From Muribaculaceae bacterium (lineage in GTDB: Bacteria; Bacteroidota; Bacteroidia; Bacteroidales; Muribaculaceae), in NCBI GenBank assembly GCA_017624155.1, contig JAGANS010000071.1, forward strand, positions 1 to 56,640: DNA of 56,640 nucleotides, in the 5' to 3' direction. The notes beneath the pieces are model-generated. The model had not been told where the DNA came from and did not search any database. It worked only from the letters and a program-made list of their open reading frames with translations. Both the position numbers and the translations under genes were made by a program. Within the stretch, counting starts at the first letter, position 1. Every line of letters begins with the position of its first letter. Below, one piece after another: positions 1 to 56,640 of the stretch.

Positions 1-23
1 CCACCCGGCTCTAAACAACGACC

Positions 24-57
24 GGCGCCGCAGCACATCGACATGTACTGCGGCGCC
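24..57 (-). terminator. Terminator hairpin downstream of the DUF2807 gene
   Basis: Positions 24-33 and 48-57 are perfect 10-bp complements, and the stem continues inward through 35-38 and 43-46. It lies 27 bp beyond the stop codon of the minus-strand gene ending at 85. A pyrimidine/T-rich run also follows it on the plus strand (58-75), so it could stop transcription from both sides. Confidence 0.6.
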
Positions 58-84
58 TTACTCTTCTTTATTCTATATTTCTAT

Positions 85-903
85 TCAATAATTATTGGAA
101 ACCGATGAATTGCCTGTGGATGACTGCTGCAGACCACGCACGGCGGCAGTTATATGGGAGTTGCCGCCCGATGATGCCTTTCCGCCCTTGGCCTTCAGCA
201 TGCCGGCCTTGATGGAGGAATTACCGTTTGAGCTATAATCGACAAGCGCAGCCTTGCCTCGCAGAGATACGATGGAATTGTCGCCTGTCTCGACTCCGAG
301 ATTGGTCGCATTTACATTCTGACATGAGAAATGACTGTTGCCGTCGGTATTTATCTGCACCCCGTCGGCTTCGAGCGATGATATCCTGACGTGGCTGTTG
401 AGCTTCGTATTGGCCTTGATCTGTGTTGCAAGGGCCGAGCCGTCTACCTTGATATGCGAGTTGCCGGTCGAAGTGAGGTTAATTGTAGCGGCATTAAGAC
501 CGTTTTCGGCCTCGATTGAGGCATTGCCGCCTGTGTTCAGGGTGATGATCTTGCCCGACACGTTTCCCTCAAGTTCGAGGCCGGAGTTGCCGGTGGCCTC
601 AAAAGTATCCACCCCGAGGCTGCTGAGTTCGACCTTTATGTCGCCCTCAGTCTTACCTGTGGTGGTGATGGTGAGACGACCGCCCGACAGGGTGGCCTTC
701 ACCTTGTCGAGATCCGTCTTGTGCTCGGCCTTGATTACAGCGCTGAACTGAGGAGCGGCAGTATATTCGACCTCGATGTTGCCATCAGTCTTGAGAGAGG
801 AGAATGAGCCGTTGACTGTAAGAGACCTGGTAAATGACCGGGCGGAGAGAGTTGCCGGCAATGCAATCATGATTGCGATGGCGGCGATGACAGATTTATT
901 CAT
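85..903 (-). CDS. Exported DUF2807 (head GIN domain) protein
   Basis: 272 residues with an N-terminal signal peptide (hydrophobic residues about 5-20, then an Ala-Arg processing region). The rest is a repetitive beta-rich domain in which short strands end in G-N-S or G-N-A turns, for example near residues 105, 148, 190, 228 and 247. This matches the DUF2807 or 'putative auto-transporter adhesin, head GIN domain' family of Bacteroidota, which is predicted to form a right-handed beta-solenoid. The biochemical role of the family is unknown and surface or periplasmic placement is inferred. The gene stands alone, with 89 bp between it and the lysozyme gene and a hairpin after its stop. Confidence 0.8.
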   Translation of the reverse strand: MNKSVIAAIAIMIALPATLSARSFTRSLTVNGSFSSLKTDGNIEVEYTAAPQFSAVIKAEHKTDLDKVKATLSGGRLTITTTGKTEGDIKVELSSLGVDTFEATGNSGLELEGNVSGKIITLNTGGNASIEAENGLNAATINLTSTGNSHIKVDGSALATQIKANTKLNSHVRISSLEADGVQINTDGNSHFSCQNVNATNLGVETGDNSIVSLRGKAALVDYSSNGNSSIKAGMLKAKGGKASSGGNSHITAAVRGLQQSSTGNSSVSNNY

Positions 904-992
904 GTAAGATGTAAGTTTTCAGTTTGGTATTTGTCTATATGACGGACAATGGCCGTCAAAAATGACAGCCATCGTGCAAAACTTAACAAATC

Positions 993-1742
993 TTAACGAA
1001 TCGGGCGGGCAATCGCAGGATTTGCGCGCAGCCACTCCGCATAATCGCCGTGTCCCGGAGAATTGAATGTGCACAGGTCGACATCGCCGCTGATACCGTC
1101 GACCCGGCCCACGTGTGAGTGCTGCCATATCGTCCAACGGCCGCGCTCGGCCAAGGCCGGCGAGGTGAATGAACATATCCACAGCGCCACATCGTCGAAG
1201 TGTCCGCGAACAAAGCGGTAGTAACCGTTCTTGTTGGTATAGATTATCGGCTCGCGGCCGTTCTGCCTCAGCAACTCGACAAGTGAGCGCAGATCGGCAA
1301 TAATCTCGTCGGTGGTAAATTCCGAAGGATTGCCCCACTCTTCCACATCTATGGCCACCGGCAGATCAAGGTGACGGTCGCCGATAAGACCTATGATGTT
1401 GACACTCTGGCGCCAGCCCGGGACATCGAAACGGAAGAAGTGGTAGATGCCCACAGCCAGACCGGCATCGCGGGCCGCCCGGTAGTTGCGCTCAAACATG
1501 GCATCGCGCCAAGTGGCGCCCTCAGTGGCCTTGATGTATACAAAGTCTATGCTGTCGCGGAGCACACGGCCGAAATCCACATTGCCGTTATGGGCCGAGA
1601 TGTCTATGCCACGCACAGGGAATACCGTATGGTCGACCTCGACCGAGGCTTCACGCGGAGCAAAGGCACGCCGGCCCACCACCAGTGCGATTGCCGTGGC
1701 GGTGAGGGCGATTAGCAGTATTGCAGCCGAGCGGGCCCGCAT
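993..1742 (-). CDS. GH25-family lysozyme, membrane anchored or exported
   Basis: About 249 residues. An N-terminal hydrophobic stretch (residues 7-22) is followed by a GH25 muramidase domain. The family signatures are visible: GIDISAHNG (45-53) with Asp47, the YIKATEG strand (69-75), GIYHFFR (98-104), and the D-x-E pair at Asp132 and Glu134. GH25 enzymes cleave the MurNAc-beta-1,4-GlcNAc bond of peptidoglycan. The ATG at 1742 is chosen because it opens a proper signal or anchor. A TTG two codons upstream would overlap the preceding stop by 4 nt. The gene starts 2 nt after the stop of the C69 dipeptidase, so the two are co-transcribed. The pairing suggests wall or peptide scavenging. Confidence 0.88.
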   Translation of the reverse strand: MRARSAAILLIALTATAIALVVGRRAFAPREASVEVDHTVFPVRGIDISAHNGNVDFGRVLRDSIDFVYIKATEGATWRDAMFERNYRAARDAGLAVGIYHFFRFDVPGWRQSVNIIGLIGDRHLDLPVAIDVEEWGNPSEFTTDEIIADLRSLVELLRQNGREPIIYTNKNGYYRFVRGHFDDVALWICSFTSPALAERGRWTIWQHSHVGRVDGISGDVDLCTFNSPGHGDYAEWLRANPAIARPIR

Positions 1743-1744
1743 GA

Positions 1745-3376
1745 TCAATCAACCCGCAGACGGTCGCCCTGCTCGCGGGCGATCGACTCGAAGTAGCGCT
1801 GATTATAGCCGCCGAATTCGGGCTGTACAGGAGTGCCGTCAGTAGTGCGGGAGAACGTGCCGTCGGCATCCTGCTTCTTGATATTGCCGTCGAGGAATTT
1901 CACAAACAGATAGTCGCCGAGGGCCTTGTAGTCGCGTGTAACCTGAGCGGCCGAGCCTTCGGTAAGGCGGCTGAGCTGTGCGCGGGCCGATTCATAGGGG
2001 ACATCGGGCGTGAGTTTTTCGGTAAGGAAGTCCACCGAAGCCACAAGAGCGTCCTCATGCCCCTTCTGCACGCGGCGGATGTCGGGAATCATCTGAGAGT
2101 AGCGGTTGTATGCCTGATTGGCCACATAGTTGTTGACCCAGAACATAGAGTCCCATGACAGCGTGAGGAGGTCGCCGTTGCCGTGAGCGAGTTCATGTGG
2201 CACCTTGTCGGCCGAGTTGAATACGGGGATATAGACACAGGTATTGGCATCGTCGACGCCAAACCACAGGATGCCGCGCATGGCATCGTGACGGCCGGAG
2301 TTCATGTCGGCCACAAACGAGAAGCCGGTCTGCTGGGTGGCGATGGCACGCTCGTGGGTGTATGTCTTGCCATCGACCTTATATTCCATGGGGCGCCAGC
2401 GGTAAGGCACGTCAAACGGGCCGGCACCTATGTCGGTCGTCATGTCGAGAGGGGTGCCTTCAAAGTGGTCGCGCATCATCCATTTGAGATTCTCGGCCGT
2501 GACAGGCTCAGCGGGCTTTACCCACAGGGGCATCACCTCGCCCTCGCCCTTGAGAATCCAGGGAAGCCAGCGGTCGGCCTCACCCTTGGGAAGAAAGCGG
2601 TTGTAGTAGCTCCACACACGGGCATCGCAACCGCGCAGGGCGCCGATGTCGGTGATGGCATATGTGCGCGAGAAGTCAAAGTCCTTGTCCTTGCCCTTGA
2701 ATAGTCCCTGCGAACGCGCAAACGATATCACGTCGGGCGAGTAAAGAGTCTCGGGGTCATCGAGGGGGAACTGATGTATGCGGGCATGGTTGGCATGGCC
2801 GCTGATATAGCCGTCGGGGACGCGGCGGGCTACCCACACGGCACCGGGGTCGGACTTGCCCTTGCCTATACTTTCCATAATCCACACTTCGTCAGGGTCG
2901 GCGATCGAGAAGGACTCGCCACTCGACGCGTAGCCGTATTCATTGACAAGGCCGGTCATCACATCGATTGCCTCGCGGGCCGTCCTGGCACGCTGCAGTG
3001 TGATATATATGAGCGAGCCGTAGTCGATGAGGCCCGAACCCTCAAGCTCGGGACGACCGCCCCAGGTGGATTCACCGATCGTAAGGCCGTGCTCATTCAT
3101 GTTGCCGATGGTGGCATAGGTGTGGGGCACTTCCTTTATCTCGCCGAGAAGCTTGTTGCTGTCCCAGTCGATGACGGGGCGCATGGCGCCCTCGGGATGG
3201 TCGGCGGTCGGCTGACGGTAAAGCTCACCGTAGAGAGTGTGCGAGTCGGCGGCATAGGTAATCATGGTGGAACCGTTGTCGGTAGCGCCCTTGGCAGCGA
3301 TGAGGCTGGTGCAGGCGTCGGAGTTCGCGGCAGCAAGCAAAGCGGCAGCGGCCAGCAGGATATAGCGTATTTTCAT
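1745..3376 (-). CDS. C69-family dipeptidase, secreted
   Basis: 543 residues from the ATG at 3376. An in-frame ATG 11 codons upstream would spoil the signal peptide. Residues 1-21 are a signal sequence. Cys22, in the context D-A-C-T-S-L, is the expected N-terminal nucleophile of peptidase family C69, an Ntn-hydrolase family that matures by exposing this cysteine. Other family landmarks are the TYADSHTLYG region, ESTWGG, the MESIG strand and the C-terminal SWDSMFWVNN segment. The family cleaves dipeptides with broad specificity. In Bacteroidota it is exported to the periplasm. First gene of a two-gene unit with the GH25 lysozyme. Confidence 0.9.
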   Translation of the reverse strand: MKIRYILLAAAALLAAANSDACTSLIAAKGATDNGSTMITYAADSHTLYGELYRQPTADHPEGAMRPVIDWDSNKLLGEIKEVPHTYATIGNMNEHGLTIGESTWGGRPELEGSGLIDYGSLIYITLQRARTAREAIDVMTGLVNEYGYASSGESFSIADPDEVWIMESIGKGKSDPGAVWVARRVPDGYISGHANHARIHQFPLDDPETLYSPDVISFARSQGLFKGKDKDFDFSRTYAITDIGALRGCDARVWSYYNRFLPKGEADRWLPWILKGEGEVMPLWVKPAEPVTAENLKWMMRDHFEGTPLDMTTDIGAGPFDVPYRWRPMEYKVDGKTYTHERAIATQQTGFSFVADMNSGRHDAMRGILWFGVDDANTCVYIPVFNSADKVPHELAHGNGDLLTLSWDSMFWVNNYVANQAYNRYSQMIPDIRRVQKGHEDALVASVDFLTEKLTPDVPYESARAQLSRLTEGSAAQVTRDYKALGDYLFVKFLDGNIKKQDADGTFSRTTDGTPVQPEFGGYNQRYFESIAREQGDRLRVD

Positions 3377-3396
3377 TGCAAAGAAATTTTGAATTG

Positions 3397-3404
3397 CAAA
3401 AATA
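3397..3404 (-). promoter_or_regulatory. Possible -7 promoter element for the C69 dipeptidase
   Basis: Read on the minus strand this is TATTTTTG, matching the Bacteroidota -7 consensus TAnnTTTG, 20 bp upstream of the chosen start. No clear TTTG is seen at the -33 spacing, so support is moderate at best. Confidence 0.35.
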
Positions 3405-3458
3405 ACCATAATCTTTCATATTATGACTATGGATAGCCGTTAATAATTCAAAATTCAT

Positions 3459-3466
3459 TAACTTTG
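3459..3466 (+). promoter_or_regulatory. -7 promoter element (TAACTTTG) just ahead of ybaK
   Basis: TAACTTTG matches TAnnTTTG and ends only 5 nt before the ybaK ATG at 3472. If used, transcription would begin at or within a base or two of the start codon, giving a leaderless or nearly leaderless mRNA. No good -33 TTTG is present at 19-21 nt. Confidence 0.35.
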
Positions 3467-3471
3467 CTGCC

Positions 3472-3954
3472 ATGAAAATCAACAAGACGAATGCCGCGCG
3501 CCTGCTCGACCGCGCCCATATCACATATGAGCTGATCCCTTATGAGGTGGATGAGAACAACCTTGCCGCCACACATGTGGCCGAATCGCTCGGCGAGGAC
3601 ATCTCACTGGTGTTCAAAACCATTGTCCTTACAGCCGGCCCGGGACAGTTCTTTGTATGCGTGGTGCCTGGCGATGCCGAGATCGACCTTAAAAAGGCCG
3701 CCCGCGCTGCCGGCGCAAAGAAAGCAGAGCTGCTGCCGATGAAGGAACTATTGCCGCTTACAGGCTATATCCGCGGAGGATGTTCGCCGGTGGGCATGAA
3801 GAAACAATTCCCGACGTTCTTCCACTCGACTGCGCCGGAGCATGAATACATATATGTCAGTGCAGGTATGCGCGGATTGCAGTTCAAGGTGAAGCCGGCC
3901 GACATAATCGGTTTCGTAAACGGCAATGTCGCTGACTTAATCGCAGACAGATGA
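3472..3954 (+). CDS. ybaK: Cys-tRNA(Pro)/Cys-tRNA deacylase YbaK
   Basis: 160 residues, the usual length of a free-standing YbaK/EbsC editing domain. Signatures include the FKTIV strand (about 48-52), DLKKAAR (70-76), and GYIRGGCSPVGMKK (101-114), which lines the substrate pocket. YbaK hydrolyses cysteine mischarged onto tRNA(Pro) by prolyl-tRNA synthetase and acts in the cytoplasm. The ATG sits inside an ATGA overlap with aroC (3951-3954), so translation of the two genes is probably coupled. Confidence 0.93.
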   Translation: MKINKTNAARLLDRAHITYELIPYEVDENNLAATHVAESLGEDISLVFKTIVLTAGPGQFFVCVVPGDAEIDLKKAARAAGAKKAELLPMKELLPLTGYIRGGCSPVGMKKQFPTFFHSTAPEHEYIYVSAGMRGLQFKVKPADIIGFVNGNVADLIADR

Positions 3955-5018
3955 ATACATTCGGCCATCTTTTCACACTCACCACCGCCGGCGAAAGCCA
4001 CGGCGAGGCCCTTACGGCGATTGTCGACGGCATGCCGGCGGGAATACGCATCGACCGTGACGAACTGGCGCTGCAAATGGCTCGCCGCGCACCGGGCACC
4101 GGCATCGGATCGACCCGGCGCGAACCCGACCGAGTAAGATTGCTGTCGGGACTGCGCGACGACGTGACTATCGGCACACCTATTGCCCTACTTATCGAGA
4201 ACTCTGATGTCCGTCCGGGCGATTACAGCCATCTGAAGCACACCTTCCGACCGTCACACGCCGATTACACCTATCAGGCCAAGTATGGCATCCGGGCAGT
4301 GGAGGGCGGAGGCCGTGCCTCGGCCCGCGAGACGGCTCTGCGCGTGGCTGCCGGCGCACTGGCCATGCAGGCGCTCGCAAAGCGCGGAGTGTCCGTACAC
4401 GCCTACACATCGCAGATTGGCCGCGTGTCCATGCCCGGCGGATACGAAGGCGTAGACTATGATGCAATCTATACTAACGCCGTCTACTGCCCCGACGCCG
4501 ATGCCGCAGACCGCATGATTGCCGAAATCGAATCAGCCCGGGCTGCCGGCGACACTCTCGGCGGCATCGTCAACTGCATCATCGACGGCTTGCCGGCCGG
4601 GATCGGCGAGCCGGTTTACGACAAGTTGCAGGCCATGCTCGCATCCGCAATGATGAGCATAAACGCCGCTCACGGATTTGAATATGGTATGGGCTTTGCC
4701 GGGGCCGCCATGCGAGGCAGCGAGGCATTGGACAAGTGGACGACCGACGACTGCGGGCGGCTGCGCACCGTCACCAACCATTCGGGCGGCATACAGGGCG
4801 GCATCAGCAACGGCATGCCCGTGACGATGCGCGTGGCTTTCAAGCCGGTAGCCACGCTCATGCGGCCTGTTGAATCGGTGAATCTGCACGGCGAGTCCGT
4901 GACAATCGAGCCGCACGGACGCCACGATTGCTGCGTGGTGCCGCGCGCCGTGGCCGTAGTCCGCGCCATGGCCGCCATCACCACTCTCGACGCCATCCTC
5001 ATGGCAGGAAAGTGGTGA
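3951..5018 (+). CDS. aroC: Chorismate synthase
   Basis: 355 residues, full length for the family. The three classical signatures are present: GESHGEALTAIVDGMPAG near residue 14, the Gly/Arg-rich EGGGRASARET near 117, and the C-terminal RHDCCVVPRA near 324. GIQGGISNGMP, of the FMN/EPSP site, is also visible. The enzyme converts 5-enolpyruvylshikimate-3-phosphate to chorismate, the last shared step of aromatic amino acid and folate synthesis, using reduced FMN. It overlaps ybaK by 4 nt. The downstream neighbour is convergent and 32 bp away, with no obvious terminator between them. Confidence 0.97.
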   Translation: MNTFGHLFTLTTAGESHGEALTAIVDGMPAGIRIDRDELALQMARRAPGTGIGSTRREPDRVRLLSGLRDDVTIGTPIALLIENSDVRPGDYSHLKHTFRPSHADYTYQAKYGIRAVEGGGRASARETALRVAAGALAMQALAKRGVSVHAYTSQIGRVSMPGGYEGVDYDAIYTNAVYCPDADAADRMIAEIESARAAGDTLGGIVNCIIDGLPAGIGEPVYDKLQAMLASAMMSINAAHGFEYGMGFAGAAMRGSEALDKWTTDDCGRLRTVTNHSGGIQGGISNGMPVTMRVAFKPVATLMRPVESVNLHGESVTIEPHGRHDCCVVPRAVAVVRAMAAITTLDAILMAGKW

Positions 5019-5050
5019 CGGCGAATATCAAAGTCTGTTCGACAATAATC

Positions 5051-7291
5051 TCAGTCGTGCCAGATTGCCGGCGTGGTGACGGCGAGGGGAAGGCGACCGG
5101 CGATATCATCGGAGGCCGTGCCGACGAGAATCTCAAATTTGCCGGGTTCAACTGTCCACATCGCTGTGGCGGGGTCGTAGTAGGCAAATGCATTCTTGTC
5201 GAGGGTAAGGGTGACGTCGGCCGTCTTGCCCGGATCCAGCTCTATCTTATTGAAAGCTTTCAGTTCCTTGTACGGACGATAGAGCGAACTCTTGACATCG
5301 CGCACATAAACCTGCACGACCTCGGCCCCCTTGCGGTCGCCTGTATTGGTGACCGGTACTGTTACCGTGACAGAACCGTCGCCGGGAATTTTCGATTCGG
5401 AAAGTACCGCCTTGCCAAGCTTGAAATCTGTGTAGCTGAGTCCATGTCCGAATGCAAAGTTTACATGATCCTTGCCGAGACGGTCGGTGTGGCGGTAACC
5501 TACATCGAGGCCTTCCTTATATGTGACATCGCCGGCGACACCGGGATACATCTCCTTGTCGCCGGTGGCATGGGCGGCATAGTCGGTAAGAGCAGCGGCA
5601 AATGTGAAGGGAAGCTTGCCCGAGGGATTGACATCGCCAAAAAGTACGTCGGCAATGGCATCGCCGGCCTCGGAGCCTATAAACCAGCCCTGCACCACTG
5701 CAGGCACCTTGTCGAGCCACGGCATGGCATACGCATTGCCCGTGATGCCGACTACCACGAGGCGGGGATTGGCGGCGGCGAGAGCTTCAATCACCTTATC
5801 CTGATTGTAGGGCAGGTTGTATTCGAGACGGTCGCAGCCCTCGCTGTCCTGATTGTCAGATTTGTTGAGACCGCCGATAAAAATCACCATATCGGCCTCG
5901 CGGGCAGCCTTCACGGCATCGGCGATCAGCTGGTCGGCCGGGCGGCTGTCTCTAAGATCCTGCCCGGTCGTGACTCCGTTGTATTCGCCGGTGACGTCGC
6001 CGACATATCCGCGTTCGTAGGCCACCTCAATACCCTTGGCCGAGGCGTTGGCACGGATGCCGTCGAGGGGCAGGATCTCGCGCTGCACTTTCAATGAGGA
6101 GGAACCGCCGCCCACAGTCATCATCTTGATGGCATTCTCGCCTACGACAAGAATTTTCTTTACGCCGGCGCGAACGGGCAGCAGGTTGCCATCGTTCTTG
6201 AGCAGCACGATACCCTCACCGGCAATGCGGCGCGCGGCAGCATAGTGCTCCGGGCTGTTGAGCGAGCCATAGGGACGATTGCGGTTCATCTCGGTACGCA
6301 TGATAAGGCGAAGCACTCGGGATGCCTTATCATTGAGCATGGCGGTATCCGCCTTGCCCTCCTCGATAAGTTTAAGATATGGCAGAGCGAGGAAATACCG
6401 GTCGTAGGCGTTGCTGGCGCCGAAGTTGAGGCCGTTGGTCCATGAGCCGAACTCCATGTCGAGGCCGTTGGCGGCCACCTTCTCGGTATTGTGTACGGCA
6501 CCCCAGTCGCTGATGGCCACACCGTCAAATTCCCAGTCGCCCTTGAGGATATCGAGCAGCAGGCGCGAGTTCTCGCAGGCGTGATCCCCGGCATATTTAT
6601 TGTAGCCGGGCATAATGCTCCACGCACCGCCCTCGGTGATGGCGGCCTTAAAGGCAGGAAGATATATCTCATAGAGCGTGCGGTCGTCGACAAGTACATT
6701 TACATGAGCGCGGTCTACCTCCTGGTTGTTGAGCGCATAGTGCTTAACACATGCCGCCACGCCGTTGTCCTGCACGCCCTTGATGTAGGGTATCACCATA
6801 CGCGACGAGAGATACGGATCCTCGCCCATATACTCGAAGTTGCGGCCGTTGAGGGGCGTACGGTAGATATTGACACCCGGCCCGAGTAGCACATTCTTGT
6901 TGCGGTAGCGCGCCTCCTCGCCGATCGACTTACCGTATAGGGCCGACATTTCAGGATTCCATGTAGCGGCAAGGCAGGTAAGTGCCGGAAAGGCCACGCA
7001 CGAGTCGTTGGTGGCGCCGGCCTGGTCCCATTCGTCCCACAATACGTCGGGACGTATGCCGTGAGGGCCGTCGGTGCACCATATACCGGGAATACCGAGC
7101 CGCTGCACACCGGGCGAACTGAATTTGCTCTGGGCATGTAATATCGCCACCTTTTCGGCAGTTGTCATGCGGTAGAGGGCATCGGCCACGCGCTCATCGA
7201 GCGGGCATGTTTCGTCAAGATAGACGGGAGTCTGCGCGGCAGCTGAAAGTGCAAGAATCGCAGCAGCGATTACAGTTATCTTAATGTTCAT
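5051..7291 (-). CDS. GH3 beta-glycosidase, secreted (last gene of the PUL)
   Basis: 746 residues from the ATG at 7291. The frame stays open 41 codons upstream, but only this Met opens a signal peptide (residues 1-20). Order: GH3 N-terminal TIM barrel with GRNFEYMGEDP (149-159), the KHY motif (183-185) and the nucleophile Asp262 in AISDWG; GH3 C-terminal alpha/beta sandwich (about 300-620); fibronectin-III-like domain (about 650-746). This BglX-type layout fits beta-glucosidase or beta-xylosidase activity. It is not the NagZ type, because the NagZ Asp/His loop motif is absent. The gene begins 4 nt after the stop of the second GH3 gene. Confidence 0.93.
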   Translation of the reverse strand: MNIKITVIAAAILALSAAAQTPVYLDETCPLDERVADALYRMTTAEKVAILHAQSKFSSPGVQRLGIPGIWCTDGPHGIRPDVLWDEWDQAGATNDSCVAFPALTCLAATWNPEMSALYGKSIGEEARYRNKNVLLGPGVNIYRTPLNGRNFEYMGEDPYLSSRMVIPYIKGVQDNGVAACVKHYALNNQEVDRAHVNVLVDDRTLYEIYLPAFKAAITEGGAWSIMPGYNKYAGDHACENSRLLLDILKGDWEFDGVAISDWGAVHNTEKVAANGLDMEFGSWTNGLNFGASNAYDRYFLALPYLKLIEEGKADTAMLNDKASRVLRLIMRTEMNRNRPYGSLNSPEHYAAARRIAGEGIVLLKNDGNLLPVRAGVKKILVVGENAIKMMTVGGGSSSLKVQREILPLDGIRANASAKGIEVAYERGYVGDVTGEYNGVTTGQDLRDSRPADQLIADAVKAAREADMVIFIGGLNKSDNQDSEGCDRLEYNLPYNQDKVIEALAAANPRLVVVGITGNAYAMPWLDKVPAVVQGWFIGSEAGDAIADVLFGDVNPSGKLPFTFAAALTDYAAHATGDKEMYPGVAGDVTYKEGLDVGYRHTDRLGKDHVNFAFGHGLSYTDFKLGKAVLSESKIPGDGSVTVTVPVTNTGDRKGAEVVQVYVRDVKSSLYRPYKELKAFNKIELDPGKTADVTLTLDKNAFAYYDPATAMWTVEPGKFEILVGTASDDIAGRLPLAVTTPAIWHD

Positions 7292-7295
7292 ATTA

Positions 7296-9644
7296 TCAGA
7301 TATTGGGAGTATTCCATGTCTTTGTTTCAGTACATGCAGTCTTCGCCTTAAGGTTGCCGAGAGTGAACTCAAATTCGCCCTTCTCGAGCACCCACTTGCC
7401 GTCGTAGTTGACAAAGGCGAGGTCGGATGCGGGGATGGTGAAACTTACAACAGTCGACTGACCGGGCTGAAGGTCTACTTTCTCGAAACCACGCACACGC
7501 AGCACGTCGGGCGACAGCGAGGCCACAAGGTCGCTGCTGTAGAGGAGCACCGTTTCCTTGCCGGCCATCTTGCCGGTGTTGGTTACCTTCACACTGACGG
7601 TAAGGCTGTCGGCGGGAGCGAACTCAGCCTTGTCGACGGCGATATCGCTATACTCGAAAGTAGTGTAGCTCATGCCGAAGCCGAAGGGCCATTGCACGTC
7701 GATATCGGCGTTGTAGTTGTAGGCGCCGCTCATGGTGGCGACAGTCTCGCAGGGCTTGTGATCGTAGGTGGCTATAGCGTTGATCCACTTGGGATAGGTG
7801 AAGGGCAGACGGGCGCTGAAATTGCGTTTGCCGGCGAGGAGCTGTGCGAGCGCATCACCGCCATAGTTGCCGGGGAGCATGATGTCTACGATTGCCGATG
7901 CCAGCGGCTCGATCTCGCGCACGATGCGGGGACGGCCCTCGCTGAGCACAAGCACTATGGGCTTGCCGGTCTTGGCAAGAGCCTTCACGAGCGCCGTCTG
8001 ATTGGCCGAGAGGCTGAGGTCGTTGATATTGCCGGGTGTCTCGCAGTAGGAATTTTCGCCTACGCAGGCCACGACAACATCGACATTGCGGGCGGCGGCC
8101 ACGGCGCGCTCAATGCGCAGGTCGCGCTCCTCCTGCCATCTGCCATAGTCGGGCACGTAGTCCATTCCCTGTTCGAGCACCACGTTGGCTGCGCCGAATT
8201 CATTGCACAGAGCATCATAAATCGAATTATAACCCTTGTGGAATATCTCATCGTCGGTACCCTGCCATGTGTAGGACCAGCCGCCGTTGAGACAGCGGAG
8301 CGAATTGGCATTGGGCCCGGTGACAAGTATGCGGCTGCCTGCCTTGAGAGGCAGGATATCGTTCTCGTTCTTGAGGAGAATCTCACTCTCGGCAGCCATG
8401 TCGAGGGCCACTGCCGCATGTCCGGCGCCGCCGAAGAGGGGATAATCGGCAGGCGAGGTAACGGGGTACTCGAAGAGACCGAGACGGAGCTTAAGACGGA
8501 TGATGCGCTTCACGGCATCGTCGATTCGGGCCTGTGACACCTTGCCTTCGTTGACAAGCTCCTTGAGCAGAGTGCAGAACTCGGTATCATAGGGCACCAT
8601 GGACATGTCAATACCGGCGTTGATAGCCAGCATGATGGCTTCTTTATAGTCGGCGGCGACCTTGTCGCGGGTCCACAGATTGTGGATATCGGCCCAGTCG
8701 GTCACTATCATGCCGTCCCACCCGAGGTCTTCCTTGAGCCATACGGTGAGAAGCTCGTGATTGGCATGGAAGGGCATACCGTTGACAAGGCCCGAGTTGA
8801 CCATCACCGACAGGGCACCGGCGCGGATTGCCTCCTTGAAGGGCTGGAAATATTTCTCGCGCAGGTCGGCGGGAGCGATGGATGCCGGCGTGCGGTCCTT
8901 GCCGCTGAACGGATTTCCATAAGCCATATAATGTTTGAGACACGCAGCCACGTTGTTGACGCCGAGGTGATTGGGGTCGTCGCCCTGATAGCCTTTCACC
9001 ATTTCGACGGCCATGGCGCCGTTGGTGTATGGATCCTCGCCGAAGCTTTCCCATATACGGCTCCACACGGGATTGCGGCCGAGGTCCATCACGGGATTGT
9101 ATACCCAGGGGATGGCGCAGGCACGCGATTCGTAGGCACATATCTCGGCACCGCGGCGCACAAGGCCGCGATTGAATGTGGCTGCCATGTTGATTTCCTG
9201 CGGGAATAATGTGCCGCCGGCAGTGTATGTGGTGCCGTGATTCTGATCCACACCGTATATGTCGGGAATACCGATATACCTCATGGATGCATCCTGAATG
9301 GCACTGATGATACTGTGCCATACGGCCGGTGTCTGGGCATGGCCCTGCGGAGTGTTGAGTACAGAGCCTACACGGTATTTGCCGAATATTGTATCGAGCT
9401 TTGCCGGGTCGGCCACGGGATTGCCGTCGACAAGAGTGTCGGCGCAAATCAGATCGACATTTACCTCGCACATCTGCCCTACCTTGTCGTCGAGCGACAT
9501 AGCAGCTACGATACTGTCGACACGGGCCTCGAGATTTTTGTCGGCGGGAATCGCCGGGGCAGCCTCACCGCCTTTTCCGGCGGGACCGCAGGCCACGAGC
9601 AGTGCTGAAAGCACTGATGCGGCCATAATTGTGATTTTTTTCAT
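7296..9644 (-). CDS. GH3 beta-glycosidase, lipoprotein
   Basis: 782 residues. A lipoprotein signal ends in LLVAC with Cys19, so the enzyme is probably membrane anchored. The GH3 N-domain has GVDQNHG (131-137), GRNPVWSRIWESFGEDP (189-205), the KHYM motif (237-240) and the nucleophile Asp316 in IVTDWAD. The GH3 C-domain and a C-terminal Fn3-like domain follow. It resembles cell-surface or periplasmic exo-beta-glucosidases of Bacteroidota. It differs clearly from its downstream GH3 neighbour, so the two are unlikely to be a recent duplication and may split the work by linkage or location. It lies 9 nt downstream of the ThuA gene. Confidence 0.93.
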   Translation of the reverse strand: MKKITIMAASVLSALLVACGPAGKGGEAAPAIPADKNLEARVDSIVAAMSLDDKVGQMCEVNVDLICADTLVDGNPVADPAKLDTIFGKYRVGSVLNTPQGHAQTPAVWHSIISAIQDASMRYIGIPDIYGVDQNHGTTYTAGGTLFPQEINMAATFNRGLVRRGAEICAYESRACAIPWVYNPVMDLGRNPVWSRIWESFGEDPYTNGAMAVEMVKGYQGDDPNHLGVNNVAACLKHYMAYGNPFSGKDRTPASIAPADLREKYFQPFKEAIRAGALSVMVNSGLVNGMPFHANHELLTVWLKEDLGWDGMIVTDWADIHNLWTRDKVAADYKEAIMLAINAGIDMSMVPYDTEFCTLLKELVNEGKVSQARIDDAVKRIIRLKLRLGLFEYPVTSPADYPLFGGAGHAAVALDMAAESEILLKNENDILPLKAGSRILVTGPNANSLRCLNGGWSYTWQGTDDEIFHKGYNSIYDALCNEFGAANVVLEQGMDYVPDYGRWQEERDLRIERAVAAARNVDVVVACVGENSYCETPGNINDLSLSANQTALVKALAKTGKPIVLVLSEGRPRIVREIEPLASAIVDIMLPGNYGGDALAQLLAGKRNFSARLPFTYPKWINAIATYDHKPCETVATMSGAYNYNADIDVQWPFGFGMSYTTFEYSDIAVDKAEFAPADSLTVSVKVTNTGKMAGKETVLLYSSDLVASLSPDVLRVRGFEKVDLQPGQSTVVSFTIPASDLAFVNYDGKWVLEKGEFEFTLGNLKAKTACTETKTWNTPNI

Positions 9645-9653
9645 GGATTCCGG

Positions 9654-10463
9654 TTATTTTTCAAAAGGGTTGCCCTTTGGATCGAGGCTTACCACATAGC
9701 GAAAAGCCTGAAGGGTGAGAAGATTCTGTGTGGCGTCGGTAAACTCGCGGTCGCCATGACCATAGTTGAGATATACCATACGGTAGTTCTTGTTGCGCCA
9801 GGCTACGGGAAAGTCGCCGTAGCTGATCACGTCCTTGATGCCGAGAGGATAGTTCCTGGGCGATATCGAGGCAAGTATCTCCACGTCGGGATTCTGGCGC
9901 GGCGAGGGATTCCACATATACCACTCGCTCTCCGGAGCCACGAAAGTGGCAGGGATATTGCGGGTAATGGGGCTGTCAGTTACATCGAGGTCGAGGAGCA
10001 CGCACTGCGGCGGCCAGTTGTTGCAATAGAAGCGTCCGCAACCGAGGAATTTGTTGAGCCACGGCCAGTCGGTACCGGCATCGTTGTATGCTGCGGCATG
10101 GAAGCCGAGCCAGCCTCCGCCATTCTCCATATACTGTTCGAAGGCGGCACGCTGTTCATTGCCCTCGGGAGCGGCGTTGATGGCAATTATGATATTGTAG
10201 CCGGCAAGTTTCTCATAGCTGTAGCCTGCCAGCGAGGTCGTGGTGTCGAGGATGTAACCGTCGCCGTATGTAAGACGGTGAAAGAATTCCTTGGCTTGCT
10301 CGGCAAACTGTACATGGGCCTCCTCGGCGGTATCGGAGTAGAACAGCAGCGCTTTGAAACGCGGAGCGCGGGCATAATTGGCGGGATAGCCGCTCTGCTG
10401 CGGGAAAGCCGGCAGCACAAAGAGCAGGGAGAGTAACAGAAGGATTGACTTAAGGCGGTTCAT
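9654..10463 (-). CDS. Secreted ThuA-domain protein
   Basis: 269 residues. Signal peptide 1-21, then one ThuA domain (PF06283, 'trehalose utilization', class-I glutamine-amidotransferase-like fold). Visible conserved elements are ALLFYSD near 39, NGGGWLGFH near 113, the SEWYMWNPSPR turn near 178 and the FPVAWRN...YLNYGHGDRE strand-loop near 216-236. The function of ThuA proteins in polysaccharide loci is not firmly established. They recur next to glycoside hydrolases, and a sugar-modifying or hydrolytic role is inferred. A second ThuA domain is fused to the GH18 at 19612-21312. It sits 23 nt after GH9 and 9 nt before GH3. Confidence 0.85.
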   Translation of the reverse strand: MNRLKSILLLLSLLFVLPAFPQQSGYPANYARAPRFKALLFYSDTAEEAHVQFAEQAKEFFHRLTYGDGYILDTTTSLAGYSYEKLAGYNIIIAINAAPEGNEQRAAFEQYMENGGGWLGFHAAAYNDAGTDWPWLNKFLGCGRFYCNNWPPQCVLLDLDVTDSPITRNIPATFVAPESEWYMWNPSPRQNPDVEILASISPRNYPLGIKDVISYGDFPVAWRNKNYRMVYLNYGHGDREFTDATQNLLTLQAFRYVVSLDPKGNPFEK

Positions 10464-10486
10464 TGTCTGGTGTCTTATGGTAATTT

Positions 10487-12931
10487 TTATGATTTATCTG
10501 TTTCTGCAACAAGCGAGAGCCATTTTCCGGCCGATGTAAGCCACACCTCTTTGTAACAGGCATTGTTGATCTGCGGCCAGTAAGGCTCGTCGGTATCGGC
10601 AAGCGAGCGGATACCCACGGGCATTGCACCGACGATCTCGCCCGACGAGAAGTTATTGAGCGACGGGTATCGCGCGCCCTCACCATATATTAACGACTGA
10701 TCGAAAGGATTCTTGCCCACGATCCAATAAAGTTGCTCGCGCGCTATATCGCGCAGGTCATCGTCGCCAAGAATATTGGCGCATATAGCCGCGGCCTTGC
10801 CCATTGACGTGTGAACGGCGATGTTGCCGTTGAATATATTGAACCACACGGGAAAACGCTTCACGAAATAGCCGGGAGCCACATGCACACCGTTGGCCGC
10901 CTGCGCACGGAAACGGTCGGCGGCATCAGCCGGCGGGAACAGGTGTACCGAGAAGAAGGCTTCTTTGTCGAGATATTCATCGTCGCGATAAATACCTGCG
11001 GGAATCATACCATAGGGGGCGGTATAGGCCATCAGGCTCTTGATATAGCCGCCATAAAGTTCGATGGCACGACTCCAGCGGGCGCAATCGGGATGCGAGG
11101 GCTGGGTGCGGCACAGCTCGGCGAGGGCCTGCATGTACTGCTGCTCGCGCGACTGATGAATATAGTGCACCACCGACCGCCGCTCGGGATTACGATAGAA
11201 GAATCCGCATATACCGGTGTCGCCGAGAGGCTCGGTGCACTGGCAGCCGAGCACATAATCGGCATGGCGCCTGGCATCGCCGGCATAGCGTGCATCGCCG
11301 GTAAGGGCATAGAGTTGCGAGGCAGCCCACGAGGCGGTGGCCATGAACTGGCTCTCGCTCGTACAATAAGTATGCTCGTAGGGGCTTATCCAACCGCCGA
11401 AGCCCACCGAGTCGAACTGACACAGAGCATAGTCGTAATCCTCGCGGGCCGCCCGGGCGAGGTAATGAATCAGTGAGGGGTCTGTGCCGTCGTCAAGTAT
11501 CCGGGCGGCATAGGCTTCATAGGCCGAGTAGAGAAAATTGTCGTAGGGAAGATTCTGCACACGCACGCTCTCAATGTCGTCATGGCTGCCCACGATGCCG
11601 TCCTGCCAGATGAGCAGGCCCATGCTGCTGGCGTGGTATCCGTCGCCGAGACGGTTGCGCAGTACGAAATCGAGTCCCCACAGGGCCTCCTCGCGCAGTC
11701 GGGCGGCGAGGACAGGATTGGTGTCGCGGCGGCTTTCATAAAGTTCGAGCAGCGCAAAGGCCACGTCGGCCGTCTGAAGCGTCTGTTGCGACAGGTCGCC
11801 GGCATCGTGCCAGCCGCCTGCAAAGGGCCGGCGCAGACCGTTGTGCAGGCTGTAAAGATCTGTATGGCACAGCGAGTGAACGCCGGGAACAGCATATCCG
11901 CAGCGCTGACAGAAAATATAGTTAAGCACCCGCCAGCAGGAACTGTCCCACATGGAATCGTCGCCGATGACAAACGGTGCGGTCGACGTGCCATCGGCCA
12001 CAATGCAATATGAGCCCGGAGTTGTGAGCTTGCTGAAATCTATGACACCGTATGTACCGATAGTGCTTTTCTGTTTCGATATTTTACCCTTGAGCACCTC
12101 TGCGTTGTCGGTGGTGCGAACTATCTTATAGCGGTGTCCGGCAAAGGATTCGTGGCAGATGGCTGTCTTGGGACTCTCGGCCACATAGCCGCTCTGCGAA
12201 TAGATAATGTGTGATGCGGCCGGCTCCCAGCCGCTGAGTTTTTCCACCTCCCCTACCCTTTGGGCAGATATGCCGCGGATAGTGTACAGGGCCTCTGCTG
12301 CCACAGGCAGGTCGGCACCGTTGATTGATACGCTGAGGCTGATGTTATCGACACAGTCGCGGCGCAGGTCGGCAATCTCGAGATAGCAGCGGTTGAGTGT
12401 GTCGGGGCGCAGCTGGATGAGGTGTGCGCCTGTGGGCGGATTGAATCCCTCGCCATAGGCATTGCGGTTGTTAAAGGCGAGATTGATGTTGACTATCCTG
12501 ATGCCCGGGCAGTGAGGCTCAATAAGGAGGCACAGGCGGTTGTAGTCCGAGAGATCCACACCGCCGAGGTCGAGCGTAGCCACGGCATGGCCATAAAGCG
12601 CATAATCAGGATCTCCTGCCGATCCCCTGGCACGGTCGCTACCTGTGTCAAAATTGACACGCATCGTCACAGCGTCGCCGGGGACAAGCGTCGCACGCTC
12701 GCCCCACACTCCCCAGCTGCCGCGCAGCTCCACCGAGTCGAGCACCGGCTTGGCAAGCGCTTCGTCCTCAAGCGAGATTCCGTCGGTATGGCGCAATGGC
12801 TCGTGTATATAACCCGAGCGCATCAGAGCAGAATCGAAACTGCCACGGGCGTATGATGATATGGAGAATAATGCGGCAGCCGACAGCGACATCGCTGTGA
12901 GGCATGCTACGGCTATACGGGCCGGTGACAT
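10487..12931 (-). CDS. GH9 glycoside hydrolase with N-terminal accessory domains
   Basis: 814 residues from the ATG at 12931, which opens a hydrophobic signal segment (6-25); upstream in-frame Met codons do not. Order: a beta-rich domain of about 200 residues (35-225) resembling a carbohydrate-binding or galactose-binding fold; a cellulase N-terminal Ig-like domain (about 240-325); and an (alpha/alpha)6 GH9 domain to the end. The catalytic GGWHDAGD motif (372-379, Asp376 and Asp379) and a candidate acid Glu795 in YKEVWL are visible. GH9 are inverting enzymes. Most are endo-beta-1,4-glucanases, but exo-glucosaminidases also occur in the family. The C-terminal region departs from classical plant and cellulosomal GH9. 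It follows a terminator-like hairpin. Confidence 0.88.
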   Translation of the reverse strand: MSPARIAVACLTAMSLSAAALFSISSYARGSFDSALMRSGYIHEPLRHTDGISLEDEALAKPVLDSVELRGSWGVWGERATLVPGDAVTMRVNFDTGSDRARGSAGDPDYALYGHAVATLDLGGVDLSDYNRLCLLIEPHCPGIRIVNINLAFNNRNAYGEGFNPPTGAHLIQLRPDTLNRCYLEIADLRRDCVDNISLSVSINGADLPVAAEALYTIRGISAQRVGEVEKLSGWEPAASHIIYSQSGYVAESPKTAICHESFAGHRYKIVRTTDNAEVLKGKISKQKSTIGTYGVIDFSKLTTPGSYCIVADGTSTAPFVIGDDSMWDSSCWRVLNYIFCQRCGYAVPGVHSLCHTDLYSLHNGLRRPFAGGWHDAGDLSQQTLQTADVAFALLELYESRRDTNPVLAARLREEALWGLDFVLRNRLGDGYHASSMGLLIWQDGIVGSHDDIESVRVQNLPYDNFLYSAYEAYAARILDDGTDPSLIHYLARAAREDYDYALCQFDSVGFGGWISPYEHTYCTSESQFMATASWAASQLYALTGDARYAGDARRHADYVLGCQCTEPLGDTGICGFFYRNPERRSVVHYIHQSREQQYMQALAELCRTQPSHPDCARWSRAIELYGGYIKSLMAYTAPYGMIPAGIYRDDEYLDKEAFFSVHLFPPADAADRFRAQAANGVHVAPGYFVKRFPVWFNIFNGNIAVHTSMGKAAAICANILGDDDLRDIAREQLYWIVGKNPFDQSLIYGEGARYPSLNNFSSGEIVGAMPVGIRSLADTDEPYWPQINNACYKEVWLTSAGKWLSLVAETDKS

Positions 12932-12967
12932 GGTATATAGAAATAGAAATGCGTATTGGCTATGTGT

Positions 12968-13006
12968 AAAAAGCAGCGGGATCCGGCCCATACCGGTTCC
13001 CGCTGC
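12968..13006 (-). terminator. Rho-independent terminator/attenuator between the lipoprotein and GH9 genes
   Basis: Arms 12973-12986 and 12993-13006 pair over 14 bp with one mismatch around a 6-nt loop. On the minus strand the stem is followed by five T residues (12968-12972). It lies immediately after the lipoprotein stop codon (13019) and before GH9. It should let the susCD-lipoprotein transcript accumulate above that of the downstream enzymes. Confidence 0.75.
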
Positions 13007-13018
13007 CATGATGAAAAA

Positions 13019-13957
13019 TTATTTCTTGACCTTGAAAGTCCAGTGTGTGGAAGATATGGCCCAGCTGTCATCGCAGATGATGTGGGCACCGCCGCCACCG
13101 GGGGCGATAAGGATGAGGTGCTCGTCATCAAGCATTGCCACGTCAAACTCAGCCGGAAGGTCGAGATACCAACTGCTTTGGCCGTCGACAATCTGGTGTG
13201 GCAGGGGCACGGTCATCTTCATGGTGCCGACCCAGCCGAGAGCTGCCTTTTCGGGAGTGGTGCTGCTTACGAGCGAGAAGGTACCTTTCTTTTCAGAGCC
13301 GTCGCTATAGTGCATGGTTACATTGGGACCGCCGTCGAGGTCAAACTTGACCCACTCGTCCATCGTTACCATCTGACCTGTCCATTCGTCGGCCTGGCCG
13401 ATGCCGTAGCACACCCAGTTGGGGCCTGTGGCCGACCAGCCGTAGCCGCCGCCACCGACACAGCCCCATGAGCCGTCGATGTAGGTATACGAGCCGTCGG
13501 GATTCTCGTCGGCCCACCACTGCCATGTCTTACCGTCGGCGCTGCCGTTGGTAAGGGCCTGGAAGAGGGGATCGAGAGCATTGTCGAGCACATCGACATG
13601 AACGGGAATGGTAACAGGGACAAACACACCCTTATAGAGCATGGTTGCGGTGAACTCGAGGTCGCCGGCAAATGGAACGACTACATCGACATAATTCTCC
13701 TTGCCGCAACCGAGCATAGTTGTGCCGACGATATAATCGAGGCGGCACTCGTAGCCAGAGTTGTTGATCACACGCACCTTGTTGGAGCCGTTGGAGCCGT
13801 TGTCGTATGAGAATGCTGAAGCATATTGTGCGGTAAGCTTCTCCACGTCGGCATTGGCGTTCTCAAACGCTTCGTGATCATCGCTCACGTGAGCGTCGCA
13901 TGCCGTGAGGGCCATGATGGCCAGAGCACCGGCTGCTAAGATATAGTGAAGTTTCAT
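13019..13957 (-). CDS. PUL lipoprotein of unknown fold (SusE/SGBP position)
   Basis: 312 residues. The lipoprotein signal ends at ALTAC (Cys20). No family was recognised. Residues 40-125 look like an Ig/FN3-type beta domain containing the NNSGYECRLDYIVG strands. Residues 140-310 are Trp/Gly rich (WQWWADENPDG, DGSWGCVGGGGYGWS, TGPNWVCYG), as in carbohydrate-binding surfaces. Its place directly after SusD is where surface glycan-binding proteins (SusE/SusF-like) are usually encoded, so I infer a surface glycan-binding lipoprotein. It is 24 nt downstream of susD and is followed by a terminator-like hairpin. Confidence 0.75.
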   Translation of the reverse strand: MKLHYILAAGALAIMALTACDAHVSDDHEAFENANADVEKLTAQYASAFSYDNGSNGSNKVRVINNSGYECRLDYIVGTTMLGCGKENYVDVVVPFAGDLEFTATMLYKGVFVPVTIPVHVDVLDNALDPLFQALTNGSADGKTWQWWADENPDGSYTYIDGSWGCVGGGGYGWSATGPNWVCYGIGQADEWTGQMVTMDEWVKFDLDGGPNVTMHYSDGSEKKGTFSLVSSTTPEKAALGWVGTMKMTVPLPHQIVDGQSSWYLDLPAEFDVAMLDDEHLILIAPGGGGAHIICDDSWAISSTHWTFKVKK

Positions 13958-13981
13958 TGTTGTTTTCAGGTGAAGATGGTA

Positions 13982-15784
13982 TTAATAAGGAGTGGAGTAG
14001 TTGCCCTCGGAGGTGCTCCAGCCGGCGTTCTGCACAAGTACACCGTTGCTCTTGCGTACCTCGTCGTCGGGTATGGGAAGCCAGCCCTTTGTCTCGGGAC
14101 GCATCTTGATGGATATGGTGCGGAGGTTGCCGTCGCAGTAGCACTCGATATTGGAGCGGTGAGCATCGATAAGATCCATCTTGCCCCAGCGCTTGAGGTC
14201 GAAGAAGCGGATACCCTCGAATGCGAGTTCCCAGCGGCGTTCGTTCATCAGATTCTCCATTGAGTAGCCTACGGGGTCAAGGCCGACACGTGCACGCACA
14301 CGGTTGATGCCGTTGGCCGTACCGGTGAGTTCGGAGTGCATCAGCAGCACATCGGCGAATCGCAGAGGTACCTCATCCATGAAGTTGCAGCTCATATAGT
14401 CGTTGTCGGTATCCATCAGATCGGGATAGCAGTACCAGTAGAGAGCCACTGCACCGGGACCGTTCTGCGGATCCTTGGTTGTCATCTTGTCGGTATGAAC
14501 GTTGATGGCGATGTACTTCTTGTTGAACATGTGGGTGTCCTCAACCTGGTGACCGCCGTTGTCGTGATAAATCATGTGGCGTCCGTCGGGAAGCACCTCC
14601 TCAGGGTCGTCGACATTGAGGATGGAGGCCTTACGACGGGGATCGTTTACAGGCCAGCTGTTCCATATATCGTAGGTGACTGTACCACCGCCCCAGCCTG
14701 TGCCGAAGGGGTAAACACCGCCCCAGCCGTCGCCGTCGCTGTTGGGATTATCCGAGTCCTGATAGCGGGGGCTGAAGAACAGGACTGTGAGGTTACGGCC
14801 ATAGTACTGAGCGCCATAGGCGTGCTTGATCGAGAAGATAGCCTCGGGATTATCGCGGTAGCCCTCGGTCTGACCTTCCCAGCCGGCCCATGTGTCGCAG
14901 TCGCCGAGCCAGTTGTAGCCATACTTCTTGTTGAGCCAGTAGTCGCCGGCTGCCGAGTAAGCCCACAGGTCGCCGAAGTTCTTGGCCAGGTCGTGACCCG
15001 AGTTGTTGATAACGTCCTCAAGGTAGCTGACAACGTCGGATTTGCCGACTGTGCCTGCTTCCTCACCGGCCAGTGTGATGGCATCCTTGCCGTATACACC
15101 GGTGTAGAAGAGGTAAACGCGGGCAAGAAGTGCCTCGGCGGTCCACTTGGTGCCGTGGCCGTCGGTGCCTACACCGTTGAGGGCTGCATGGCGCTTGTCG
15201 GGCAGCATCTTGATAGCATTCACGAGGTCGGCAGCGATCTGGCCGTAAGCCTCGTCGACGGGAGCCTGAGGCAGGTTGGCGGGTTCGGGGGTAAGAGGCA
15301 TAGGCACGTTCTCGAACAAGCGGACGAGGTCAAAGTAATAGTAGGCGCGCATGAAGTATGCCTCACCGAGGATACGGCTGCGGGTAGCCTCATCGCCGGC
15401 CCAGTCGATCATACCGTCGGACGCGAGGAGAAAGTTACAGCGGTAGATACCCTGATACATGCGGCTCCAGAGGCCCGAGTAGAGGTTATCGTTTGTCTTC
15501 TTGTAGTTGGCGATCGACTGTGCCAAAGCGTCGTCCTTACCGGCGGCGCCGAGGCGTTCGTCGCTCATCAGCTCGGCAACGAAGAGCACATTGTTCTGAG
15601 GTTGGTCGGCGTCGCCCATAACCGGACGATAGATGCCGGTGACGATTTCTTCGGCGTCGCTGATGTTGACGGGGAAGTTGCTCGAGTCCTTCGACGTGAG
15701 GTTGTCTGTGTCGAGGAAAGCCTCAGAGCAACCTGTCAGGAGCAGAGCCGCGGCCATGCCGCTTAATATCTTTTTGTAATCCAT
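13982..15784 (-). CDS. susD: SusD/RagB-family outer-membrane glycan-binding lipoprotein
   Basis: 600 residues. Lipoprotein signal with Cys19 in LLLTGC. The N-terminal SusD-like region (FLDTDNLTS) and TPR-type helices are followed by the C-terminal RagB/SusD domain, with the family-typical NERRWELAFEGIRFFDLKRWGK stretch and the closing KGWLPIPDDEV. SusD proteins form the lid over their SusC partner and capture oligosaccharides at the cell surface. It starts 9 nt after the susC stop, as usual for the pair. The assignment is firm at family level; the ligand cannot be read from sequence. Confidence 0.95.
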   Translation of the reverse strand: MDYKKILSGMAAALLLTGCSEAFLDTDNLTSKDSSNFPVNISDAEEIVTGIYRPVMGDADQPQNNVLFVAELMSDERLGAAGKDDALAQSIANYKKTNDNLYSGLWSRMYQGIYRCNFLLASDGMIDWAGDEATRSRILGEAYFMRAYYYFDLVRLFENVPMPLTPEPANLPQAPVDEAYGQIAADLVNAIKMLPDKRHAALNGVGTDGHGTKWTAEALLARVYLFYTGVYGKDAITLAGEEAGTVGKSDVVSYLEDVINNSGHDLAKNFGDLWAYSAAGDYWLNKKYGYNWLGDCDTWAGWEGQTEGYRDNPEAIFSIKHAYGAQYYGRNLTVLFFSPRYQDSDNPNSDGDGWGGVYPFGTGWGGGTVTYDIWNSWPVNDPRRKASILNVDDPEEVLPDGRHMIYHDNGGHQVEDTHMFNKKYIAINVHTDKMTTKDPQNGPGAVALYWYCYPDLMDTDNDYMSCNFMDEVPLRFADVLLMHSELTGTANGINRVRARVGLDPVGYSMENLMNERRWELAFEGIRFFDLKRWGKMDLIDAHRSNIECYCDGNLRTISIKMRPETKGWLPIPDDEVRKSNGVLVQNAGWSTSEGNYSTPY

Positions 15785-15793
15785 GAGTCTGTT

Positions 15794-18700
15794 TTAGAAT
15801 TTGAGGTTAACACCTACGAGATAAGTGCGGGTGGAGGGATAGAAGCCCTGATCGACACCCTGTACCCAGGCTGTGCCGCCCCAGTTGCCGTCGGTACCGA
15901 TTTCGGGGTCGAAGCCTTTGTACTTGGTGATGGTGAAGAGGTTGTTGGCGCTCACGTAGAGACGGACCTGACTGAGGGGCATCTTGGGGAAGAGGCTCTT
16001 GAAGTCGTAGCCGAGGGTAAGGCTCTGCAGACGGAAGAAGTCGGCGTCATCAACAAAGATGTCGGAGATGTACGACCAGTTGGTGCTCGATGATGTGGCC
16101 GGCTTCGGATAGCGGTTGGAAGTGCCTTCGCCGGTCCATACCTGGCTTGCGAGGTTGTAGGTCCAGTTATCGTAGCCCGATGAGTTGTGATCGCGATAGC
16201 AGTTGGCGATCTGGTGGCCGAATGCACCGTAGAAGTTGGCTCCGAGGTCAAAGCCCTTGTAGAAGAACTGAAGGTTGAGACCCATTGTCACATCGGGATG
16301 CGGATCACCGATGTTCATCTTATCGTTATCGGAGATCTGGCCGTCGCCGTCGCGGTCGTAGAAGATTACGTCGCCGGGGGTAGCCGTCGGCATGATCTTG
16401 TTGCCGTCGGCATTGACATAGGCGTCGATCTCACCCTGATTCTGGAATACGCCGAGAGTCTTGTAGCCATAGAAGTAACCGATAGGCTCGCCGACCTTGA
16501 TGCGCGAGATGAAGCCGGAATTCTGGAGCACTGCGTCGCCGGGGCCGTCGATTGTGCCCGAGTCATTGGCGAGGCGTGTCACCTTATTACGGTTGTAGGC
16601 GAGGTTGGCACCGATGCTGTAGCTGAAGTCGCCTGCCTTATCATTCCATGTGAGGCCGAGTTCGATACCTTCGTTGCGGACGTCACCGCCGTTGATGGTG
16701 GGAGCGCCTGTGCCGTAGGATGCGAGCACGGGGGCGTTTACGAGCCAGTCTTTGGTAGTCTTGCGATACCAGTCGAATACGAATCCGAGACGGCTGTTGA
16801 GGAAGCGGGCGTCAACACCGACGTCCCACTGATCAGAGCGTTCCCATGAGAGATCGGGATTGGCGATCTTGTTGGGATATGAGCCGATGACTTTGCCCCA
16901 CTTGTCGCTGCCGAAGAAATAGTCGGCACCGCCTACGGCAACAGTTGCAAGATACTGGAAGTTAGCGATATTGCAGTTACCGTTCTGACCCCAGCTGACG
17001 CGGAGCTTGAGCTGATTTAGCCAGTCGCGGGTGGATTCCATGAAGTTTTCTTCATTGATGTTCCAGCCGGCCGAGAACGAGGGGAACACGCCCCAGCGGT
17101 GACCGCGGGCAAAGTTTGAGGAACCGTCACCGCGGACAGTAGCGGTGGCCATGTACTTGCCGTCGTAGTCGTAGCTGATACGGCCGAAGTACGAGTTGAT
17201 GGCGCCGCGGCCTGAAGGCCAGCCGCCGTTGCTCCAGTCGGACTGCGAGGCGATGGGAGTACCGTTGCCTACATAGGCATGGAGCCAGTCGCCGAATGTA
17301 TTCTTGGTGCGCGAGGCTGAAACGCCTTCACCGTAACCCCACTTCTCGGCCGACATGCCGACGAGAGCGGTTACATTGTTCTTCTCAACCCTGAAGTTGT
17401 AGGAGATGGTGTTTTCCCACGACCATGCATAGTCGTTGCTCGAGCTTTGGTTGATGCGGTCGAGAGTAGCCGAGCCGAATACACCGTCGTCATAGGGTGT
17501 AGAGTAGCTGCGGCTTGTCGAGCCATAGTAGCCGAAACCGAGTGTGCTGCGGAGCACGAGATTCTTGATGGGTTCCAGCTGGAGATAGAAGTTGCCACGG
17601 GCTACATAACCCTTGTAGTTGTTGTTGGCTGCGCCGCCGCGAGTTGCGCCGCGGACCGGGTTGGCCTGCGAGTCGTTGAGCCAGCTTGCGCCGGGTGTGA
17701 GGTTGCCCTCTTCATCATACATGGGCATCAGGGGCGAAGCCTTAAGAGCAGAGCGCATGCTGTTGCTCCATGCGCCGCCTGTGCTGAATGCGTCGAGGCC
17801 CTTGGAGTTGTTGAAGGCCATCATAAGGTTTTCACCAAACTTGAGGATGGTGCGGTCGGAAGCCTTCACGAGGTTCCAGTCGGAGTTTATGCGGGCGGTG
17901 ATACGCTCGAACTTCGATTTGAAGTAGTCGCGCATCATGATACCTTCCTGCGACTGATAGCCGAGGCCGATGGAGTAGCTACCCATCTGGCTGCCGCCGC
18001 TGACACCGAAGTTGTAGCTCTGCTGGGGAGCGTTGCTGCCGATAATCTGGTCGAGCCAGTCGGTGCCATCCCAGCCGTTCTGAACTTTTTCCCAGACATT
18101 GGCGGGGACGATGGAAGCCCAGTCGTTGGGAGCGTTGCCCTCAAACATACGTGCCACATCATAAATATACATATATTCCTTGGCATTGAGCATCTGCGGG
18201 CGCTTAGCCACATTCTGCCAGCCCACATAGGCGTCGAAGGTGATATTGGTGCGGCCTTCGCTGCCGTGCTTGGTGGTAACGAGGATAACGCCGTTGGCCG
18301 CACGTGCACCATAGATGGCGGTAGAGGCAGCATCCTTGAGCACGTCGAGGCTCTCGATGTCGTTGGGGTTAAGCTCGGAGAGGTTGGAGAGCGAACCCAC
18401 AAGGCCGTCGATAACAACGATAGGATTCGAGTCGCCGTTTGTACCGACACCGCGGATGTTCACCTTGAAGCCTGCATTAGGCTTACCGCCGAGACTGGTG
18501 ATATTGACACCGGGGGTCTGGCCCTGCAGGGCGCCCACTGAGCTCATGGTGTTGCGTGAAGCGATGTCATCGCCTTTCACCTGGGTGGTGGCACCGGTGA
18601 TAAGTTTCTTTTTCTGTACGCCATAGCCAATGGCCACTACCTCGTCGAGCATTGTCTGGCTCTCTTCGAGGATAACATTGAGCTTGGTGTCGCCGGCCTT

Positions 18701-18949
18701 TATCTTTACAGACTTTGGTGTATAGCCGACATAAGAAAATTTAAGAGTAGAACCGACAGCGACGCGGATGTTGAAGTTTCCGTCGATGTCTGTTACAGTG
18801 GCGGCGCCGGCACCGTCGCCTACGACACTGACGCCGACAAGGGGTTCTCCGCCGGTGTCAACTACCGTACCGCTGAGTGAAACATTCTGTGCCGAAACCG
18901 ACAGCAGACTCACTAAAGCGAGAATCAGTAAGGTGATCCTTAGTTTCAT
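15794..18949 (-). CDS. susC: SusC/RagA-family TonB-dependent oligosaccharide transporter
   Basis: 1051 residues. Signal peptide 1-20. Carboxypeptidase-regulatory-like domain (about 22-100) with GTVVDTGGEPLVGVSV and the FSYVGY strand. A TonB-box-like segment precedes the plug domain, which begins near DEVVAIGYG and contains the DAASTAIYGARAANGVILVTTK signature. A 22-strand barrel follows and ends in a terminal aromatic strand (VGVNLKF). It imports oligosaccharides across the outer membrane with energy from TonB-ExbBD. There is no N-terminal extension for sigma/anti-sigma signalling, so regulation probably comes from elsewhere, for instance the HTCS at 24450-28325. First gene of the PUL transcript. 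Confidence 0.96.
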   Translation of the reverse strand: MKLRITLLILALVSLLSVSAQNVSLSGTVVDTGGEPLVGVSVVGDGAGAATVTDIDGNFNIRVAVGSTLKFSYVGYTPKSVKIKAGDTKLNVILEESQTMLDEVVAIGYGVQKKKLITGATTQVKGDDIASRNTMSSVGALQGQTPGVNITSLGGKPNAGFKVNIRGVGTNGDSNPIVVIDGLVGSLSNLSELNPNDIESLDVLKDAASTAIYGARAANGVILVTTKHGSEGRTNITFDAYVGWQNVAKRPQMLNAKEYMYIYDVARMFEGNAPNDWASIVPANVWEKVQNGWDGTDWLDQIIGSNAPQQSYNFGVSGGSQMGSYSIGLGYQSQEGIMMRDYFKSKFERITARINSDWNLVKASDRTILKFGENLMMAFNNSKGLDAFSTGGAWSNSMRSALKASPLMPMYDEEGNLTPGASWLNDSQANPVRGATRGGAANNNYKGYVARGNFYLQLEPIKNLVLRSTLGFGYYGSTSRSYSTPYDDGVFGSATLDRINQSSSNDYAWSWENTISYNFRVEKNNVTALVGMSAEKWGYGEGVSASRTKNTFGDWLHAYVGNGTPIASQSDWSNGGWPSGRGAINSYFGRISYDYDGKYMATATVRGDGSSNFARGHRWGVFPSFSAGWNINEENFMESTRDWLNQLKLRVSWGQNGNCNIANFQYLATVAVGGADYFFGSDKWGKVIGSYPNKIANPDLSWERSDQWDVGVDARFLNSRLGFVFDWYRKTTKDWLVNAPVLASYGTGAPTINGGDVRNEGIELGLTWNDKAGDFSYSIGANLAYNRNKVTRLANDSGTIDGPGDAVLQNSGFISRIKVGEPIGYFYGYKTLGVFQNQGEIDAYVNADGNKIMPTATPGDVIFYDRDGDGQISDNDKMNIGDPHPDVTMGLNLQFFYKGFDLGANFYGAFGHQIANCYRDHNSSGYDNWTYNLASQVWTGEGTSNRYPKPATSSSTNWSYISDIFVDDADFFRLQSLTLGYDFKSLFPKMPLSQVRLYVSANNLFTITKYKGFDPEIGTDGNWGGTAWVQGVDQGFYPSTRTYLVGVNLKF

Positions 18950-19015
18950 GTGATTAGTTTTTGGTTAATTAAAATGGTTTTGTTCAGTCGTTCGGAAGGA
19001 CTTGTTATTTTGTGG

Positions 19016-19023
19016 CAAAATTA
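19016..19023 (-). promoter_or_regulatory. Possible -7 promoter element for susC
   Basis: Minus-strand TAATTTTG matches TAnnTTTG, about 67 bp upstream of the susC ATG. No matching TTTG lies 19-21 nt further upstream, so activation by a regulator rather than strong basal transcription would be expected. Confidence 0.4.
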
Positions 19024-19131
19024 GGCACAGAGGCCGAGGACAGAGTTGAAAAAAAGTCAAAAACGGTTTGTTTTTTATCAAAAGACGTTAATTTACATTA
19101 TTCAACCTTAAACAGATACGACTGAAATTCA

Positions 19132-19174
19132 ACCGATTAAAAACGAAAGCAGGCCCGCGTCGCCGCGGGCCTGC
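19132..19174 (-). terminator. Rho-independent terminator of the ROK-NagB-NagP-GH18 operon
   Basis: Arms 19149-19159 and 19164-19174 are perfect 11-bp complements with a 4-nt loop. On the minus strand the stem is followed by a T-rich run (TTTCGTTTTTAAT, down to about 19136). It is the first terminator after the GH18 stop, so a transcript of this operon would pass through the whole 350-bp repeat before ending here. Confidence 0.8.
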
Positions 19175-19202
19175 CACTCACTGATCTTCTTTACCTCAGT
19201 TT

Positions 19203-19552
19203 AGAGCCGGTTCGATAATATATTTTGACGTCAGGGCGGTCAGTCGTTGAGTGATTTTCTTTATCTCTTGAGGGAGCGATGGGGCTCCATCGTGACCGAA
19301 AGAGATAAAGAAAAGCGCCGACGAGTGACCGTGGCGAATGAAACTTCTGCCTATCAAATAAATATATGTTGCCCTTTGTATATATCTGTCAACAGTACCA
19401 GAGCATGAACAGATTACCATCGCATCGCATATCGCGGGCGATTTTCAGCCTTTTCGTCAGTTGTGTACGTCAAGTACACTCCTTCCTCACAGTCTAAAAA
19501 TCGCTCCACGCTATGCGACCCTGACGTTAAAATATATTATCGAACCGGCTCT
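19203..19552. repeat. Structured ~350-bp inverted-repeat element, copy 1
   Basis: Outer arms of about 34 nt (19203-19236 and 19519-19552) are complementary with one mismatch and start with AGAGC. Inside, 19255-19269 and 19300-19314 form a perfect 15-bp stem around a conserved GAGGGAGCGATGG loop region. A right-hand hairpin pairs 19426-19437 with 19506-19517 and is capped by GTGTAC/GTACAC (19463-19468 with 19474-19479). The middle of about 110 nt is AT-rich and unstructured. A second copy lies at 30684-31041 in the same orientation. The stems differ in sequence between copies but remain paired. No transposase or target duplication was seen. Confidence 0.85.
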
Positions 19553-19611
19553 TATGTATTGCATCCAAATTATCTATTATCTTATTTCGTGTTCTGAAAA
19601 GGTTTGCATTA

Positions 19612-21312
19612 TCAGTCATCACCCATTGCCCAGCCGATAGCGTTGGCAAACATGCGGCGGAAGGCCTCCGACTCAAACAACTTAGGGCTGTGGCCGGGCT
19701 GGAAGTAGACATTGCGGGCCTTCTTGTATGGATTGGTCCATACCACCGGATGATCGCCCATACGGACGTCGGAGGCGGGAGTATAGCTGTTCTCGTCGAC
19801 CGAGGCGAGAACAGTAACATTGGGACGGGGTGTGGTATTGTAGGTGTACCACTCGTCGTCGGGGAGCACGAATGTGGTGTCGGCACCCTTCATTACGGGG
19901 TGAGCGGCATCTTCAACCGTTACAGTGCCGTCGGCAAGAGGAGCGATATAATTCTTAAATGTGACGTCACCCATGAAGTTGGAGAACCAGTGCCACAAGG
20001 GATAGCCGTCAAATTCGCCGAGGAGTGTGGCATGATGGAATCCGATCCAGCCGCCGCGGCCGTTCTCAATATAGTCGATGAAGGCTTTCTGAGCCTCGGC
20101 AGGCCAGGTATACGGCGGAAAATCAAGCTGAATGATAAGGTCGTAGTCGGCAAGGAAAGCCTCGGTTATCGGATCTGCGTTGCGGATCTCGGTGATTGCC
20201 ATGCCGTGAGTGTCGGCATAGCCCTTGAGCCATGTCATTGCACGGGCGGTGAATGGACCGTGCTGACCGCCTCCCTCACTGAGCACAAGGATGTGAGGCT
20301 TGCCGGTCTTGCCTTTGAGGCGCGATGCGAGAGTGTTGCGCAGCGTGCCCTGCTCGTCATCGCCGCTGTAATCCCAGTACATGACACCGCGGAGGTCGTT
20401 CTCGAGAATATAGTCGCACTTCAGACCGAGCGAATGCGCATCATCATAGCCCATTACGGGGACACCGTCGGCATTGACCATCATCGGCACCTTGGCAACG
20501 TTGTCGAAAATGAGCTTATAGCCGTCGCTCTCCTTGATATTACGGAATTTGGAACCTTTCATTTCCTTGCCGCCGCGGCCATAGAACGGCACACCCATCA
20601 CAAGCTTTCCGGCAGGCACACCACCGGCGATATGAGCCTTGGCCGAGCTGTCGCAGGTAGCCGACGAGGTGTTCTCGGAAGGATAAAGGGCTGCATGGTG
20701 GATGGGAGCGTTGCCCATGTCGTAGGTCATCATGTTGACGAAGTCGAGATACGGCACTGCGCCACGGTAGTCGACATGCGCGGCACCGGCATCGGTGGCA
20801 ATAGTGACGAGGCGGTCGTCACCGAGTGTCTCGCGCAACTGTTTGAGGAGCAACGTGAAGTTATCCTTGTCGTTGGGACTTGAGGAAATGCCGGCGACAC
20901 TGCTGCCGGGATATTCCCAGTCGATGTCGATACCGTCGAGATTGAATTCCTTGACAATACGCAGGCAGTCATCGGCAAATTTGCGTCGGTTGTCGTCTGT
21001 GGCGACCATCTCGCTGAAGTTGCCGGCGCCCCAGCCGCCCACCGACAGCAGTACCTTGAGGTCGGGATCGGTATTCTTGAGGGCCGCAATAGCGCGCAGA
21101 CGGTCGGGATTTTGCACAATTACGCCGTCAAAGGTGTCCTTGACAAGGCCAAAGGCATAGTTGATATGTGTGAGCGTGGAAGGATCAGGCATAACTTCGG
21201 ACCATGATGTCACATAGCCCACGATGACCTTCTCGGGCCCTTTTTCGGCCTTGACTGCGAAGCCGCCGAGCAAGCAGGCGAGCAGGATGGCAAGAATTCG
21301 TGTTTTGTACAT
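19612..21312 (-). CDS. GH18-ThuA fusion, secreted chitinase/endo-glycosidase-like
   Basis: 566 residues. Signal peptide 1-22. GH18 TIM barrel (about 26-325) with the SVGGWG strand (90-95) and the catalytic DGIDIDWE motif, in which Asp126, Asp129, Asp131 and the acid Glu133 are all present. The MMTYDM strand and the MYWDYSGDDE strand near residue 310 are also visible. From about 335 to 566 a complete ThuA domain follows (NGRGGWIGFH, DDEWYTYN, HPVVWTNPYKKARNVYFQPGH). GH18 enzymes cleave chitin, chitooligosaccharides or the chitobiose core of N-glycans by substrate-assisted catalysis. The fusion gives ThuA a direct link to GlcNAc glycans. Last gene of its operon, 21 nt after the transporter. Confidence 0.9.
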   Translation of the reverse strand: MYKTRILAILLACLLGGFAVKAEKGPEKVIVGYVTSWSEVMPDPSTLTHINYAFGLVKDTFDGVIVQNPDRLRAIAALKNTDPDLKVLLSVGGWGAGNFSEMVATDDNRRKFADDCLRIVKEFNLDGIDIDWEYPGSSVAGISSSPNDKDNFTLLLKQLRETLGDDRLVTIATDAGAAHVDYRGAVPYLDFVNMMTYDMGNAPIHHAALYPSENTSSATCDSSAKAHIAGGVPAGKLVMGVPFYGRGGKEMKGSKFRNIKESDGYKLIFDNVAKVPMMVNADGVPVMGYDDAHSLGLKCDYILENDLRGVMYWDYSGDDEQGTLRNTLASRLKGKTGKPHILVLSEGGGQHGPFTARAMTWLKGYADTHGMAITEIRNADPITEAFLADYDLIIQLDFPPYTWPAEAQKAFIDYIENGRGGWIGFHHATLLGEFDGYPLWHWFSNFMGDVTFKNYIAPLADGTVTVEDAAHPVMKGADTTFVLPDDEWYTYNTTPRPNVTVLASVDENSYTPASDVRMGDHPVVWTNPYKKARNVYFQPGHSPKLFESEAFRRMFANAIGWAMGDD

Positions 21313-21333
21313 AATTGGTATAATGTTTTAAGA

Positions 21334-22620
21334 TTAGCTTTCAATGTCATGATCACAGGGACGGATACGCGAGCCCCACAAGGCATACGACAGCATGATG
21401 AGTTCGCATGCCACAACAAGCCACCAGGTGCTGCGCCACGATCCGATGATATCGGCACACACACCCTGCAGCAGAGGCAGAACGGCTCCGCCGACCACAC
21501 CGATCATGAACACACCCGAAGCGATGGTGGTATAGCGGCCGAGATCCTTGACGGCCAGGGTGAAGATCGCACCCCACATTATGGAGTGGCACAGACCCAC
21601 AGCTGCGAGAATCCATGGGCTGTCGGCCATGATGGCGGCTACGGTGAGGATAGTGGCACCCACGGTGGTGACAGTAAGCTGCACACGCGGAGGCACAGTG
21701 CTGAGCGTGCTGCCTACGAGACGTCCTACGAGGATTCCCCCCCAATATATGGTTGCGATCAGAGCGGGCGAGGGCATATTGAGATCGAAGGCATACATCG
21801 TGATGTTGGCGCCTATACATACCTCGGCACCCACATAGAAAAATATGGCCACGACACCGAGTGTGAGATGGCGGAACGACCACACGCTGCGCGGGAGGGC
21901 TTCGCCGCCCGCAGCACGGGTGCCGCTGATATCGGGCAGAGGAACACGCAGCAGGCCCAGACCGATAAATGTCATAATACAGGCGAGCGACAGAAACGGA
22001 ACCATGAGCATGTCAACGTCGATCGCATCGACAGCCACGCCGCCGAATACAATGCCCGACACAAAGTATGGAGCCACCGTTGTGCCTATTGCATTGGCAG
22101 AACCGCCTATGGCGAGTCGCTGCACACTTTGGGTGCCGCGCACATCACAGGCTGCAAGATATGGATTGATGACCACCTGAAGCACTGTGGCACTGCCGCC
22201 GACTGTAAACGAGCCGAGCAGGAAAACAAGAAATGCCGGGGGCAGCGACAGACTGCCGAGGGCAATGGCCGATTCGGGCCATGACGAGGCTGACCAGGCC
22301 GACACAAAGAACAGCAGCAGTCCGGCGCTCATCATCATAAGGCCGCGCACGAGTGTCGAACGATATCCGTAGCGGTTGATCCAGCGCGAGCCAAGGCCGC
22401 CGCACACCGGATAAGCCAGGAACCACGAGAATGTGATAAGGGTGGCAAAAGTATTCTGCAGCGAACCCATGCCGTTGAGAAATGCCTGTTTGAGAGGTGC
22501 CTGAAACTGTGTGTTCACCGTAGTGAGGAATCCCACCACGAAGAATAGCACCACCATTGTGATGAAGGCGGTTACATAATTAGTCTGTGCGGCCGCAGGT
22601 GTTTCTATTTTCTGTTCCAT
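21334..22620 (-). CDS. nagP: FHS-family MFS sugar transporter, NagP-like
   Basis: 428 residues with about 12 hydrophobic segments. It belongs to the fucose/glucose-galactose (FHS) branch of the MFS. The first helix has FFVVGFLTTVNTQF, followed by the LIQ/SWF region and the LQVVINPYLA segment characteristic of this branch. It is expected to import a monosaccharide by proton symport across the inner membrane. The operon (ROK kinase, hexosamine-phosphate isomerase, GH18) points to GlcNAc, GlcN or GalNAc, so NagP is the likely but unproven assignment. It starts 5 nt after the isomerase stop. Confidence 0.85.
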   Translation of the reverse strand: MEQKIETPAAAQTNYVTAFITMVVLFFVVGFLTTVNTQFQAPLKQAFLNGMGSLQNTFATLITFSWFLAYPVCGGLGSRWINRYGYRSTLVRGLMMMSAGLLLFFVSAWSASSWPESAIALGSLSLPPAFLVFLLGSFTVGGSATVLQVVINPYLAACDVRGTQSVQRLAIGGSANAIGTTVAPYFVSGIVFGGVAVDAIDVDMLMVPFLSLACIMTFIGLGLLRVPLPDISGTRAAGGEALPRSVWSFRHLTLGVVAIFFYVGAEVCIGANITMYAFDLNMPSPALIATIYWGGILVGRLVGSTLSTVPPRVQLTVTTVGATILTVAAIMADSPWILAAVGLCHSIMWGAIFTLAVKDLGRYTTIASGVFMIGVVGGAVLPLLQGVCADIIGSWRSTWWLVVACELIMLSYALWGSRIRPCDHDIES

Positions 22621-22625
22621 GGTTG

Positions 22626-23375
22626 TCAGGCGTTTCGGAGTGAATTGACATCAATGAGGGCAGCAGCCTTGCTGTCGAGCAGGAACTCACATGCCGGATG
22701 GAGTTGGAGAATAGACGCGGGTACATCGGATGAGATGGAACCGCAGAGCATCTGCCGCACTATTGCGGCCTTGTTGTCGCCCTTGGCTACAAGTACGATG
22801 CGGCGCGCGTGCATAATGTCGCGCAGGCCCAGTGTCACACCTCCGAGAGGTACACCGGCAGGCGTGGCCGTCTCGCGGCGAATGCGGGCTTCGAGGACGG
22901 GATCCATCGAGGCGGTGCCGGCAGTACAGTTAAGTGCCGAGCCGGGCTGATTGAATCCGAGATGTCCGTTCTCTCCCAGGCCGAGGATGAGCAGATCGAT
23001 GCCTCCGCGGCGCTTGATTTCACCGGTAAACTTACGGCAATCGGCGGCAAAATCGCCGGAGCGCGTAGGCAGCATCAGGAAATGCTCGTCGTCGATGTCC
23101 ATTCCGTCGATTATCTCGGTGCGCAGCATGGTATAGCAGGCACCGGCATATTCGCGGTCGACACCGGTCACCTCGTCGAGGCCGAAAAATGTCACTCGCG
23201 AAGCATCGAAATCGAGGTTGCGGTGAATGTCGCATACAAGGCGGTGTATGTTGCCGGTAGTACGCCCCGTCGAGAGTCCGATTACAGACTGCGGACGGGC
23301 ACATATCATGTCGACTATACGCCATGCGGCGGTGGTGTCGAATTGCTTCTCATTGTCGGCTACTGTTATATTCAT
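22626..23375 (-). CDS. NagB/AgaI-like aminosugar-6-phosphate deaminase/isomerase with altered active site
   Basis: 249 residues, full length for the NagB/AgaI family. The phosphate loop is LSTGRTTG (34-41) and the catalytic LDE is at Asp67. The active-site motif reads G-E-N-G-H-L-G-F-N-Q-P (134-144). In E. coli NagB this is D-G-H-I-A-F-N-E-P with Asp141, His143 and Glu148. Here the Asp is Asn136, a substitution also found in the AgaI and Bacillus-type branches. His138 is kept. The Glu is Gln143 (codon CAG), which is unusual. The C-terminal half resembles AgaI (GVTLGLRDIM, VPASILQLH). The family converts GlcN-6-P or GalN-6-P to the keto-hexose phosphate plus ammonia. Its ATGA overlaps the ROK stop. 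Confidence 0.85.
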   Translation of the reverse strand: MNITVADNEKQFDTTAAWRIVDMICARPQSVIGLSTGRTTGNIHRLVCDIHRNLDFDASRVTFFGLDEVTGVDREYAGACYTMLRTEIIDGMDIDDEHFLMLPTRSGDFAADCRKFTGEIKRRGGIDLLILGLGENGHLGFNQPGSALNCTAGTASMDPVLEARIRRETATPAGVPLGGVTLGLRDIMHARRIVLVAKGDNKAAIVRQMLCGSISSDVPASILQLHPACEFLLDSKAAALIDVNSLRNA

Positions 23376-24331
23376 GCCATTACTGATTTAGCGTTCATGG
23401 CCACCGCGGCGGCGCCGAGGAGACCTATATTGGCGGGATTGAGCCGGGTGAGCACAACACCGTTGGTGACAAATCTCATTGTGTGCTTGTGGAGACGCAT
23501 AATAATGCTGTTGAACATCATGGGATCGCTCACAATGCCTCCGCCGAGCACCACGGTGTCGGGATCGGTGACACGCACCAGATTCATTATCAGATTGGCG
23601 ATGCCGCGGGCGGCGTTGTCGACGAGCAAACCGCACAGGCTGTCGTTCTTGCGTGCAAGTTCATATATGCGACGCACATCCACACGGACACTGCCCAGCT
23701 CGGGCACCTCAAGAGCCGAATCAGGATAATGAGGACGCAACATGCGGGCGCACAGATCAAAGCCAATGCCCGATGCGATGGCCTCGACACAGTCGGTGCG
23801 GCCGCAGCAGCACTTCACGCCGGTGCTTATACCCACCTGTGTATGTCCTACCTCACCGGCATTAAAATGGCTGCCGCGGGTGATGCGACCGTTGACAACC
23901 GTGCCGGCAGCGATGCCTGTGCCGATATTGATATAAATGAAATTATCGCTTATGCGACCATAGCCCCACAGCTGCTCGGCCGCCGTGGCACTCTTCACGT
24001 CGTTGCTCAGATAACATGGCATACCGAATGTCTTTGTAATCTCATACGCGAGCTCGATGGGCTGCGAACGGTCGAGATCTATCTGGAGCCATTGACCGGC
24101 CTCGCTGTCGACACGTCCTATCATACCTATGCCGATCGCCGAGGGCCTGCGGTCGCCACAACCGACGGTACGCAGATAGTCGCAGAGCGACGACTTGATG
24201 ATGTCGACTGCCGACTGCTGGTTGACGTAGCCTGTGGTGTATCTTTTGCTGGCAAGGATGTTGCCATCGGTGTCGACTTCACCGATAAGCAGTTTTGTCC
24301 CTCCAAAATCCAGTCCTAAATATGTTTCCAT
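23372..24331 (-). CDS. ROK-family sugar kinase
   Basis: 319 residues. The N-terminal ATP-binding DFGGTK motif is at residues 8-13. The ROK zinc motif lies in GEVGHTQVGISTGVKCCCGRTDC, where one His and three Cys are in place, followed by the family Glu (CVEAIASG). The C-terminal phosphate-binding region is LGGGIVSDP. ROK kinases phosphorylate glucose, GlcNAc, ManNAc or similar sugars at O6. No DNA-binding domain is present, so it is a kinase and not a NagC-type repressor. As first gene of a hexosamine operon it is probably an N-acetylglucosamine or glucosamine kinase. It overlaps the next gene by 4 nt. Confidence 0.9.
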   Translation of the reverse strand: METYLGLDFGGTKLLIGEVDTDGNILASKRYTTGYVNQQSAVDIIKSSLCDYLRTVGCGDRRPSAIGIGMIGRVDSEAGQWLQIDLDRSQPIELAYEITKTFGMPCYLSNDVKSATAAEQLWGYGRISDNFIYINIGTGIAAGTVVNGRITRGSHFNAGEVGHTQVGISTGVKCCCGRTDCVEAIASGIGFDLCARMLRPHYPDSALEVPELGSVRVDVRRIYELARKNDSLCGLLVDNAARGIANLIMNLVRVTDPDTVVLGGGIVSDPMMFNSIIMRLHKHTMRFVTNGVVLTRLNPANIGLLGAAAVAMNAKSVMA

Positions 24332-24368
24332 GTGATTGCAGGTTGGTTGTTAGATTATATAACGCTTG

Positions 24369-24376
24369 CAAATTTA
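24369..24376 (-). promoter_or_regulatory. -7 promoter element for the ROK-NagB-NagP-GH18 operon
   Basis: Minus-strand TAAATTTG matches TAnnTTTG, 37 bp upstream of the ROK start, within the 118-bp gap after the HTCS gene. The -33 region lacks a clean TTTG, which would fit an activator-dependent promoter. Confidence 0.45.
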
Positions 24377-24449
24377 GCCTGTAAAACGTCATGATTGGTT
24401 TAAAAACTGCCAAAATCGGTTTAGAGATTGTCCGATTGAACAAACGACG

Positions 24450-27400
24450 CTATATTTTACTGGGGCTGAAACCAAATTGTTTCTTGAAACAGGTACTGAA
24501 ATATTTGGGATCGGAGAATCCCACCATATATGCCACCTCGCTGATGTTGTAGTTGCGTGTGGCAAGGAGTTCCTTGGAGCGGTTGAGGCGCATGATACGC
24601 ATAAACTCGTTGGGCGACTGTCCGCTGAGCGACTTTATCTTGTTGTAGACCGATGTGCGGCTCATGCCGAGGTCGGCACACAGTTCGTTGACCGAATACT
24701 CGGAGTCGGACAGATGCTCATTGATTATCTCCATAGTCCGGGTCATGAAGCGGCGGTCCAGCTCGCTGGAGAATTCCTCCTGGGCCGGTTCACAGTCCTC
24801 GGCGAGCACCCTCTTGCCGAGTTCGCGGCGACTCTTGATGATGTTGCGTATGCGGGCCTTGAGCACCACTATGTCGAATGGCTTTATTATATAATCGTCG
24901 GCGCGGGCCTCGAGTCCTGACACTATGTCCTCGCGACCGGCCAGTCCGGTGAGCAGTATCACCGGGATATGGCTGGTGTCGATGTTGGTCTTGAGCATAC
25001 GGCACATCTCATCGCCGCGCAGGCGCGGCATCATGATGTCGGAAATCACCAGATCGGGATTTCCCGAACGTATATCATCGAGAGCCGAGGCGGGATTGTC
25101 GGAGGTAATCACATTATATTCATCACCCAACTGCGCTTTGAGGAAGGCACGCATGTCGGGATCGTCGTCTATGACATATACAGTGCTCCTGTGCTGAGCG
25201 GAATCATCTGTATCGGCGGTATCGGCCGCGTTGCCGGTTTCATCTGTGCCGGGCAGCGGCACAGTCCGGTAGCGGGTAGCGAATTCGACCGGAAGGGTAA
25301 CAGTGAATGTGGAGCCGCGGCCCTGCTCGCTTATAAATGTTATTTTACCGCGGTGATCATGTACAAGCCTGCCGGTGATGAGCAGGCCGAGTCCCGTACC
25401 CGAAGCATCGCAGCCGGCGGCCTCGGGCGAGCGGTGACGCCGCTTGAATACATAGCGGGCATCAGCCACCGACATTCCTATGCCGGTATCGGCCACCGAC
25501 AGCGCCCAGTGACGGCGTCCCGACCGACGGGCCGACAGGGTCACCTTGCCGTGGTTGGTATACTTTATGGCATTCGACATCAGATTGTCGACGATATGGT
25601 CGAATTTATCAGGGTCGATCATCACCCGCGGCATGTCGGGGGCCACGTCACACTCAATGCTTATACCCTTGAACAGCGCCAAAGTAGAATATTCCTCAAT
25701 CTTTACATGCAGATATTCGAGGATGTCGACACTCTGTACCCGCAACTGCCTCGCGCCCTTTGCCTCGCGTCGCAAGCCAAGCATCTCGTCGAGCATACCC
25801 ATTGTCTTCTCTATACCGGCACGGGCCTGCAACAGGTTGGCGCGGGCGCTTTCGCTGAGGCCGCCCTCGAGTTCAATATTCAGCAACGGCGACTTAATCA
25901 TTGACATAGGCGTGCGTATATCATGGGCGATAGCAGCATACGATCGCAACTGTGACTCTATATGCCGCTCGTGCCGCACACGTCGCAGGGTCGTTATCAC
26001 AAACCACAGCAGCGCGGCCATCAACAGCGCATAAATGCATATGGCCCACGGACTAAGCCACATCGGCGGACGGACCACGATACCGAGACGGCGCTCGGTG
26101 AAGGCTTTGCCGCTATACAGGTCGATGGCCCTGATGACGAGGGTATAGCTGCCCGACGGCAGATCGGAGTAACGGATTCCTGCTCCGGCACCGGCAGTGA
26201 CGGGCCGGTCGTCGTAGCCTTCAAGCATATACTCGAATCCTATGCGTCGCGGCGACACATAGTCGATCAACGCATATCTCAACTCGAATGAGTTCTGCTT
26301 ATGACTTAGCTCTATATGGTCGGTAAGGTTGATATTGCGCGACAGCGGCGAACCATCAACACCGGGCTGCATAGGACGGTCGTGGACAAGGAAGTCGGTA
26401 AGCAATATAGCGCCCTTCACATCCTCGCGGAATTGCTCCGACGGATTGAACACCACACATCCCTCAGCGGAACCGAGCATTATATCACCGGCGCGTGTAC
26501 TCATGCCTCCGCCGGCATTGAACACACCGCGGTTGGTACCGAGAAAGTATGTGAACCGCATCATGCTGTCGCCGGCTGCGGCAAAACGGTACAGGTCGGT
26601 TTCGGTACATACCCATACGCATCCGCTTCCATCGCGGGCGAGCGAGTAGATAGTGTTTGAACTTAGGCCGTCGTCAGTGGTGAACCTGCGGGTCTTGCCG
26701 CTGCCACGGTCGTGGCGCAGCAATCCGTCGCCCTGAGTGCCTATCCACAGCACGTCGGCCACGGTGTCGGCAAGCAGCGCACGCACCGGATATCGGAGGG
26801 TGATGCTGTCGAATGTCTGCGTCCACGCAAACGAATCGGAAACAGGCTGATAGCGCCCCACCCCCTTGTTGCCGCCGAAAAGCGGACCGCCGGCATCGGG
26901 CACGATTGTGGCTATGCAGTCCTCGTCATAATATCGGTACGAGCCGTCGTTGATGTTGTAGCGTGTAAGCGGGCCGTGGATACCGCCTATCCATATATTG
27001 CCGTCGGGCATGCCGTAGCCGGCAAAAACATAATCGGTCCCGACCCCGCTTGCCGAGCCGGGCGCCTGGACAGGCATACGTATCACCGAGCCGGTAACTT
27101 TATCGATGATATTGAGCCCGTCGCCGTATGTGCCTACGAGGATGCGGCCCCGACTATCCTCGCCCAGCGACAGCACCACCCCGGCCATATAATCGGAACG
27201 CTGCATATAGCGCCACCATCGGTCGAGCGAGGGGCTGTAACGGCTCACACCTTTGTCGGTGCCGAACCACAGATCGCCATCCGAATCCTCGAAAATCACA
27301 TTGACATAATCGGAAATAAGGGACGCCGGATTTCCGCTTTTAGATCGCAGAATATTCACAGTGTGACTGAGGGGCGGTATGTAGTTGATGCCGTTGTGAC

Positions 27401-28325
27401 TTGTAGCCACCCATATTCCCTTGTCGCGGCCGACATGTATGTCGGTCACCGTATTGCCCGACAGATCATCGTCAGTATCGTCGCCGTCGCGATAGTGATG
27501 CAGCAATGTGCCGTCGGACGAATCTACGATGTAGACACCGGCGCCGTCGACACCTATAAGAAGGCTGTCGCTGTCATAGCTCTTTATGACATTGACCGGT
27601 AGCGGCGGTATATGGAACGGAAGGCCGGCTGTATGTCCGTCGGTGCCTATTGTCACGATACCGTTGGAAAACGTGCCTACGAACAGGCGCTCCGAGGATA
27701 TCGCCAGCGACAGCACATACAGGCCTTCGGTGCCGCTGACAAAGCGGCTGCGGTATCCGCCGCCATTGGGCGTCACACGATACATACCGTGGTCGGTGCC
27801 GGCATAGAAGCCGCCCGCACCGTCGGAAATGACTGCCCGCACGAGTTTGCCGTCGAGAGCCATGAGTTCGATGCCCTTGTCCGGCGTGCAGATATACAGA
27901 CCGCGGTTGGTGCATACCACAAGCCGCCCGTCGTCAACGATGACGAAATTATAAAGCAGCACCGACGGGTCGGTGAAGCGAAAGGCTACCTCAAAGCGGT
28001 CGAGAAGACGGTTGTAACGGTAAATAGCGCCCGACTTCACGGCAATCCATACTGTGCCGTCGGGAGCCGTTTCCATCGATGTCGCCGACTGTATATGATC
28101 GCTATGTTCCTCATTGGGATCGATACGGTAGTGCTTCACGGTGTGGCCGTCGAAGCGGTCGAGGCCCGAGTTGGTGTATATCCATATAAAACCGTCGGGA
28201 TCTTCTTCTACCTCATACACCTGACGGCTCGAGAGGCCGTCGCGCACATTGATATGGCGCACCGCAGCCTGTATAGTCATCAGGCTGATGAGGGACATTA
28301 GCAGTATCAGAAACAGTCGGCGCAT
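24450..28325 (-). CDS. Hybrid two-component system regulator (HTCS)
   Basis: 1291 residues from the ATG at 28325, which opens a signal/anchor (MRRLFLILL); the upstream open frame has no signal. Order: periplasmic two-propeller sensor of Reg_prop repeats (about 20-690), Y_Y_Y domain (about 690-755), transmembrane helix (about 757-778), HisKA with His801 in AHDIRTP, HATPase with the N box near 913-918, DTGIGM (946-951) and GTGLGL (976-981), receiver (from 1047) with Asp1096 in VISDIMMP, and an AraC-type HTH (about 1208-1291). HTCS proteins bind a glycan breakdown product in the periplasm and switch on nearby utilization genes. It starts 10 nt after the GH20 stop, so it is made together with that enzyme. 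Confidence 0.95.
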   Translation of the reverse strand: MRRLFLILLMSLISLMTIQAAVRHINVRDGLSSRQVYEVEEDPDGFIWIYTNSGLDRFDGHTVKHYRIDPNEEHSDHIQSATSMETAPDGTVWIAVKSGAIYRYNRLLDRFEVAFRFTDPSVLLYNFVIVDDGRLVVCTNRGLYICTPDKGIELMALDGKLVRAVISDGAGGFYAGTDHGMYRVTPNGGGYRSRFVSGTEGLYVLSLAISSERLFVGTFSNGIVTIGTDGHTAGLPFHIPPLPVNVIKSYDSDSLLIGVDGAGVYIVDSSDGTLLHHYRDGDDTDDDLSGNTVTDIHVGRDKGIWVATSHNGINYIPPLSHTVNILRSKSGNPASLISDYVNVIFEDSDGDLWFGTDKGVSRYSPSLDRWWRYMQRSDYMAGVVLSLGEDSRGRILVGTYGDGLNIIDKVTGSVIRMPVQAPGSASGVGTDYVFAGYGMPDGNIWIGGIHGPLTRYNINDGSYRYYDEDCIATIVPDAGGPLFGGNKGVGRYQPVSDSFAWTQTFDSITLRYPVRALLADTVADVLWIGTQGDGLLRHDRGSGKTRRFTTDDGLSSNTIYSLARDGSGCVWVCTETDLYRFAAAGDSMMRFTYFLGTNRGVFNAGGGMSTRAGDIMLGSAEGCVVFNPSEQFREDVKGAILLTDFLVHDRPMQPGVDGSPLSRNINLTDHIELSHKQNSFELRYALIDYVSPRRIGFEYMLEGYDDRPVTAGAGAGIRYSDLPSGSYTLVIRAIDLYSGKAFTERRLGIVVRPPMWLSPWAICIYALLMAALLWFVITTLRRVRHERHIESQLRSYAAIAHDIRTPMSMIKSPLLNIELEGGLSESARANLLQARAGIEKTMGMLDEMLGLRREAKGARQLRVQSVDILEYLHVKIEEYSTLALFKGISIECDVAPDMPRVMIDPDKFDHIVDNLMSNAIKYTNHGKVTLSARRSGRRHWALSVADTGIGMSVADARYVFKRRHRSPEAAGCDASGTGLGLLITGRLVHDHRGKITFISEQGRGSTFTVTLPVEFATRYRTVPLPGTDETGNAADTADTDDSAQHRSTVYVIDDDPDMRAFLKAQLGDEYNVITSDNPASALDDIRSGNPDLVISDIMMPRLRGDEMCRMLKTNIDTSHIPVILLTGLAGREDIVSGLEARADDYIIKPFDIVVLKARIRNIIKSRRELGKRVLAEDCEPAQEEFSSELDRRFMTRTMEIINEHLSDSEYSVNELCADLGMSRTSVYNKIKSLSGQSPNEFMRIMRLNRSKELLATRNYNISEVAYMVGFSDPKYFSTCFKKQFGFSPSKI

Positions 28326-28335
28326 AAATATCTGT

Positions 28336-30579
28336 TTAATTAAGGTCAAATATCGTGGTGACGCTCTCGGCGGGTCCGTAGAACAGGCGCGCACGCACCC
28401 CGGCAATACCGGCGGCATCGAGCGGAGCGGTATAGAGAGTGCTGTCGCGTGTGGGTTCCGAGCCGTCGAGGGTGTATCGGATCTCACCCTTGTCATAGGC
28501 GTCGTTCATCTCGATCTTACCGTCGTGGAGCCTGATGCCGGGCTGGCGCAGGAAGAAGTTGCGGCCGTCGGCGGCCCAGTGGTCCATCTCGGCTGTGATT
28601 GCGCCGAAGTACTCGGCATCGCTCAGTGTGGCAGTAGTGTTGTGGGCGCGCTCGGCGAGGCCAAGCATCCGCGGCAGTATATAGCGCTCGATCATGGCCC
28701 GTGAACGGACTGTCTCGGCAAAGAGCTGGCCCGATATGCCTTGCACTCGCGCCTGTGTATCGGCGTCGCCGGGACACAGGCGGTCGACGGTGGCATGGAG
28801 AGGGCTGAACTCATCGACGATCCCGCCCCATGTAAGGCCTGGCTCCTGGGGATGGGATGTGTGGGTCTGGTCAAAGTAGAGGTAATCGACATTGCTGAGG
28901 ATGAGGGGATATCCCTGTGAGGCTATCTGCCTGCCATAGTCGCCGGTGCTCGTCCAGCAGTTGACGGCTGCCACGTGGGGAAGGACGGTGGCGTTGTATT
29001 CGGGCGAGTGGTCAAGAGCCACTTCCTGCCAGCCGGCGATCTTCACTCCGCGACGGGCGGCGATCTCGGCCACACGCTCCATGAAGTAGGCGTGGAGCTC
29101 GCGCTGGTGTTTCATGCCCTTGTCGGCCATCAGGCGGTTGGCGGCTTCGCTGCCGTCCCAGGCGTGGGCCGGGACCTCGTCGCCGCCCACATGGATGGCT
29201 CGCAGGGGTACGCCCGCCTTGGCATAGGTATCGATGAGCGAACCCATTACGATATCCCAAAATTTGTAGGGACCGTCGAGGGCCGGATTCATTATATTGT
29301 CGTGGAAATCCTGGGCTGTGGTGTAGCGCGATGTGTCGCCGTCGTGAATCAGACGCAGGGATGCGTCGCCGGTGGAACGGTAGCGGTGCTCCATGGCTCG
29401 TATGGCGGCGCGACTGTGGCCGGGAGTATCGAATTCGGGTATGATGTCGATGCCACGGGCTTTGGCGTAGCGGAGCAGGTCGATGTACTCGTCGACGGTA
29501 TAATAGCCGTTGGCAGGTGTATCGGTGGCGTCGGGATTGCCGTCACCGCTGTAAATCTGCTTGAGGAAGGGAGCGTCGTCGGTAAGGGTGTATCCGCGGC
29601 GGGCGCCGACCTGAGTAAGCTCGGGGAGCTCGGGGAGCTCGACACGCCAGCCCTCGTCGTCGCCCACATGGAAGTGGAGCACGTTGAGGCCGTAGGAGGC
29701 CATGAGGTCGATAAGGCTCTTCATATCCCCGGTCCCGGTGAAGTTGCGGGCCACGTCGATCATGAGGCCGCGGTAAGGCAGATCGGCCCAGTCCTCGATC
29801 ACAGCGGCCGGTACCTTGCCATCAGCCGTGGCGGCATCGTCGATACGGGCAAGCAGGGAGGCTACTATGGCGTCGGGGGTGGCGCTGTTGGTGTATACGG
29901 TGAGTTTTCGGCCGTTGATGCGGGCACGCCAGTAGTCGTGACGCGGGTCGCTGACGCGGATGACTTTCACCTGCGAGGCATCGGGACGCGTAACAGACTT
30001 GCCGCTCAATTTTACCGACTTGGGTGTAGGGATACCTTGATATGGTGCCGGACGCAGCGAGGTACGCAGGCTGTCGTTGACGGCATAAGCCTCGGGACCG
30101 TAAATCATGCCGTCGGCGCGGCCATCGGCTCCGGGGGCGGTGTATCGGGCGGAATGGCTGATTATGGATTTGCGTATGTTGCGTGCACGGACCGGCCTGC
30201 CGTCGGCCACAAGGTGCATGCCGTCGGGGATGAAGGAGATATTGCGCAGAGCGCCGTCGGTGATGATGTCGACGGTGAGAGGGACACCGGCGGAGGCCTG
30301 TGCGAAGCGGCCGGAGGCCACGGCATAGTAGCCGGGGAGAATCTCGATTATGGTGTCGGCGGGATTTGCCGGTGTCATTCCGCGCTTGAACATACAGAAT
30401 GCCAGCCGGTCGAAGGGAGTGTCTGCCTCGATTGTGAAGCGCTGTATGTATTTGTTGCCGGTCTCGGAGGTATACGCGTTACCGAGTGTTTCCCATGTTA
30501 TTGTATTTTCGGCACTTACATCACCTGCCGTAGCTGCGATGGCTGCGGCGGCAACAGCAAGAAGGATTTTTGATGTCAT
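28336..30579 (-). CDS. GH20 beta-hexosaminidase, exported
   Basis: 747 residues. Signal peptide 1-23. An N-terminal domain of about 150 residues, then a GH20b-like region (about 180-262), the GH20 TIM barrel (about 268-600) with YRGLMIDVARNF (269-280), the PEFDTPGH strand and the catalytic pair Asp467-Glu468 in HVGGDE. A C-terminal chitobiase-type beta domain (about 660-747, KGEIRYTLDGSEPT) follows. GH20 enzymes release terminal beta-GlcNAc or beta-GalNAc through the substrate's own acetamido group. With GH18, the ROK kinase and the NagB-like isomerase it forms a path from GlcNAc glycans to fructose-6-phosphate. First gene of the GH20-HTCS operon. Confidence 0.95.
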   Translation of the reverse strand: MTSKILLAVAAAAIAATAGDVSAENTITWETLGNAYTSETGNKYIQRFTIEADTPFDRLAFCMFKRGMTPANPADTIIEILPGYYAVASGRFAQASAGVPLTVDIITDGALRNISFIPDGMHLVADGRPVRARNIRKSIISHSARYTAPGADGRADGMIYGPEAYAVNDSLRTSLRPAPYQGIPTPKSVKLSGKSVTRPDASQVKVIRVSDPRHDYWRARINGRKLTVYTNSATPDAIVASLLARIDDAATADGKVPAAVIEDWADLPYRGLMIDVARNFTGTGDMKSLIDLMASYGLNVLHFHVGDDEGWRVELPELPELTQVGARRGYTLTDDAPFLKQIYSGDGNPDATDTPANGYYTVDEYIDLLRYAKARGIDIIPEFDTPGHSRAAIRAMEHRYRSTGDASLRLIHDGDTSRYTTAQDFHDNIMNPALDGPYKFWDIVMGSLIDTYAKAGVPLRAIHVGGDEVPAHAWDGSEAANRLMADKGMKHQRELHAYFMERVAEIAARRGVKIAGWQEVALDHSPEYNATVLPHVAAVNCWTSTGDYGRQIASQGYPLILSNVDYLYFDQTHTSHPQEPGLTWGGIVDEFSPLHATVDRLCPGDADTQARVQGISGQLFAETVRSRAMIERYILPRMLGLAERAHNTTATLSDAEYFGAITAEMDHWAADGRNFFLRQPGIRLHDGKIEMNDAYDKGEIRYTLDGSEPTRDSTLYTAPLDAAGIAGVRARLFYGPAESVTTIFDLN

Positions 30580-30648
30580 CGGTTAAGAACTAAAAATATT
30601 CGACAATCGCCTTCCGAACGATTTCCAAAGTGTTTTTAGAATCCGATG

Positions 30649-30679
30649 CAAAATTAATAAATTTTCTTCACTCGTCAAA
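30649..30679 (-). promoter_or_regulatory. Promoter of the GH20-HTCS operon
   Basis: On the minus strand, TTTG (30676-30679) and TAATTTTG (30649-30656) are separated by 19 nt, an exact fit to the Bacteroidota sigma-ABfr promoter. It lies 69 bp upstream of the GH20 start codon. The -33 box is only 4 bp from the boundary of repeat copy 2. Confidence 0.75.
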
Positions 30680-30683
30680 ACTA

Positions 30684-31041
30684 AGAGCTTGTTTAAAAAC
30701 AAATGTTAACGTCAGGGCGGTCAGTCGGCGAGCGATGTTCAATACGCGATGAGGGAGCGATGGGACTCCATCGTGACCGAAGAGCGTGTTGAACAGCGCC
30801 GGCGAATGGCCGGGGCCGCAGCATCTGTTCAAACAACAGTTTATGATTATTAAAATTCTTGAAAAATAAGACATATAATAATAGGTTCTCCTCAGATAAA
30901 GATTTCCAAAGCATCGCATATCGCGGGTGTTTTCCGGTCTACTCCTCAGTCGTGTACATCAAGTACACTCCTTCGTCACAGACCAAAAAACGCTCCGCGA
31001 TATGCGACCCTGACGTCAACATTTGTTTTTAAACAAGCTCT
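30684..31041. repeat. Structured ~358-bp inverted-repeat element, copy 2
   Basis: Outer arms of about 34 nt (30684-30717 and 31008-31041) pair with one mismatch and begin with the same AGAGC as copy 1, but the next ~20 bases are different. The left inner stem pairs 30736-30747 with 30784-30795 (12 bp, one G-U). The right hairpin pairs 30915-30926 with 30995-31006 perfectly and carries the GTGTAC/GTACAC cap (30952-30957 with 30963-30968). Blocks shared with copy 1 are ACGTCAGGGCGGTCAGTCG, GAGGGAGCGATGG, CATCGTGACCGA, the hairpin cap and GCGACCCTGACG. Same orientation as copy 1. Confidence 0.85.
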
Positions 31042-31110
31042 AAGTTAATTATTCCGGGCAAGAACCATATTGCGCGGCGGGTGTTTTATTTCTAAAAGAC
31101 TGACGTGAAT

Positions 31111-31617
31111 ATGAAAAAGATATTGCTTGCACTGGCTTTTGCCGCCGGGTGCGCTGCTGCGGCTTCGGCTATGACACTCCGTGAGGGATTCGATGAGATT
31201 GCGAAGATTGCTCCGCCCGAGGGTGTGACGGCGTTGACTGATATTCAGCCGAAAACGGGCTGGATTGAATCTCTGCCGATTGAGGGCTGCGTGGTGACGG
31301 GTGCTCTCCACGAGGTGGGTAACGGCCAAACAGTGTATTATGGCAGCAAGGTGGAGGAGATAGCCAAGACGCTGCCGCAGGAAGACCGCATCCTTTACGG
31401 GGCCAATTTTCAGAATATATTCTATATGTACGCCCGGGCGGCCGACGGCGACAGATATGAGGTGCTGATACTTGTGGATCAGGCTTATCAGGGCAAGACG
31501 CTGGCGGTGTACGGTTTTGTGGAGAAACCGATGATACAGGCCCTGCGGCAAGGCAAGGTCCGCTTCACCTATGATCATCAGATCGTGATCAACGTGCCTC
31601 TGATGGAGTTCAGGTAA
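31111..31617 (+). CDS. Small exported protein, family not recognised
   Basis: 168 residues from the ATG at 31111. A GTG two codons earlier is possible, but the ATG directly opens the signal peptide (MKKILLALAFAAG). Mature part about 150 residues, with no cysteines after the signal, so it is not a lipoprotein. It contains alternating helix and strand and ends in a basic-aromatic strand. Sequences of this type occur as conserved single-domain exported proteins in Bacteroidales without known function. It stands alone, divergent from GH20 and convergent with the oxidoreductase operon, with a strong hairpin after its stop. Confidence 0.7.
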   Translation: MKKILLALAFAAGCAAAASAMTLREGFDEIAKIAPPEGVTALTDIQPKTGWIESLPIEGCVVTGALHEVGNGQTVYYGSKVEEIAKTLPQEDRILYGANFQNIFYMYARAADGDRYEVLILVDQAYQGKTLAVYGFVEKPMIQALRQGKVRFTYDHQIVINVPLMEFR

Positions 31618-31639
31618 GAGCATCCTGTCTGATAATGCG

Positions 31640-31667
31640 ACAGCGGCGGCCGGGTGGCCGCCGCTGT
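31640..31667. terminator. Terminator hairpin between convergent genes
   Basis: A perfect 12-bp GC-rich stem (31640-31651 with 31656-31667) with a GGGT loop lies between the ends of two convergent genes (31617 and 31691). There is no long T run on either side, so it may act as a transcript-end stabiliser or a weak bidirectional terminator. Confidence 0.55.
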
Positions 31668-31690
31668 GCGTTATGTGGGGAGTGGGATGA

Positions 31691-32230
31691 TTATTTGCGG
31701 GCGAGTTCCATGCCCTTGGCGATAGCCTGCTCGTTGAGGGGGATGAGGTGGTGATGGCGTTCGGGGAGTGTCTTGCGGAGGGCTTTCACCACGGCCTCGG
31801 TGTCGACGATAGGACGGAGGGCCAGCAGGGAGCCAAGGAGAATCATGTTGTAAGTCTTGGTGTTGTTCATCTCGATGGCTGCTTCCATGGCGTCGACGGG
31901 CACTATGTTGATATCGGTGCGTGTAGGCAGATGGTGTATGCCCGAGGGATCGTAGATAAGTGTGCCGCCGGGCTTCACCTTGCTTTCAAACTTGTCGAGG
32001 CTCTGCTGGTTGAGGATTACGGCAGTGTCGTATCGGTCAAGTACAGGCGATGATATAGGGCTGTCGGACAGGATGACGGTGACGTTGGCTGTGCCGCCGC
32101 GCTGTTCGGGACCGTATGCGGGCATCCAGGTGACTTCGAGGTTGTTCATAAGGCCGGCATAGGCGAGAATCTTGCCCATGGAGAGGACGCCCTGGCCGCC
32201 GAAGCCTGCTATGATTATTTCTTCTTTCAT
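31691..32230 (-). CDS. 2-oxoacid:ferredoxin oxidoreductase, gamma subunit
   Basis: 179 residues, typical of the catalytic-gamma (POR_gamma) domain. It starts with the IAGFGGQGVLSMGKILA nucleotide-fold motif and has YGPEQRGGTANVTV near 40, as in KorC/VorC. It is the last gene of a four-gene operon (delta ferredoxin, alpha, beta, gamma), 11 nt after the beta subunit. The complex oxidatively decarboxylates a 2-oxoacid to an acyl-CoA while reducing ferredoxin, or runs in reverse. The substrate (2-oxoisovalerate or 2-oxoglutarate) cannot be fixed from this subunit. Confidence 0.92.
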   Translation of the reverse strand: MKEEIIIAGFGGQGVLSMGKILAYAGLMNNLEVTWMPAYGPEQRGGTANVTVILSDSPISSPVLDRYDTAVILNQQSLDKFESKVKPGGTLIYDPSGIHHLPTRTDINIVPVDAMEAAIEMNNTKTYNMILLGSLLALRPIVDTEAVVKALRKTLPERHHHLIPLNEQAIAKGMELARK

Positions 32231-32241
32231 TGCGGTTGGGT

Positions 32242-33003
32242 TTAGATGTTTTTAAGGTCGCCGAGGGGGTAGCGTTCAAACATGTGCTCGGCCATCCATT
32301 CGTTGCTCTTGGCGGGCGACATTTTCCAGCCTGAGTTGCAGGTCGACACGATTTCGACTACGGATGTACCGCGGCCGTCGAGGGCGTTCTGGAAGGCTTT
32401 TTTGATGGCGGCCTTGGCCTTGCGCACGGCTGCGGGGGTGTGGACTGCCTGGCGAGTGACGTAGCATGTGCCGTCGAGTGGGGCGAGGAGCTCGGTGATG
32501 CGCAGGGGGTATCCGTTGAGGTCGGCGCGGCGGCCGTAGGGTGTGGTGGCGGTCTTCATGCCCAGGAGGGTCGTGGGGGCCATCTGTCCGCCGGTCATGC
32601 CGTATATGCCGTTGTTGATGAATATTATGGCGATGTTCTCGCCACGGTTGGCGGCGTGGATGGTTTCGGCTGTACCGATGGCGGCGAGGTCGCCGTCGCC
32701 CTGATATGTGAATACGAGACGGTCGGGGTTGAGGCGGTGGAGAGCTGTGGCTACTGCGGGGGCGCGGCCGTGGGCGGCTTCCACCCAGTCGACGTCGATA
32801 TAGTTGTAGGCGAATACCGCGCAGCCTACGGGTGCTACGCCGATGGTATTGTCCTCAAGGCCCATTTCGTCGATAAGCTCGGCGATGATACGGTGTACCA
32901 CGCCGTGCGAGCATCCGGGGCAGTAGTGGGTGTTACGGTCGTCGAGCAGGCGCGGACGGGCGTAGACTTTATTTTCGGGTTTGATGATTTCTTCGGGAGT
33001 CAT
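32242..33003 (-). CDS. 2-oxoacid:ferredoxin oxidoreductase, beta (TPP-binding) subunit
   Basis: 253 residues. Thiamine-diphosphate binding is shown by GDGD (102-105) followed by NN at 130-131. The CPGC motif (28-31) and PVGC (58-61) are typical of KorB/VorB beta subunits. It pairs with the alpha subunit to form the catalytic site. Gaps of 9-11 nt to its neighbours show a single transcript. Cytoplasmic enzyme of anaerobic branched-chain or 2-oxoglutarate metabolism. Confidence 0.93.
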   Translation of the reverse strand: MTPEEIIKPENKVYARPRLLDDRNTHYCPGCSHGVVHRIIAELIDEMGLEDNTIGVAPVGCAVFAYNYIDVDWVEAAHGRAPAVATALHRLNPDRLVFTYQGDGDLAAIGTAETIHAANRGENIAIIFINNGIYGMTGGQMAPTTLLGMKTATTPYGRRADLNGYPLRITELLAPLDGTCYVTRQAVHTPAAVRKAKAAIKKAFQNALDGRGTSVVEIVSTCNSGWKMSPAKSNEWMAEHMFERYPLGDLKNI

Positions 33004-33012
33004 GGCTACGGA

Positions 33013-34098
33013 TCATTTGATTTCGGGAAAATCTTTCTTGAGGGCGTCGAGCACTTCGTCGGGGTTGGGGATCATGCCGCCCATGCGGCCGAAGTGGTAT
33101 ACGGGCACGCGGCCCTCTGTGGCGAGGCGCACGTCTTCGATCATCTGACCGGCGTTGAGCTCTACTACGAGCATGCCCTTGACGCGACGGCTCAGCGCTG
33201 CGATTTCCTTGGTAGGGAATGGCCACAGGGTGATGGGGCGCAACAGGCCTACCTTGATGCCGGCGGCGCGGGCGTCCTCGATGGCCTTGAGACATATACG
33301 GGCCACGGAGCCGAAGGCTACCATGAGATATTCGGCATCCTCGGTGTAATATTCCTGGAAGCGGACCTCGTTTTCCTGGATACGGGCGTATGTCTCCTGA
33401 AAGCGGCGGTTGTTCTCCTCCATTTTGGGCGAGTCCATCTCGAGTGATGTGACGATGTTGCGGTGGCCGCGGCCGCGCTTGGCGGTGGTGGCCCAGGGAC
33501 ACTGTGCGGCAATCTCGGCGTCGGTGCGGCGGGGACGGAAGGGCGGCAGCACCACCTTTTCCATCATCTGGCCCACGATGCCGTCGGCAAGGATCATGGC
33601 GGGGGTACGGTATTTGAATGCGAGGTCAAATCCGAGGCCCACGAAGTCGGCCATCTCCTGTACGGTGGCGGGGGAGAGGACTATGAGGTGGTAGTCGCCG
33701 TGGCCGCCGCCCTTGGTGGCCTGGAAATAATCAGCCTGCGAGGGCTGGATGGTACCGAGACCGGGGCCGCCGCGCATCACATTGACAATGAGTGCTGGTA
33801 GCTCGGCAGCGGCGATGTAGCTGATGCCTTCCTGCTTGAGGCTGACGCCGGGCGACGACGAAGATGTCATCACGGCCTTGCCCGACGACGCGCCGCCGTA
33901 TACCATATTGATGGCGGCGACTTCGCTCTCGGCCTGGAGCACTACCATGCCGGTGGTGTCCCAGGGCTGCTCGTCCTCAAGTGTTTCGAGCACCTCGGAC
34001 TGCGGGGTAATGGGGTATCCGAAATAGCCATCAACGCCGTAGCGGATGGCGGCATGGGCTATGGCCTCATTGCCTTTCATCAATTTTACTTCTTCCAT
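33013..34098 (-). CDS. 2-oxoacid:ferredoxin oxidoreductase, alpha subunit (VorB/KorA type)
   Basis: 361 residues. The N-terminal signature KLMKGNEAIAHAAIRYGVDGYFGYPITPQSE (residues 5-35) is the usual opening of VorB/KorA alpha subunits. The pyrimidine-binding domain follows, then a C-terminal transketolase-like domain with VELNAGQMIEDVR. The N-terminal wording favours the 3-methyl-2-oxobutanoate (VOR) annotation, but KOR cannot be excluded. It starts 11 nt after the ferredoxin gene. Confidence 0.92.
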   Translation of the reverse strand: MEEVKLMKGNEAIAHAAIRYGVDGYFGYPITPQSEVLETLEDEQPWDTTGMVVLQAESEVAAINMVYGGASSGKAVMTSSSSPGVSLKQEGISYIAAAELPALIVNVMRGGPGLGTIQPSQADYFQATKGGGHGDYHLIVLSPATVQEMADFVGLGFDLAFKYRTPAMILADGIVGQMMEKVVLPPFRPRRTDAEIAAQCPWATTAKRGRGHRNIVTSLEMDSPKMEENNRRFQETYARIQENEVRFQEYYTEDAEYLMVAFGSVARICLKAIEDARAAGIKVGLLRPITLWPFPTKEIAALSRRVKGMLVVELNAGQMIEDVRLATEGRVPVYHFGRMGGMIPNPDEVLDALKKDFPEIK

Positions 34099-34109
34099 TT
34101 CTCTGTAGA

Positions 34110-34346
34110 TTAAGAGTTAGGCAACACGACGCGGTACACCTCGATGCAGGCGTCGGGACACACCATAGCGCATGAGGCACAGCCGATACAGGCGTCGGGA
34201 TTGGCGGCAAACGCGAAGTGGTAGCCGCGGTCGTTCACTTCTTTGGGCTGGAGCAGCAGCACGTCGGTAGGGCAGGCCACAACGCAGAGTTCACAGCCTT
34301 TGCAGCGTGCGTCATCGATTGTGACAGCTCCTTTTACTTTAGCCAT
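34110..34346 (-). CDS. 2x[4Fe-4S] ferredoxin, delta subunit of the oxidoreductase
   Basis: 78 residues with two complete CxxCxxCxxxC clusters: Cys15, 18, 21, 25 and Cys53, 56, 59, 63. It is the electron-accepting subunit of the oxidoreductase and the first gene of its operon. A -7-like element lies about 76 bp upstream. Confidence 0.93.
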   Translation of the reverse strand: MAKVKGAVTIDDARCKGCELCVVACPTDVLLLQPKEVNDRGYHFAFAANPDACIGCASCAMVCPDACIEVYRVVLPNS

Positions 34347-34421
34347 ATCAGTCGGTTTATTGGTTTATTAGGTCTTTTTTCTTTTACGGATGAGGGCGGC
34401 AAGGTGGCCGGCTTCATTTTG

Positions 34422-34429
34422 CAAATATA
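34422..34429 (-). promoter_or_regulatory. Possible -7 element of the oxidoreductase operon
   Basis: Minus-strand TATATTTG fits TAnnTTTG, about 76 bp before the ferredoxin start. No matching -33 box was found. Confidence 0.35.
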
Positions 34430-34520
34430 CTGTCAATTTTCGGGGAATCCTATCATTTCACCGAAAAAATTCAGAAATGTGTTTTTAAACATAATATTCA
34501 TTCAAATGAGTCGGTACGGA

Positions 34521-34720
34521 CGGGCGGTGTTAAGCAGGAGGCGTGCGAAGGCCGCCGATTATATCAACGGAGCTACATTGGGCATCGTGGCTCAAATCGG
34601 CGGCCTTCGGGCGCCGGTACGTGATGGGCGACTGTCCGGGCACGTCTCGCCTTGGGGCTCGACGGGCCCGGTTACGAGTAAATCGGCGGGCTTCGCACGC
34701 CCCCTGCCTATTATCGCCCG
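34521..34720. repeat. GC-rich inverted repeat with three mutually complementary arms
   Basis: The left arm 34540-34560 pairs with the right arm 34681-34701 at 20 of 21 positions. The pairing continues outward with interruptions (for example GGGCG near 34522 with CGCCC near 34715, and CAGG with CCTG). A third segment, 34595-34615, is a near copy of the right arm and can pair with the left arm at 19 of 21 positions. Two hairpins of very different loop size (34 or 120 nt) are therefore possible. It shares no clear sequence with the AGAGC element. Confidence 0.75.
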
Positions 34721-34752
34721 TAGGCCACAAGTTGCCTCAGCCGTGTGCCGTT

Positions 34753-34785
34753 TTTGGCACGGAATTGTTATTTATGTTAATTTTG
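34753..34785 (+). promoter_or_regulatory. Promoter of hflX
   Basis: TTTG (34753-34756), 21 nt, then TAATTTTG (34778-34785): an exact Bacteroidota promoter 32 bp upstream of the hflX ATG. A second -7-like TAACTTTG follows at 34788-34795. Confidence 0.75.
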
Positions 34786-34817
34786 CGTAACTTTGCGTCA
34801 TATTATATAGAAGTGTA

Positions 34818-36038
34818 ATGAAAGAATTTGTAATAAGTCAGGAAAGTTCGGAGAGGGCGGTGCTCGTGGGCCTTGTCAACGACAGTCAGGACGAGGCCAA
34901 GGTGAAGGAATATCTTGACGAACTGGAATTTCTCGCCGACACGGCCGGCGCCGAGACTGTGGGCCGTTTTACCCAGCGGCTCGATTACCCTAATCCGCGC
35001 ACTTTCGTCGGCAAAGGCAAGCTCGAGGAAATCAAGGCCTTTGTGGAGGCCAACGAGGTGGGCATGGTGATCTTTGACGATGAGCTAACCCCCAAGCAGG
35101 TATCGAACATCGAGCGCGAGCTTCAGGTGAAAATCCTCGACCGCACAAGCCTTATTCTCGATATATTCGCCCGCCGCGCCCAGACGGCCCACGCCAAGAC
35201 GCAGGTCGAGCTGGCACAGTACCAGTACCTGCTGCCGCGGCTCACACGCCTGTGGACTCACCTCGAGCGCCAGCGCGGCGGCATCGGCATGCGCGGCCCG
35301 GGCGAGACCCAGATCGAAACCGACCGCCGCATAATCCTCGACAAGATCGCCCGCCTCAAGGAGGAGTTGCGCTCGATTGACAAGCAGAAGAGCATACAGC
35401 GCAAGAACCGCGGCAAGCTCACCCGCGTGGCTCTCGTGGGCTATACAAACGTTGGCAAATCGACGCTGATGGACCTGCTGGCCAAGAGCGACGTCTTTGC
35501 CGAGAACAAGCTCTTCGCCACGCTCGACACCACAGTGCGCAAGGTAGTGATCGACAATCTGCCCTTCCTGCTGAGCGACACCGTGGGATTCATCCGCAAG
35601 CTGCCCACCGGTCTTATCGAATCGTTCAAATCGACCCTCGACGAGGTGCGCGAGGCCGACATACTGGTGCACGTGGTGGATATCTCCCACCCCAACTTCG
35701 AGGAACAGATCGAGGTGGTGAACCAGACCCTGCGCGACGTGTGCGGCGGTCAGGATAAGCCCACCATACTTGTATTCAACAAGATCGATGCCTTCAGCTA
35801 CAAACCCAAGGACGCCGACGACCTCACGCCTGCCACACGCGAAAACCTGTCGCTCGACGATCTGCGCGCCTCATGGATGGCCCGCATGAACGACAACTGT
35901 GTGTTCATATCGGCACGCACCGGCAAGAACATCGACGAACTCAAGCGCAAGCTCTACGACATGGCCAAGGAAATCCACCTCACCCGCTTCCCCTACAACG
36001 ACCTCCTGTACCAAAACTACGACGAAGACTCAGAATAA
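34818..36038 (+). CDS. hflX: Ribosome-associated GTPase HflX
   Basis: 406 residues. N-terminal HflX domain (about 1-195) with NPRTFVGKGKLEEI (59-72), the GGIGMRGPGETQIETDRR linker motif (154-171) and a coiled-coil. The G domain has the P-loop GYTNVGKS (208-215), a DTVGF G3 motif and a FNKID G4 motif. HflX binds the 50S subunit, splits stalled or heat-damaged 70S ribosomes and hydrolyses GTP. It lies 13 nt before the exported glycosidase gene, an unusual partner for a ribosome rescue factor. Confidence 0.95.
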   Translation: MKEFVISQESSERAVLVGLVNDSQDEAKVKEYLDELEFLADTAGAETVGRFTQRLDYPNPRTFVGKGKLEEIKAFVEANEVGMVIFDDELTPKQVSNIERELQVKILDRTSLILDIFARRAQTAHAKTQVELAQYQYLLPRLTRLWTHLERQRGGIGMRGPGETQIETDRRIILDKIARLKEELRSIDKQKSIQRKNRGKLTRVALVGYTNVGKSTLMDLLAKSDVFAENKLFATLDTTVRKVVIDNLPFLLSDTVGFIRKLPTGLIESFKSTLDEVREADILVHVVDISHPNFEEQIEVVNQTLRDVCGGQDKPTILVFNKIDAFSYKPKDADDLTPATRENLSLDDLRASWMARMNDNCVFISARTGKNIDELKRKLYDMAKEIHLTRFPYNDLLYQNYDEDSE

Positions 36039-36051
36039 CCAAAAGTATATC

Positions 36052-38334
36052 ATGAAGCACTTACTTATCACATTGGCGGCCATAACCGCCTTACCGGCTC
36101 TTGCAGAGGCCGACATCGTGGCCACGGACGCCTACCGCTGGCACGGCGACACCATCACACAGGGCGAATATATGGCTTATTCGCCCGACGGTATCAGCCT
36201 CATATCCACCTACTCGGCTCAACCGGGCTATTTCATGCCCGTCAGCAAAGAGTGGCACCTGAGCCGCGACATCTCGGCATATCCGCAGCTGTCGACACCC
36301 AACAAGCTCCACACCGCCATATACAACCTCGGCCTCGAGGAGATGATCAACGCCGTGGAGCCCGACACCACCCTGCGTACAGGCAAGGAATGGGCCGGTG
36401 TATGGACCCGCGACGTGTCCTATTCCATACTGCTCTCCATGGCCTATCTGCAGCCGGAGGCCTCGAAGATATCGCTGATGCGCAAAGTGACACCGACCGG
36501 GCGTATCATCCAGGACACCGGCAGCGGTGGCGCCTGGCCCGTGAGCAGCGACCGCCTTGTATGGGCCCTTGCCGCCTACGAGCTGTACAAAGTGACCGGC
36601 GACCGTCAGTGGCTCGAATATATATATCCCATAATCGCTGCCTCGGTGGAGGATGACCTGAAAGTGACCCAGTCGACCAACACAGGCCTTGTCAAGGGCG
36701 AAACCTCATTTATCGACTGGCGCGAACAGAGCTATCCCAGGTGGATGCAGACCGCCGACATCTACAACTCGGAGGCCCTCGGCACATCGGTAGTTCACGC
36801 CCGGGCCCTGCGCGTGCTGTCCGACATAGCCGCCGAACTCGGCCACAAGGCTGAGGCCAAGGAATATGCCGCCCGCTCCGAAGCCATCGCCAAGGCCATC
36901 AACGATCAGCTGTGGCTCGGCGACAAGGGATACTACGCAATGTACAACTACGGCCGCAACTTTCCCATCGTGAACCCTCGGGCCGAAACCCTCGGCGAAT
37001 CGCTGGCCATACTCTACGACATCGCCCCCGCCGACCGCGCCCGCAGCATCACCGAGAACAACCCCACCACGCCCTTCGGCGCAGCCATCTTCTTCCCGCA
37101 GATCGCCGACATGCCGTCCTATCACAACAACGCCCTGTGGCCCTGGGTAGCATCATACTGGGCGCTCGCCAACGCCAAGACAGGCAACGGCCGCGGAGTC
37201 CTCGAGGCCATCGGCTCGATATTCCGCCCCGCGGCACTCTTCACCACCAATAAGGAGAATTTCGTGCTCGACAACGGCGACATCGCCACCGAACTCAACT
37301 CATCCAATATGCTGTGGTGCCTGGCAGGCAATCTGGCTCTGACCCACCGCATCCTTTTCGGCATAAACTTCGAGAAAGACGGCCTCGCATTCCGTCCCTT
37401 CGTACCCGAGGCTCTCGCCGGCACCCGCACGCTCAGCGGCTTCAGATATCGCAATGCCACCCTCAACATCACCGTCAGCGGCTACGGCAGCATCATCAGG
37501 AGCTTTACCCTCAACGGCAAGAAGCATGAGCCGTTTATCCCGGCCGACTTCAAGGGCACCGGCGACATTGTGATAACCCTGGCCGACAACGACGTCGACA
37601 CCATGAAGGTGAACCACACCGCCAACGTCAAGGCGCCACTCACCCCGATCGCACGGCTTAGCCACAGCCCCGAGCTTGCAGGCGAGGGCATCCCCGTCAA
37701 CAACCTGCTCGAATGGAATCCCATCGAATACATCGGCCTCTACCGTGTGCTCCGCGACGGCAAACCCGTGGCCGAAACCCGCAGCACTACATTCGAAGCC
37801 ACCATTCCGGGCGAATATCAGGTAATCGGCGTCAGCACCGACTCGGTGGAATCGTTCGCATCCGAGCCACTGGCCAATTTCGACACTTTTGTCTACGAAA
37901 TGCCCGGCGAAACGACATTCCTCAACTCGCCCGAAATCTCCTACAAGCCCTCAGTACCCCTGCGCGGCTACCACGGCAAGGGATTTGTGGAAACCGATCA
38001 CACCACCGGCAATATCGAGCTGCCCATACCTGTGGCTGCCGACGGTGAATACGCCGTCACACTGGTCTACGCCAACGGCAACGGCCCTGTGAACACCGAA
38101 AACAAATGCGCCATCCGCACCATTGAGATTGACGGCACCCCCGTCGGCACAGTAGTGATGCCGCAGCGCGGCGTGGCCAACTGGAACGACTGGGGCCGCA
38201 GCAACAGTGTCCATACAGCTTTGAAAGCCGGTACACACCGCCTGTCGATCAGCTTCCGCCCTCAGGATGAGAATATGAATCTCGGCACAAACCATGCCCT
38301 TATCGACCGCGTTATATTACAAAAGATAAAATGA
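36052..38334 (+). CDS. Exported six-hairpin (alpha/alpha)6 glycosidase with C-terminal beta domain
   Basis: 760 residues from the ATG at 36052, which opens a signal peptide (1-20); the longer upstream frame is out-of-frame hflX. Residues about 90-480 form an (alpha/alpha)6 barrel like those of trehalase/GH63-type and glycogen-debranching-like proteins: GVWTRDVSYS near 117, DTGSGGAWPVSSDR, SFIDWREQSYPRWMQ and the HNNALWPWV segment with acidic residues suited to inverting catalysis. Residues about 480-600 are beta-rich. The last ~140 residues, with a WNDWGRS segment, look like a carbohydrate-binding beta sandwich. The CAZy family cannot be fixed from sequence alone. It overlaps the next gene at ATGATGA. 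Confidence 0.75.
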   Translation: MKHLLITLAAITALPALAEADIVATDAYRWHGDTITQGEYMAYSPDGISLISTYSAQPGYFMPVSKEWHLSRDISAYPQLSTPNKLHTAIYNLGLEEMINAVEPDTTLRTGKEWAGVWTRDVSYSILLSMAYLQPEASKISLMRKVTPTGRIIQDTGSGGAWPVSSDRLVWALAAYELYKVTGDRQWLEYIYPIIAASVEDDLKVTQSTNTGLVKGETSFIDWREQSYPRWMQTADIYNSEALGTSVVHARALRVLSDIAAELGHKAEAKEYAARSEAIAKAINDQLWLGDKGYYAMYNYGRNFPIVNPRAETLGESLAILYDIAPADRARSITENNPTTPFGAAIFFPQIADMPSYHNNALWPWVASYWALANAKTGNGRGVLEAIGSIFRPAALFTTNKENFVLDNGDIATELNSSNMLWCLAGNLALTHRILFGINFEKDGLAFRPFVPEALAGTRTLSGFRYRNATLNITVSGYGSIIRSFTLNGKKHEPFIPADFKGTGDIVITLADNDVDTMKVNHTANVKAPLTPIARLSHSPELAGEGIPVNNLLEWNPIEYIGLYRVLRDGKPVAETRSTTFEATIPGEYQVIGVSTDSVESFASEPLANFDTFVYEMPGETTFLNSPEISYKPSVPLRGYHGKGFVETDHTTGNIELPIPVAADGEYAVTLVYANGNGPVNTENKCAIRTIEIDGTPVGTVVMPQRGVANWNDWGRSNSVHTALKAGTHRLSISFRPQDENMNLGTNHALIDRVILQKIK

Positions 38335-38828
38335 TGAAACGAATCCTCCTCACCCTGTCAGCTGCGGCGATGGCCCTCGCCGCAGCTGCTCAGGTCAACA
38401 TCACCAAGGTCGACAAGGTGCAGCCTACCGACGAGATATTCATGGACATGGCAGTTACGGCGGCCTCACAGGCCAAGGCCTCGGGCCTTCCCGCATCCGG
38501 AGCCGTAATTATACTCAACGGCGCATGGAAGGCCACCGGTACCCCCGAAGGCGGCCTCACGCCCGAGGAAAACGCTATTCAGAAGACCCACAGCGCCCGC
38601 CTCACCGGTGCCAGAATATATACGGTAAACCAGCCCACCGCCGCAGCCCTCAACGCCATAATGCGCGCCGGTATCGAAACAGTATATTTCGTCAACTCAT
38701 CGGCCGATGCCGTGGCCGCAGGAATATATCCCGTTGAAGCCTACGACACGGCATCGCTCGACAGCTCCCTCAGGCCCGTACCGGCCTACCAGCTCTCATA
38801 CCCGCCGGCAGCAGCGATCATCAGATAA
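38331..38828 (+). CDS. Secreted cytidine/guanine-deaminase-like protein lacking the zinc ligands
   Basis: 165 residues. Signal peptide 1-21. The remainder follows the TadA/GuaD layout: the FMDMAVTAASQAKASG helix (37-52), the GAVIILNG strand (57-64), the HAE-type helix position near 77-83, the LTGARIYTV strand (91-99), the PCxxC helix position (102-110) and AGIETVYFV (113-121). The zinc-binding residues are replaced: the His of HAE by Thr77, and the two Cys of PCxxC by Thr103 and Ala106. Glu79 may be retained. It is probably not a zinc deaminase; a binding role is possible. It overlaps the glycosidase stop, so it is co-translated and co-exported with it. Confidence 0.65.
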   Translation: MMKRILLTLSAAAMALAAAAQVNITKVDKVQPTDEIFMDMAVTAASQAKASGLPASGAVIILNGAWKATGTPEGGLTPEENAIQKTHSARLTGARIYTVNQPTAAALNAIMRAGIETVYFVNSSADAVAAGIYPVEAYDTASLDSSLRPVPAYQLSYPPAAAIIR

Positions 38829-38864
38829 GAGAACCGCGCTGCAGTCATTTTCACCTATGATACG

Positions 38865-38888
38865 AACCATCGGGGAGCCCCGATGGTT
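38865..38888 (+). terminator. Terminator of the hflX-glycosidase operon
   Basis: Perfect 11-bp inverted repeat (38865-38875 with 38878-38888), 36 bp after the last stop codon, followed by a T/A-rich stretch (TTGTATTATAT). It ends 48 bp before the tamB start. Confidence 0.65.
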
Positions 38889-38936
38889 GTATTATATGTA
38901 ATTCATCCTATCGAAACCAGCTAATTCATCATCGCC

Positions 38937-41900
38937 GTGAAGGTCACCACATTTATATACAGACTTTTTAAAACAGCAGCATGGGTCCTTATGGGGATCG
39001 TGCTGCTGGCCGGTGCGCTTATTACTCTGCTCTACGCATCATGGAGCCAGGAGTACATACGGCAGTATGCCATAAAGATGATGAATCAGGGAGATATGAA
39101 GATACAGCTCGAATCGCTCGAACTCAGCTTTCCTCTCGACGTCCATCTCACCGGCCTCGCCCTCGACATGCCCGGGCAAAGTATCGCCGCCGGCCGCCTC
39201 GACGCCTCGGTAGGCCTGCTCCCGCTCCTGCGCGGCCATGCCATGATATCGCAGGCCGACCTCACCGACGGAGCATTTGTCATCGGCACACCCGATTCGG
39301 CCATGTACATGACCATCAAAGGCCGCACGATAACACTCAGCAATGCCGACGTTGCTCTGTCCTCGATGGACATCAGCCTCAACGAAGGCATCATAAAGGG
39401 CGGCCGCGTGTCTATGACTCTGAATCCCGACACAACCGCCGCCGACACTGCCGCAACCCCTCCCACACGCATGAGTATCGCCGTGCATCGTCTGATACTC
39501 GACGACTTCGCCTACAACATGCGCATGCTGCCCGCTATAGACTCGCTCGGCGCAGCCATCCCGGCTGCCACTGCGACCGACATCAGCATCGACCTGTACC
39601 GGCAGGCCATCTGTCTCAACTCATTTACCGGCTCCGGACTTGATGTATCATATATCGCACCCGACTCGGCCACAATAGCGGCAACACCCGTCATACCCAC
39701 CGACACCGCCGCTCCGTCAACCGCCCCGTGGACTATCACCATCGACTCTGTCGGATTCGACCGTTCACAAGCTCTCTACACCACCCGCGGGGTCAAACCG
39801 ATGCCGGGCCTCGACTTCACCTACATACAGGTCGACTCGCTCGACCTGCGCGTGAAAGACTTCTACAACCGGGCCTCGACGGTACGTGTGCCGCTGCAGG
39901 TCCACGGCACCGAGCGCTGCGGTGTGACGATCGACGCCTCGGGTACGCTCGATGTCGACTCGCTCGGCACAGGCCTCAACGGATTTAACGTATCGACCCC
40001 CGATGCCACCGGAATCGTGTTTGACGCTCTCATAGGCATGGGCGACATGACCACCGAGCCATCCACGCCCCTGCGGCTGAATCTCGACGGCCACCTTGCC
40101 CCCCGCGACGCTTTGAAGATGTTTCCGGCCTTCGCGCCATACCTGCTTACTCTGCCCCGCAACTCGCCGATACACGCCCGCGCCGATATCGACGGCACAG
40201 CAGGAGACCTCGACATCTCTGAGCTGAGCATCGTAGTCAACGGCATGGCACGTCTCGGAGCCAAGGGACGCTTGCTGAGTGTATTCGCCCCCCCGCGTAT
40301 CGGCGGCAGCCTGCAACTGAGCGGCGAGCTGTTGGACTTCAACCGGCTCAAGCCCGCATTCTTCGACAAATCATCCTCAGCCGGCTTCGATATCCCGCGC
40401 ACCGCCTTCACCGGCAATATCAACATGAATTCAGGCAATATCCGCGGCAAACTCGAGGGCCGCACCGGACAAGGCAAGATAAACCTCGCCGCCGACTGGC
40501 AGTCGCGCCTCGAGAACTATACCCTGCACCTCGTAGCCGACCGCTTCCCTGTCAACGCCTTCATGCCCCTGCTCGGCGTCGGCGAGATCAGCGCCACCCT
40601 CGATGCCGACGGTCACGGCTACAACCCATTTGCCAAGACCATGCGCCTTGACGCCACCCTCGACGTCACCAAGGCCATCTATCAGAAATACGACTACGCC
40701 GACATCTCCGCCAACGCACATTTGGCCGACGGCCACGCCGATATACGCCTCGAATCAAAGAATCCCAACGCGGTTCTTACCCTCGATGCCGACGGCAACC
40801 TCGACGGCGACACATATAGCTGGACAGCATCGCTCGACGGCCGTCACATCGACCTGCAGGCACTGGGGCTTTCGCCCACAAAGGCCGTTCTCGCCACCAC
40901 CCTCCACGCCACAGCGGCCATCACACCAAAAGACAACGAGATCGGCGCCAAGCTAACCCTTAACTCACTAACATACGACACCGACCCCGGCACAACAGTT
41001 CTTAAAAACATCGTGGCACGCCTCAATGCCAACGACTCGGTTACCAACATCTCGGCAGGCAATGGCGACCTGTACGCATTCCTGTCGTCGGAATCATCGC
41101 TTGACACTATCATGGCCCGCATGACCGGCCTCTCGGGCGTAATCGACAATGAAATCGCTACACGCACTATCAATGTGGAGCGGATACAGCAGGCCCTGCC
41201 ACCGTTCAACCTCGACATAACCGCAGGCAGCAACAACCTTATCACCGACATGCTTGCCGACAGCAAAACAACTTTCAGCTCACTGCATATCACCGCGGCC
41301 AACGACTCGTCGCTGTCGCTGAGCGCTGCCCTGCTCGGACTCGGCACACCTTCGATGCGGCTCGACACCATAACATTCGATCTCGCGCAGTATGCCGACA
41401 AGCTGATATTCGACGGGCGGGTGGAGAACCGGCCCGGCACATTCGACGAGTGGGCACATGTACGCCTCGACGGATACATGGCCGACAATACACTCGGCAT
41501 ACAGATCAACCAGCAGAACATCCAGGGCAAGGAAGGCTACGACCTGGGGCTTAAAGCCGAACTCAACGACTCCACTCTGCGCCTGATGCTCGATCCCGTC
41601 GATCCCACCATCGCCTACATGCCCTGGACCGTCAACGACGACAACTTCGTCACATGGTCGTTCGCTCACAAACATCTCGACGCCAACCTGCACATGCACT
41701 CCGACAAGTCATCGCTGGCGATATACACCGACCACGTCGAGGGTGACGACGACCATCAGGAAGCCCTCGTCGTCAACATCTCCGACATCAACATCTCCGA
41801 CTGGATCAGACTCAACCCATTCGCACCGCCCATAACCGGAAAATTGTCAGCCGACATTCAGGTGAGCGGCGAAGGCACCGACATCAACGGCGACGGCACC

Positions 41901-43739
41901 ATCACCCTCTCCGACTTCTTCTACGACCGACAGAAGGTAGGCGACATCCGTACAGACCTCAAAGTGAGCACTGACCTCGCAGGCCGTATACGCGCGGGTG
42001 CCGACCTTATGATCGACGGGCAGAAGACAATCACTCTGGCAGGCGCGCTCAACGATTCCACAGCCGGTTCGCCCCTGTCGATGGATCTGTCGGTGATACA
42101 TCTTCCTCTGCGCGTTGCCAACCCGTTCATAGGCACCGCAGCATCACTTAGCGGAGTTCTCAACGGCTCAATGGACGTATCCGGCTCGGCCACATCGCCA
42201 CGTCTCGACGGCTGGCTGCAACTCGACTCCGCAGCCATGCGCCTGGCCATGACCGGCACATCATATACGTTCAATAATGTAAAGATTCCGGTCGATTCAA
42301 GCCTTGTGCGGTTTACCGACTTCGCTATCAGAGGTACCAATGACAACCCGCTCACAGTCAACGGTACCGTCGACATACACAACTTCGCCGATCCTGACAT
42401 AAACCTGCATCTCAGGGCCGCCAACATGCAGATATGCAACACCCGCCGCGCATCCAAGGGTGCCGACATATACGGCAAAGGCTTCATCAACCTCAACGCC
42501 GACATACGCGGCAACATGAAATTCATGTCGGTCAACGCCGGCCTCACCATTCTTCCGGGCACCAATATCACTTATGTGATGACCAATGCCGAGAGCGCTA
42601 TCACCAACAAGGCCAACGACGACATGGTGAAATTCGTTAACTTCGCCGACACAGCCGCCGTACAACAGGCCGACAGCATCAGCCAGTCGCAACTCGCCAT
42701 GCTTATCGAGGCCACCCTGACCATACAGACCGGCTCAACCATCAATGTGGATCTGTCGTCCAACGGCCGCGACCGCGTGAGCATACAGCCCAACGGTACT
42801 GTCGACTTCTCCATGCAGCCCTTCGGCGAGCCGCGTCTCACCGGACGCATCAACATTCCAAAAGGATTCGTGCGATATACACCACCCGTATTGTCCGAGA
42901 AACTGTTCAACTTCGAGAACAACTCGTATGTGGCCTTCAACGGCGACATAATGAACCCGCAGCTCAATATACATGCCATCGACGTGCTAAGAGCCAACGT
43001 GACACAATCGGGACAGAACTCCCGTCTGGTCGACTTCGACGTACATCTCAACGTCACCGGCACACTGTCCAACATGAACGTGGGATTTGACCTCAGCACC
43101 GACGACGACATCACCGTAGCCAACGAATTGCAGTCGATGAGCGCCGAGCAGCGCGCCAACCAGGCCATGAACATGCTGCTCTACAACGTATATACCGGTC
43201 CCGGCACACGCGGCGACTCCAATCTGTCGGGCAACGCCCTCTATTCATTCCTCTCGTCGCAGCTCAACAACTGGGCCGCCAGCAATATCAAGGGCGTCGA
43301 CCTTACATTCGGCATCGACCAGTACGACCGCACCATCGGCGGCAGCACATCGCAGACCACCAGCTACAGCTATCAGGTATCCAAATCGCTGTTCAACGAC
43401 CGCTTCAAAATCGTGGTCGGCGGCAACTACTCCACCGACGCCAACGCCGACGAGAACTTCTCGCAGAACCTCATCAAGGACATATCGTTTGAATACTTCA
43501 TCAATAAGGCACAGACGATGTATGTGCGCCTGTTCCGCCACACGGGCTACGAATCGATTCTCGAAGGCGAGATAACCCGCACAGGCGTGGGCTTTGTATA
43601 CAAGCGCAAGCTCAACCGGCTGCGCGACCTGTTCCGCTTCCGCAGGTATCGCCGCCGGCAGGACCAGACGGCCTCGCCCGATGTGACCACGAATACAGAA
43701 ACGAACCTTAAACCCGCCGGTAATGAAAGCTCCAAATAA
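38937..43739 (+). CDS. tamB: TamB/DUF490-family envelope assembly protein
   Basis: 1600 residues, starting at GTG. An N-terminal inner-membrane helix (about 8-30) is followed by a very long periplasmic region of repeated amphipathic beta strands (AsmA/TamB beta-taco) and a C-terminal DUF490/TamB domain (about 1150-1560) with LSGVLNGSMDVSGSATSP and the closing SFEYFINKAQTMYVRLFRHTGYESILEGEITRTGVG segment. TamB-like proteins bridge the inner and outer membranes and carry phospholipids or assist outer-membrane protein assembly. It overlaps tamL by 17 nt, so the two are translationally coupled partners. Confidence 0.92.
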   Translation: MKVTTFIYRLFKTAAWVLMGIVLLAGALITLLYASWSQEYIRQYAIKMMNQGDMKIQLESLELSFPLDVHLTGLALDMPGQSIAAGRLDASVGLLPLLRGHAMISQADLTDGAFVIGTPDSAMYMTIKGRTITLSNADVALSSMDISLNEGIIKGGRVSMTLNPDTTAADTAATPPTRMSIAVHRLILDDFAYNMRMLPAIDSLGAAIPAATATDISIDLYRQAICLNSFTGSGLDVSYIAPDSATIAATPVIPTDTAAPSTAPWTITIDSVGFDRSQALYTTRGVKPMPGLDFTYIQVDSLDLRVKDFYNRASTVRVPLQVHGTERCGVTIDASGTLDVDSLGTGLNGFNVSTPDATGIVFDALIGMGDMTTEPSTPLRLNLDGHLAPRDALKMFPAFAPYLLTLPRNSPIHARADIDGTAGDLDISELSIVVNGMARLGAKGRLLSVFAPPRIGGSLQLSGELLDFNRLKPAFFDKSSSAGFDIPRTAFTGNINMNSGNIRGKLEGRTGQGKINLAADWQSRLENYTLHLVADRFPVNAFMPLLGVGEISATLDADGHGYNPFAKTMRLDATLDVTKAIYQKYDYADISANAHLADGHADIRLESKNPNAVLTLDADGNLDGDTYSWTASLDGRHIDLQALGLSPTKAVLATTLHATAAITPKDNEIGAKLTLNSLTYDTDPGTTVLKNIVARLNANDSVTNISAGNGDLYAFLSSESSLDTIMARMTGLSGVIDNEIATRTINVERIQQALPPFNLDITAGSNNLITDMLADSKTTFSSLHITAANDSSLSLSAALLGLGTPSMRLDTITFDLAQYADKLIFDGRVENRPGTFDEWAHVRLDGYMADNTLGIQINQQNIQGKEGYDLGLKAELNDSTLRLMLDPVDPTIAYMPWTVNDDNFVTWSFAHKHLDANLHMHSDKSSLAIYTDHVEGDDDHQEALVVNISDINISDWIRLNPFAPPITGKLSADIQVSGEGTDINGDGTITLSDFFYDRQKVGDIRTDLKVSTDLAGRIRAGADLMIDGQKTITLAGALNDSTAGSPLSMDLSVIHLPLRVANPFIGTAASLSGVLNGSMDVSGSATSPRLDGWLQLDSAAMRLAMTGTSYTFNNVKIPVDSSLVRFTDFAIRGTNDNPLTVNGTVDIHNFADPDINLHLRAANMQICNTRRASKGADIYGKGFINLNADIRGNMKFMSVNAGLTILPGTNITYVMTNAESAITNKANDDMVKFVNFADTAAVQQADSISQSQLAMLIEATLTIQTGSTINVDLSSNGRDRVSIQPNGTVDFSMQPFGEPRLTGRINIPKGFVRYTPPVLSEKLFNFENNSYVAFNGDIMNPQLNIHAIDVLRANVTQSGQNSRLVDFDVHLNVTGTLSNMNVGFDLSTDDDITVANELQSMSAEQRANQAMNMLLYNVYTGPGTRGDSNLSGNALYSFLSSQLNNWAASNIKGVDLTFGIDQYDRTIGGSTSQTTSYSYQVSKSLFNDRFKIVVGGNYSTDANADENFSQNLIKDISFEYFINKAQTMYVRLFRHTGYESILEGEITRTGVGFVYKRKLNRLRDLFRFRRYRRRQDQTASPDVTTNTETNLKPAGNESSK

Positions 43740-46023
43740 ACTGATGCTACTCGCAGCAGCCATCGCGACCCTGCTCCTGGCAGCCTGCTCCACCACGCGC
43801 CGTGTGCCCGAGGGCGATCACCTGTACACCGGCCTCAAGGGCGTGGATTACAAATATTCCACCGACACCACGGCACACATCCCCGACGAGGTTCAGGAGG
43901 CCATATTCACATCGGTCGACGTGGCGCCCAACAACTACTGGAAGCTCGTGCGCTGGCGCTACCCATTCCCGCTGGGACTGTGGGTATACAACAACTGGTC
44001 GAATCCGCCCAAAGGGCTCAAGCACTGGCTGTACGAGAAGCTCGTGGCCGAGCCCGTGCTGGTATCGGACGTCCGTCCCGAGGTACGCACACACATGATA
44101 GAACAGATACTCGACAACAACGGATACTTCCGCGGCAAGGCGTCCTACGAGCTTCTTCAGGCCCGCAATCCCAAAAAGGCCAAGATACGCTATGACGTCA
44201 CTCCCGGCCCGGCGTTCCTGCTTGATACCGTCGAGATGCTCGGCGACTCCACCCACCTGGGAATGCTCATCGACTCACTGGCATCGCGCGATCCGTATCT
44301 GCGCGCAGGCTCTCGCTATTGCACGGATTCCCTGTCCACCGCCCGCAACCGCATCACCAACTCTCTGCGCAACCGCGGCTACTATTTCTTCCGTCCCGAC
44401 TACATACAGTATCTCGCCGATTCGATACAGCACCCGGGCAGCGTGATGCTGCGGCTCGATCTTGCCAATGACATGCCGCACTTCACTTCGCAGCGCTTCC
44501 GTACGGGCAAGGTGACCATGGTGGTGAACCGTTACCGCGGACGACAGCGGCCCGACACGATACAGATAAAGCCCGGGGTAGAACTTGTGCAGATGATGCC
44601 GTCGAAATTCCGCCGCAAGATAGTGGATGAGTGCGTGACATTCCGCCCGGGCAGCATCTTTGCCGTACGTAACATGGACTTCACACAGACCTTGCTGTCG
44701 CGACTCGGCATATTCCGCTCTATCGACATACAGGCCATCCCCGACTCCACCGCGATAAGCCCTACCCTCGACGTTCTCGTCAACACCACTCTCGACCAGC
44801 CACTGGAAGCATCCGTCGAGGTAAACGTATCGTCTAAATCCAACTCATATCTCGGGCCGGGACTTACCCTCGGCGTAACCAACAACAACATATTCGGTGG
44901 CGGCGAACAGTTGAGCGTCCAGCTCACCGGTACATACGAATGGCAGACCGGACGCCGTACCCGCGGAGGTATATTCAACTCATACGAAGCCGGTATCACA
45001 GGATCTCTGGCTTTCCCGAGGCTGCTCGCGCCCAAGTTCATACCGCGCAGTCAGTGGCAGCTCAACTGGACACGCTTCCAGCTCAACGCCGACCTGCTCA
45101 ACCGCCCACACTACTTCCGCATGGCACAGTTCAATGCCTCCATGAGCTACGACTGGCGCATCCGGCGCCACGTGTCGCAGACTTTCACGCCGCTGAAACT
45201 CACATACACCAAGCTTATCAACACCACAGCCGAGTTCGACTCGATAATGGCCGTCAACCCTGCCATCGCACTCAGTTTCCAGAGCCAGTTCATTCCGCAG
45301 ATGATGTATTCGTATACTTACGACCGGCAGTTCGACCGCGACAACGCCCTCAACTGGTCGTTCACGGTACAGGAAGCCGGCAACATATTCTGGGCCATAT
45401 ATCGCGCCTGCGGCAAGAAAGGCGAGAAAGAACTGTTCGGCACACCTTTTTCTCAATTTATAAAAGGACAGACCCAGCTGGTATATAGCCGGCGGCTGTG
45501 GGGCGATCATCACCTTGTAAGCCGTGTGGCCGTGGGCGCCGAGCACGCATACGGCAATTCGGCCGAAGTCCCATACGCCGAGCAATTCTACTGCGGGGGC
45601 GCCAACTCGGTACGCGCGTTTACCGTGCGCAGTATTGGCCCTGGTTCATATCATGCGCCGCAAGGCACACCCGACGATTATTTCGACCAGACGGGTACAT
45701 TCAAGTTCGAGGCCAATCTGGAATACCGCTTCCCGATAGCAGGCGCCCTGCACGGCGCTGTATTCCTCGACGCAGGAAACGTATGGCTCCTCAAAGACGA
45801 TGCCGCACGCCCGGGCGGCAAACTCAAGGGCTCGACATTCCTGCGCGACCTCGCTACGGGTACAGGCGCAGGCCTTCGCCTCGACATCTCCATGCTGGTG
45901 ATCCGCGCTGACCTCGGCATCGGCATACATGCACCATACAACACCGGCCACCGCGGATATTACAACATGGAGTCGTTCGGCAAGTCGCTGGCCTTTCACC
46001 TGGCGATCGGATACCCGTTCTGA
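43723..46023 (+). CDS. tamL: TamL: lipoprotein TamA/BamA-family outer-membrane protein
   Basis: 766 residues. Lipoprotein signal with Cys22 in LLAAC, unlike proteobacterial TamA, which has an ordinary signal peptide. POTRA-like repeats (about 25-380) precede a 16-strand Omp85 barrel (surface antigen D15 domain) with the SVRAFTVRSIGPG motif near 627 and a C-terminal aromatic strand (LAFHLAIGYPF). Omp85 proteins insert proteins or lipids into the outer membrane. Lipidated TamA homologues next to TamB are typical of Bacteroidota. Confidence 0.9.
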   Translation: MKAPNKLMLLAAAIATLLLAACSTTRRVPEGDHLYTGLKGVDYKYSTDTTAHIPDEVQEAIFTSVDVAPNNYWKLVRWRYPFPLGLWVYNNWSNPPKGLKHWLYEKLVAEPVLVSDVRPEVRTHMIEQILDNNGYFRGKASYELLQARNPKKAKIRYDVTPGPAFLLDTVEMLGDSTHLGMLIDSLASRDPYLRAGSRYCTDSLSTARNRITNSLRNRGYYFFRPDYIQYLADSIQHPGSVMLRLDLANDMPHFTSQRFRTGKVTMVVNRYRGRQRPDTIQIKPGVELVQMMPSKFRRKIVDECVTFRPGSIFAVRNMDFTQTLLSRLGIFRSIDIQAIPDSTAISPTLDVLVNTTLDQPLEASVEVNVSSKSNSYLGPGLTLGVTNNNIFGGGEQLSVQLTGTYEWQTGRRTRGGIFNSYEAGITGSLAFPRLLAPKFIPRSQWQLNWTRFQLNADLLNRPHYFRMAQFNASMSYDWRIRRHVSQTFTPLKLTYTKLINTTAEFDSIMAVNPAIALSFQSQFIPQMMYSYTYDRQFDRDNALNWSFTVQEAGNIFWAIYRACGKKGEKELFGTPFSQFIKGQTQLVYSRRLWGDHHLVSRVAVGAEHAYGNSAEVPYAEQFYCGGANSVRAFTVRSIGPGSYHAPQGTPDDYFDQTGTFKFEANLEYRFPIAGALHGAVFLDAGNVWLLKDDAARPGGKLKGSTFLRDLATGTGAGLRLDISMLVIRADLGIGIHAPYNTGHRGYYNMESFGKSLAFHLAIGYPF

Positions 46024-46073
46024 GAATGTTGAATGCTGAATGCTGAATATCGAATAACCGAAAATTCAAATAT

Positions 46074-47171
46074 ATGCGCTACTGGACAGTCGACCGAATA
46101 ATGCGGCTTGTCATAAGTCTTGCCATAACAGCCGCCTTAGTATGGCTCATACGCTCGCTGAGCAATGTGCTGCTGCCTTTCTTCGTGGCATGTGCCGTGG
46201 CATACCTGCTGCAGCCATTGGTCGGCTTCAACATGCGGCTGATACGAGGCAAGAGCCGGGCGCTCGCCTCGGTACTCACCATAATAGATGTTTCGGCATT
46301 AATCGTAGCAGTGATTTACCTGTTCCTGCCATCGGTGATACGCGATCTCGACATGCTCGGCGATATAATAAAGAGCGTTTCCGACGGCAAACGCCATCTT
46401 CCCGCCTTTTATGTAGGCATAATCGACTTCATCAACCGGTACTTCGACCCCGGACATCTGAAGGCCGTATTCGACGGTTCACACATCGAGGCGCTCATCA
46501 GCAAGGGATCGTCACTGCTCGAGGAATCGCTCGACGTGGTGCTCAACATCCTGTCGTGGCTGCTGACAATAATATATATACTGTTCATACTCATCGATTA
46601 TCCGCAGATATGCCGGGGATTCAAACTCATAATTCCTCACAAATACCGTCCCCGCACCATGGTAGTGGTACACGACGTAGAGAACAGCATGGACCGGTAC
46701 TTCCGCGGTCAGGGCTTCGTGGCTCTATGCGCTATGGTATTCTACTGCATCGGCTTCTCGATGGTGGGGCTGCCGCTGGCCATACCTATGGGCGTGATTG
46801 TCGGCATACTGTACATGATTCCTTACTTCCAATATGTGACTCTGATACCGGTAACGGCCATCTGCTTCATATTCTCACTGGGCGGCGAGGTGGAATTCTT
46901 TACCGAACTCGGGAAGTGCGGACTGGTGTATGTGATAAGCCAGTGCATATGCGACTATGTAATCACGCCGCATGTCATGGGTAAAGAAATGGGTATGAAT
47001 CCGGCTATCATACTGCTGTCGCTGTCGGTATGGGGCAGCCTGCTGGGCATTATAGGTATGATAATAGCGCTCCCGGTAACAGCCATCATCATGACTTACT
47101 ATGAGCGCTATATCAGTAATCCGGCTCCAAGATCAGCAAGGCCCGGAGACAGTGAAGTCAGTTCTTCCTGA
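46074..47171 (+). CDS. AI-2E/PerM-family membrane transporter
   Basis: 365 residues with about eight hydrophobic segments. N-terminal pair of helices (about 10-50), a soluble stretch (about 85-150), then the C-terminal membrane core with FRGQGFVALCAMVFYCIGFSMVGLPLAIPMGVIVGILYMIPYFQY and GKEMGMNPAIILLSLSVWGSLLGIIGMIIALPVTAI, both hallmarks of the family. Members are linked to autoinducer-2 export or ion/peptide transport, and the substrate here is unknown. Its end overlaps the end of the convergent PP2C gene by 14 nt. Confidence 0.88.
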   Translation: MRYWTVDRIMRLVISLAITAALVWLIRSLSNVLLPFFVACAVAYLLQPLVGFNMRLIRGKSRALASVLTIIDVSALIVAVIYLFLPSVIRDLDMLGDIIKSVSDGKRHLPAFYVGIIDFINRYFDPGHLKAVFDGSHIEALISKGSSLLEESLDVVLNILSWLLTIIYILFILIDYPQICRGFKLIIPHKYRPRTMVVVHDVENSMDRYFRGQGFVALCAMVFYCIGFSMVGLPLAIPMGVIVGILYMIPYFQYVTLIPVTAICFIFSLGGEVEFFTELGKCGLVYVISQCICDYVITPHVMGKEMGMNPAIILLSLSVWGSLLGIIGMIIALPVTAIIMTYYERYISNPAPRSARPGDSEVSSS

Positions 47172-48333
47172 ACAGAACGTTGAACGCTTCCTTTATCAGG
47201 CTGCCGGCAGTCTTGGCACGAGCCTGTACAGAATCGTCAGGAGCGGCGGGAACTTCAGGGACGGCGGCATTCGCTACCTGTTCTTTCATCGCCTCAGGTA
47301 TCGGCGGCGGCATTATTTCGTCGGATATCGGAGCCTCATTGCCCTCATCGCTGTCGATTGTGAAGCCTATCGCGGCCTCGACAGGCACATTCACAGGGCA
47401 TGGCGACGGCCTTGCGGGTGCGTCGGCATCCGGCAGGCCGGTGCCGCAGGCATCCGAGCGCAATGATGCCGGGTCTATTTCAGGAATGCGTTCTTCGGGA
47501 GTTTCCTCCGTGGACTTCTTTTCAGGCTCTTTTTCCGGTTCCTCCACACGGGCTGGCTCGGGTGTTGACACCTCGTCTTCGGGCGGCATAGCGACATTAA
47601 GCAGCACTACGGTACAGTTGTCGCGGCCACCGGCGGCAATGGCAGCGTCGACAAGAGCCCGGGCATTGCCGCCGGCAGCAAGGATGCTGTCAATCTCATC
47701 GTCGGATATCATGTCGCACAGGCCGTCGGAACATATCACGTATGTATCGCCGTCGATCACCGGCAGTTCCTCCGTCAGGCATGTAACGTCGACAAATGCC
47801 TCGGGAATACCGATAGCGTTGTAGATGAGATTGGAAGCAACGGTCGGGTCGCCGAGGCGCTCGCGCTCCGAGTGATCGGTGCTTATCTGACGCAGCACAT
47901 CATAGCGGCGGCGGTACACTCGGCTGTCGCCGGTATTGAGCATAAATTCATAGGGCCCGTAAGTGAAGATACCGGTGAGCGTTGTGCCCATGCGTGCAAG
48001 CTCGGGATCGGTGGCGGCACGCGATATCACGGCAGCGTTGTTGCTCCTGAACCAATCCTTCACGGCCACTTTCACGGCATCGGCATCCAGCCCGGCAGGC
48101 AGGTCGGTAAGAAATTCATCGAAGGAGCGCAGAGTCATCTCCGAGGCTATCTCGCCGCCGCCATAGCCGCCCATGCCGTCGGCCACCAGGGCCGAGAAAC
48201 GCGGGCGCTGTTTCATCGGGACCATCGATCGCTGAGCATCGTCGCGCAGGAACGCTCCGAATACCAGGGCCATATCTTCATTATTGGTGCGTACCGAGCC
48301 TACGTGGCTCACTGCATCGTATTTTATTTTCAT
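47158..48333 (-). CDS. PP2C-family Ser/Thr protein phosphatase with long acidic/proline tail
   Basis: 391 residues. PP2C/Stp1 domain about 1-250 with all metal-binding motifs: Glu19-Asp20 near the N-terminus, ADGMGG (51-56), GDSR (135-138), SDG (202-204) and GRDN (236-239). Residues about 251-391 are a disordered-looking acidic, proline-rich tail (EEPEKEPEKKSTEE and similar) ending in a short amphipathic helix. The tail is far longer than in Stp1-type enzymes and offers many Ser/Thr-Pro sites. It is last in the kinase-AAA-FHA-PP2C operon, 12 nt after FHA, and is expected to remove phosphates placed by the kinase. Confidence 0.93.
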   Translation of the reverse strand: MKIKYDAVSHVGSVRTNNEDMALVFGAFLRDDAQRSMVPMKQRPRFSALVADGMGGYGGGEIASEMTLRSFDEFLTDLPAGLDADAVKVAVKDWFRSNNAAVISRAATDPELARMGTTLTGIFTYGPYEFMLNTGDSRVYRRRYDVLRQISTDHSERERLGDPTVASNLIYNAIGIPEAFVDVTCLTEELPVIDGDTYVICSDGLCDMISDDEIDSILAAGGNARALVDAAIAAGGRDNCTVVLLNVAMPPEDEVSTPEPARVEEPEKEPEKKSTEETPEERIPEIDPASLRSDACGTGLPDADAPARPSPCPVNVPVEAAIGFTIDSDEGNEAPISDEIMPPPIPEAMKEQVANAAVPEVPAAPDDSVQARAKTAGSLIKEAFNVLFRKN

Positions 48334-48345
48334 CGGGGAGAGGTT

Positions 48346-48993
48346 TTATTCAACATTAAAATCGTATACGGTGGCAAATCGAATCACATCACCGGGGCGG
48401 ATGGCCACAGGTACCGATACCCGGCAGGGCATGCCGTTGACAGCGGTGCCGTTGCGCGAGCCTATGTCGGTGATTGTCCAGCGCATACCGTCGAAGTCGA
48501 GCCGCGCATGTGTCCCGGATATATACTGGAACGTAGCCAGCTGGGCTGTATACGGGCCGTTGCCGCGGCCGATTATCGCACCGGGCTGCATCATCAGGGT
48601 GACACCCATAGCCGGACAAGTGATACGCACCGGCTGCTGTTGTGCCGGCGGGATAGTAGTGGGGCGCGGACCGGGAGGGGTAACGGGCTGCGGATCCGGA
48701 GCGACGGGACGCGGGCCGGGTGATACCGGCTGAGGCCCGGGGTTAACAGGCTGAGGGCCGGGAGTGACCGGTTGTGGCCCGGGATTTACGGGCTGAGGGC
48801 CGGGAGCTGCCTGTCCGCTCTGCGTACCGGCCTGTCCGGCAGGCACAGTAGCCACACCGCATTTCATGCAGAACTTTCCCTTGCGGAAACTGCCGCACTT
48901 GGGGCATTTGAGCAACTCCGCGCCACATTGGTCGCAGAATATGCTGTCATTATCTATATCGGCCCCGCAGTGGGGGCATGGAGTCTGTGTCAT
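48346..48993 (-). CDS. Zinc-ribbon and FHA-domain protein with PGPQPV linker repeats
   Basis: 215 residues. Two N-terminal zinc ribbons: Cys6/Cys9/Cys20/Cys23 and Cys30/Cys33/Cys42/Cys45. A linker contains six 7-residue proline-rich units (64-105). The C-terminal FHA domain (about 122-215) has IIGRG (140-144), a SGTH segment (159-162) in place of the usual S-R-x-H, and DIGSRNGTAVNG (176-187). FHA domains bind phosphothreonine peptides, so this is the likely reader of the neighbouring kinase. It starts 1 nt after the AAA+ gene stop. The linker would let the reader swing between partners. Confidence 0.92.
   Translation of the reverse strand: MTQTPCPHCGADIDNDSIFCDQCGAELLKCPKCGSFRKGKFCMKCGVATVPAGQAGTQSGQAAPGPQPVNPGPQPVTPGPQPVNPGPQPVSPGPRPVAPDPQPVTPPGPRPTTIPPAQQQPVRITCPAMGVTLMMQPGAIIGRGNGPYTAQLATFQYISGTHARLDFDGMRWTITDIGSRNGTAVNGMPCRVSVPVAIRPGDVIRFATVYDFNVE
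48679..48804 (-). repeat. 21-bp coding tandem repeats (PGPQPVx) in the FHA protein
   Basis: Six near-identical 21-bp units encode 7-residue proline-rich repeats between the zinc ribbons and the FHA domain. Such arrays expand and contract easily, so linker length may vary among strains. Confidence 0.85.
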
Positions 48994-48994
48994 A

Positions 48995-51900
48995 TCAATC
49001 GATTTGCATGTCGGGGGCCTCGATTACAAAGGCCCGGTTGGTATCGAAGTCGGGCATACGCATCTCGGCGCGCAGACGGCGCCCCTGGTTGAGGATAACC
49101 TTGTCCACATAGTTGCGGGCCTCGCGTGCGTTGGCAAAATTGGCACTGCGGGCATTGACAAGGCGGGTGAAATAGAACAGCATGGCCTGACGGGCATCGT
49201 CGGTGATGCGCAGATTCTTCTTGGTGAATATGCCCTCGGCTATGTGGGTGAGCTCGGCAGCATTGTAGTCGGCAAAGTTGATCGTTGTGGTGAATCGCGA
49301 CGACAGTCCCGAATTGGAGTCGAGCCACTGGCTCATCTCGCGGGGATAGCCGGCAGCGATACAGATAAACTTGTTCTTGTAGTTCTCCATCACCTGCAGC
49401 AGCTCGGCCACAGCTTCGGTGCCGTAGCCCACGTTGCCGTCGCCCTGTGTGATGCTGTAAGCCTCGTCGATGAACACCACGCCGCCCATACCGCGCATCA
49501 GTGCGGCGTGGGTCTTGGGCGCTGTCTCGCCCACGTGGACGCCCTTGAGGTCCTTGGCCGACAGCTCCACCACCTTGTTGGACGGCAGCAGCCCCAGCGA
49601 ATAAAATATGTCGCCCATGATGCGGGCAACGGTAGTCTTGCCCGTGCCGGGATTGCCGAGGAACAGATAGTGGTCGAGGTTGATGCCGCCGCGCACGCCG
49701 GTGGCCTGCTCGCGCATCTGCATGGCCTGCAGGGTGTCGGCCATGTCGCGCACGGCCTTCTTGACCTCGGCGAGGCCTTCGAGGTGATCAAGGCGACCCA
49801 TTATCTCGTCGATATCGAGCTTCTTGGGAGCGTCGTATGGAATATCGGCTGCCTCGATGGTATAGAGGGCGTCCTCGTTATAGTCGTCGGCCATATCGCT
49901 GAGGCGCTCCGACTGGCGCTCAAGGGTTTTCTCAAACAGCTTTACCATTTCGCCTGCGTTGCCGAATTTCTCGTCCTTGGCACTGACCATCTCCTCGACT
50001 TTGCGCTGCAACAGGTCGTATGCCTCATCGGTAAGCGTGCAGCCGTAGGTGCGGGCCTGCAGAGCATAGATGGTGAGCAGATCATCTACCGAATAATCTG
50101 GAATATGGATGCTGTGGGTAAAGCGGCGCTGCAGACCTGGGTTGGCGTTGCGGATAAACTCGTCCATCTTGTCCTTGTAGCCGGCTATGACAGTTATGAA
50201 CTGTCCGGCACGCTCGCTCATGCATGTCATCAGGGCATCGACGGCCTCGGCGCCGGTACTGTCGACCGTGCCGGGCTGACCGACAGGCATCAGGTTGTAT
50301 GCCTCGTCGATGAAGAGTATGCCGCCCATGGCATCGTCGACGGCCTTCTGCATGTTCTTGCCGGCCGAGTTGGCGTAGGAGTCGAGGATATCCTTGCGTT
50401 CCTTAATTATCACCTTGTCGGTTGGTATGGCACCTATGGCCTTGAATACCTTGCCGAGGCGCTTGGCCACGGTGGTCTTGCCCGTACCGGGATTACCGGT
50501 GATTATGATGTGTATGTTGTCGACCATCACCTTGCCGCGACCGGCGGCCATGCGGCGGCGGTTGAGCCGCACACGCTTGGCGATGGTACTTATCTGTTGC
50601 TTGACATCCTCCATGCCTACAAGGTCGTCGAACGAGGCCAGAATATCATCTACGGCCTTCGTAGCGTTCTCGCCCTCGATGTCGCGCATGGTGAGCATTG
50701 GTTCGGATACAGGCGTACCCTCGGCGGCTGCCCGGTCGAGGCGTTCCTTCATGCGCCCGCGGGCCTCGTCGAGCACGTTGCGCACGTTGCGTGCGTTGCC
50801 GAATCGGGCCGTGCGCGTGGCATACATCTTGTCGAAGAAAGCTCCGATCTGCGCGTCGGCCTCGGCGTCGAGTTTCACGGGGTCGTCGCCGCCGGCGGCC
50901 ATATTGCGGAAGATCTGGGTCAGCTCGGGACCGGTGTAGTCGCGGAATGTTATAGTCTTGTTGAATCGGCTCTGCAGGCCGGGATTGGCGCCGAGCATGC
51001 GCTGCATCTCCACCGGGTAGCCGGCCAGCAGACACACAAACTTGCCGCGCAGGTCCTCACAGTCCTTAAGCAAGGTGGCAATCGCCTGGTTGCCGTAGGA
51101 GTCGTTCTCGTCGCGGCACAGCTCGTAAGCCTCGTCGATGAAGAGAACGCCGCCCATGGCGTCGTTGACCGCCTTGCGCACCAGCTTGGGAGTGTCACCC
51201 ACATACTGCGACACCAGCTTGCCGCGGTCGGTCTCCACAAGGTGGCCGCTTGGCAGGGCGCCCATGGCACTGAGGGCCTCGGCAAAGAGACGCGCCATGG
51301 TAGTCTTGCCGGTGCCGGGATTGCCGACGAATACGAAGTGGCTCTTCACCGAGCCGGCTGCGGCAGCGTCGCCTCCGCGCTTGCGGGCATCCTCCACACC
51401 CAGGGCTATAAGCCTGATCTGCTCCTTGATGTCCTCGACACCGACATATTTGTCGAAGTCGCGCATCACGTCGTCGAGGGTCTTGGGAATGTATTCCTTG
51501 CCTACCACCATTGCCGGGGTGATTATGCCGTCGGTCGCTCCCGCATTGCAGTATGCCTCGTAGATGCGGTCGGCGAGGTTGTGGGCGTAGTGGCCGTTGG
51601 GGAATGTATCGGGATTGCTGCGCTTGGCATGAGTGATGACACGGCCTATCTTGGCGCGCACACCGGCCTCGAGGGGCTTGCTGTGCCATACTTGTTCGAG
51701 CCGCCGCGCGCATATCTCCACTAAGTCGGGGATATCGGGTGCGTTGAGGCTGATCATCTCCTTGATTTTGGCACGTGCCGAGGGATTGTTCTCAAAGAAT
51801 TTGAGCAGGTCGTCGTCGCCGAGGAATATAACCACCGGCTTCTCGGGGTCGGGACCCCAGTCGTCGCAGTAGGCGAGAATCTTCTCAAGTTCGCACAGAC

Positions 51901-52363
51901 TGTCGGCACGTGTGGTGGGCGAGTGCTTCTGCGCGTCGTCGATTATAAGTACATTGCCGCCGACAGGCTTGATGTTGTCGGCGAGTTTTTCCACGAATTT
52001 CGCATAGTCGATCGCTTTCACCACCGTGGGAACGGGCTTCTTGATAATGCCTGCGGCAGCCAGGGCGGCCGTAAGAGCCTCGGCGGTGACATTTTTGCCC
52101 GTGCCGGGAGCACCGGTTATGGCAAAGCACAGATCGCGGCGCATCTCGGTGCCGCGGGCACGGCCCTGCGCCGCTATATTGGAGGCGCTGGTGAGCACGT
52201 CCTTGAGCAGGGCCACCGCGGTATCTTTGCCCACGAGCGAGTCGAGCGGCGAGCCACCGCTTGTCGCCGTAGCGGCAGTCGCTGCGGCCGCCACAGGCGT
52301 ACCGCACCACTTGCAGTACTTGGCCGACGGCCGGTTGGGTTTATGGCATTTGGAGCAGTCCAT
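48995..52363 (-). CDS. Zinc-ribbon protein with four AAA+ domains (CbbX/SpoVK type)
   Basis: 1122 residues. A zinc ribbon (Cys3, Cys6, Cys17, Cys20) is followed by four AAA+ domains. AAA1 (about 40-290) has Walker A GAPGTGKN (84-91) but a weak Walker B (VLIIDDAQK, 138-146) and no NPGL-RF arginine-finger box. AAA2 has GNPGTGKTT (347-355) and LFIDEAY (407-413); AAA3 GNPGTGKTT (623-631) and LFIDEAY (683-689); AAA4 GNPGTGKTT (903-911) and VFIDEAY (963-969). Each of AAA2-4 carries an N-[PS]-GL-xx-RF box. CbbX/SpoVK ATPases remodel protein complexes, and fusing several in one chain suggests a built-in partial ring. The ATG directly abuts the kinase stop codon. Confidence 0.92.
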   Translation of the reverse strand: MDCSKCHKPNRPSAKYCKWCGTPVAAAATAATATSGGSPLDSLVGKDTAVALLKDVLTSASNIAAQGRARGTEMRRDLCFAITGAPGTGKNVTAEALTAALAAAGIIKKPVPTVVKAIDYAKFVEKLADNIKPVGGNVLIIDDAQKHSPTTRADSLCELEKILAYCDDWGPDPEKPVVIFLGDDDLLKFFENNPSARAKIKEMISLNAPDIPDLVEICARRLEQVWHSKPLEAGVRAKIGRVITHAKRSNPDTFPNGHYAHNLADRIYEAYCNAGATDGIITPAMVVGKEYIPKTLDDVMRDFDKYVGVEDIKEQIRLIALGVEDARKRGGDAAAAGSVKSHFVFVGNPGTGKTTMARLFAEALSAMGALPSGHLVETDRGKLVSQYVGDTPKLVRKAVNDAMGGVLFIDEAYELCRDENDSYGNQAIATLLKDCEDLRGKFVCLLAGYPVEMQRMLGANPGLQSRFNKTITFRDYTGPELTQIFRNMAAGGDDPVKLDAEADAQIGAFFDKMYATRTARFGNARNVRNVLDEARGRMKERLDRAAAEGTPVSEPMLTMRDIEGENATKAVDDILASFDDLVGMEDVKQQISTIAKRVRLNRRRMAAGRGKVMVDNIHIIITGNPGTGKTTVAKRLGKVFKAIGAIPTDKVIIKERKDILDSYANSAGKNMQKAVDDAMGGILFIDEAYNLMPVGQPGTVDSTGAEAVDALMTCMSERAGQFITVIAGYKDKMDEFIRNANPGLQRRFTHSIHIPDYSVDDLLTIYALQARTYGCTLTDEAYDLLQRKVEEMVSAKDEKFGNAGEMVKLFEKTLERQSERLSDMADDYNEDALYTIEAADIPYDAPKKLDIDEIMGRLDHLEGLAEVKKAVRDMADTLQAMQMREQATGVRGGINLDHYLFLGNPGTGKTTVARIMGDIFYSLGLLPSNKVVELSAKDLKGVHVGETAPKTHAALMRGMGGVVFIDEAYSITQGDGNVGYGTEAVAELLQVMENYKNKFICIAAGYPREMSQWLDSNSGLSSRFTTTINFADYNAAELTHIAEGIFTKKNLRITDDARQAMLFYFTRLVNARSANFANAREARNYVDKVILNQGRRLRAEMRMPDFDTNRAFVIEAPDMQID

Positions 52364-55300
52364 TTATTTTACTTTTACAAGTTCCACATCAAAAACGAGA
52401 TCGGCGTCGGGCGGTATACTTCCTTCCACACCCTTCTCGCCGTAAGCCATGTCGGCCGGTATATACAGCATGGCGTGGCCGCCCTCGCGCAGCATCTTCA
52501 CACCCTCGGCAAAACCGGGAATCACATTCTTCAGATTAAACTCCACCGGTTCGACCGCCTCGTCAAACACGGTGCCGTCGGGAAGCATACCCTTGTATTT
52601 CACCGACACCGTAGAGTTGTCTTTGGGCGAACGGCCCGAGCCGACTGATATCAGTCGGTAGCGCAGCCCGCTGGGAGCTATCAGATAACCGCCGTAAGGC
52701 GCCACTACCTGATTTTTCGACAGATAGAAGTTGTGGCGCGTGCCCTTGAGGTTGTTGACGTATTCGCCGGTCATGTACACCTTGTTGCCGTCGCCGTAAT
52801 ATACATCGGCGGCCAGGGTGATGCTGCTGCTCTCGGTTGAGTGCATTGTCAGCTTGCCGGTATCACCGTCGTAGCCGTCAACGACAAGGTTGATTGTCAT
52901 GGGTGTGGAGTATTCTATTCGCAGTTTGCCTTTGATTGTGCCGTCGTCGGTCTTGGACATAAAGAGTGTGGCCGGGCGCTCATGGAATTCGCCCTTGAAC
53001 GTGCCGGGGAGCTGGTTGGGATGAGCCGGCTCGGCTGCCGTCTCGACGAGTTCCTGCTTGTCGACAGCGTTTACAGAATCGGTGAGCAGCACGGTGATAA
53101 CCAGCGTTATTACCGTAAGTCCTATCATGCACCATGCAGCCACACCCGAGCTCTTCGACTGATCCTTGGCCAGCTGCGTAGACTTCTGGAATATCGATGA
53201 GGGATCGGGGTTGGACGAGCCGAAGGTTGCCGATGTGGTGCCGAATGCCTCGCACATCTTGTATATGTCGGCCTGTTCCACAAGGTCGTCATACTTGGCC
53301 TTGTTGGGAATATACTTGTCGGATGTCTGGTTGAAGAACTTCACGGCACACCATACGGCCGCAGCACCGAGAAGCAATACGAGCAGGAACGGGGCGAAGC
53401 CGCTGAGCAGTCCGAATATCCATGTCGGTATCCAGTAACCGGCCAAAGCGCCGATAATGGCGCCTATTATACCGCCCGACAGGCCGGCAAGACCGCCGAC
53501 TATGGCGAGCAGCACCGCCACAAACGTGCCGATGGCCTCGAAGGCCTTGATAACGGTGGCTGAGCCCTCGGTAAGTGTCACGGCCATCATCCATATCAGC
53601 AGCACGAGCATCGGCAGCAGACACAGTAGCGTTATCAGGGTGCGCTTGCGCTTGACACCGGCCCAGGCCTTGTCGCGCGCCTCGATGGCATTGTCCACGC
53701 GGGCTATCGAGGCCATGGCCTTCGACATGCCGGGATATGCCGGGGCATATTGCTGCAGGAAGTTGAAGTAGCCGCGCAGCTCGGTGACACTGTACGTGTT
53801 CTTGATTCCTTCGTGGAAGAAAAGCGCAAGGAACTGCGGCAGGGCCGAATCCTTGATGAGCTGATTGCGCTCCTCCTGACTCACGCTCTTCACCTGAGCC
53901 AGCGTCGTGGCCTTGACATTAGCCTTTGGGAAGGTGAAATAGGGAGTATAACCGAGATATTGTATCACCTTCCATGCCGCGGTGAACTTGGTATATGGCG
54001 CTGCCGGGTGTGCCTTCCTGTTGGCCGGAAGGTCGACGATGCGGGCGATGCCGTCGGCCTGCGCGGTCATCTTGCGCGCCTCGAGATACTGGTGAAGCTG
54101 CGACTTGCGGAAGTTGTCAACACCATCGGTAAGCATGGTGAATATGTTGGGCGCGGAGCTGTTCATCATATAAGTCCTCGACTCGGTGGACATCTCAAGG
54201 TTGAGGGCCCGGCCGATGTCGGCGGCTGAATATATATAGTGTTCCTTACCCTTATCGGTCGAGCAGTTGAGCGACACGTTGGGCATGAGAGCATAGAACA
54301 TATACCATCCGCGATTCTTGGCGTTGCTTCCGGCCTCCTTCACAAGTTTTTCGAGCACGGGGGCGAGCTTGGCGTCCTCCTTGCAGCGGTTGTTGAGCAG
54401 CCAGGTGGGGAAGTGCACGCGGCTCAGACATTCCATCGTGAGCGGTGTCACCCCGTGGTCGTGTATCTCTTTGGCAAATTCGTCCATCGAGTAGACGTAA
54501 TACCACTTGTTGTCGTCCTTGCGCTGTACCGAGAACGGCTTGGCATCGGAGCCGAGGCGATAGTACACGTCCCACAGATATTGGTTGTTGCTCTTGGCGA
54601 GCAGTCCGGGATAGGTGCGGGCTATCTCGGCCCATTTTCCGCCCTTGGCCGCGAGGAAGCTCCACACCTGATGGTCGGGGTCACTGAGTTCCTTTGAGGC
54701 TCCGATCCATGAGTCGAGGAAGCATGCGGCCAGATCGCTGTCGGTGCGCAGGGCCTTGCCCTTGGGACTGTAGAGCGGGAACGACGGGTCGAGCGCAAGG
54801 CACAGTTTATACAGACGGTTGATATTCTTGTCGAGTTCGTCGGCCCCGAATTTGAACATCGGCCGGTATTTGCGCTCGATTTCTGCGGCATTGGGACCCA
54901 GCGACAACATGTATGTCCACAGCATGTGGTTGTCCATCGCCAGCTGTGACGCATAGGTACGCCGTTCGCCCCACAACTCGGCAGCGATAGCCTTCTGATC
55001 GCGCAACTCCTTGCCGCCGATGGAATAGAAGGGCAGCGACGGGTCGAGCTTCTTGACAAGAGCATATATACCGTGCTGGCCGTCCGACACTATTATCGGG
55101 CGGTACTTGTCGGGCAACGCGCGCATCGCCGAATCGCCACGTATCGTCATGTAGACCCACAGAGCGCTGCCACGCGAGGCAAGATCCTTGATATATGCCT
55201 GACGGTTAGTCCATACCTCTGCCGCTATTTCCTTGGCGGTGACACACTTATTTCCTTTGACACCAAAGAAAGGCGACGAAGGGTCGAGCAGCAGAGCCGC

Positions 55301-56640
55301 TGCATACACACCGCCGCCCTGTTCCTCGGGACGCGGATATTTGACATTGACTATATCGTCTATCTCGATGGCGAGCGTGGGACGTATACCCTGAAGCGCA
55401 CTCTTGGCCAGGCCCTTGTAGAGGAATTTCTTGGCAAACTCTACGTCACCGAGCATCAGCGCGGCCAGTTCCTTAGGCGAGCGCGCCACCTGCTTCTTCA
55501 CATCGTTGAACACTACATGGAAATCGCCTGTAGCGTGCTCGGCTTCGGCGGCCGAACCGGTCTTGAGTGTCTCGCCCTTGAACCAGCGCTGCACGTCATC
55601 GAATCCTGCACGCGATCCGTCGGAGAATTCCAGCAGGCGCTCGAGCAGCGAGGCCAGATGATCGCTTATATTGAGTTTGGAACGCAACTTGCCGATAACA
55701 TTATTGTTGCGTTTCAGTCGGTCGAGCTCGGCCAGGTCGTTGGCCGGGAACATCTTGTAGAAGTTGTCGACGCCCATCCACAGAGCCAGCAGGGTCATGC
55801 CCATCGAGTAGTAGTCGGTGGCGCGGCCCACATAGGTATTGCGGTCGTTGGAACTGATGGCTCCCTCAGGCGACACGAAGTAGCTCGACTTGGCGGCATC
55901 GACCTTGACCGGATTGTCGCCGCTGATCTCGCGTGCGATACCAAAGTCGATCACGACAAATTCCTTGCGCTCCGGCCCGGTGAACAGGAAATTCTCGGGC
56001 TTGATGTCGCGGTGGATAAATCCCAGCTCGTGACATTGCCTGATGGCAAAGGCCATGCGCATGGCCACTTCCTTGAAGCGCGTCTCCGACCCGCGCAGCG
56101 TCATGTCGGCCAGCGAGCCGTTGGGAGCATAATCCATTATCTCATAGTCGAACTGCATGCCGCGCGCATCGCCCCACTTGCCGTGGTCGCGGAGACTCAC
56201 AAGGAAACCGCCGCGGGCATTCTTCACCTTCTCGAGGATATTATGATTGGGCCCGTGGTTAGGAATATACAGCTTGAGCACAAATTTGCGGCCGCCGTTC
56301 TCCACCACAAGTATACGGGCCTCGCCCGAACGCGTCTTGAGCGTGCGGCGGCTCTCTTCCTTGTCTACCTTGTAGCGTATGCCGTTGATCACATACTCGT
56401 CGAGGACGGGAATGTCACTGATTGCGCCGGGAGCCGACGGACGTGCGCCGCCGGGAACAGCTGTGGGCGCGGCACCCGGAACGGCCGTAGGCGCTGCACC
56501 CGGGACCGCGGTGGGAGGTGCGCCGGGTACTGATGTCGGAGGTGCACCGGGTACTGATGTCGGAGGTGCGCCGGGTACTGATGTCGGAGGTGCACCGGGT
56601 ACTGATGTGGGCGCGGCACCCGGAACTGATGTGGGTGGCG
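52364..56640 (-). CDS. Membrane Ser/Thr kinase with tandem repeats and C-terminal FKBP prolyl isomerase (5' end outside window)
   Basis: The frame is open to the window edge, so the protein exceeds 1420 residues. Numbering is from the GTG at 56392, which is not the true start. A proline-rich repeat linker precedes an Hanks-type kinase (about 5-275): Lys40 (FVLKLY), HRDIKPEN (127-134), DFG (149-151) and a SPEGA-type APE motif. The Gly-rich loop is poor. Four degenerate ~80-residue repeats span about 361-660. Hydrophobic segments lie at 919-938, 951-1020 (probably three passes) and 1085-1104. A beta-rich region follows, then an FKBP domain (1240-1342) with Tyr1266, Phe1276-Asp1277, Val1290-Ile1291 and Tyr1317. 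Five passes would put kinase inside and FKBP in the periplasm. Confidence 0.92.
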   Translation of the reverse strand, partial: PPTSVPGAAPTSVPGAPPTSVPGAPPTSVPGAPPTSVPGAPPTAVPGAAPTAVPGAAPTAVPGGARPSAPGAISDIPVLDEYVINGIRYKVDKEESRRTLKTRSGEARILVVENGGRKFVLKLYIPNHGPNHNILEKVKNARGGFLVSLRDHGKWGDARGMQFDYEIMDYAPNGSLADMTLRGSETRFKEVAMRMAFAIRQCHELGFIHRDIKPENFLFTGPERKEFVVIDFGIAREISGDNPVKVDAAKSSYFVSPEGAISSNDRNTYVGRATDYYSMGMTLLALWMGVDNFYKMFPANDLAELDRLKRNNNVIGKLRSKLNISDHLASLLERLLEFSDGSRAGFDDVQRWFKGETLKTGSAAEAEHATGDFHVVFNDVKKQVARSPKELAALMLGDVEFAKKFLYKGLAKSALQGIRPTLAIEIDDIVNVKYPRPEEQGGGVYAAALLLDPSSPFFGVKGNKCVTAKEIAAEVWTNRQAYIKDLASRGSALWVYMTIRGDSAMRALPDKYRPIIVSDGQHGIYALVKKLDPSLPFYSIGGKELRDQKAIAAELWGERRTYASQLAMDNHMLWTYMLSLGPNAAEIERKYRPMFKFGADELDKNINRLYKLCLALDPSFPLYSPKGKALRTDSDLAACFLDSWIGASKELSDPDHQVWSFLAAKGGKWAEIARTYPGLLAKSNNQYLWDVYYRLGSDAKPFSVQRKDDNKWYYVYSMDEFAKEIHDHGVTPLTMECLSRVHFPTWLLNNRCKEDAKLAPVLEKLVKEAGSNAKNRGWYMFYALMPNVSLNCSTDKGKEHYIYSAADIGRALNLEMSTESRTYMMNSSAPNIFTMLTDGVDNFRKSQLHQYLEARKMTAQADGIARIVDLPANRKAHPAAPYTKFTAAWKVIQYLGYTPYFTFPKANVKATTLAQVKSVSQEERNQLIKDSALPQFLALFFHEGIKNTYSVTELRGYFNFLQQYAPAYPGMSKAMASIARVDNAIEARDKAWAGVKRKRTLITLLCLLPMLVLLIWMMAVTLTEGSATVIKAFEAIGTFVAVLLAIVGGLAGLSGGIIGAIIGALAGYWIPTWIFGLLSGFAPFLLVLLLGAAAVWCAVKFFNQTSDKYIPNKAKYDDLVEQADIYKMCEAFGTTSATFGSSNPDPSSIFQKSTQLAKDQSKSSGVAAWCMIGLTVITLVITVLLTDSVNAVDKQELVETAAEPAHPNQLPGTFKGEFHERPATLFMSKTDDGTIKGKLRIEYSTPMTINLVVDGYDGDTGKLTMHSTESSSITLAADVYYGDGNKVYMTGEYVNNLKGTRHNFYLSKNQVVAPYGGYLIAPSGLRYRLISVGSGRSPKDNSTVSVKYKGMLPDGTVFDEAVEPVEFNLKNVIPGFAEGVKMLREGGHAMLYIPADMAYGEKGVEGSIPPDADLVFDVELVKVK
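56463..56640 (-). repeat. 24-bp coding tandem repeats (8-residue Pro/Gly-rich units) at the window edge
   Basis: At least seven 24-bp units begin at 56463 and run off the window. They encode units such as TSVPGAPP and TAVPGAAP in the kinase frame. The four central units (56511-56606) are almost identical, which points to recent expansion. They form a flexible linker between the kinase and whatever domain lies further N-terminal. Confidence 0.88.

Follow-up and report, generated by a model that had tools for sequence, protein, structure and literature searches.

A four-gene operon at the end of the contig

The window analysed here is an entire contig, 56,640 bases long, of a 97-contig assembly. 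Towards its end, 4 minus-strand open reading frames are packed with gaps of 12 nt (PP2C to FHA), 1 nt (FHA to AAA+) and 0 nt (AAA+ to kinase), an arrangement that an earlier note had read from the sequence and that the open reading frames and Pfam confirm (Table 1). Since the window is the whole contig and ends inside the kinase gene, the start of the kinase and any gene preceding it are missing.

Table 1. Features of the operon in the window, in order of position.
Feature	Position	Strand	Evidence
PP2C-type Ser/Thr phosphatase, last gene of the operon	47158..48333	-	Pfam PP2C_2, 27.3 bits (cut-off 24)
Double zinc ribbon, proline-rich linker and FHA domain	48346..48993	-	Pfam FHA, 50 bits; DZR, 34 bits
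Zinc ribbon and four CbbX/SpoVK/EccA-type AAA+ modules, the first degenerate	48995..52363	-	Pfam, NCBIfam, Walker motifs
Membrane Ser/Thr kinase, 5' open at the contig end	52364..56638	-	Pkinase, 84 bits; FKBP_C, 84 bits; full-length relatives
C-terminal FKBP domain of the kinase, a local addition	52367..52696	-	Pfam
Five transmembrane-like segments, kinase residues 1002-1184	53087..53635	-	Hydropathy scan
Kinase catalytic domain: K122, HRD 209-211, DFG 231-233 (open-frame residues)	55559..56350	-	
N-terminal Thr array of the kinase: eight Thr, one per 8 residues (PPTSVPGA/APTAVPGA)	56405..56638	-	

The phosphatase also matches the NCBIfam Stp1 model with 134 bits, which is under that model's cut-off. 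The N-terminal zinc ribbons previously assigned to both the FHA and AAA+ proteins are borne out, for the former by the Pfam DZR match and for the latter by a CxxC...CxxC pattern read directly from the sequence; no ribbon is among the Pfam matches listed for the AAA+ protein (25 of 53). Those listed matches include AAA in 4 stretches and AAA_lid_6 in 3, and the protein has 4 P-loops, the first of which is degenerate (GKN; DD in place of DE). NCBIfam SpoVK, CbbX and EccA all score above cut-off, with totals that are summed over the 4 modules, so that a single-function name does not follow. The AAA core with AAA_lid_6 is shared with the CbbX, EccA and SpoVK family; unlike these, the AAA+ proteins of the operon have 2 to 4 Walker A motifs per polypeptide (strict pattern) plus a zinc ribbon. 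Neither a Rubisco nor a T7SS partner is seen in the operon.

A fifth gene completes a conserved set

In relatives of the window, the gene preceding the kinase encodes a multi-zinc-ribbon protein, here called X, and the 4 genes of the window are thus part of a five-gene operon whose first gene lies past the contig end. A further zinc-ribbon gene upstream was an observation that had been named beforehand as decisive. X combines several CxxC ribbons with a middle region that looks helical, and its C-terminal CxxC...H...C motif is invariant across 58 aligned X proteins. Pfam recognises the ribbons only and returns no fold for the C-terminal part. We found no copy of X elsewhere in the window's assembly, which is what the assembly break would give.

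A scan for X across the genomes of 84,980 species yielded 73 loci, all labelled Bacteroidales or Bacteroidia, and their gene content was called with profiles for the 5 proteins. X, kinase, AAA+, FHA and PP2C are all present in 57 of the 73 loci, and 56 of these 57 have the genes in that order on one strand; the exception, L074, has the complete set with the kinase last. Seven loci (L052, L059, L098, L100, L101, L102 and L107) have X, kinase, AAA+ and FHA with no PP2C found, and the remaining 9 are truncated at a contig end. Median gaps along the operon are 7, 2, 4.5 and -4 nt. Kinase, FHA, PP2C and AAA+ therefore travel as a unit and are not scattered, for loci gathered via X; copies of FHA or PP2C that lie apart from X are invisible to this count. 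No description of the combination was found in the open-licence literature either, in line with the earlier statement that none was known.

In another class, X is present in 6 of 197 genomes; all 5 genes lie beside X in 5 of them, and the sixth ends after the kinase. The distribution of the operon is patchy. Within the genus, X is present in 8 of 49 genomes, while order-wide (393 genomes) there are 4 near-full-length matches and 71 matches at E 1e-3, mostly to the ribbons alone; phylum-wide, 6 of 395 genomes have X at E<=1e-12. Plasmid and phage records contain no match to X and viral contigs no relative of the kinase, and carriage by mobile elements was rejected on these grounds. In B. cellulosilyticus DSM 14838, the operon (L049) sits within a 2.2 Mb scaffold.

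Active sites are intact, and the foldase domain is a local addition

Kinase sequences were compared for the window and 71 loci (n = 72). The HRD Asp, the following Lys and Asn and the DFG Asp are invariant in all 72, and 71 retain the VAIK Lys. In the FHA proteins, the Gly, Arg and Ser of the phosphothreonine (pThr) pocket are invariant in 65 of 65 and the His in 64, and the metal-binding Asp and catalytic residues of PP2C are kept in all 58 phosphatases (57 loci and the window). Judged by these residues, the operon would combine an active kinase with an intact pThr pocket, as in the PknB-GarA or PpkA-Fha docking circuits. Five Prevotella-type loci (L098, L100, L101, L102 and L107), in which the arrays described below are short, have lost both PP2C and the DFG Gly of the kinase, a coincidence expected if kinase and phosphatase act together. 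L052 and L059 also have no PP2C, yet their kinases are ordinary.

The other kinases have 3 to 6 transmembrane-like segments in 70 of 71 cases and none in one, according to hydropathy. Given the 5 such segments in the window's kinase, its C-terminal part is likely to lie outside, a placement taken from hydropathy. The earlier note had proposed that the kinase carries a foldase across the membrane, so that the circuit might sense or repair the folding of envelope proteins. The topology is plausible, but the foldase is no core feature: FKBP is found in 1 of 72 kinases, the window's, and is absent from the other 71. Among stand-alone FKBP proteins of the window's genome, the closest has 54% identity to the domain, consistent with its local gain. 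A folding sensor with the foldase as its sensing or repair part is consistent with the position of FKBP after the transmembrane-like segments, where it may be periplasmic, and with the linkage of SH3-like or signal-peptide membrane proteins to the operon at some of the other loci. In view of the single FKBP, and of a conserved stretch before it (about residues 1205-1312) in which Pfam finds no known fold, we consider this reading quite improbable. The middle of the kinase likewise has no fold according to Pfam, and a sequence search of solved structures with kinase-tail and X profiles produced no convincing match (best E 0.12; a designed coiled coil scored 1.8e-4).

Threonine arrays precede the kinase domain

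Tandem units centred on Thr precede the catalytic domain. The unit in the window is PPTSVPGA; other loci have GTATAPQ, KTAVAPQ, DKTLRPG, GTIRPG, HATGKA and SDTA, among others. When tested against shuffled N-termini, the array is significant (p<0.01) in 56 of 72 kinases, the window's included, and 16 fail the test. The central residue hardly varies: alongside 367 repeated Thr units, no same-frame unit is centred on Ser and 16 have another residue (stricter flank match), the one exception being L067, where the entire array is Ser (SSLKP). FHA domains are held to prefer pThr. In the other class, D/E-[KA]-T-[VI]-R arrays are found in 4 of 5 kinases; the remaining one has a single EKTIH.

FHA proteins often carry the array motif of their own kinase

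Frequently, the linker that joins the zinc ribbon to the FHA domain has the motif of the kinase encoded at its own locus. Examples are EKTMRPG in L047-L049, DKTVRPG in L053 and L056, HSTGK/R in L078, L086 and L099, and SSLKP in L067. Exact sharing of 5-mers between array and operon proteins occurs for FHA in 2 loci, with a null mean of 0.6; this test was judged too strict and was replaced by a position-weighted match, picked after the linker listing of the 5-mer run, with controls put through the identical procedure. By this measure, 17 of 61 linkers match their own array at p<=0.01 and 24 at 0.05, with 37 not significant at 0.05. The controls at 0.01 are 1 of 67 for X, 1 of 56 for the PP2C tail, 1 of 63 for the AAA+ start and 0 of 63 for the AAA+ tail. 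After clustering (kinases, 50% identity), FHA linkers score in 10 of 25 cases at 0.05 versus 5 of 130 control tests (Fisher 3.6e-6). In addition, a linker's own array outranks the arrays of other clusters, with a mean percentile of 0.69 (n = 61, Wilcoxon 1.3e-5). The window's own FHA linker has no array motif (p 0.985).

In the other class, the motif is at the C-terminus of the FHA protein, which ends in DKTVRI, EKTVRI, DATVRV, EKTIRV or DKTERV in 5 of 5 seen. The FHA protein of L159 has the C-terminus SDATVRV, and this string is also present in the array of its own kinase.

The arrays might instead be passive low-complexity spacers spread by expansion of DNA repeats, and not docking sites. 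Such an origin would be in keeping with the window's array, which is tandem at the DNA level with a 24-base period, and with repeat units that vary by lineage. However, Thr is constant across lineages while its flanks vary and is not substituted by Ser, the motif is common to the FHA protein and not to X, PP2C or AAA+, and in another class it recurs at the C-terminus of the FHA protein. We regard passive spacers as unlikely.

A candidate membrane-anchored phospho-switch

The reading that we favour, with a probability of roughly 0.6, is that the 5 genes encode a membrane-anchored phospho-switch, in which a self-phosphorylating array would recruit the FHA protein and a CbbX-type AAA+ remodeller, and PP2C would reset the system. 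In this scheme, which is built from sequence comparisons, the inner-membrane kinase would phosphorylate the Thr residues in the array at its own N-terminus and, where the FHA protein has the same motif, as in many lineages, that copy too. Recognition of pThr by the FHA domain may then collect FHA proteins along the array and let them associate with one another. The zinc ribbons of X, FHA and AAA+ could provide the contacts through which the CbbX-type AAA+ protein joins the assembly, and this protein would pull on and remodel clients. PP2C would strip off the phosphate. Sensing of the signal probably falls to the portion of the kinase on the far side of the membrane.

Conservation of the five-gene set and its recurrence in 5 genomes of another class argue for such a switch, as do the intact active sites, the Thr arrays, the joint loss of PP2C and the DFG Gly in 5 loci and, as an indirect sign of docking, the motif that kinase and FHA protein have in common. 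Against it count the window's linker without the motif, the 37 of 61 linkers that are not significant, the kinases that fail the array test, and the ordinary kinases of L052 and L059. The all-Ser array of L067, where the FHA linker likewise has Ser, and L162, with a weak array and an FHA protein without the motif, also count against it.

Kinase-FHA-PP2C circuits are known mainly in the regulation of secretion and metabolism, and here such a circuit appears hard-wired to an AAA+ remodeller. The short motif common to kinase and reader varies in step from lineage to lineage, and the loci may therefore hold a natural record of a phospho-code co-evolving between a bacterial writer and its reader. 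The prediction is directly testable in gut Bacteroides, including B. cellulosilyticus DSM 14838.

Comparison with known phosphorylation systems

The earlier note had also pointed to type VI secretion and to the TerY-P triad. In the type VI secretion pathway, threonine phosphorylation involves a membrane kinase, a PP2C phosphatase and a pThr-reading FHA protein, with a membrane-linked machine as output (PMC3953482). The operon encodes the same 3 enzyme types together, and it could be imagined as a post-translational regulator of that machine in the manner of PpkA, PppA and Fha. We consider this very improbable. PF05943, for which a search control was positive in E. coli, is found in 0 of 45 genome rows, and PF17541 in 6 of 45; the rows apparently include 2 genomes twice, and those with PF17541 are 5 distinct genomes, have it on other contigs and do not include the window's genome. 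The sheath genes are thus absent from most operon-bearing genomes, and a role in type VI secretion was rejected. The recurring linked genes include no secretion gene, and the operon further differs from the pathway in its CbbX-type AAA+ partner, its zinc-ribbon proteins and the Thr array on the kinase.

In the TerY-P triad, a TerY-type vWA protein lies beside a kinase and a PP2C phosphatase. The operon resembles this triad and the Ter stress systems in its kinase, PP2C and zinc ribbons, and TerB proteins are present in some loci. Unlike TerY-P, it has the CbbX-type AAA+ protein, X and FHA instead of vWA. The vWA gene that had been named beforehand as decisive did not appear: no vWA domain is present in the window's proteins or in the scanned representatives of linked genes, and membership was rejected for the proteins scanned.

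The GAP1-N2 GTPase-centric systems, putative conflict systems, also have a zinc-ribbon kinase next to PP2C, but these, in the portion of their description available, are actinobacterial and come with GTPases and vWA (PMC7159879). The same portion of PMC7159879 has no text match to TerB, DUF4062, M48 or TerY. Outside bacteria, the SDT repeats of eukaryotic MDC1 and the FHA domain of NBS1 may offer an analogy, in that tandem phospho-sites are read by an FHA domain; the operon differs in that the array is on the kinase itself and the motif recurs in the FHA protein.

Linked genes and a shared C-terminal tag

The operon probably serves a stress or conflict response, and the genes that recur in same-strand chains with it are compatible with such a system. 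These encode DUF1963 proteins (10 loci), DUF4062-STAND proteins (9 loci), TerB-Sel1 proteins (7 loci), and SH3-like or signal-peptide membrane proteins (9 and 7 loci). In 6 loci an M48 peptidase-TerB gene lies directly upstream, and a caspase-Sel1 protein is linked in one. TerB is above the Pfam cut-off in L112 and L104 and below it in L091. A more specific form of this idea is that the five proteins act as the central signalling part of a conflict or stress system, directed at phage or competitors, in which AAA+ would arm or release variable effectors. The patchy distribution of X and the variable linked genes lend this some weight, and we see it as a real possibility, if one with less than an even chance. 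PADLOC, however, returned generic matches only (the mad6 and PD-T4-6 kinase models, and the IetA and mad8 AAA models), with no match to a specific PADLOC-DB anti-phage system; X and the kinase are absent from the mobile-element and viral sequences searched, as described above, and window-type loci have no such accessory genes nearby. This proposal concerns purpose and is compatible with the phospho-switch as a mechanism.

In some loci, unrelated proteins share a C-terminal tag, DDGR[FYW]D[AP][WY] followed by one further residue. It is carried by Sel1/TPR-TerB proteins, a small TerB-linked protein and 5 PP2C proteins. Across the 50 operon-bearing genomes of loci L064-L113, the tag is found 17 times, in 16 genomes and always at the end of an open reading frame, with 14 copies within operon loci and 3 on other contigs; the reversed pattern has none in the same 50 genomes, and the tag occurs in 0 of 393 genomes of the order (Fisher 6e-17 versus 16 of 50). 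These counts are inflated by linkage and by homology among the Sel1/TerB proteins, and the key point is that PP2C ends in this way too. The window's genome lacks the tag.

CbbX acts on a C-terminal tail (PMC5385338), and this is why the tag might be thought to mark clients of the AAA+ protein; on its own, this is speculation. More broadly, we tentatively picture a self-scaffolding assembly, to which we give well under an even chance. Phosphothreonines written by the kinase on its own multivalent array and on the FHA motif would let FHA proteins connect one array with another, and also join head to tail, into a membrane cluster that loads a CbbX-type AAA+ ring, and in one branch tagged clients may be gripped as CbbX grips the RbcL tail.

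A protein family ending in MNPxVMFD is linked in 9 loci. The C-terminal motif 'MNP.VMFD' (13 open reading frames) was also considered as a tag and was rejected as a feature of this one family.

A C-terminal tag shared by unrelated proteins

Proteins of the operon-bearing loci that are unrelated to one another were found to share a tag at their C-terminus, either DDGR[FYW]D[AP][WY]x itself or a close variant. The tag is located at the end of the PP2C phosphatase in L103, L105, L106, L108 and L110, and it occurs at the further loci L058, L069, L077, L085, L091, L093, L095, L096, L104 and L112. A pattern search recovered it in 16 of the 50 operon-bearing genomes (L064-L113), compared with none of the 393 comparison genomes of the order.

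Accessory genes and variant operons

Several other genes flank the operon. Directly upstream of X, the multi-zinc-ribbon protein gene, L089, L091, L095, L104, L109 and L112 encode a fusion of an M48 peptidase with a TerB-like domain, the latter scoring above the Pfam cut-off in L112 and below it in L091. DUF4062 proteins follow the PP2C gene at a distance of 4 nt in L077, L085, L087, L088 and L093, and precede X in L098, L100, L101 and L102, being accompanied in L098 by a STAND-like NTPase. In five operons that lack PP2C (L098, L100, L101, L102 and L107), its loss accompanies loss of the kinase DFG glycine and short threonine arrays at the kinase N-terminus.

Features with coordinates at individual loci
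Feature	Locus	Coordinates	Observation
Single protein with caspase (C14) and Sel1 repeats	L107	8017-9330	upstream of operon without PP2C
207-aa protein, internal repeats TGYRID..TGEIKK.GWFT	L163	4637-5260	between FHA and AAA+ genes; no family matched in Pfam scan
TamB and Omp85 genes	window	38937-46023	close to operon, opposite strand; not among recurring neighbours in same-strand gene chains around operon loci
Tandem proline-rich repeat	window	48713-48806	inside ribbon-FHA linker; kinase's motif absent from it

In L067, SSLKP is present in both the kinase array and the FHA linker, with serine replacing threonine in each protein.
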